From a virus: 25,106 nucleotides of DNA. The notes under the pieces were generated by a model, which was not told where the DNA came from, ran no database searches, and was given only the letters and a program-made list of their open reading frames with translations. The stretch is taken from the IMG/VR virus record IMGVR_UViG_3300035034_001446, positions 1 through 25,106 of that record. One strand, written 5' to 3'. Positions 1 through 25,106 of this stretch are shown here, one piece after another (position 1 is the first letter of the stretch; the number at the start of each line of letters is the position of its first letter). The translations under genes were made by a program, and so were the position numbers.

Positions 1-72
1 AAAAATTAACGTCCCAGCACTAAGTTCCTCTTGTGAATATTCTCGAGGTTCTTCGTTTGATAAATCTGTCAT
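1..72 (-). CDS. C-terminally cut hypothetical protein
   Basis: An open frame starts at ATG (72-70 on the minus strand) and runs off the left edge after 24 codons, beginning MTDLSNEEPREYSQEE. It lies 36 bases downstream of the stop of the next leftward gene, so it probably continues that transcript. The visible part is acidic and polar with no recognisable domain. The call rests only on the uninterrupted frame, a plausible start and operon position. Confidence 0.5.
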   Translation of the reverse strand, partial: MTDLSNEEPREYSQEELSAGTLIF

Positions 73-108
73 TATAATTGAATTTGATAGTATTATACCG
101 ATTTATTT

Positions 109-1668
109 CTACTGGTTTAGGTAAAAGTCTAATTTTTTTTGCATTTTATCTAGTTTTGGACCAGATTGTTTACCGAGAAGTTGCTTTTTAGCCTTTTCAT
201 AATTAAGATCTAATAGTGTTCTTTCTAATCGCTTTTTAGATTCTTCAGGTTTTGATATATTATGTGTTAATGATATAAGACCTCCTCTTATTCCGATTTC
301 ATATATTCTATCTATTTTACGCTTACTGTTAATTCCTTTATTATGTCTAAATTGTGATCTGTCTTCTGGAACTAATTTATATAACGCATCAATTAGAGCA
401 TTGGATTCAGCAATTTGATCTTGAGTAAGTTCTTCTTCTTCATTATCTTCTATTTCTTCTAGTTCCTTTTGTCTTTTAATAATATCTTCCACTTGATCTT
501 GTATTTTATTAGGATCAAGAGTATCAAGTTTAGACCATTTCTTTTTGTCTTCGTCTGACATTCTATTTTTTCTAAGTTGTACCACCGACTTAATGTAATT
601 ATAATATAACTCACGCAGTTGAGCAGTTAAGCTAGAATCTCTCTTAAATAATACCTTAGTTGAGGCTTTTCCACTAGATAGTTCTTCAATATCACCTACA
701 AGTTCATCTGGTTCTTTATCTTCTATCATTTCATTATAAATATCTACTTCTAATTGAAGATCCGGAGTAATTTCAATAGAATCTCCATCAGAATAAAATG
801 AATCGTCTTCTAATAACATAGTGGATACGTGATCTACTTCGATGTCACCTGCTGGAGGAGTCCAATGATCTCCATGGTCGTATGTTTCGTTAGTAGTCGC
901 GTTTGTTGAATATATGATGTTGAATAGTGCTCCATCTTCATCATTTGATAATCCTAGCAATTTACGATCCTCGTCGCTTATTACTCCTAATCCAAGATCA
1001 GTTGGAAATAATCCAATTCCATCTAAATAATCTATATACTCATCAGGTATTTTATCCTGATTAGATGTCAATGTTATAGCTATATTTGTAATATAATCAT
1101 CTATTATATTCTCATCATGCTCTACATCAGTTAAATTATCTCCGCCTTCATCAACATCAACATCAATTAGTTTTAAAACCGTAGGTCTACCTGTGATCAA
1201 CTTTAATACTTCTCCTAATAGATATGATTTTGCAGATTCAATGTTCGATGTTGAATTTTCTGATTCTAATATTAGCTCATGATTAAACAAACGCGTTCCT
1301 ACTTCTCTAAGTGCACTACCTATATCTAGATGTTTTAGAGTAATCCAATGAAACGGGGTTTTATTATGATTAAGAACTACACTTGGTCTACCAGGAGTTT
1401 TTATATTAAATACTCCTTTTAACCCATCTTCTCCTTTATAATCAATTTTCCTACCTGCAAATTTATTTCCACCTTTGTGAATAACTCGATATATAGTATC
1501 ACTTATAAATACCATTTTTATTCCGGGTTTTATCTCTGCATATCCATTGATAGTAGTTACATAAAGGAACCGACCTTCTTTAGTTGGACGTCCCTTGATC
1601 AATAGAACGGATCCCCTCCCTATTGATTCATTGAGTTTTTCGGAATAAAGTAAAATGTGCTTGTTCAT
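109..1668 (-). CDS. Large hypothetical phage protein with central coiled coil
   Basis: This 519-residue protein has no domain I recognise. The first 120 residues look beta-rich (alternating hydrophobic strands), the middle (about 165-330) is very acidic, and about 370-425 is a charged helix likely to form a coiled coil (QVEDIIKRQKELEEIEDNEE). The C-terminal 80 residues are basic. The N-terminus reads ILLYSEKLNES; residues 12-15 (LNE/S) loosely resemble the (L/I)xE/(A/G/S) cleavage site of T4 prohead protease gp21. It is transcribed divergently from the large gene at 1719, and an AATAAATAA motif ends only 4 bases before its ATG. A virion or head-interior role is inference from context only. 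Confidence 0.75.
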   Translation of the reverse strand: MNKHILLYSEKLNESIGRGSVLLIKGRPTKEGRFLYVTTINGYAEIKPGIKMVFISDTIYRVIHKGGNKFAGRKIDYKGEDGLKGVFNIKTPGRPSVVLNHNKTPFHWITLKHLDIGSALREVGTRLFNHELILESENSTSNIESAKSYLLGEVLKLITGRPTVLKLIDVDVDEGGDNLTDVEHDENIIDDYITNIAITLTSNQDKIPDEYIDYLDGIGLFPTDLGLGVISDEDRKLLGLSNDEDGALFNIIYSTNATTNETYDHGDHWTPPAGDIEVDHVSTMLLEDDSFYSDGDSIEITPDLQLEVDIYNEMIEDKEPDELVGDIEELSSGKASTKVLFKRDSSLTAQLRELYYNYIKSVVQLRKNRMSDEDKKKWSKLDTLDPNKIQDQVEDIIKRQKELEEIEDNEEEELTQDQIAESNALIDALYKLVPEDRSQFRHNKGINSKRKIDRIYEIGIRGGLISLTHNISKPEESKKRLERTLLDLNYEKAKKQLLGKQSGPKLDKMQKKLDFYLNQ

Positions 1669-1672
1669 AAAT

Positions 1673-1681
1673 TTATTTATT
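1673..1681 (-). promoter_or_regulatory. Late-promoter-like AATAAATAA, short spacing
   Basis: The minus strand reads AATAAATAA followed by 4 bases and the ATG at 1668. It matches the core of the T4 late promoter (TATAAATA), but the spacing would give an almost leaderless transcript. It may therefore be only an A/T-rich initiation region. Confidence 0.3.
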
Positions 1682-1686
1682 CTGCT

Positions 1687-1695
1687 AATAAATAA
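1687..1695 (+). promoter_or_regulatory. Late-promoter-like AATAAATAA
   Basis: AATAAATAA lies 23 bases before the ATG at 1719, in the 50-base divergent gap. It resembles the T4 late -10 element TATAAATA; no -35 is needed by that class. It belongs to a recurring set in this window. Confidence 0.5.
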
Positions 1696-1718
1696 AACTA
1701 TAAAAATTATACTAAACT

Positions 1719-3749
1719 ATGGCGTCTAAATTTAATGAACAAACAGGATTATATGAGCAGGTTAATGTAGATAACAATCAACCAGATGTAAATTCAGAAA
1801 CAAAAGATGAAGTAACTACTACTGAAAGAGCTGCTATTGCTAATGGAAACACTGGTAAGCTACACGCTTTTAAAATAAACTCTTCTAATTTAGATTCAAT
1901 TAATCAACTTATATCAGGCCAAATTAAAGAATGGAAATCTGAAAATCCACTTATTGTTTTAGGAAAAGATGGAACTCTTGGAGGAGAAGCAATGTTAAAT
2001 GGTAAACCTCTATATTTGATGCTTAGAATAGCTTCTAAAAAAGAAAGAGCATCTAGCGAATTACAATTAGAGTTAAGCGATAGAATATATTTACTATTAA
2101 ATACTAGCACAACTGAATTATCTAGTATTTTAAAGAACGCTGACAATATGGATCATAGAGTTAATGTTGCAGCTAAAGGACCAAATGGTGTTGAAAACAC
2201 AGTTGCAATTTGGAGTGAAAATGTTTCTAATGAGCCTACTCCAGATGATTCTACTAAAACCGAGAATACTGATAATGTTAATGTTGATATGGAAGCTCAA
2301 ATTGAGAATCCAGGAACCGCTGCAGGAATTTCAGGAACAGTTGAAGAGGGAATTAATGAACAGGATGCTAAATTTAACACTTCACTATATGATCCTAATA
2401 AACAAATAAAAGATAAAGGTGAAAGAGCTAAGGGTACGGAAGATATTGCTAAAACTGCAAGAGAAAAAGCTAAATATGCAGGACTAAATGAAGAGCAAAC
2501 TAAAGTGATGAAATCCTTAGGAGCAGCAGGTAAGAGAATAAAAATGTCTAATGGAGGATACGTAGTTAAATTAAACTTAACTAAAGGTAATACAGGAGTT
2601 GATGGAGTTGCTTATTTTTATAGCAATGGTAGAATGTATATAAAAACAAAAGCAGGTGGAAAGATATTGGCAAAAACTACATATAGAAATGGAGGTAAAA
2701 CGATATCAGTAGACGGAGGAGCAACAGTTAAAAGTGGAAGTGTATATCAAAATCTAAAAGATATCGCTAAGAATATACCAACTGAATCAACTGAATCAAC
2801 TAGTGAACCTACATTTAAAACTCAAGAAGAAGGAGATGCATTTAGAGCATGGGCAAATTCAACAGATGAATTAAAGAAGAAATACGGAAAAGAATCTAAA
2901 TTTGATTTAGATACTAAGGGTAAATTCAATAACTCATATATTAATAATGCGTTTGGAGCAGCTAAAGAAGATTATTTAGCCTATATGAAAAATAAAAAGA
3001 ACTTCAAATACAAAGAAGGTGATATTGTTTATTATAGAACTAATTCGGATGGCAAAGTTGATATTGTAAAGAATTCATCAGATGATAAAATTAAAGGAAC
3101 AGTTAATAAGCAAAAAAAGGAAATGGAAAAGGATAGAAAGACTACTCCAGTTGAGGATCAATATAACTCATTTGGTGCTAATCCTAACACATCAGAATCA
3201 ATTGCTACGAGTTTTGATATGTACAAACAAATAACAGAAGAAGGCCTAATTGATGAATTATCAAGTAAGGATGTTGACAGTCAAGCAGGATTAATTAAGG
3301 ATATGAAGGCTGGTAATCTTAAGAAAGGGAAAGTAATTAAACAAATCGACGACGATACAATTAAGGTAATTAATACAAAATCTGAAAAGGAAGAAACTAT
3401 TAAGCTATCGAATATTGTTCCAAAAGAAGATGCTAGAAACGCAGCTCTTAAGATAAAAGCAAGTAGAAAAAAGGACGAAGAAAAGGATAAGGAGAAGGAA
3501 AAGAAAACAGATTTAGAAAAATCAGAAGAAAAATTAAACAAAGAAAAAGAAGAAACTAAATCTATTAAACAAAAGCTTAAAGATAAGAGAAAAGAAAAAA
3601 GAAATCTTAAAAAGGCTAATCGTAAAGATAATAGACAAAAGAGAAAAAAGAAAAAGATAGAAAAGGTTCAAAGTAAAATAGACGACGCAAGTGAATCAGT
3701 TGTTTATGACTTTTCAGAATTTATAGAAAAAACAAATAAATTGAACTAA
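1719..3749 (+). CDS. Large hypothetical protein with basic coiled-coil C-terminus
   Basis: This 676-residue protein is not recognised. Residues 1-45 are polar and low-complexity. About 50-155 looks like a compact alpha/beta domain, and about 250-350 is Gly/Lys-rich and beta-like. From about 560 to 660 it is an extremely Lys/Glu-rich helix (KKDEEKDKEKEKK and similar), probably a long charged coiled coil. Residues 485-489 read FGANP, a short motif shared with the proteins at 6877 and 8733, followed by FDMYKQITEEG, which resembles the gp21-type cleavage pattern. A nine-base late-like motif precedes it. Its TAA stop overlaps the next ATG (TAATG), so the small membrane protein is probably translationally coupled. 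A structural or internal-head role is possible but unproven. Confidence 0.8.
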   Translation: MASKFNEQTGLYEQVNVDNNQPDVNSETKDEVTTTERAAIANGNTGKLHAFKINSSNLDSINQLISGQIKEWKSENPLIVLGKDGTLGGEAMLNGKPLYLMLRIASKKERASSELQLELSDRIYLLLNTSTTELSSILKNADNMDHRVNVAAKGPNGVENTVAIWSENVSNEPTPDDSTKTENTDNVNVDMEAQIENPGTAAGISGTVEEGINEQDAKFNTSLYDPNKQIKDKGERAKGTEDIAKTAREKAKYAGLNEEQTKVMKSLGAAGKRIKMSNGGYVVKLNLTKGNTGVDGVAYFYSNGRMYIKTKAGGKILAKTTYRNGGKTISVDGGATVKSGSVYQNLKDIAKNIPTESTESTSEPTFKTQEEGDAFRAWANSTDELKKKYGKESKFDLDTKGKFNNSYINNAFGAAKEDYLAYMKNKKNFKYKEGDIVYYRTNSDGKVDIVKNSSDDKIKGTVNKQKKEMEKDRKTTPVEDQYNSFGANPNTSESIATSFDMYKQITEEGLIDELSSKDVDSQAGLIKDMKAGNLKKGKVIKQIDDDTIKVINTKSEKEETIKLSNIVPKEDARNAALKIKASRKKDEEKDKEKEKKTDLEKSEEKLNKEKEETKSIKQKLKDKRKEKRNLKKANRKDNRQKRKKKKIEKVQSKIDDASESVVYDFSEFIEKTNKLN

Positions 3750-3946
3750 TGCCACTTCCGATATCAATAAAAGAATTTGTAAAGGACCCAGTTAAATCAC
3801 TGTTATTTTTAACTATATGTGCTATTATGTATTTGTATATAGACAATAAAATGATGTATACTGGTTTAATAGAAAAACAAGATGATAGAATTGTTCTACT
3901 TGAAGAAAAAGTAGATGATCTATATGATAAATTAAGCGAGAAATGA
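3749..3946 (+). CDS. Small single-pass membrane protein with coiled coil
   Basis: This is a 65-residue protein. After a short cytoplasmic-looking start (MPLPISIKEFVKDP) there is one hydrophobic helix at about 15-33 (SLLFLTICAIMYLYI), then a charged heptad-like helix (DDRIVLLEEKVDDLYDKL) to the end. Start overlaps the previous stop as TAATG, and its own stop overlaps the next ATG as ATGA, so three genes are chained. Size and topology fit a holin accessory, a spanin-like subunit or a phage inner-membrane protein. No family motif decides between these. Confidence 0.7.
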   Translation: MPLPISIKEFVKDPVKSLLFLTICAIMYLYIDNKMMYTGLIEKQDDRIVLLEEKVDDLYDKLSEK

Positions 3947-4464
3947 AAAACAAACCTGTAGTAATAACGATAATTGTAGTATTTCTAGGAATAATAGTGT
4001 TTGATCAATTTGGAAAGTATTTAATTAATGAGAACCTTAAAGAAAAGGATAAGAAGTACGAAGAGACTTTAAAGCATGTTGATAGTACCCTATTTATAGT
4101 TGATAAGCAAATAAGTAAACGTAAAGCATTAGAAACTGAAAAAAAGAATTCGATTAAAAAAATCGATTCACTTACAGACAAAATCAATAACCAAACTCCA
4201 GAAGTTCAATATATAACGGATGTTCAATATGTAACTGAAACATTGCACGTTTCTCCTAAGTTAGAAAAACTAGAAATGGTAAAAATGTCTGAGTTCAAAA
4301 TAGCAGAGCCTATTACTAAACTAAAAGACTCAGTTGTTTATAATTATATCGAAATAGATTCAATCATCTACATATATGATACAATTAATATGATACATAT
4401 TGACACTATTCTAATAACAGATCCTAAGATAATAAAGAAAATTAAAAGGAAGTATTTAGATTAA
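3943..4464 (+). CDS. Membrane-anchored protein, candidate spanin-like or envelope protein
   Basis: This 173-residue protein has one N-terminal hydrophobic helix at about 4-23 (PVVITIIVVFLGIIVFDQF), then a charged helical stretch at about 32-85 with coiled-coil character. The C-terminal half is rich in Val, Ile and Tyr and is probably beta-structured. There is no lipobox cysteine, so it is not an Rz1-type lipoprotein. One N-terminal anchor plus a long periplasmic coiled coil is the layout of inner-membrane spanins (i-spanins), but the endolysin is almost 20 kb away and no outer-membrane partner is visible. Its stop abuts the convergent NADAR gene with no spacer. Confidence 0.7.
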   Translation: MKNKPVVITIIVVFLGIIVFDQFGKYLINENLKEKDKKYEETLKHVDSTLFIVDKQISKRKALETEKKNSIKKIDSLTDKINNQTPEVQYITDVQYVTETLHVSPKLEKLEMVKMSEFKIAEPITKLKDSVVYNYIEIDSIIYIYDTINMIHIDTILITDPKIIKKIKRKYLD

Positions 4465-4926
4465 CTATAATTCAGATCTAATTTCCATCCATATTTTACC
4501 GAGAATATTTTCACCTTCCCATGTACCGTCATCTAATTTCTTAGCTCCCCAGAATAAACCTGATCCCCTTGGACGTGATGTTACGTCTTCGTATATTGGT
4601 AAACCATCCGTCTTTAATAGTTGATCTACGAGTCCCGGATGTTGCTCACATTTCAACTTAACACACATTCGCATGTTTTCTATATCTAGATGTCCCATTG
4701 GAGTGATATTCATTAATGATTTGTGCTTTTTAGCCTTCATCTTAGCGCCCATTGGACTTTTTTCAGCTCGAATTACTTCTCGTATTTCTTCATCTTCAAA
4801 CCTTAATGCTTGAAATAGAGCTTCTGTTGTTCTCCAGGTTTTACCATTATACTCAACTGGATAAGGAGACATGTTCCCTAGCCAACCAAACGGTAATGCT
4901 ACTTTTGTAAATGATATACTTTCCAT
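4465..4926 (-). CDS. NADAR domain protein (YbiA/RibX-like N-glycosidase fold)
   Basis: The 153 residues cover essentially one NADAR domain, the usual length. Diagnostic features are the N-terminal FGWLGNMSPYPVEYNGKTW, then TTEALFQALRF with the conserved Glu at residue 35, and the C-terminal GENILGKIWMEIRSEL (family consensus roughly G-x-N-x-L-G-x-x-L-M-x-x-R). NADAR proteins cleave N-glycosidic bonds of ribose-phosphate or ADP-ribose compounds, and some reverse ADP-ribosylation of guanine in DNA made by DarT-type toxins. In a phage, removing host-imposed ADP-ribose from phage DNA, or handling NAD-derived signals, is plausible but inferred. It is convergent with the membrane-protein gene and divergent from the gene at 4973. 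No late-like motif precedes its start. Confidence 0.88.
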   Translation of the reverse strand: MESISFTKVALPFGWLGNMSPYPVEYNGKTWRTTEALFQALRFEDEEIREVIRAEKSPMGAKMKAKKHKSLMNITPMGHLDIENMRMCVKLKCEQHPGLVDQLLKTDGLPIYEDVTSRPRGSGLFWGAKKLDDGTWEGENILGKIWMEIRSEL

Positions 4927-4947
4927 AATTTAATAATACTTACATTG

Positions 4948-4956
4948 AATAAATAA
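4948..4956 (+). promoter_or_regulatory. Late-promoter-like AATAAATAA
   Basis: AATAAATAA lies 16 bases before the ATG at 4973, in the divergent gap with the NADAR gene. It belongs to the recurring T4-late-like set. Confidence 0.5.
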
Positions 4957-4972
4957 TAAAAACATTATATTG

Positions 4973-6103
4973 ATGAGAGCACTTAGCTTTAACGATTTTT
5001 GTATTAACGAGGGAGCATCCGTAAACAAAAGAAACGGCATGGTTACTTTAAATTGGAGTGATGATAGAAACGATGAATACGAATTTCTTAAGACTAATAA
5101 TACAATGGAGGTTGCTAATATTAGAAAAACAGGAAGAGGAAATTTTCCAATTTACTTTGGACTATCAGTAGATCAAAATAGATTAGCAGAATTACAAAAG
5201 AAAGCAGACGTTAAAATGACATTAGATTGGTTAAAGCAGTCTAAGATAGAAGGAGGATTAAAGTCTATAGTTCAATTTGCTCAGCCTACTATTAACTACA
5301 TTAAACAACAGCATTCAGTTGACTACGTGATCCCTATGGGATCCACAAAAGGTTTATCTAAAGACCTAAGTGATGCAATTTCTGAATTAATAGGAAATGC
5401 AGATGTTGTTCCATTGGATAAGTATGAATTTGATAATATATCACAGGCTATAAATTGGGAATATGTAGAATCATATGAAGATAATCCTAAAACTAAATCA
5501 ATATTGCCTCAGTTAATTGCAATAATCAGAGAAGAAATAGATACAACATCAACTGAAGTTCTAAATAGATTACGAAAAGTAACAGATTGGCGAGAACTTA
5601 AAGGACTATTATTAAGAAGTAATCCAAATAATAGATATTTTGATAAAGAAGATGAGATCGTTTGGAAAAATGATTCATTTAAAATACGAAGCAGTGGAGA
5701 ATTATGGGCAGGATTAAGACAAGCTTTTAAAACTAAGTATCAAACTCCTAAGAAAAGTGGAGAATTTGGAAGTCCTGAATTCATGGAAGCATTTAAAAAC
5801 TGTGTTTTGCGTAGTAAGACGATGCTACTAGTTGATGATAATACAAGATCTAAGAAGGATATATCGAATATAATAGATACACTATTAGAAGTAGGAGATA
5901 ATATTTTAGCCGATATACCAAATAGACCAACATTAGATCAATCAACGTGGATGAAGAGAATAATATCATATGTACTTATTTTCATACCAGACCACAAAGC
6001 AAAAATATCAAACAAGGTTAATTTAGCTAAGGATGACGAAGTTAAGTCAATTGAGCCTTTTTACAATATTAATCAAGAAATAGAATATTTCGAAGATAAA
6101 TAA
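4973..6103 (+). CDS. Protein with capsid-targeting-like N-terminus, possible phosphoribosyltransferase-like fold
   Basis: The frame opens one codon earlier at TTG (4970), but the ATG at 4973 is the better start. The 376-residue product begins MRALSFNDFCINEGAS. Residues 5-13 (SFNDFCINE, then G) fit the T4 internal-protein targeting sequence followed by an (I/L)xE/(A/G) prohead-protease cut. Two later stretches, VDYVIPMGSTKGLSKDLSD (about 117) and LLVDDNTRSKKDISN (about 285), have the spacing and hydrophobic-strand-then-DD look of type I phosphoribosyltransferases (PRPP loop VVDDxxxTGxT). The TG of that loop is absent, so this fold call is tentative. It is preceded by a late-like motif. A head-packaged enzyme or effector is an inference. 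Confidence 0.8.
   Translation: MRALSFNDFCINEGASVNKRNGMVTLNWSDDRNDEYEFLKTNNTMEVANIRKTGRGNFPIYFGLSVDQNRLAELQKKADVKMTLDWLKQSKIEGGLKSIVQFAQPTINYIKQQHSVDYVIPMGSTKGLSKDLSDAISELIGNADVVPLDKYEFDNISQAINWEYVESYEDNPKTKSILPQLIAIIREEIDTTSTEVLNRLRKVTDWRELKGLLLRSNPNNRYFDKEDEIVWKNDSFKIRSSGELWAGLRQAFKTKYQTPKKSGEFGSPEFMEAFKNCVLRSKTMLLVDDNTRSKKDISNIIDTLLEVGDNILADIPNRPTLDQSTWMKRIISYVLIFIPDHKAKISNKVNLAKDDEVKSIEPFYNINQEIEYFEDK
6095..6103 (+). promoter_or_regulatory. Late-promoter-like GATAAATAA inside preceding gene end
   Basis: GATAAATAA encodes the last residues and the stop (D-K-stop) of the gene ending at 6103 and lies 19 bases before the ATG at 6123. It belongs to the recurring late-like set. Confidence 0.45.
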
Positions 6104-6122
6104 TTAAAATAATTTATATACA

Positions 6123-6875
6123 ATGGCAGAAAATAATAGAGTTTTAAACCATTCAGAATTCGCGGCTAAGTATAACCAACAATCTGAACAGGACATTGCC
6201 GCTAGCTATTCAGAAATGGAATCAGCATCAGATAACTTTCAAGAAGGATTTGATGATACATCATACGAAGACGGGCAAACTGGTCCAAAGAGACCTATAG
6301 CTCAAGGAAATCAGGAAACACCTGACTCACCTGATTCAATGCCAACTCAACCAACTGAAGGAATGGCTGCACCTACTGATGAAGAAGAAGAAGAAGAAGA
6401 TCACGTTACTCCAGAAGAAATAGAAAACGATTTTGAATCTGAAGAAGAGGAAGAAGATGATTTTGAAGACGATGGATCAGGAGATCCAGAAGCTGGAAAT
6501 CCAGAAGAAGGATCTGAAGAAGACGAAGATGAGGAAGAAGATGAAGAAGAAGAAACTAACGAGTCTGTAAAAGTTATTAGAAATCGTATAATTTTAGAAT
6601 CATTTGATGATTTCGAAGCAAGAGGTCCTATTCCTATTCCTCCTAATGCACGTGGAGATATGTACCAAGATGAACTTGAAACAATTGAACTTGATTTCGA
6701 AGGAAATGAAGAAGAAGAAGAAGAAGAAAACGAAGAATGTTTCGTAACATGTAAATCATGTGGATCTAAAAAAGAAATAGAAAGAGGATCATATCCAATG
6801 GGAGTTGCAAATCAAGAGGATCCAAGCTCATGGTGGCAAGGAGCTGAAATGGGAATGCAATGTGGATGTAGTTAA
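6123..6875 (+). CDS. Highly acidic poly-Glu protein with C-terminal zinc ribbon
   Basis: This 250-residue protein is dominated by Glu/Asp runs (about 86-145 and 196-205) coded mostly by GAA repeats. Between these, residues 150-167 form a short ordered-looking island containing ILESFDDFEARG, which resembles the targeting-like motif of neighbouring proteins. The N-terminus (VLNHSEFAAKY) weakly resembles it too. The C-terminus has C210-x2-C213 and C247-x-C249, a likely zinc-binding pair, around WWQG. No family is recognised. The extreme acidity suits a DNA mimic, a scaffold or core protein, or a partner of basic DNA-binding proteins. The next gene starts 2 bases after its stop. Confidence 0.8.
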   Translation: MAENNRVLNHSEFAAKYNQQSEQDIAASYSEMESASDNFQEGFDDTSYEDGQTGPKRPIAQGNQETPDSPDSMPTQPTEGMAAPTDEEEEEEDHVTPEEIENDFESEEEEEDDFEDDGSGDPEAGNPEEGSEEDEDEEEDEEEETNESVKVIRNRIILESFDDFEARGPIPIPPNARGDMYQDELETIELDFEGNEEEEEEENEECFVTCKSCGSKKEIERGSYPMGVANQEDPSSWWQGAEMGMQCGCS

Positions 6876-6876
6876 T

Positions 6877-7257
6877 ATGAAAAATTCTAAACAACATAGG
6901 GTTATAGAATCATTTTGTGATTTCATGGGAGCAACTAAAGCTATTCAAAAAGGAAACTCAACACAACCTGCTCAGTTTGCACATTTTGGAGCAAACCCAG
7001 ATGAGAACCTAGATGAAGATCCAAACCAAGGTAAATTACCATTTGAGTTTGAGAATCGTCCAGAAATAGGAGAAGAGGCTACTTTAAGTAAACTTACTTT
7101 AATGTTTGAGAAAATACAAGCTATTGCAGAAGCTGGATCTAATAAATCAAAGAATGTAAATGGTGAAGTTAGTCCATATATTGAACGTGAGATTGAATTA
7201 GCATACAAGCATTTAAGAGAAGGTTATTTAAGATTAATGGACATGAGGTCACATTAA
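6877..7257 (+). CDS. Small hypothetical protein with targeting-like N-terminus
   Basis: The frame is open from 6805, but the ATG at 6877, just after the previous stop, gives the natural 126-residue product starting MKNSKQHRVIESFCDFMG. ESFCDF parallels ESFDDF inside the preceding protein and the SYSDF/TYSDF starts of other genes here. Residues 37-41 read FGANP, shared with the proteins at 1719 and 8733. The C-terminal half (about 65-126) is predicted helical (LSKLTLMFEKIQAIAEAG and REIELAYKHLREGYLRLMD). It was probably co-transcribed with the acidic protein. Function unknown; an internal-head or structural role is inferred. Its 3' end overlaps the convergent gene by 9 bases. Confidence 0.75.
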   Translation: MKNSKQHRVIESFCDFMGATKAIQKGNSTQPAQFAHFGANPDENLDEDPNQGKLPFEFENRPEIGEEATLSKLTLMFEKIQAIAEAGSNKSKNVNGEVSPYIEREIELAYKHLREGYLRLMDMRSH

Positions 7258-7461
7258 TTCATCACCGAGATTACTATCAAATAATCTATCATCCCAATTT
7301 AATAATACATCAGATAGCTCGTCATTAATCATGGCGAGCATTTCTATTTTAGAATAACCATCTGGTCCCTTTCCTGTTAGAATATTAGCCTCAATATTTT
7401 TTACCTTCTTTAATATATCAGACTCTAATCCTTTTTTAACTTGTTCTAATTCCTTGTCCAT
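7249..7461 (-). CDS. Small helical hypothetical protein
   Basis: This 70-residue, mostly helical, charged protein starts MDKELEQVKKGLESDILKK. It is last in a leftward cluster of four small genes, starting 6 bases after the GIY-YIG gene stop, and its end overlaps the convergent gene by 9 bases. No known motif is seen. Its reality is supported by tight packing and composition like its neighbours. Confidence 0.6.
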   Translation of the reverse strand: MDKELEQVKKGLESDILKKVKNIEANILTGKGPDGYSKIEMLAMINDELSDVLLNWDDRLFDSNLGDELM

Positions 7462-7467
7462 GATATT

Positions 7468-7719
7468 TTATACTTGATTTATCAATTCAGTTTTCTTTTT
7501 TCTGCTCAACTGTTTTATAGCATATTCACGCTTAAGTGCTTCTGATTTATTTGAAAGTTCTTCTACATAAAGTAAAGTGAGTGGACCACGTCCTCTCGTA
7601 TACTTAGCCCCTTTACCCTTAGTATGAGTTTCTAACCGTTTCTGAACATCAGTTGTTATTCCTGTGTAGTAGCTTCCGTCTCCACATGCAAGGATATAGA
7701 CGTACCAGTTTTTTGACAT
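7468..7719 (-). CDS. GIY-YIG nuclease domain protein (UPF0213/YhbQ-like)
   Basis: The 83 residues span a single minimal GIY-YIG domain: WYVYILACGDGSYYTGIT supplies the GIY-like (YVY) and YIG-like (YTG) strands. The conserved Arg follows in VQKRLETH, and the catalytic Glu in KSEALKREYAIK. This matches the short UPF0213/YhbQ type rather than long homing enzymes with added DNA-binding modules. It may cut nucleic acid in repair, or act as a small mobile nuclease. Its first 64 bases overlap, in another frame, the 3' end of the gene at 7656-8021, more than is usual here. Confidence 0.88.
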   Translation of the reverse strand: MSKNWYVYILACGDGSYYTGITTDVQKRLETHTKGKGAKYTRGRGPLTLLYVEELSNKSEALKREYAIKQLSRKKKTELINQV

Positions 7720-8021
7720 ATTGCTATTTCTCCAGATGAATCATAAGGATCATCGGTAATTCCGACGATTACTGGAATCCACATACTATATGAATATGGT
7801 ATTTCAGGATCCTTTATTTGACTTGTATATTTTGAATTGTATTTCTCAAGATATTCTTCTCGATTATTGATCATACATGGGACATTCATTCGCTTATATA
7901 ACGTTGCATATCTACCAGGTAATTGAACTCGCATTGCTTCCCATGCTTCTCTATCTGTTTCGAATTCCGGATTCTCAATCAGTGTTGCAAGGCCGGTTGA
8001 TAATTTATATTTACTCAACAT
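7656..8021 (-). CDS. Hypothetical protein overlapping the GIY-YIG gene
   Basis: This is a 121-residue protein of unknown function. The N-terminal part (TDREAWEAMRVQLPGRYATLY) looks helical, and the middle has a hydrophobic strand (YSMWIPVIVGITDD). The C-terminal 20 residues (from about AICQKTGT) are encoded in the stretch that also encodes the start of the GIY-YIG protein, so the tail may be non-native, a product of insertion of the nuclease gene. The start overlaps the upstream gene by 11 bases. Confidence 0.65.
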   Translation of the reverse strand: MLSKYKLSTGLATLIENPEFETDREAWEAMRVQLPGRYATLYKRMNVPCMINNREEYLEKYNSKYTSQIKDPEIPYSYSMWIPVIVGITDDPYDSSGEIAICQKTGTSISLHVETEATTQE

Positions 8022-8310
8022 ATCCTAGATTGAATTTAAGTGTAACATAAAATGGTAACATCTGACGATTAACTTCATCTGCTCTATTAACAGATGCTTC
8101 TAAGTCGTTATCAAGAACTGCTTGAACGAAAGATCCTGGTTGAGTATTAATTCCCCAATTATTCATTACAATATTAGTACCGATATTAGTAATATGCTCT
8201 AATGCGTCAGGGTCTGCTATTAGGTGCATAGGAATAAGATGATTGTTTTTAACCATATATTCACTTACTGCAATTTTAATTCTGCATTCTTGTTGTTTAT
8301 TGTATTCCAT
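8011..8310 (-). CDS. Hypothetical protein
   Basis: This 99-residue protein begins MEYNKQQECRIKIAVSEYM and has mixed helix and strand character, with no recognised motif. It is the first gene of the leftward cluster ending at 7249 and is divergent from the late operon starting at 8362. Only a partial promoter-like TATAAAC stands just before its ATG. Codon use and packing match neighbours. Confidence 0.65.
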   Translation of the reverse strand: MEYNKQQECRIKIAVSEYMVKNNHLIPMHLIADPDALEHITNIGTNIVMNNWGINTQPGSFVQAVLDNDLEASVNRADEVNRQMLPFYVTLKFNLGYVE

Positions 8311-8334
8311 GTTTATATAATACTAAATATTTCA

Positions 8335-8343
8335 AATAAATAA
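8335..8343 (+). promoter_or_regulatory. Late-promoter-like AATAAATAA
   Basis: AATAAATAA lies 18 bases before the ATG at 8362, at the head of the rightward operon that runs to 10509. It is one of the clearest members of the recurring late-like set. Confidence 0.55.
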
Positions 8344-8361
8344 AATAAAAGCTATATTAAG

Positions 8362-8733
8362 ATGGGCTACATTAGATTAAAAAGATTAAACGAGCATCAT
8401 GATAATGAGATGCCAGCTGAATTATTAAATATGACAGTTGGTGAGATGCTAGACAAGGTTGGAGAGTTAGATACAAACGGAGATGCAGAGTATGAGGTTA
8501 TAGAAGATGCACTAAGAGCGATCAGTGATAATATACTAGGAACTGGATACGAAGCTGATGAAGTTGATTTCACGCCAGATGGAGTTGAAAATACAGGAGA
8601 TGAAGAAGACGAAGATCATGATCCACTATCTCATCAAATAGAAACATACGATGAAATAGCTGGACAACAAGACATGGCACAAGGTCAAAATACTCCAGAT
8701 AATGGTATGAACATGGATAACTATACATTTTAA
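8362..8733 (+). CDS. Small acidic hypothetical protein
   Basis: This 123-residue, very acidic protein starts MGYIRLKRLNEHHDNEMP. The LNE at 9-11 is a weak fit to the prohead-protease consensus. The centre (about 25-60) could form two helices, and the C-terminal half is Asp/Glu/Gln-rich and probably disordered. It heads an operon of four tiny genes joined by TAATG stop-start overlaps, which indicates translational coupling. Unknown function; a prohead core or internal protein is a guess from context. Confidence 0.7.
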   Translation: MGYIRLKRLNEHHDNEMPAELLNMTVGEMLDKVGELDTNGDAEYEVIEDALRAISDNILGTGYEADEVDFTPDGVENTGDEEDEDHDPLSHQIETYDEIAGQQDMAQGQNTPDNGMNMDNYTF

Positions 8734-9023
8734 TGAGCGTTAAATCATACATATCGTTTTTAAAGGAAGATGTAGGCGGTGCTATTACAATGAATAGAAC
8801 ACCTCCTAGTAAATTAAATGATCCTAAGCTTAATGTACAACAGCCTAGAACAATTGACACAGGTAGAGCTGGATCTATTCCATTTCATTGGAGTAGTCCT
8901 CCTGGTACACAAGCAGGAGCTAGATATGGAGCAAATCCACGTGAAGAAAATCGTGTGATGACATATGAAGAATTCATGGAAGCTCACAAGAAGAATGCAC
9001 AGAAAGAAAATAACAAATCATAA
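8733..9023 (+). CDS. Small protein with two targeting-like segments
   Basis: This 96-residue protein starts MSVKSYISFLKEDVGG. VKSYISFLKE resembles the T4 capsid-targeting decamer, with E12 as a possible cut site followed by a non-ideal Asp. A second similar segment, VMTYEEFMEAH, lies at about 75-85 just after a YGANP motif (residues 65-69) shared with the proteins at 1719 and 6877. The middle is Pro/Gly/Ser-rich and probably unstructured. Its start and stop are both TAATG-coupled. A small scaffold or internal-head protein is plausible but inferred. Confidence 0.7.
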   Translation: MSVKSYISFLKEDVGGAITMNRTPPSKLNDPKLNVQQPRTIDTGRAGSIPFHWSSPPGTQAGARYGANPREENRVMTYEEFMEAHKKNAQKENNKS

Positions 9024-9316
9024 TGGGACATATTGATAATTTTAAAAAATTTAGAAACAAAGAAGAAAAAGCTTTAACTGAACAAGGTGAAGCAACTACT
9101 GTAATGAGCGTACCTGAAAAGTTTAAAGCAGATCAGGAAGCAATCAATCAAAAGAGAAATAACATTGCCCAAAGAGAACAGGCGATTGCTAATGAAAAGG
9201 TTCAACTCAATAAGATGGTTAGTGAATTACAGGATAAAATATCGGCGGAGAATGCTGCTGTTGCAAACGCAGCTAAGGCAACTGCACAAGCTCATCCAAC
9301 GCCACCAACAGTATAA
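9023..9316 (+). CDS. Small coiled-coil protein, candidate prohead core component
   Basis: This 97-residue protein starts MGHIDNFKKFRNKEEKALTE. Residues about 30-75 form an uninterrupted helix with coiled-coil character (QEAINQKRNNIAQREQ and on), followed by an Ala-rich stretch and a Pro/Thr tail. Small helical, charged proteins encoded near T4-type head genes include core proteins such as gp67 and gp68, but I cannot show homology. It is coupled by TAATG on both sides. Confidence 0.7.
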   Translation: MGHIDNFKKFRNKEEKALTEQGEATTVMSVPEKFKADQEAINQKRNNIAQREQAIANEKVQLNKMVSELQDKISAENAAVANAAKATAQAHPTPPTV

Positions 9317-9768
9317 TGAGTGAAGATAAGAACGTAAAGTCATATAGCGATTTCATTAATGAGACTGAACAAAAAGTAGTACATAATACTAATTTTACAG
9401 GAATGGTTCAAGGTGCAGTATCAAATATTCACAGTCAGGTAATGGCAATTGCTAAAGCAATGGCAGATGAAAAAGAAGCTAGAAATCCTTATCGTTATCA
9501 AGATGCTGATAAAACTAGTGGAGTTGAGGAAGTAGACATTACACGAGCCCTTAATCTTATATTCCATAGTGATTGGAAAAAGCATTTAAAAGCTCATAAT
9601 ATCCAAGAGTGGGCTAGATCTTGTATCGAAAGAGCAGGAAAACACGATGAGCGAGCAGATAAGAAGAATCAAAGAGCTCTTCGTACGAATGGAGGAGAAC
9701 AAAGTGACAACTATAAAGTTGAGTTAGGATCTCAAGGATTTAGTAGAGATCTTGGAAAAAATAAATAA
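9316..9768 (+). CDS. Candidate internal-head protein with strong targeting-like N-terminus
   Basis: The 150-residue protein starts MSEDKNVKSYSDFINETEQ. Residues 7-16 (VKSYSDFINE) closely match the T4 internal-protein targeting sequence MKTYQEFIAE, and cleavage after E16 would fit the gp21 rule (IxE), although T rather than A/G follows. The rest is basic and helical (about 45-135), including KKHLKAHNIQEWARSCIERAGKHDERADKKNQR, broken here only for reading as one long Lys/Arg/His-rich helical region. A basic, DNA-compatible protein released into the head is consistent with this, but that is inference. TAATG couples it to the gene before. Confidence 0.75.
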   Translation: MSEDKNVKSYSDFINETEQKVVHNTNFTGMVQGAVSNIHSQVMAIAKAMADEKEARNPYRYQDADKTSGVEEVDITRALNLIFHSDWKKHLKAHNIQEWARSCIERAGKHDERADKKNQRALRTNGGEQSDNYKVELGSQGFSRDLGKNK

Positions 9769-9774
9769 TTTAAC

Positions 9775-10509
9775 ATGACAAAAGAGGCATTAATAGCAGA
9801 CATACAAGACGAGATCACATTCTCAGGAATGCTTCCTTATTCTTTACCTGAAAAGGAATTAAAGCGTATATTAGACATTGACGCAGCTTATTTCTACGAT
9901 AACTGGAGACATGCTATAGAATCTAAATACTTATTACTTCCTAAGGCATTATTTAAAACAGATCAATTTAAAAGCGCTAGACAAATCTTATTACCAGACT
10001 GTGTTCAATTTATGGTTGAATTAAAGGAAGCTAAAGGTGGATCTATATTTGCATCAATTGATAGAGATTTCTCAGAACAAAAGTTCATGGGATCAGAAAT
10101 ATTCCTTACTCCATTCATGGGAGAATCAATAATGTATAGAACAATCATGTTTTCATTCCTAGACTTAACTAAGGGTATGATATTAGATACTATTGCATAT
10201 GACTACAATAAGAATACTAAGTTGCTAGGAGTTGTCGGAAGGACCCCTAAGGTAGATGCAGTTGCTAAAGTATTTAAGAAAATAGAAGTAGATAAGTTAT
10301 ATGACGATGAACTTTATCAACGACATGTTCGTGCTCATGCTAAAGTTAGACTTGCACATATGCTACAAACATTCAACTATCAACTTCCTGGAGATATTAC
10401 TATTAATTATCAAAATATGGTAACAACTGCTGAGAAAGAAATGGAAGATGTTAAGACAATGATTAAAGGAGAAAATACAACGGACTGGATGTTCCTCATT
10501 CACCAATAG
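9775..10509 (+). CDS. Probable virion structural protein (neck or head-tail connector type)
   Basis: This 244-residue protein resembles, by memory, T4-like phage structural proteins whose C-terminal region contains a Lys/Arg/His-bearing helix, then GDITINYQNM, then a helix ending in a D-W-hydrophobic tail (RAHAKVRLAHMLQTFNY and TTDWMFLIHQ here). The N-terminus (MTKEALIADIQDEITF) is helical. Which T4 gene it equals is uncertain; gp13, gp14 or another neck-region component are candidates. It sits between small late genes and gp25, as expected for a virion gene. A homing-endonuclease gene has entered 99 bases downstream. Confidence 0.6.
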   Translation: MTKEALIADIQDEITFSGMLPYSLPEKELKRILDIDAAYFYDNWRHAIESKYLLLPKALFKTDQFKSARQILLPDCVQFMVELKEAKGGSIFASIDRDFSEQKFMGSEIFLTPFMGESIMYRTIMFSFLDLTKGMILDTIAYDYNKNTKLLGVVGRTPKVDAVAKVFKKIEVDKLYDDELYQRHVRAHAKVRLAHMLQTFNYQLPGDITINYQNMVTTAEKEMEDVKTMIKGENTTDWMFLIHQ

Positions 10510-10581
10510 GACCCGTACCTCACCTCAGATTGAATTTTACAATATTTACACAATCTGTTGTGTTTTCTACTGATATTCTTT

Positions 10582-10590
10582 GATAAATAA
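10582..10590 (+). promoter_or_regulatory. Late-promoter-like GATAAATAA
   Basis: GATAAATAA lies 18 bases before the ATG at 10609 in a 99-base gap. It belongs to the recurring set, here possibly carried with the inserted endonuclease gene. Confidence 0.5.
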
Positions 10591-10608
10591 CTAAAAGACT
10601 AATTAGTT

Positions 10609-11571
10609 ATGTCAAATCTAAAGAATTATATAGAAACTAGGTATAATGCCAAGCGTCCAAGTACAGCAATCGTATCTATCAAAAAGAATAAGGACGGAAT
10701 GCTAGACGAGATAAAGCATGAAACTTCATTCTTACTTGAACATTACGAATCTCCATCAGTAAATCAAATGCTATTTCATTACGTTAATAATATATGTGAT
10801 ATACTGCAATGTCCAGTTTGCAGTAAACCTAGACAAACGCGGATAAATAATGTGACGTCTAGAGGAGAATTCTATAAAACAACATGTGGAAACAAAGAAT
10901 GTGAAACTAAGTATAGACAGATTAGAACAGAGGAAGGAGTGATGTCAAAGTATGGAGTTAAAAACATAGGACAGACTAAGGCATGGAGAGATAAGGTTAA
11001 GAAAACTAATCAAGAAAAACGAGGAGTAGATTGGATGACTCAATCACGTGAAGAATTCGTTGATAATGAGGAGGTAATCAATAAACGTAAGAAAACATTC
11101 AATGATAAGTATAAGACTGACTCATATACTGGGACTCGAGAATTTTTAGATAAGAGAAAGGTTACATTTAACGAGAACTTTGGAGAAGATCACCCTAGGC
11201 ATAATGTAGAACATTATGAAAAGGTCTCAAAATTATTATTTAAATTCAAAGATTATACGTTACCATCTGGGAGAATAGTTAAAGTTCAAGGATACGAGCC
11301 TAAAGCATTAGATATATTATTAGAAAAATATGAAGAATCAGATCTGGCTATAACAGACTCTAATATATCTAAATATACCAATAAAATAATGTATGAATTC
11401 GAAGGCAAAACTAGAAGATATTATCCAGACATTTATATTATATCTGAGAATAAAATAATAGAAGTTAAGTCTAAGTATACGTATGAATCTGACTTGGATA
11501 ATAACATAGCTAAAATGAATGCTATAGTATTAAATGGAATGAGTTTTGAGTTCATGATTTTAGATAAATAA
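10609..11571 (+). CDS. Vsr-like (EDxHD/PD-(D/E)XK) homing endonuclease with zinc finger and repeats
   Basis: The 320-residue protein has a four-Cys zinc finger (C68-P-V-C71 and C93-x4-C98). Three degenerate repeats of the KYGVKNIGQTKAWRDKVKKT type follow (about 113-200); such repeats bind DNA in phage homing enzymes. A C-terminal nuclease domain carries GYEPKALDILL (about 228), YYPDIYI (D274) and the catalytic-type E285-V-K287. This order is typical of phage homing endonucleases with a very-short-patch-repair-like nuclease. It stands alone, not inside an intron I can define, between a structural gene and a gene with a targeting sequence. Its stop overlaps a GATAAATAA element. Target site unknown. 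Confidence 0.8.
   Translation: MSNLKNYIETRYNAKRPSTAIVSIKKNKDGMLDEIKHETSFLLEHYESPSVNQMLFHYVNNICDILQCPVCSKPRQTRINNVTSRGEFYKTTCGNKECETKYRQIRTEEGVMSKYGVKNIGQTKAWRDKVKKTNQEKRGVDWMTQSREEFVDNEEVINKRKKTFNDKYKTDSYTGTREFLDKRKVTFNENFGEDHPRHNVEHYEKVSKLLFKFKDYTLPSGRIVKVQGYEPKALDILLEKYEESDLAITDSNISKYTNKIMYEFEGKTRRYYPDIYIISENKIIEVKSKYTYESDLDNNIAKMNAIVLNGMSFEFMILDK
11563..11571 (+). promoter_or_regulatory. GATAAATAA element, 6-base spacing to ATG
   Basis: GATAAATAA spans the D-K-stop end of the endonuclease gene, and after 6 bases comes the ATG at 11578. The 19-base stretch 11563-11581 is repeated exactly at 12034-12052 before gp25. It may be a leaderless-type late promoter or a conserved translation-initiation module. 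Confidence 0.35.
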
Positions 11572-11577
11572 TATTAT

Positions 11578-12042
11578 ATGGAAAGATACGTAAAGACATA
11601 CTCAGATTTTATTAACGAAGCTCGTACTAAGCAATGGCTAGACGATGTTCCAGACAAAGAAGGTAACTTATCTAATATTAGATTAGATGATACTACTCGA
11701 ATTAGAATTCTAGAATTCATATATGACGCTGGACAAGAAGGAAGACGATATACTGATATTGTCAAATTCGTAGTTGAACAAATAAATGGCGATATTTACC
11801 ACCACACTACGCATAGAGGACATATATCAGGTCAATTAACTGGAATACCAGGTCGCCATTGGAGCAGTACTAACGCTAAAGCATATGGACTACTATATAG
11901 ATATTGTGAGAGGAACGATAAAGGTAAATGGGTATTGACAAACGACAAGTTAATAAATCACTTTATGAATGATGACTTTAGAGGATTATTAGATGATGAA
12001 GCTAGGGATGCACTTAGTGAATTACTTTACATTGATAAATAA
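11578..12042 (+). CDS. Candidate internal-head protein with near-canonical capsid targeting sequence
   Basis: The 154-residue protein starts MERYVKTYSDFINEARTKQ. KTYSDFINE/A aligns position by position with T4 internal-protein starts (KTYQEFIAE/A), including the I-x-E/A prohead-protease site, so E14/A15 is a clear predicted cut. The mature part has a helical, winged-helix-like look: TRIRILEFIYDAGQEGRRYTD with VVEQINGDIYHHTTHRG, then a Gly-rich turn and YGLLYRYCERND. That suggests a possible DNA-binding or effector domain, but I do not recognise it. It sits directly before gp25 with a shared 19-base initiation stretch, so late co-expression is likely. Confidence 0.8.
   Translation: MERYVKTYSDFINEARTKQWLDDVPDKEGNLSNIRLDDTTRIRILEFIYDAGQEGRRYTDIVKFVVEQINGDIYHHTTHRGHISGQLTGIPGRHWSSTNAKAYGLLYRYCERNDKGKWVLTNDKLINHFMNDDFRGLLDDEARDALSELLYIDK
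12034..12042 (+). promoter_or_regulatory. GATAAATAA element, 6-base spacing to ATG
   Basis: GATAAATAA covers the D-K-stop end of the previous gene and lies 6 bases before the gp25 ATG. It forms part of the exact 19-base repeat of 11563-11581. Confidence 0.35.
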
Positions 12043-12048
12043 TATTAT

Positions 12049-12426
12049 ATGGCAAACATTAGAGATTTTTATATGAGAACGCCAAGTGATCCTAAATACA
12101 GACCGGATCAAATAGAGGTGTATGATGAAATAGAAGCGAGTATAAATCAGGTTAAGATGACTCTTCTTACAAATAGAGGAGAAGTATTAGGAGAACCAGG
12201 CTTCGGAATTGAATCTGAAAAATATTTATTTGAATTCGAATTAAATCCATTTAAATTAGCTGAAGATGCCAATAATCAAATTTCAAAATATGTAGGTGAA
12301 TCTAGGAAAAGAAAGATATCAGCAAAACCTCAATATATAACAGACGAAAAAGACAGAAAGGTTTATGTATTGTCCGTTAGTATTGATGGAAGAAGATCTC
12401 CATTTGCAGTATTATACGATCAATAA
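12049..12426 (+). CDS. 25: Baseplate wedge protein gp25-like
   Basis: The 125-residue protein (T4 gp25 is about 130) matches the GPW/gp25 family. Its N-terminal DFYMRTPSDPKYRPDQIEVYDEI precedes a first helix (EIEASINQVKMTLLTNRGE). The hallmark VLGEPGFGIESEKYLFE lies at about 46-62, followed by a C-terminal alpha/beta part ending in IDGRRSPFAVLYD. The protein forms part of the wedge around the hub in the T4 baseplate. It is the last gene of the rightward late block and is closed by a strong terminator. Family membership is confident; exact equivalence to T4 gp25 is inferred from phage type. Confidence 0.88.
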   Translation: MANIRDFYMRTPSDPKYRPDQIEVYDEIEASINQVKMTLLTNRGEVLGEPGFGIESEKYLFEFELNPFKLAEDANNQISKYVGESRKRKISAKPQYITDEKDRKVYVLSVSIDGRRSPFAVLYDQ

Positions 12427-12443
12427 TAAATTATATAAAAAAG

Positions 12444-12471
12444 AAAAGCCAATCATTTATGATTGGCTTTT
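12444..12471. terminator. Bidirectional intrinsic terminator
   Basis: A perfect 12-base-pair stem (AAAAGCCAATCA / TGATTGGCTTTT) with a TTTA loop is followed by TTTTTT-rich sequence on the plus strand and preceded by AAAAAAGAAAA, which gives a T-rich tail on the minus strand. It lies between the convergent gp25 and gp20 genes and can serve both. Confidence 0.9.
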
Positions 12472-12490
12472 TTAGTTTATATGAATACTA

Positions 12491-14212
12491 TTATAAGCTA
12501 CCATCAGGTCCAACTTCTCCACCTTCTATGGTTTCTTGACCACCGCCTTCTTCTTCTCCTTCAGTAGGCGGTGGAGCTTCTCCTCCTGTGGCATCAATTG
12601 GTGGAGCTCCCTCTGCACCGAGTCCAGCTGCATTTGCATCTCCTTCTGCTATTTCGTCTCGTTCCATTTCGAACCATTTCTTATTAGATTCAATCTCATC
12701 TTCTGACATTCTCAATTCTTTTCTAATTAAGTATTCAGTAGAGAAGTACGGTGTTCCATCGTCTTTAAGAACTCCTTTCTTAGCAGTGAATGACGCTATA
12801 CGCTTAGCTTCTAATTCATTCTCTTTCATTTCCTCGAACACATTATCATTATGATATGTAATTCCGATAGCATTATTAAACTTATAATCCTCTTTGAGTT
12901 CTGGAAAATCTAAACACATTTGTAAATACCATGGTTTTACAATCAACTCAGAGAACGCTGAACGTAATCTTCTAACAAACTTCTGATATCGAACTTCCTC
13001 TCTTGTAATACCTTCCGCATTCAAAGTAAATGCTCCCATTCCAGATTGACCTTCCCATCTAGAATATGGTATCTTAGAATCCATCTTTAATTTCTTAGTG
13101 AAATATCCAAGTAGTTCAGAGTTTGATAGATTAGGTCCAGGAAATTGTAATGCTTCGATTGAGATCGATTGATTTTGATCATTAACTGGAGTTACATAGT
13201 TCTTATAGAACATGATGTTTGGTTTACCATCAACTGTTAATTCTCCAGTATCACCATTAAAGAATACGTCCTCTTTTAATAGGTTCATAAATTCTTTAAC
13301 ATCTTCTTGTGCCTTTTGAAATGATTTAGATCCAGTTGGAACCTTAGTTTGTAGTCTAATTGGCGCATTCATAACGTGCCAAATTACCTTACTATGTTCT
13401 AATATTCTAAGTAAGTTAAATGATCTTATTAATCTTTCAACAAAACTAATTCTCTTAGTTTTAAAGTGATTTGCATATGATATGTAAATAATCTGTGAGT
13501 CAGATAAAACTCTAGTGGATCCGTCCGATGGATCGTATTGAGTCCATTGTAGATACATTTTACCCTTAGCGTCTTTATTAAGCTGTGGCGCTATACTTGC
13601 TGGATCTAATTCCTTAAATCCTATGATTTTCTTAGGTTTTTCTGGATTATCATAAATAATCTCGAAACTCAAATGTCCTTCAATTAGAAATTGATATGCA
13701 TATTGCCAAGCAGCAATACCTTCAGCAAATCCCCATGTGTTATACATCTCTTCGAAGTTAGTTTGATACTTCTTGATGATATCATCTTGGTAATTTAGTC
13801 TTTCGGTTTTATTAGAACCTTTAAACATAATTTTACCAGTAAGATCAGTTGCGTGACAGAATCTATTTTCATCACTATATACAACCATATCATCTGCTAT
13901 TGTATCAAGGATAAATTCGATTTCTCCATTTGATGCAATATCACGTAATCTTTCTCTCTTGACTGTATAGTCTAATTGAAAAAACGCAATTGCTTTTGTT
14001 CTTAATTGTGACGTCGTATCTGCCAGCGCCATTGAGAACTTTAAAAGTTCATTGTTTCCATTCGTAGTATCTCTAGATGCCAATTGGCTTTCGATAAATC
14101 CTATTGCTTTGGAATTCTTAAGTAGTAGATCATCAAATCTTGTACCAAACTTACTTAAGCCTGATAGTGCTCCACTCGTTGATCCTGTTCTATTATCTCC
14201 AAATCCTGCCAT
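12491..14212 (-). CDS. 20: Portal vertex protein gp20-like
   Basis: This 573-residue protein (T4 gp20 is about 524) has the T4-portal landmarks: an N-terminal crown and wing with IEFILDTIADDMVVYSDEN (about 98-116) and FKELDPASIAP (about 199-209). The later IPYSRWEGQSGMGAF and ITREEVRYQKFVRRLRSAF helical stem, then KPWYLQMCLDFPELKEDY, complete it. It forms the dodecameric head vertex for prohead initiation and DNA packaging. The last 50 residues are an unusual Gly/Glu/Pro-rich tail absent from my memory of T4 gp20. The ATG lies one base after the stop of the upstream gene (TAATATG), suggesting coupling. Terminated by the stem-loop at 12444-12471. Confidence 0.92.
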   Translation of the reverse strand: MAGFGDNRTGSTSGALSGLSKFGTRFDDLLLKNSKAIGFIESQLASRDTTNGNNELLKFSMALADTTSQLRTKAIAFFQLDYTVKRERLRDIASNGEIEFILDTIADDMVVYSDENRFCHATDLTGKIMFKGSNKTERLNYQDDIIKKYQTNFEEMYNTWGFAEGIAAWQYAYQFLIEGHLSFEIIYDNPEKPKKIIGFKELDPASIAPQLNKDAKGKMYLQWTQYDPSDGSTRVLSDSQIIYISYANHFKTKRISFVERLIRSFNLLRILEHSKVIWHVMNAPIRLQTKVPTGSKSFQKAQEDVKEFMNLLKEDVFFNGDTGELTVDGKPNIMFYKNYVTPVNDQNQSISIEALQFPGPNLSNSELLGYFTKKLKMDSKIPYSRWEGQSGMGAFTLNAEGITREEVRYQKFVRRLRSAFSELIVKPWYLQMCLDFPELKEDYKFNNAIGITYHNDNVFEEMKENELEAKRIASFTAKKGVLKDDGTPYFSTEYLIRKELRMSEDEIESNKKWFEMERDEIAEGDANAAGLGAEGAPPIDATGGEAPPPTEGEEEGGGQETIEGGEVGPDGSL

Positions 14213-14213
14213 A

Positions 14214-14876
14214 TTAATATTTGTTTATTTGTTTATTTTCAAAGTGCCTAAATACAGTTGTCATATCATATGCACCAGCTGCCATTGTTATTCCAGTAGG
14301 ATCGATACTTGCCTTAGGAAGTTCTCCTATTTTGTCCCAATCTAAAAGCTTAGCTGCAGTAATTTTATTTAATTTATATCCGCTTATTGCATATCCCAAT
14401 TTAAAACCTGTTAGATCTTCTAACATTTTTGGCGTAATACTAAACATCGGTAAATTCATTGCCTTTCTATCTCTATATGTTGCTAATTCCACATCATCAT
14501 CCCATACTCCTAATCTATCGAGATTCTGTTCTATTAAGTTAATGTGAGCAATTACAATAGCAGCTCTATATTTAGGTGGAATAACTTTAAGATTTAGAAG
14601 AAGTGCTGTTTCTTTCCATTTAGGATGTGCAAATAATAATCCCATTGGATTAACATCGAAATATTGTCTATTTGTAATATATAGAGATGGATCTTCTTTC
14701 CATTCTTCTTCTGAATTAGGAATCCAACTACGATCTAAATTAGGAAGTGGAATATTAAACATGTAATAGTGTCCAGGCATAACATCGGTTCTACTTATCG
14801 GAGTACCGTACATTGACATTAACTGAGAGAAATTCCTTTCTCCATTGTTTGTAACTATGTCATCTAGCTTCTTCAT
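14214..14876 (-). CDS. Hypothetical protein between portal and head-completion genes
   Basis: This 220-residue protein is not assigned. It begins MKKLDDIVTNNGERNFSQL, and the middle contains DRSWIPNSEEEWKEDP, a stretch RQYFDVNPMGLLFAHPKW, and a helical part (AAIVIAHINLIEQNLDRLG). It ends in FRHFENKQINKY. Its coupling to gp20 (1-base gap) and its position 9 bases after gp4 argue for a virion assembly or structural role. It does not look like gp19 tail tube, which is shorter in T4. A head-completion or tail protein peculiar to this phage group is possible. Confidence 0.75.
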   Translation of the reverse strand: MKKLDDIVTNNGERNFSQLMSMYGTPISRTDVMPGHYYMFNIPLPNLDRSWIPNSEEEWKEDPSLYITNRQYFDVNPMGLLFAHPKWKETALLLNLKVIPPKYRAAIVIAHINLIEQNLDRLGVWDDDVELATYRDRKAMNLPMFSITPKMLEDLTGFKLGYAISGYKLNKITAAKLLDWDKIGELPKASIDPTGITMAAGAYDMTTVFRHFENKQINKY

Positions 14877-14885
14877 CTATTTCTT

Positions 14886-15392
14886 TTACATCTTACCGAA
14901 CAAAAAGTTCTCTGTTATTATGCCAAATTTCATATTATGAGCCTTAGCATATGCTTTAGCTGCTTTAAATTTATCAGTATTAACAACATACGATCTCGCA
15001 TGAGATACAAAACTTCGTGTTTGTTTTTCAGTCATTCTTTTTGGAGTCTTAGGAGGAAGTATATACTTGTTAGGTTTAACTTCAATTAACCATTCACGTT
15101 CTACTCCATTAGCATTACGCGTTTTCATATATCCGTCTACCCAATATGTTGCCTCTCTTTTATCTATTGAGTGCCAATACTTAACTGAAACAGGTTCACT
15201 TGAATATTCTATTACCATCGGATTTTCATCACAGAATTTGAAAAACTTAAATTCCCATCCTGATCTATATATTATCTTAAGTGGATCTCCTTTATATTTA
15301 GTAGGATTTTTTGGTTTAAAATATCCTTGTCTAAATCTCCCATTTTTTCTAGGCTTTAGAAAATTCTTAATGTTTTTTCCATCATCTTCCAT
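14886..15392 (-). CDS. 4: Head completion nuclease gp4-like
   Basis: The 168-residue protein (T4 gp4 about 150) carries the family signature FRQGYFKPKNPTKYKGDP, then IIYRSGWEFKFFKFCDENP with a conserved Glu (E47). The nuclease centre is YWVDGYM (D86) and WLIEVKP (E104-V-K106), a PD-(D/E)XK-type layout. T4 gp4 (also called gp50) acts in head completion before tail joining. Its ATG overlaps the stop of the HNH gene (TAATG), so it now depends on translation of a mobile gene. A diverged copy of its first 35 codons lies upstream of the HNH gene. Confidence 0.9.
   Translation of the reverse strand: MEDDGKNIKNFLKPRKNGRFRQGYFKPKNPTKYKGDPLKIIYRSGWEFKFFKFCDENPMVIEYSSEPVSVKYWHSIDKREATYWVDGYMKTRNANGVEREWLIEVKPNKYILPPKTPKRMTEKQTRSFVSHARSYVVNTDKFKAAKAYAKAHNMKFGIITENFLFGKM
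15318..15331. repeat. 14-base direct repeat, copy 1 (in gp4 gene)
   Basis: AAAATATCCTTGTC (minus strand GACAAGGATATTTT) codes RQGYF-type residues in gp4 and recurs at 16093-16106 in the gp4-like fragment. It marks common descent of the two coding stretches. Confidence 0.7.
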
Positions 15393-16006
15393 TATATAAA
15401 ATACTCTGAAGTAGTATTAGACTCTTTTTTAAAATTCCTCCATTCTATACTAGTCATATTAATTTTACATCTATTTTCAAACCAGGTTAATATCTGTAAA
15501 TTAGAAATATCATCTGACCCTCCTTTGCTTGTAGGAACCATATGATCTAAACTAGGACTCAGCCATTTATATTTATTATGTGAGACCCACTTATCATAAA
15601 TTAAATTAAATTTGGAATCGTTATAAAAATGATGAATAAAATTGATTATATACTCTGGAGTCTTTGTTGATTTATCTATGTTTTTAATTAGAAACTTAGT
15701 TACTACCTTAAGTTTATCAAAATCCTCATATATGCTTAAGTCAACAGATTCACTTAGGCCCCACTGTACTCTCATGTTATTATATTTGGCAAATACGCTT
15801 AGCTTCCGTCCACGATTAGCTCCAATTTTACCAGTTAAAGATTTTGAAATTTTCAATTTAGTTAAATTTGATATTGGTCTCTTTCTTTTTGGGATGCCAT
15901 TATCATTTAATATTTTAGATATTTTTCTAGTACTTATATTAAACCTTTCTGATATATCAGAAAGAGTAACATTATTATTATATGCATCAATTATGTTAGA
16001 TTTCAT
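15392..16006 (-). CDS. HNH homing endonuclease with N-terminal helix-turn-helix
   Basis: This is a 204-residue protein. Residues 1-40 form a resolvase/RepA-like helix-turn-helix (AYNNNVTLSDISERFNIS, then TRKISKILNDNGIPKRKR). Next comes a NUMOD-like basic stretch (KLKISKSLTGKIGANRGRK), then a degenerate HNH centre at about 150-185: LSPSLDHMVPTSKGGSDDIS (D154-H155), SNLQILTWFEN (N169) and the following NRCK. No Cys pairs of zinc-type HNH are seen. It is a free-standing mobile gene lodged immediately before gp4, coupled to it by TAATG. Its 5' end lies 8 bases after a gp4-like fragment. Confidence 0.88.
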   Translation of the reverse strand: MKSNIIDAYNNNVTLSDISERFNISTRKISKILNDNGIPKRKRPISNLTKLKISKSLTGKIGANRGRKLSVFAKYNNMRVQWGLSESVDLSIYEDFDKLKVVTKFLIKNIDKSTKTPEYIINFIHHFYNDSKFNLIYDKWVSHNKYKWLSPSLDHMVPTSKGGSDDISNLQILTWFENRCKINMTSIEWRNFKKESNTTSEYFI

Positions 16007-16024
16007 GTCGTCTTTTATTTTATT

Positions 16025-16033
16025 TTATTTATT
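16025..16033 (-). promoter_or_regulatory. Late-promoter-like AATAAATAA
   Basis: The minus strand reads AATAAATAA 18 bases before the HNH ATG at 16006, inside the end of the gp4-like fragment. It would supply late expression to the HNH, gp4 and gp20 genes. Confidence 0.5.
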
Positions 16034-16092
16034 TTAACTGATTGGATTTTTATTGAAATTGCAGATGGATAAGATGCAGGATTCTTAGGGGT

Positions 16093-16106
16093 AAAATATC
16101 CTTGTC
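16093..16106. repeat. 14-base direct repeat, copy 2 (in gp4-like fragment)
   Basis: This is an exact copy of 15318-15331. The rest of the two gp4-related stretches is clearly diverged, so this is not a recent identical duplication. Confidence 0.7.
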
Positions 16107-16173
16107 GAATACGTTTACCTGTTCTAGGTTTTAGAAATGATTTTATATCTTTATCCTTGTTACTCATATATAC

Positions 16174-16182
16174 TTATTTATC
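16174..16182 (-). promoter_or_regulatory. GATAAATAA element, 6-base spacing to ATG
   Basis: The minus strand has GATAAATAA, 6 bases, then the ATG of the gp4-like fragment, the same arrangement as at 11563 and 12034. It is a candidate original promoter of the head-completion gene. Confidence 0.4.
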
Positions 16183-16188
16183 ATAAAA

Positions 16189-16210
16189 AAGCCCTCCGTT
16201 AGGAAGGCTT
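16189..16210 (-). terminator. Intrinsic terminator
   Basis: On the minus strand AAGCCTTCC-TAAC-GGAGGGCTT forms a 9-base-pair stem with one G-U pair, directly followed by TTTTTT. It ends transcription of the small acidic gene at 16249. On the plus strand the pair is A-C and no T tract follows, so it acts leftward. Confidence 0.85.
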
Positions 16211-16248
16211 AATTGTGGTGCATGATTATAAGGAACTCAATATGAGTA

Positions 16249-16566
16249 TTAGTCGCTTAGTTTATTAGCAATAAACGAGTCAGCTTCTTGTGGGCCTAAT
16301 TTACCCCTTTCAACTAACTTAATTATTAGTGCAGATATTGCAAGATGTTCTCCTTTTTTGTCGTCTGGAACATCTACTTCATTTCTTTCGAATGATTTTT
16401 TAAGATCTTCAAATGCCTCTCTTGCACTTTCTTCAACTTCTGATTCAGATCCAACTAAGTCAACTAGTTCGTCTAGGATAGTTTCATCCATATCCATTTC
16501 AGTTTCAGAATTCTCATTAATAACGCTTGCGTTAAATGATGCGAATGTAGTGTGTAATCTATTCAT
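16249..16566 (-). CDS. Small acidic protein with targeting-like N-terminus
   Basis: This 105-residue, strongly acidic protein starts MNRLHTTFASFNASVINENS. TFASFNASVINE has the aromatic spacing and an I-N-E end like the internal-protein targeting set, with cleavage possible after E18. Residues 25-60 are acidic helix and about 75-100 form an amphipathic helix pair (EHLAISALIIKLVERGKLGPQEADSF). It has its own promoter-like motif and terminator, so it is a single-gene unit between primase and head genes. A prohead core or internal protein is plausible; no homology can be shown. Confidence 0.72.
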   Translation of the reverse strand: MNRLHTTFASFNASVINENSETEMDMDETILDELVDLVGSESEVEESAREAFEDLKKSFERNEVDVPDDKKGEHLAISALIIKLVERGKLGPQEADSFIANKLSD

Positions 16567-16583
16567 TGTGATTAAACTTTTTA

Positions 16584-16592
16584 TTATTTATA
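16584..16592 (-). promoter_or_regulatory. Late promoter-like TATAAATAA
   Basis: The minus strand reads TATAAATAA, containing the exact T4 late consensus TATAAATA, 17 bases before the ATG at 16566. With 19321-19329 it is the best match in the window. Confidence 0.65.
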
Positions 16593-16596
16593 TGAG

Positions 16597-17733
16597 CTAA
16601 ACGAACAATAAGTCAAATACGGATTGTGAGAAATTAGAACTGACTATGTCATTGAATTCATCGTACGTTTTACGATCTCCTACTTTATCATAGAAATTAT
16701 ACAAATTATTGATATCTTTAATATCATTTATTGCACCTCTATGATTAGGATATTCTTTCCTAAGTGATTCTATTAGCTTAGACCATAAAAATACTGAATA
16801 TCCATCTTGTAATAGCTTAACAGTTTCCTTTTTACCCGCAGCGTCATTGTCGAATAGTATACGGGCATTCTTTTTAGAAACTAAGGTACCAAGTATATTC
16901 TTACTTTTAGTAACACCAGCGGTGGCTATGGAGTTATTAAGGAACATAGCATCAATCTGGCCTTCTAATACAATTATAGGCTCACTGAACTTTATATTAA
17001 GAATATTGAAGTAGCTATTTATAATATCAATCTTCGTGATAGTTTGTTCGTCTGCAGCTGGGATTAATCCATTTTTAACAAACTGTGAATAATTTTTAAT
17101 ATCATATTTAGGTCCAACATAGTCTTCATCTATTCTTCTGATTGATAAGCCTAGAACTCTGCCGGATCTTAAATCTAAATTGAATATGTAGATTTTATCC
17201 ATTCTACTATCATAGTAACATGATTTTTCAAAAGCAGGAAGCTCAATTAAATTTCTTCCTCTAATATATTTACCTATTTTAGAATCATCTGGAGCATCTA
17301 TACATGGAATTAAAAAGAATCTATCTGCTAGTTCTTTGAAATCAATTAGAATATCCTTTACCTTTGGATTCATTAAGAACTCAATAAGAGCTCCACGTTT
17401 AGATGCTGTCTCTACTTTAGATTTTCCTGCACCTTCTGATATTTTAGGAATAGGGAGTGAATACTTTAATGCGAAGTCAGATACAAAATTATTAAGCTTT
17501 GTAAATTTTAAACATCCATCATTAAAACATTTATATGTAGCAGTTTTTAAATATAAGTTACCTCTTTTTTTTCCTGCATCATTTTCTGAATCTCCACAAT
17601 ATGGACATGCAAAATTTAGCTTATCGTCATCTTCGTCATTAAGTTGTTGCTTAAATCTATTTCTAGGAAATGCTTTCTTAAGAACATCACCAATGAAATC
17701 TACTATGAGGTAATTACTTTTAGTTTCCATCAT
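16597..17733 (-). CDS. 61: DNA primase (gp61/DnaG-type)
   Basis: The 378-residue product has an N-terminal zinc ribbon (C43-P-Y-C46 and C69-x4-C74, in ACPYCGDSE and YKCFNDGCLKF), as in T4 gp61 and DnaG. Its Toprim-type centre shows VLEGQIDAMFLNN (E257-G) and ARILFDNDAAGK (D295-N-D297). It makes RNA primers for lagging-strand synthesis with the replicative helicase. The frame is open from 17802, but the tandem ATGs at 17733/17730 right after the polymerase stop are preferred; the longer start would overlap the polymerase tail. It shares the leftward replication operon with the polymerase fragment, with no late-like motif. Confidence 0.9.
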   Translation of the reverse strand: MMETKSNYLIVDFIGDVLKKAFPRNRFKQQLNDEDDDKLNFACPYCGDSENDAGKKRGNLYLKTATYKCFNDGCLKFTKLNNFVSDFALKYSLPIPKISEGAGKSKVETASKRGALIEFLMNPKVKDILIDFKELADRFFLIPCIDAPDDSKIGKYIRGRNLIELPAFEKSCYYDSRMDKIYIFNLDLRSGRVLGLSIRRIDEDYVGPKYDIKNYSQFVKNGLIPAADEQTITKIDIINSYFNILNIKFSEPIIVLEGQIDAMFLNNSIATAGVTKSKNILGTLVSKKNARILFDNDAAGKKETVKLLQDGYSVFLWSKLIESLRKEYPNHRGAINDIKDINNLYNFYDKVGDRKTYDEFNDIVSSNFSQSVFDLLFV

Positions 17734-17734
17734 A

Positions 17735-19291
17735 TTAATTAGAAGAGTTTGCGGCCTTTTCTCTTGCCTTTCTATCCTTCTCCTCTTGTTTAGCTTTAGC
17801 ATTGGCTTTTTTCTCCTCTGCCTTTTTCTCTTTTTCTATTCGTTTCTCTTCAGCAAGTCTAGCAGTTTCGGCTAATCCCTCTGGTGAATATGCTCCAATG
17901 CCAAGCTTCTTTGAAATTCTATTAATAAAAGGTTTGAGATTCTTATTGATAATAATAACGGTGTTTAAACCATATTTTGTTATGATCTCTAGGTACTCAT
18001 CGAAATCTTCATCTGGGACATCCTTATCTGGATTTCCAATAATATCCCAGAATTTTTCTGGAACTTCTTCATGTTCTAATGTTTTCTCACATATCACATG
18101 ATATGGGTACATCTGATCATGTGTCATCGGCTTCTTAGTCTTAGAAGTTTTAAATACCACTGATCTTTTTAATTTCTCATTTATCGTATTAATACCAATT
18201 GCTTTCAATATTCTATTAATCGGTTCAACAATTAAAACAAAAAATTGTTGATCATAATCTAGTTCTGGAATAATTTCATCTGGATATTGACCTGGGTTAT
18301 ATGCGAATAAGTCTATTCCAAACTCATTTGGTTTACAATGTAACATTTGATACTTACTTCCCTGTCTAATTCTAGGATATCTACCCTCCAGTTCGTTTTT
18401 AAGTATCAAATAATTATGATGCATAACTGCCTTTGGACCATTTGCTGCTCCTTTTTTAAGAGTACATTTTTCTTCGCTTTTTACATACTTATCATATTGG
18501 CGAAGATTGAAACTTTGAGAATATTCATCTGGATGTAGAGTTAAAAATTCCTCTTTTACTTTTTCGATCTTTGGAATTAGATCATTTTCTAAATCAAAAT
18601 TAGTACCTGCCTTTAGTAAATATTCAATGAATGCAGTTTGGTGCTCTCTTGCCCATATTGGATAAGAAGCTTTTATAGGCTCAAGTCCTTTAATTAAAAG
18701 ATATCTTTCATCCATTGGATAAAGTTCTTCATTTGGATTAGGTTCATATGCTACCTTAAGTACATAATTCTTTTTCTTAATCCAAACTGCGTTAGTAGAA
18801 ATTGATTCTAGTTTAAATGTTTGACGATTTACAGTATTGAATCTCTCAGACCATTTTTCAAATGCAGTATCATAAAACTCTTTTATTCTATGTTTATCGA
18901 TCTCTATACACAGTCTCATGAATTCATCTTCTGTTAAATCTAATCCATCTATTGACTTCAATGCCGGTTCAAAATTAACATACGTTGAATCTGTATCTGT
19001 ATAAATTGCGATAATTTCATCCGGGTCTATTTTACTAATCGTCCGATCTGCGTATCCAAGCTTCTCATGTAATTCAGTATCTTCGTGCCATCTATTTTTA
19101 AAATAGAAATCAATCGCTTTATTAGCGAACTTAATCATATCTTGACCTTGAAGTGTAATTGATTGTGCGATATCGGGATTATAAAAATAAAACCATTTAT
19201 TTCCAAATGCTCCGTATATAGAATTAATAAGAATTTTAATCGCTCCTTGCCTCAGGCTTAATTGTTTGATTTTTTTCGCGTTGTCTTCCAT
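17735..19291 (-). CDS. 43: B-family DNA polymerase, C-terminal half of split gp43
   Basis: The 518-residue frame starts only 18 residues before polymerase motif B (RQGAIKILINSIYGAFGN; K19, N23, Y26, G27). It contains motif C YTDTDS (97-102), the palm core and the thumb (YLLIKGLEPIKAS). The exonuclease domain and motif A (SLYPS) are missing, and no other gene in the window carries them. A stop lies in frame four codons upstream of the ATG, so this is a true fragment. T4-like Aeromonas phages are known to have a split gp43, so the two parts probably assemble. The last 45 residues are a Lys/Glu/Ala tail (EEKRIEKEKKAEEKK), not the clamp-binding tip of T4 gp43. Confidence 0.92.
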   Translation of the reverse strand: MEDNAKKIKQLSLRQGAIKILINSIYGAFGNKWFYFYNPDIAQSITLQGQDMIKFANKAIDFYFKNRWHEDTELHEKLGYADRTISKIDPDEIIAIYTDTDSTYVNFEPALKSIDGLDLTEDEFMRLCIEIDKHRIKEFYDTAFEKWSERFNTVNRQTFKLESISTNAVWIKKKNYVLKVAYEPNPNEELYPMDERYLLIKGLEPIKASYPIWAREHQTAFIEYLLKAGTNFDLENDLIPKIEKVKEEFLTLHPDEYSQSFNLRQYDKYVKSEEKCTLKKGAANGPKAVMHHNYLILKNELEGRYPRIRQGSKYQMLHCKPNEFGIDLFAYNPGQYPDEIIPELDYDQQFFVLIVEPINRILKAIGINTINEKLKRSVVFKTSKTKKPMTHDQMYPYHVICEKTLEHEEVPEKFWDIIGNPDKDVPDEDFDEYLEIITKYGLNTVIIINKNLKPFINRISKKLGIGAYSPEGLAETARLAEEKRIEKEKKAEEKKANAKAKQEEKDRKAREKAANSSN

Positions 19292-19294
19292 ATT
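19280..19294 (-). repeat. 15-base inverted repeat arm at gp43C start
   Basis: The minus strand reads AATATGGAAGACAAC across the polymerase-fragment start codon. The same 15 bases occur on the plus strand at 19345-19359 across the divergent start codon, 50 bases away. Confidence 0.85.
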
Positions 19295-19320
19295 CTCAAG
19301 TTATATTCTGTTATATCTTA

Positions 19321-19329
19321 TATAAATAA
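19321..19329 (+). promoter_or_regulatory. Late promoter-like TATAAATAA
   Basis: TATAAATAA lies 18 bases before the ATG at 19348, an exact T4 late core. It lies in the 56-base divergent gap with the polymerase fragment, which has no matching motif on its own strand. Confidence 0.6.
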
Positions 19330-19344
19330 TTAAAATAAGGTTTT

Positions 19345-19359
19345 AATATGGAAGACAAC
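19345..19359 (+). repeat. 15-base inverted repeat arm at divergent gene start
   Basis: This plus-strand copy of AATATGGAAGACAAC covers the ATG at 19348, so both divergent proteins begin MEDN. It pairs with 19280-19294. Confidence 0.85.
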
Positions 19360-19965
19360 ATAGATGATATTTCTGGAGAACTAGATGTATTTGAAGCATT
19401 CCCATATTTACAGTCATTCCCATTCCCAGATTACACTATGCAACTAGATTCACTAGACGATTTTGCTGAACAAGCAGATATCGATCCAGTCATAATAGAC
19501 ACAGCTAGTAGTTTTGTAAAACCTGAATTCGTCAACTTTAATTATGTCGGTAAATATACTAAAGTTACTCTATCTTTTTATACATATGATTTAATTTTTA
19601 TTTCTGAAAACGTAGATCATATTAAGAAATTAGATTCTGTTAGAGAAGCATTAGACGAGGGACTAGGTACAACGGATATAATCACTAAAATAGAAATGAT
19701 TAAGATAGGTGAAAAATTCTTAAAGAAAATAGGAGCAAGTTTAGTTGCTGGAAAAACATTCAGAGTATTACTCGATAATATCCTAGAAACTAACGATATA
19801 TCAATAGATCAAAGGAAATTGAATAAAATCAAATCAATGTATAAGACAGTTGATTATAATGAATTTAACGAATTATCTAAAAACAGTATTAGATCATATT
19901 ATAATATACATTTACACCATATAAAGATATTACTAGGAATAGTAATTGCAACGAAGATTCACTAA
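19348..19965 (+). CDS. Hypothetical protein upstream of phoH
   Basis: This 205-residue protein begins MEDNIDDISGELDVFEAF and is acidic at the N-terminus (about 1-50). A strand-rich segment (YVGKYTKVTLSFYTYDLIF) and then helices (IEMIKIGEKFLKKIGASLV, RKLNKIKSMYKTVDYNEF) follow. The C-terminus is hydrophobic and basic (HHIKILLGIVIATKIH). No family is recognised. It is 14 bases upstream of phoH and probably co-transcribed. The first 12 bases of its coding region are identical to those of the divergent polymerase fragment. A late-like motif precedes it. Confidence 0.75.
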   Translation: MEDNIDDISGELDVFEAFPYLQSFPFPDYTMQLDSLDDFAEQADIDPVIIDTASSFVKPEFVNFNYVGKYTKVTLSFYTYDLIFISENVDHIKKLDSVREALDEGLGTTDIITKIEMIKIGEKFLKKIGASLVAGKTFRVLLDNILETNDISIDQRKLNKIKSMYKTVDYNEFNELSKNSIRSYYNIHLHHIKILLGIVIATKIH

Positions 19966-19979
19966 AATAATCACTTAAA

Positions 19980-20759
19980 ATGAAAAAGAGGAAGTATGGC
20001 GAAGATGATATAGATGCAGAAATCGCACAGTGGGATGAAGACAGAAAGAACGAAAAAATTAAAAGTATGCTTAACGACAAAGGAATCAACATTAAATGTA
20101 GAGGTAAAAAACAAAAAGAAGTAATCAAATTAATTGATGAAAAAGACATTAGTATCGTAATAGGACCTCCAGGTACTGGTAAAACTTATTTAGCATGTGC
20201 TAAAGCACTTAAGTTCTTAAAAGACAATCCAGGAAAATATCAAAAGATCACGTTGATCAAGTCTGTAAATGTTCCAAAGGACGAAGAAATCGGATATCTA
20301 AAAGGAACAATGGAAGAAAAGATGGAGATGTATATGTACCCATTCATCAGTAACTTCGAGAAGATCATAGGTAAAGTTGAAACAAATAGTCTAAGAATGA
20401 ACGGTGTAATAGATATTCTACCAATTAAGTTCGCATTAGGTGTTACATTAGATGATTCAATTGTTATAATTGACGAAGCTCAACAAATATCAAAAGATAA
20501 CTTGAGAACGTTAATGACTAGAATAGGTCAAAACACTAAAATTATATTTTTAGGAGATGTTAAACAAAAATCAGTTAATAAAAGATCTAAAAGTGCTCTT
20601 GAATTATTAATGGAACACTTCCATGAAGTTGAAGAAATGGGATGTGTAGAACTTACAGAAGATGATGTTGTTAGACATCCAATTATCAAGAAGATTATTA
20701 GAGTATTTGAAAAAATAGAAGAAGCCGAAGACATTAACGGTCAAGGTAGAAGACACTAA
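19980..20759 (+). CDS. phoH: PhoH-like P-loop ATPase
   Basis: The 259-residue protein has Walker A GPPGTGKT (62-69), the conserved VNVPKDEEIGYLKGTMEEKM (about 97-116), Walker B IVIIDEAQ (161-168) and the sensor-like FLGDVKQ (190-196). It is the PhoH family common in T4-like phages; the function in phage is unsettled, with RNA-helicase or nuclease-linked and phosphate-stress roles proposed. The first 40 residues are a charged extension. It ends convergently with uvsW. An inverted repeat just after its stop could terminate it. Confidence 0.9.
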   Translation: MKKRKYGEDDIDAEIAQWDEDRKNEKIKSMLNDKGINIKCRGKKQKEVIKLIDEKDISIVIGPPGTGKTYLACAKALKFLKDNPGKYQKITLIKSVNVPKDEEIGYLKGTMEEKMEMYMYPFISNFEKIIGKVETNSLRMNGVIDILPIKFALGVTLDDSIVIIDEAQQISKDNLRTLMTRIGQNTKIIFLGDVKQKSVNKRSKSALELLMEHFHEVEEMGCVELTEDDVVRHPIIKKIIRVFEKIEEAEDINGQGRRH

Positions 20760-20768
20760 ATATAAAAT

Positions 20769-20805
20769 GAGTAAAGCTACTTAGTAAATTTTGATAGCTT
20801 TACTC
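20769..20805 (+). terminator. Putative phoH terminator stem-loop
   Basis: GAGTAAAGCTA pairs perfectly (11 base pairs) with TAGCTTTACTC across a 15-base loop, followed by TTTTA. It starts 9 bases after the phoH stop and is partly built from the 3' coding end of the convergent uvsW fragment. The short T tract lowers confidence. Confidence 0.5.
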
Positions 20806-21119
20806 TTTTACTTCCAAGAATCTCAAATTCCTGTCCTTCGTAAATTTCTTGCCTTGTTTTAGAATGTTTAACTGAATATCCTTTTAGATCATCAATAATA
20901 TCCCAGATAACAACTACATTCTTTCCAATTAGGAATCTCATTCCACGTCCAACTGCTTGTCTTATTGTAATCTCAGCTTTAGTAGATTCTACAAATATAA
21001 TATGATGAACATTCTTTAAATCAATACCAGTTGCAAAGGTTCCGTCAATACGAGGCAACTATAATAGCTGCCTCGTTCTTGTCCTCCGTTATGTTTTTAT
21101 GAAAAATTGGTTTCGCCAT
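20777..21119 (-). pseudogene. uvsW: UvsW-like helicase C-terminal fragment, frame-broken
   Basis: The last 88 codons (from GGA at 21043) read GTFATGIDLKNVHHIIFVES then RQAVGRGMRFL, i.e. helicase motifs V and VI of UvsW. Immediately upstream, in the preceding frame, 21119-21045 reads PIFHKNITEDKNEAAIIVASY and then TGA. Family logic needs ASY to run directly into GTF, so four bases (TGAC, 21047-21044) break the frame. A TTG at 21058 could start the C-part alone. Alone it lacks the ATPase domain. Either a decayed gene end, a recoded gene, or a separately made C-domain; I favour decay after element insertion. Confidence 0.8.
21050..21076 (-). other. RNA hairpin before the uvsW UGA
   Basis: The minus-strand RNA ACGAGGCAGCUA-UUA-UAGUUGCCUCGU forms 12 pairs with a single G-U. 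The stem ends on the first base of the UAU codon that precedes UGA-C. The pair would be A-C in plus-strand RNA, so folding suits the uvsW message only. Confidence 0.6.
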
Positions 21120-21309
21120 ATTTAGTATAATTAAATTTCCAACCTATAGTATTAGCTACAGATTCTTTATTTTTTACATTATTAGATATTACAGGTTTTC
21201 CTGAGTTTCTAAATTTATTAATCAATCCTCTATTAAAATTATGTGTCTTAATCATTAATCCTAATTCAGTGATCATTATATCTATAATTTTATTTTTCAT
21301 ATCAGTCAC
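21097..21309 (-). CDS. Small frame inside the uvsW interruption
   Basis: A 70-codon frame (MTDMKNKIIDIMITELGLM onward) lies in the same frame as the uvsW N-part, after its stop, and ends within the sequence that resumes UvsW similarity. It looks helical then polar (SGKPVISNNVKNKESVANT, then IGWKFNYTKYGE). I recognise no nuclease or splicing motif. It may be the remnant of a mobile gene that split uvsW, or chance. The interruption from about 21463 to 21107 otherwise holds no visible feature. Confidence 0.35.
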   Translation of the reverse strand: MTDMKNKIIDIMITELGLMIKTHNFNRGLINKFRNSGKPVISNNVKNKESVANTIGWKFNYTKYGETNFS

Positions 21310-21327
21310 AGTCCTAATAGCTTTTAG

Positions 21328-22902
21328 TTATTTATTAGACTCTATCCATGAATTAGCGACATCGTCATCTAATGTTATATCTTTTGCTAATTTAACTTTT
21401 TTATTAGTTAGTGTAACTCTCTTAAATTGACTAACTTTAATTTCAATATCATCCGCAAACCTAAGTATTGTTTTTGCGCTAGGTTCTTCCATCACATTTT
21501 TTGCGTCTTCCCGATCTGGGGTTTCAACTCCTCCATCAATATAAAAAGTATTTGGGTTCCATTCTTTTATTGCATTGTGAACTCTTAATCCATATTCATT
21601 TTTAACATCTGAAAATAGAACTAATGTATTTTTACCAAACTTACTAACGAGCTTACTTATAAAGTTCAATCGTTCATCACTATCAAATATGATTTGTTTT
21701 TCAATCTCTAACATACGCTTACCAAACTCCTCGGGCTTCCTGAATTGATCCTTTACTTTTTTACGTAATTCCTTATTAGTTTGAATTTTAATGTACTCTG
21801 CGACTGTCGGATCGTTCTCGTCGTATTCTAGATATACCTGTTTAATCTTAATATCAGGTGAATAGTCATTATCCATTAAGAATTTAGCACTAAGTGTCAT
21901 AACAAGTGGACCCGTTCTCTCTTGCATAGTAAAGAAATCAGAGAATTCTAAATCTATTTTCATAGTTCCAGATAATCCTATTTTATATTCCCAATTTACA
22001 CATGATTCTAATATATCTCCAATTGAGTTTCCTCTTGCTTTATGGGCTTCATCAACACATACAACTGAAAACTCATAGCATATATCCATAAGCCTTGCAT
22101 TTGCAAGCTTGCGTTTTATATTCATGATATCCCTTTGGCGCTTTTCCTCTTCTCCCTTTTTGATACTCTTCATTATTAGATTCTCAAGTTTGTGTTCCAA
22201 ACATATAGGAACTAAGTTAAGCATGCTTTGATATGTAGTAATCATCATATCACATTCGTTAAACTTATCTATATCAAACTCTCCCTTCTTACCTCCAACT
22301 GTATGTATATTCCAATCAACCAATCCGTTTGAGAATTGCTTAAACGCTTTAGCAGTTTGATTAACCAGACTCACATTTGGAACGATGAGTAATGTTTTTT
22401 TCTTATTGCTTATTGTTCCAACGTATTTTAAGAAAGAATTATAAGTATAGAATATAGATGTTTTCCCACTGGATGTTGCGAGCTCTTCACAGCAAAACTT
22501 ATATTTAAGAGCTCTAAACGCTCCTTCATATTGATAATCTCTTGGGTAAAATGGTTCACCCTTGTCAGTAGTAATACCTTTGTATAAGGCATTGACAAAT
22601 TTTTCATAATTGTGTCGATTTAATTCTAGATCTAAATGTGATTTTATTCCCTCTATTTTAGTAGGAATATCATAGATCCTTGTGAACTCTGAAACTTCTA
22701 GCCAGAGTCCAATTGGAATTGTAAAGTTTTTTGTCATAAAGTGATCACACCCATCCCATGTTCCGTTTTCAACAGAAGCATTAAAAGCTGCATCCTTTGA
22801 CTTCTTTTTAAAGAAGCTATAGATATAATCTCTTTCAGAAGAAAGGTCATAGTGTGTGAGCTTTAAGTGTTTATGATCATCAGTTATACCGAATTTTAAC
22901 AT
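21328..22902 (-). CDS. uvsW: UvsW-like superfamily 2 helicase, N-terminal part with foreign tail
   Basis: This is a 524-residue protein. It has the UvsW-type N-terminal domain (about 1-110), the Q-like RDYQ (121-124), Walker A ATSSGKTS (142-149), DEAH (284-287), SGT (311-313) and motif IV (LVLFSDVKNEYGLRV). The family pattern holds to AKNVMEEPSAKTIL (about 467-480), where VASYGTF should follow. Instead comes RFADDIEIKVSQFKRVTLTN and a further tail ending in WIESNK, which resembles a Hint/intein-type beta segment but lacks the first splicing block. Motifs V and VI are in the fragment at 20777. T4 UvsW handles branched DNA in recombination-driven replication; without V and VI this part is probably not a full helicase. 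Confidence 0.85.
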   Translation of the reverse strand: MLKFGITDDHKHLKLTHYDLSSERDYIYSFFKKKSKDAAFNASVENGTWDGCDHFMTKNFTIPIGLWLEVSEFTRIYDIPTKIEGIKSHLDLELNRHNYEKFVNALYKGITTDKGEPFYPRDYQYEGAFRALKYKFCCEELATSSGKTSIFYTYNSFLKYVGTISNKKKTLLIVPNVSLVNQTAKAFKQFSNGLVDWNIHTVGGKKGEFDIDKFNECDMMITTYQSMLNLVPICLEHKLENLIMKSIKKGEEEKRQRDIMNIKRKLANARLMDICYEFSVVCVDEAHKARGNSIGDILESCVNWEYKIGLSGTMKIDLEFSDFFTMQERTGPLVMTLSAKFLMDNDYSPDIKIKQVYLEYDENDPTVAEYIKIQTNKELRKKVKDQFRKPEEFGKRMLEIEKQIIFDSDERLNFISKLVSKFGKNTLVLFSDVKNEYGLRVHNAIKEWNPNTFYIDGGVETPDREDAKNVMEEPSAKTILRFADDIEIKVSQFKRVTLTNKKVKLAKDITLDDDVANSWIESNK

Positions 22903-23388
22903 TTACATTCCTAATGTTTTTTCTATCTCAACTCGGGTTTTAATACCAAATAATACGTTGTCGACAGTTTTAATGGAATCAACGAAGAATGTGATTTGGT
23001 TTTCAATAGTATCTACCATCTCTTTTACATTAGCGGTCTTGCCGTCAATGATTACGTTCTTTTCGTTGTATTGATATCTATGTTGAACACTAGTAGAAAG
23101 TTCCTCCATCATATTACTTCTAGCATTTCTATATGCTTTCTTAACTGATGATAAGTTTTCTATTAATATATGACTATCTTCTAATAACCTTTGGCGCATT
23201 GATAACATTTTAACTTGAACTTCCTTGAGACCATGCATACCCGTTCTCATAAGATCAATACACTCTCTTATCTCGGCTGAGATAGTTCCACGAGTTTTAT
23301 TATATTTAGCACACAAATCCTCCAAAGCATCTTTCGGCTTCGGAGGAGTGTCATTTATAAATTCATTTAGATTATCGTATTCTTCCAT
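22903..23388 (-). CDS. Helical protein at the UvsY position
   Basis: This 161-residue helical protein begins MEEYDNLNEFINDTPPKPKD, with a middle of coiled-coil character (EVQVKMLSMRQRLLEDSHIL and on). The C-terminal segment (VKEMVDTIENQITFFVDSIK, then VDNVLFGIKTRVEIEK) resembles in pattern, not clear sequence, the end of T4 UvsY, the recombination mediator encoded next to uvsW. The stop directly abuts the uvsW ATG (TAAATG), so they are co-translated. A UvsY-like role is a guess from position and helix layout. NLNEFIND also faintly resembles the targeting-like motif. Confidence 0.7.
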   Translation of the reverse strand: MEEYDNLNEFINDTPPKPKDALEDLCAKYNKTRGTISAEIRECIDLMRTGMHGLKEVQVKMLSMRQRLLEDSHILIENLSSVKKAYRNARSNMMEELSTSVQHRYQYNEKNVIIDGKTANVKEMVDTIENQITFFVDSIKTVDNVLFGIKTRVEIEKTLGM

Positions 23389-23420
23389 GTAGTATTTTAC
23401 TCTTAAGTGTTATACGGGTT

Positions 23421-24389
23421 TTATAGATTCTTCAACATTTCAACTAATTCAGGTTGAGGAAAACAGTCAAACTTGTCGCGACGCACTGTTGTATGAGACC
23501 ATACTCCTTTTTCTTTTCCGTAATATACATCATGCTTAAATTCAAATGCGTCTTTTGGAGAAATGCCATCTTTTAATAATTGTGGAATTCCTGCTAGAAT
23601 ATCTATTTTAGGATAAGTCTCACCAACGTGAATTAGTAATAATCTTAGGCTTTCAATTTGAGCATCTGTATATTTGTGCCAATATCTATGACCTCTAAAT
23701 TCGTATCCCAAGTCACATACCATATCCTTTGGTATCTCAATGTTTACGTAATTATAAAACTTAGATCCTTTCCTTTCAGCGTATCCAAAGTTATTGATTT
23801 CAACTCCTGATGAGTATTTAGAAGTATCAAAGTCTCCTACTTTTCCTAGGTGCCAACCTATATAATTATCTGGGAAACATTCTACGACTTGACCGTCATA
23901 CTTATCATCTCCATATTTTCCTTTTCTGATTGAAACTCCACCAATACAATATTGAGTACATACTCTTCCTCTCTTATCTCTATTCCAAGAATTAATTGTA
24001 TTATAAGGATTGTTCCAACCTGCAGTATGATGTATAAAGAATATCTCAGGTTCTAATTTTCCGTAGTCTCTAACATATTCATCAGAATCAAGATACGCTC
24101 TATCTATAACTAATCCGCATTCGGTAGTATATTCTCCATGATATGCTAACTTATCATCTGTGTCATTCGAATCATCAAATCCTGTTCTATCAGTATCTGC
24201 ATGTAGTCCTCCTTTTGATAATACACTCATTGTAACTGGACCTGCGATTCCATCTGGAGTTAACTTATTTTCTTTTTGAAATTTAATTACAACTGCTTCG
24301 GTATATGGTCCGAAATCCCCATCTGCTGTTATTCCAAGTAGCAACTGAAGTTCTCTTACAGCATTTCCCTTGTCTCCTTTTTTTAACAT
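23421..24389 (-). CDS. N-acetylmuramoyl-L-alanine amidase endolysin with PG-binding domain
   Basis: The 322-residue protein begins with a peptidoglycan-binding type 1 domain (about 1-60: GDKGNAVRELQLLLGI, DGDFGPYT, PDGIAGPVT). After a linker comes an Amidase_2 (T7 lysozyme-like) domain at about 95-315. Zinc and catalytic residues are visible: H120-H121-T-A-G, H299 in VWSHT, K306 and C309 in KFDCFP. There is no signal peptide, so release would need a holin. It cleaves the muramoyl-alanine bond of host peptidoglycan. Binding domain first and catalytic domain second is the order typical for Gram-negative phages. The gene follows the acidic gene at 24408. Confidence 0.93.
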   Translation of the reverse strand: MLKKGDKGNAVRELQLLLGITADGDFGPYTEAVVIKFQKENKLTPDGIAGPVTMSVLSKGGLHADTDRTGFDDSNDTDDKLAYHGEYTTECGLVIDRAYLDSDEYVRDYGKLEPEIFFIHHTAGWNNPYNTINSWNRDKRGRVCTQYCIGGVSIRKGKYGDDKYDGQVVECFPDNYIGWHLGKVGDFDTSKYSSGVEINNFGYAERKGSKFYNYVNIEIPKDMVCDLGYEFRGHRYWHKYTDAQIESLRLLLIHVGETYPKIDILAGIPQLLKDGISPKDAFEFKHDVYYGKEKGVWSHTTVRRDKFDCFPQPELVEMLKNL

Positions 24390-24407
24390 AATTTATTATG
24401 ATTATTT

Positions 24408-24884
24408 TTAGCTTATAAATTTATAGTATTTGCCGTCAATTGAGTAGAAATCTTCAATATCCATATCTTCGATATCATTTGATGTTAATAGATTACCTCC
24501 CATATCAACCTTATCTCCTTCTACATATAGAGAAGGAACATCAGTTCCAAATTCTCCAATTACTATTCTAACAATATCAAATCGTTTATTAAGTTTAAGT
24601 ACTCTTTTGGTTAAATCAGATTTCTTTGCAAATATGAATACACTTGGATATTGTATATGATCTCCATCAGATCTCATAAAGTGAAATTCATGTTCTACAT
24701 AATCTTCATCATATAATTCTCTTTCTATACATTCTTCCCTTGCTTCTTTGTCTTTAAAATCAATGATAATGAATGGAAGCTTGGCTTGAATTGTATTACG
24801 AATTTCTGGCCAAGAATAATGTTTTTCTAAACTTTTCTTCTCAAGGTCAGTATATTCTTCATATAAACGGATATATTTACGCAT
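24408..24884 (-). CDS. Hypothetical acidic protein
   Basis: This 158-residue protein starts MRKYIRLYEEYTDLEKKSLE. YIRLYEEYTDLE is loosely like the targeting motif, with LE at 14-15, but the x-E spacing is not the canonical one. The centre alternates strands and acidic loops (AKLPFIIIDFKDKEAREE, then YPSVFIFAKKSDL and FDIVRIVIGEFGTDVP), suggesting an alpha/beta fold. No family recognised. It has a late-like motif and precedes the endolysin, so late co-expression is likely. Confidence 0.72.
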   Translation of the reverse strand: MRKYIRLYEEYTDLEKKSLEKHYSWPEIRNTIQAKLPFIIIDFKDKEAREECIERELYDEDYVEHEFHFMRSDGDHIQYPSVFIFAKKSDLTKRVLKLNKRFDIVRIVIGEFGTDVPSLYVEGDKVDMGGNLLTSNDIEDMDIEDFYSIDGKYYKFIS

Positions 24885-24900
24885 GTAGATTCCTTTTTTT

Positions 24901-24909
24901 TTATTTATT
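24901..24909 (-). promoter_or_regulatory. Late-promoter-like AATAAATAA
   Basis: The minus strand has AATAAATAA 16 bases before the ATG at 24884, followed by a ten-A run. It would drive the acidic gene and the endolysin. Confidence 0.5.
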
Positions 24910-24928
24910 CAATTTAAAACGATAGTAT

Positions 24929-25106
24929 ATGATAATATTATTAGAAGGCCCAAGAGGAGCGGGAAAATCACACTTGGTCGATAATTTCTTCGCTCAGAAC
25001 ACAGATGATAGGTTCATTTATTACAAGTGGAACTTTGCAGGATGGGTTGAATTTCTAGGACTAAAGGACAGAGGTGACGTTACTCACTACTTTAGCTTAG
25101 CAAACA
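24929..25106 (+). CDS. P-loop nucleotide kinase-like protein, 5' part only
   Basis: From the ATG at 24929 the frame is open to the right edge (59 codons). It starts MIILLEGPRGAGKSHLVDNF: a beta strand and Walker A GPRGAGKS at residues 7-14. The continuation YYKWNFAGWVEFLGL fits deoxynucleoside or thymidylate kinase-like proteins found in many phages. The lid and substrate motifs are outside the window. It is divergent from the gene at 24408. Confidence 0.75.
   Translation, partial: MIILLEGPRGAGKSHLVDNFFAQNTDDRFIYYKWNFAGWVEFLGLKDRGDVTHYFSLAN

What the first reader, a model, noticed from the sequence alone, without database searches (positions are those of the whole stretch)
17735..19291. Split DNA polymerase: fragment starts at motif B
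The gene begins just before KxxxNSxYG and keeps YTDTDS, but lacks the exonuclease domain and motif A; neither is elsewhere in the window. Split gp43 is known in Aeromonas T4-like phages. Here the break lies between motifs A and B, and no endonuclease remains next to it. The partner must be encoded at a distance, so the holoenzyme would be assembled in trans.
Basis: partly seen in the sequence, partly recalled or inferred. Interest (0 to 1): 0.65.

Follow-up and report, generated by a model that had tools for sequence, protein, structure and literature searches.

The report
DNA polymerase encoded as two distant halves
This virus encodes its DNA-copying enzyme as two separate proteins from genes that, in its relatives, lie about 40-65 kb apart, each carrying half of the catalytic centre, and the arrangement is shared by a whole little-studied branch of T4-type phages.

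Summary
ORF 17735-19291(-), 518 aa, is the C-terminal half of a T4-type family B DNA polymerase. It starts 18 residues before motif B, keeps YTDTDS, and no N-terminal half lies in the window. The window is only a 25-kb IMG/VR fragment, so I looked in relatives. A contig whose C-half is 91% identical carries the predicted partner, a 478-aa protein with the exonuclease motifs and motif A, 53.6 kb away on the same strand. Nineteen contigs carry both halves, 38-67 kb apart, always in the same order. Four ~271-kb contigs broken at different points all give about 43.2 kb; they and seven other long relatives have no intact gp43, PolA or PolIII-alpha. Readable C-half loci start, and N-half loci end, at the fingertip. 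Both halves are under purifying selection. The catalytic aspartates sit on different chains, so the replicase should be an obligate heterodimer (inferred). The break matches the adjacent split of Aeromonas phages; RM378 is also split at a distance, but between exonuclease and polymerase domains. Megaphage records share the distant fingertip split; the tree favours one origin. New, clade-wide variant of a known kind.

The parts
17735..19291 (-). gene for the C-terminal half of T4-type family B DNA polymerase (fingers second helix, C-terminal palm, thumb, plus extension), 518 aa
19211..19237 (-). motif B, KILINSIYG (residues 19-27; K19 and N23 align with RB69 K560 and N564)
   Evidence: alignment; conserved
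18986..19003 (-). motif C, YTDTDS (residues 97-102), catalytic aspartates of this chain
18764..18778 (-). KKKNY (residues 172-176), counterpart of the KKRY-type DNA-binding motif
   Evidence: invariant; aligned to RB69
17738..18175 (-). C-terminal extension (residues 373-518): part to about residue 462 conserved in the clade and beyond the end of the T4-type profile match; rest is K/E-rich and variable
19292..19347 (.). short divergent intergenic region upstream of the C-half; no N-half, intein or intron found
16597..17802 (-). DNA primase gene, overlapping the end of the C-half gene by 68 bases; same order in L002

Best explanation
The gene encodes one of two subunits of an obligate heterodimeric T4-type replicative DNA polymerase. 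The other subunit (about 475 aa: N-terminal domain, 3'-5' exonuclease, N-terminal palm with motif A, first fingers helix) is encoded about 50 kb away, at what looks like the ancestral gp43 locus next to uvsX and the DnaB-type helicase. The two chains fold together at the palm and pair their fingers helices. The metal-binding aspartate of motif A and the arginine matching RB69 R482 come from the N-half; the aspartates of motif C and the residues matching RB69 K560 and N564 come from the C-half, so neither half alone can polymerise. Shown here: existence, position, pairing, conservation and purifying selection of both halves in relatives; absence of an intact gp43, PolA or PolIII-alpha in the relatives examined; a single supported clade. 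Inferred: that the window's own genome has the N-half, that the chains assemble without covalent joining, and that the split arose by insertion of a mobile endonuclease gene in the fingertip followed by its loss and relocation of the C-half.
For: Partner found 53.6 kb away in the 91% identical relative G001 and at 38-67 kb in 18 further contigs, always same strand with the N-half first. In four ~271-kb contigs broken at different points the spacing stays at about 43.2 kb. Profile coverage is complementary: N-halves end at phrog_262 486-510, C-halves mostly start at 495-502; PF00136 22-139 and 143-237. Exonuclease motifs and motif A are conserved in N-halves, motifs B and C in C-halves. dN/dS 0.056-0.106 for the C-half and 0.025-0.058 for the N-half. 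No intact gp43, PolA or PolIII-alpha. The N-half is followed by UvsX and DnaB-like helicase genes, as intact gp43 is in Prochlorococcus phage Syn1. The adjacent fingertip-split halves of Aeromonas phage 25 co-purify and polymerise (PMC2988022). Tree: distant fingertip splits form one clade, support 100/98.
Against: No biochemistry, and no two-chain model could be made with the tools. The window itself is a fragment, so its own partner is unseen. The AlphaFold model of the N-half was poor (mean pLDDT 42.5) and the finger and palm parts of the C-half model are weak. In the window's clade the position matching RB69 K486 is Gln, not Lys. The best-80 limit of the scans means that intact relatives further out could have been missed.
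Confidence: 0.9

Rival explanations
1. The halves are rejoined covalently: a split intein or a trans-spliced (group I) intron links the two products, so the working enzyme is one chain.
For: Split inteins are known in phage replication genes; Pseudomonas phage MIJ3 has a split polymerase B with an intein (PMC6892783). A relative of this phage seems to have a fractured intein elsewhere (uvsW in L006).
Against: The C-half starts with an invariant Met 18 residues before motif B, too short for a C-intein. N-halves stop directly after the fingers helix with no intein-like tail. No Rfam RNA family in the window.
Confidence: 0.04
2. The C-half is a paralogous remnant and an intact gp43 exists elsewhere in the genome.
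For: Cannot be excluded from the window alone.
Against: No intact gp43 in any of 11 long relatives, including four ~271-kb contigs; strong purifying selection; both halves are present in each of those 11.
Confidence: 0.02
3. The halves act as two independent enzymes: the N-half as a free 3'-5' exonuclease and the C-half as a DNA-binding or other protein.
For: The N-half holds a complete exonuclease domain, and in RM378 the exonuclease is a separate protein.
Against: The break leaves motif A and one fingers helix on the N-half and motifs B and C on the C-half, all conserved; this only makes sense if a joint active site is under selection. No PolA or PolIII-alpha was recognised.
Confidence: 0.03
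4. Assembly artefact or contig-end truncation.
For: The window is a metagenomic fragment.
Against: The gene is internal with an upstream stop, and the same start is seen in dozens of independent contigs.
Confidence: 0.005

Closest known systems
Split gp43A/gp43B of Aeromonas phages 44RR2.8t and 25 (and Vibrio phage henriette 12B8)
   Same: T4-type polymerase broken at the same place, the fingertip between motifs A and B; in phage 25 the halves co-purify and are active (PMC2988022)
   Different: There the halves are adjacent, separated by an untranslated stretch (44RR), a homing endonuclease gene (25) or an ORF that looks like one (henriette); here 38-67 kb apart with nothing left at the break. 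On the tree they are separate from the distant-split clade.
Rhodothermus phage RM378 p024/p092
   Same: T4-type polymerase in two genes about 57 kb apart
   Different: RM378 is broken between the exonuclease and polymerase domains, leaving motifs A, B and C on one chain; here the catalytic centre itself is divided.
'Uncultured phage' megaphage records LR756500, LR756501, LR756502, LR756504, LR745206 (462-735 kb)
   Same: Same fingertip split with separated halves; sister group on the tree, 100/98
   Different: Larger genomes; in four of five the halves are on opposite strands; in LR756500 the pieces are only about 10 kb apart and the C-half has a further intein/endonuclease interruption at motif C. 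The huge-phage paper that I checked contains neither 'split' nor 'DNA polymerase' (PMC7162821).
Pseudomonas phage MIJ3 split PolB with intein
   Same: Polymerase B encoded in pieces
   Different: Pieces adjoin a split intein and an HNH gene (PMC6892783).
Split minimal DNA polymerase III alpha of group 2.2 jumbo phages
   Same: Polymerase catalytic module divided between distant genes (PMC7824862)
   Different: Different polymerase family.

Membership tests
T4-type family B DNA polymerase | motifs B and C, thumb and palm homology in the window gene | tested here: met
T4-type family B DNA polymerase | exonuclease motifs and motif A on the same chain | tested here: not met
   absent from the window; in relatives on a separate chain
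Aeromonas-type split gp43A/gp43B | break at the fingertip between motifs A and B | tested here: met
   alignment with T4, 44RR and 25
Aeromonas-type split gp43A/gp43B | halves adjacent, with intercistronic sequence or homing endonuclease between | tested here: not met
   38-67 kb apart in relatives; no endonuclease beside the C-half in the window
RM378-type distant split | halves tens of kb apart | tested here: met
RM378-type distant split | break between exonuclease and polymerase domains | tested here: not met
   RM378 p092 carries motifs A, B and C
Fractured gene with split intein | intein blocks at the C-terminus of the N-half and N-terminus of the C-half | tested here: not met
Obligate heterodimeric polymerase | physical association and joint activity | not testable with these tools
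   no two-chain modelling or biochemistry; precedent only (PMC2988022)

The most novel reading that the evidence does not exclude
A large, mostly uncultured branch of T4-type phages, from ordinary-sized to 735-kb genomes, has replicated since before its diversification with a two-subunit family B polymerase whose catalytic aspartates lie on different subunits made from distant operons, giving a natural way to control replicase assembly.
Probability: 0.65. Interest if true: 0.72.

Novelty: new variant of a known kind. Interest (0 to 1): 0.6.

Why it matters
T4/RB69 gp43 is the model for family B replicases. Here the same enzyme is divided through its active site and its genes pulled apart, and this has been stable across a broad group of phages. 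It gives ready material for asking how a replicative polymerase tolerates a break in its fingers, whether separate synthesis of the halves regulates replication, and how mobile endonucleases lead to permanent gene fission. It also means that annotation or phylogeny relying on full-length gp43 could miscount this group.

Tried and rejected
Structure of the N-half: AlphaFold with 16 close sequences gave pLDDT 42.5, unusable. A two-chain model was not attempted: the prediction tool takes a single protein and turns away sequences not present in the DNA. First-pass motif-B pattern missed most of the diverged loci because they have NSFYG; re-examined by match position. Split intein and group I intron at the break: no evidence. 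Apparent long N-half frames (700+ aa) in some genome search rows: the stop was checked in L045 and other loci and the ORF ends at about 475 aa. Literature searches for earlier reports of a distant fingertip split found only the Aeromonas, MIJ3 and PolIII cases; subscription papers, including the original Petrov papers, were not readable. A blastn synteny table of window against L002 failed to run; gene order was compared from ORF lists instead. One genome-collection scan found a single relative, in a contig binned with a Bacteroidetes MAG: a weak host hint only.

Full report
WHAT IS IN THE WINDOW. The ORF at 17735-19291 on the minus strand is 518 aa. It matches PF00136 at profile positions 143-237 of 453, full-length T4-type polymerase phrog_262 from position 501 to 844, and best of all phrog_1918, a 382-position family whose length suggests that it consists of C-terminal halves (that reading of phrog_1918 is inference). 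Aligned to RB69 polymerase, profile residue 17 corresponds to residue 558, so K19 is K560 and N23 is N564 of motif B, and YTDTDS is motif C. The predicted fold of the C-half retrieves RB69 and T4 polymerases from the PDB (E about 1e-9, query TM-score only about 0.46). There is no motif A or exonuclease domain in the window. The window is a 25,106-base IMG/VR fragment, so absence there says nothing about the genome.

THE PARTNER. A scan of viral contigs with the C-half gave 43 relatives. The closest long one, G001 (138.6 kb, C-half 91% identical), is collinear with the window around the gene by ORF order and has exactly one other gp43-like stretch, an N-terminal half ending at phrog_262 position 492, 53.6 kb from the C-half on the same strand. 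The pattern repeats in G012, G020, G022, G029, G030, G031, G033, G038-G045 and, from locus coordinates, in three more contigs: nineteen contigs, N-half first, same strand, 38-67 kb apart. Four contigs of 270-271 kb, broken at different points, give 43.15-43.3 kb when read as circular permutations, which indicates that they are essentially complete (inference). In them and in seven other long relatives there are an N-half and a C-half, at most one further weak exonuclease-like match, and no intact gp43, no PolA and no PolIII-alpha. A weak clamp-loader-like match is present in ten of eleven; that profile is a generic ATPase and I place no weight on it.

THE BREAK. C-half loci in which the region is readable start shortly before motif B with no motif A upstream in the same frame, and the Met is invariant in 22 aligned sequences. 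N-half loci stop about 60-110 residues after motif A, at the end of the first fingers helix, with no fused motif B. Against T4 gp43 the N-half ends near residue 500 and the C-half begins near 550; the 44RR halves end and begin at about 499 and 512. The break thus lies at the fingertip, where loss of the linking loop is tolerable, but it puts the motif A aspartate and the residue matching RB69 R482 on one chain and the motif C aspartates and the residues matching K560 and N564 on the other. Roles of these residues are from general knowledge of RB69. dN/dS of 0.03-0.11 on both halves shows that both are under purifying selection.

HOW IT PROBABLY WORKS AND AROSE. The simplest reading is a two-chain replicase assembled after translation, as shown for the adjacent halves of Aeromonas phage 25, which co-purify and polymerise (PMC2988022). 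Splicing of the chains is unlikely: there is no room for an intein at either end and no RNA family was found. The N-half is followed by UvsX and a DnaB-type helicase gene, the order in which intact gp43 stands in Syn1 (gp43-uvsX-gp41), so the N-half appears to keep the ancestral place and the C-half to have moved next to primase (inference). Homing endonuclease insertions are the likely first step: one is still between the halves in phage 25, a probable one in Vibrio phage henriette (NUMOD3-like by eye), and the window's own uvsW shows another such event in decay.

RELATION TO KNOWN SPLITS. RM378 has an exonuclease chain and a polymerase chain 57 kb apart, but all polymerase motifs are on one chain. 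Five megaphage records of 462-735 kb have the same fingertip break with separated halves, four of them on opposite strands. In a tree of 19 polymerases the distant fingertip splits, small and huge, are one group with 100/98 support, while 44RR and henriette fall among intact polymerases. Caveats: the taxa were chosen by similarity, rooting is by midpoint, RM378 and Campylobacter phage PC5 are long branches, and the first piece of the LR756500 C-half was left out of that row. One ancient split is therefore favoured, not proven.

LITERATURE. Searches of the held library found the Aeromonas case, the MIJ3 intein case and a split PolIII in jumbo phages. The huge-phage paper checked has no mention of split polymerases. 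Most subscription papers are not held, so earlier notice cannot be excluded.

VERDICT. The kind (split T4-type polymerase) is known; the combination of fingertip break, large distance, no remaining mobile element and fixation across a clade is a new variant.

Noticed in passing
20777-22902 (-): The UvsW helicase gene is interrupted just before motif V: N part 21328-22902, a 70-aa remnant 21097-21309 of a homing endonuclease that is intact (325 aa) in L006:7214-8191, and C part 20777-21058. L002 has an uninterrupted 571-aa UvsW.
   Followed up: partly
window about 21021-21060 (-); same junction in L043, L032, L035: At the 3' side of the uvsW insertion there are 4 extra bases (TGAC) in the window between the codons for VASY and GTF, giving a stop and a shift; the shifted reading frames of L035, L032 and L043 imply 7 extra bases at the same place. 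No Rfam group I intron match; mechanism unknown.
   Followed up: partly
L006:4360-7195: UvsW of this relative also seems to have a fractured intein at motif II (VDE-C...SN-CHK) with an endonuclease-like ORF between the intein halves.
   Followed up: no
LR756500.1 248813-252414: The megaphage C-half is itself interrupted at motif C by intein-like sequence and an endonuclease-like ORF, so its polymerase is encoded in three pieces.
   Followed up: partly
NC_021073.1 23146-26426: Vibrio phage henriette 12B8 has an adjacent fingertip split of gp43 with an HNH/NUMOD-like ORF between the halves.
   Followed up: no
L035, L038: Some relatives have an insertion in the C-half near motif C, consistent with an intein at that site (two matches inside one open frame in G018 and G019).
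   Followed up: no
15392-16006 (-): HNH ORF with weak NUMOD3 match, 1.7 kb from the polymerase gene.
   Followed up: no
L331: The only relative in the bacterial genome collection lies in a 254-kb contig binned with an uncultured Bacteroidetes MAG, a weak hint of the host.
   Followed up: no
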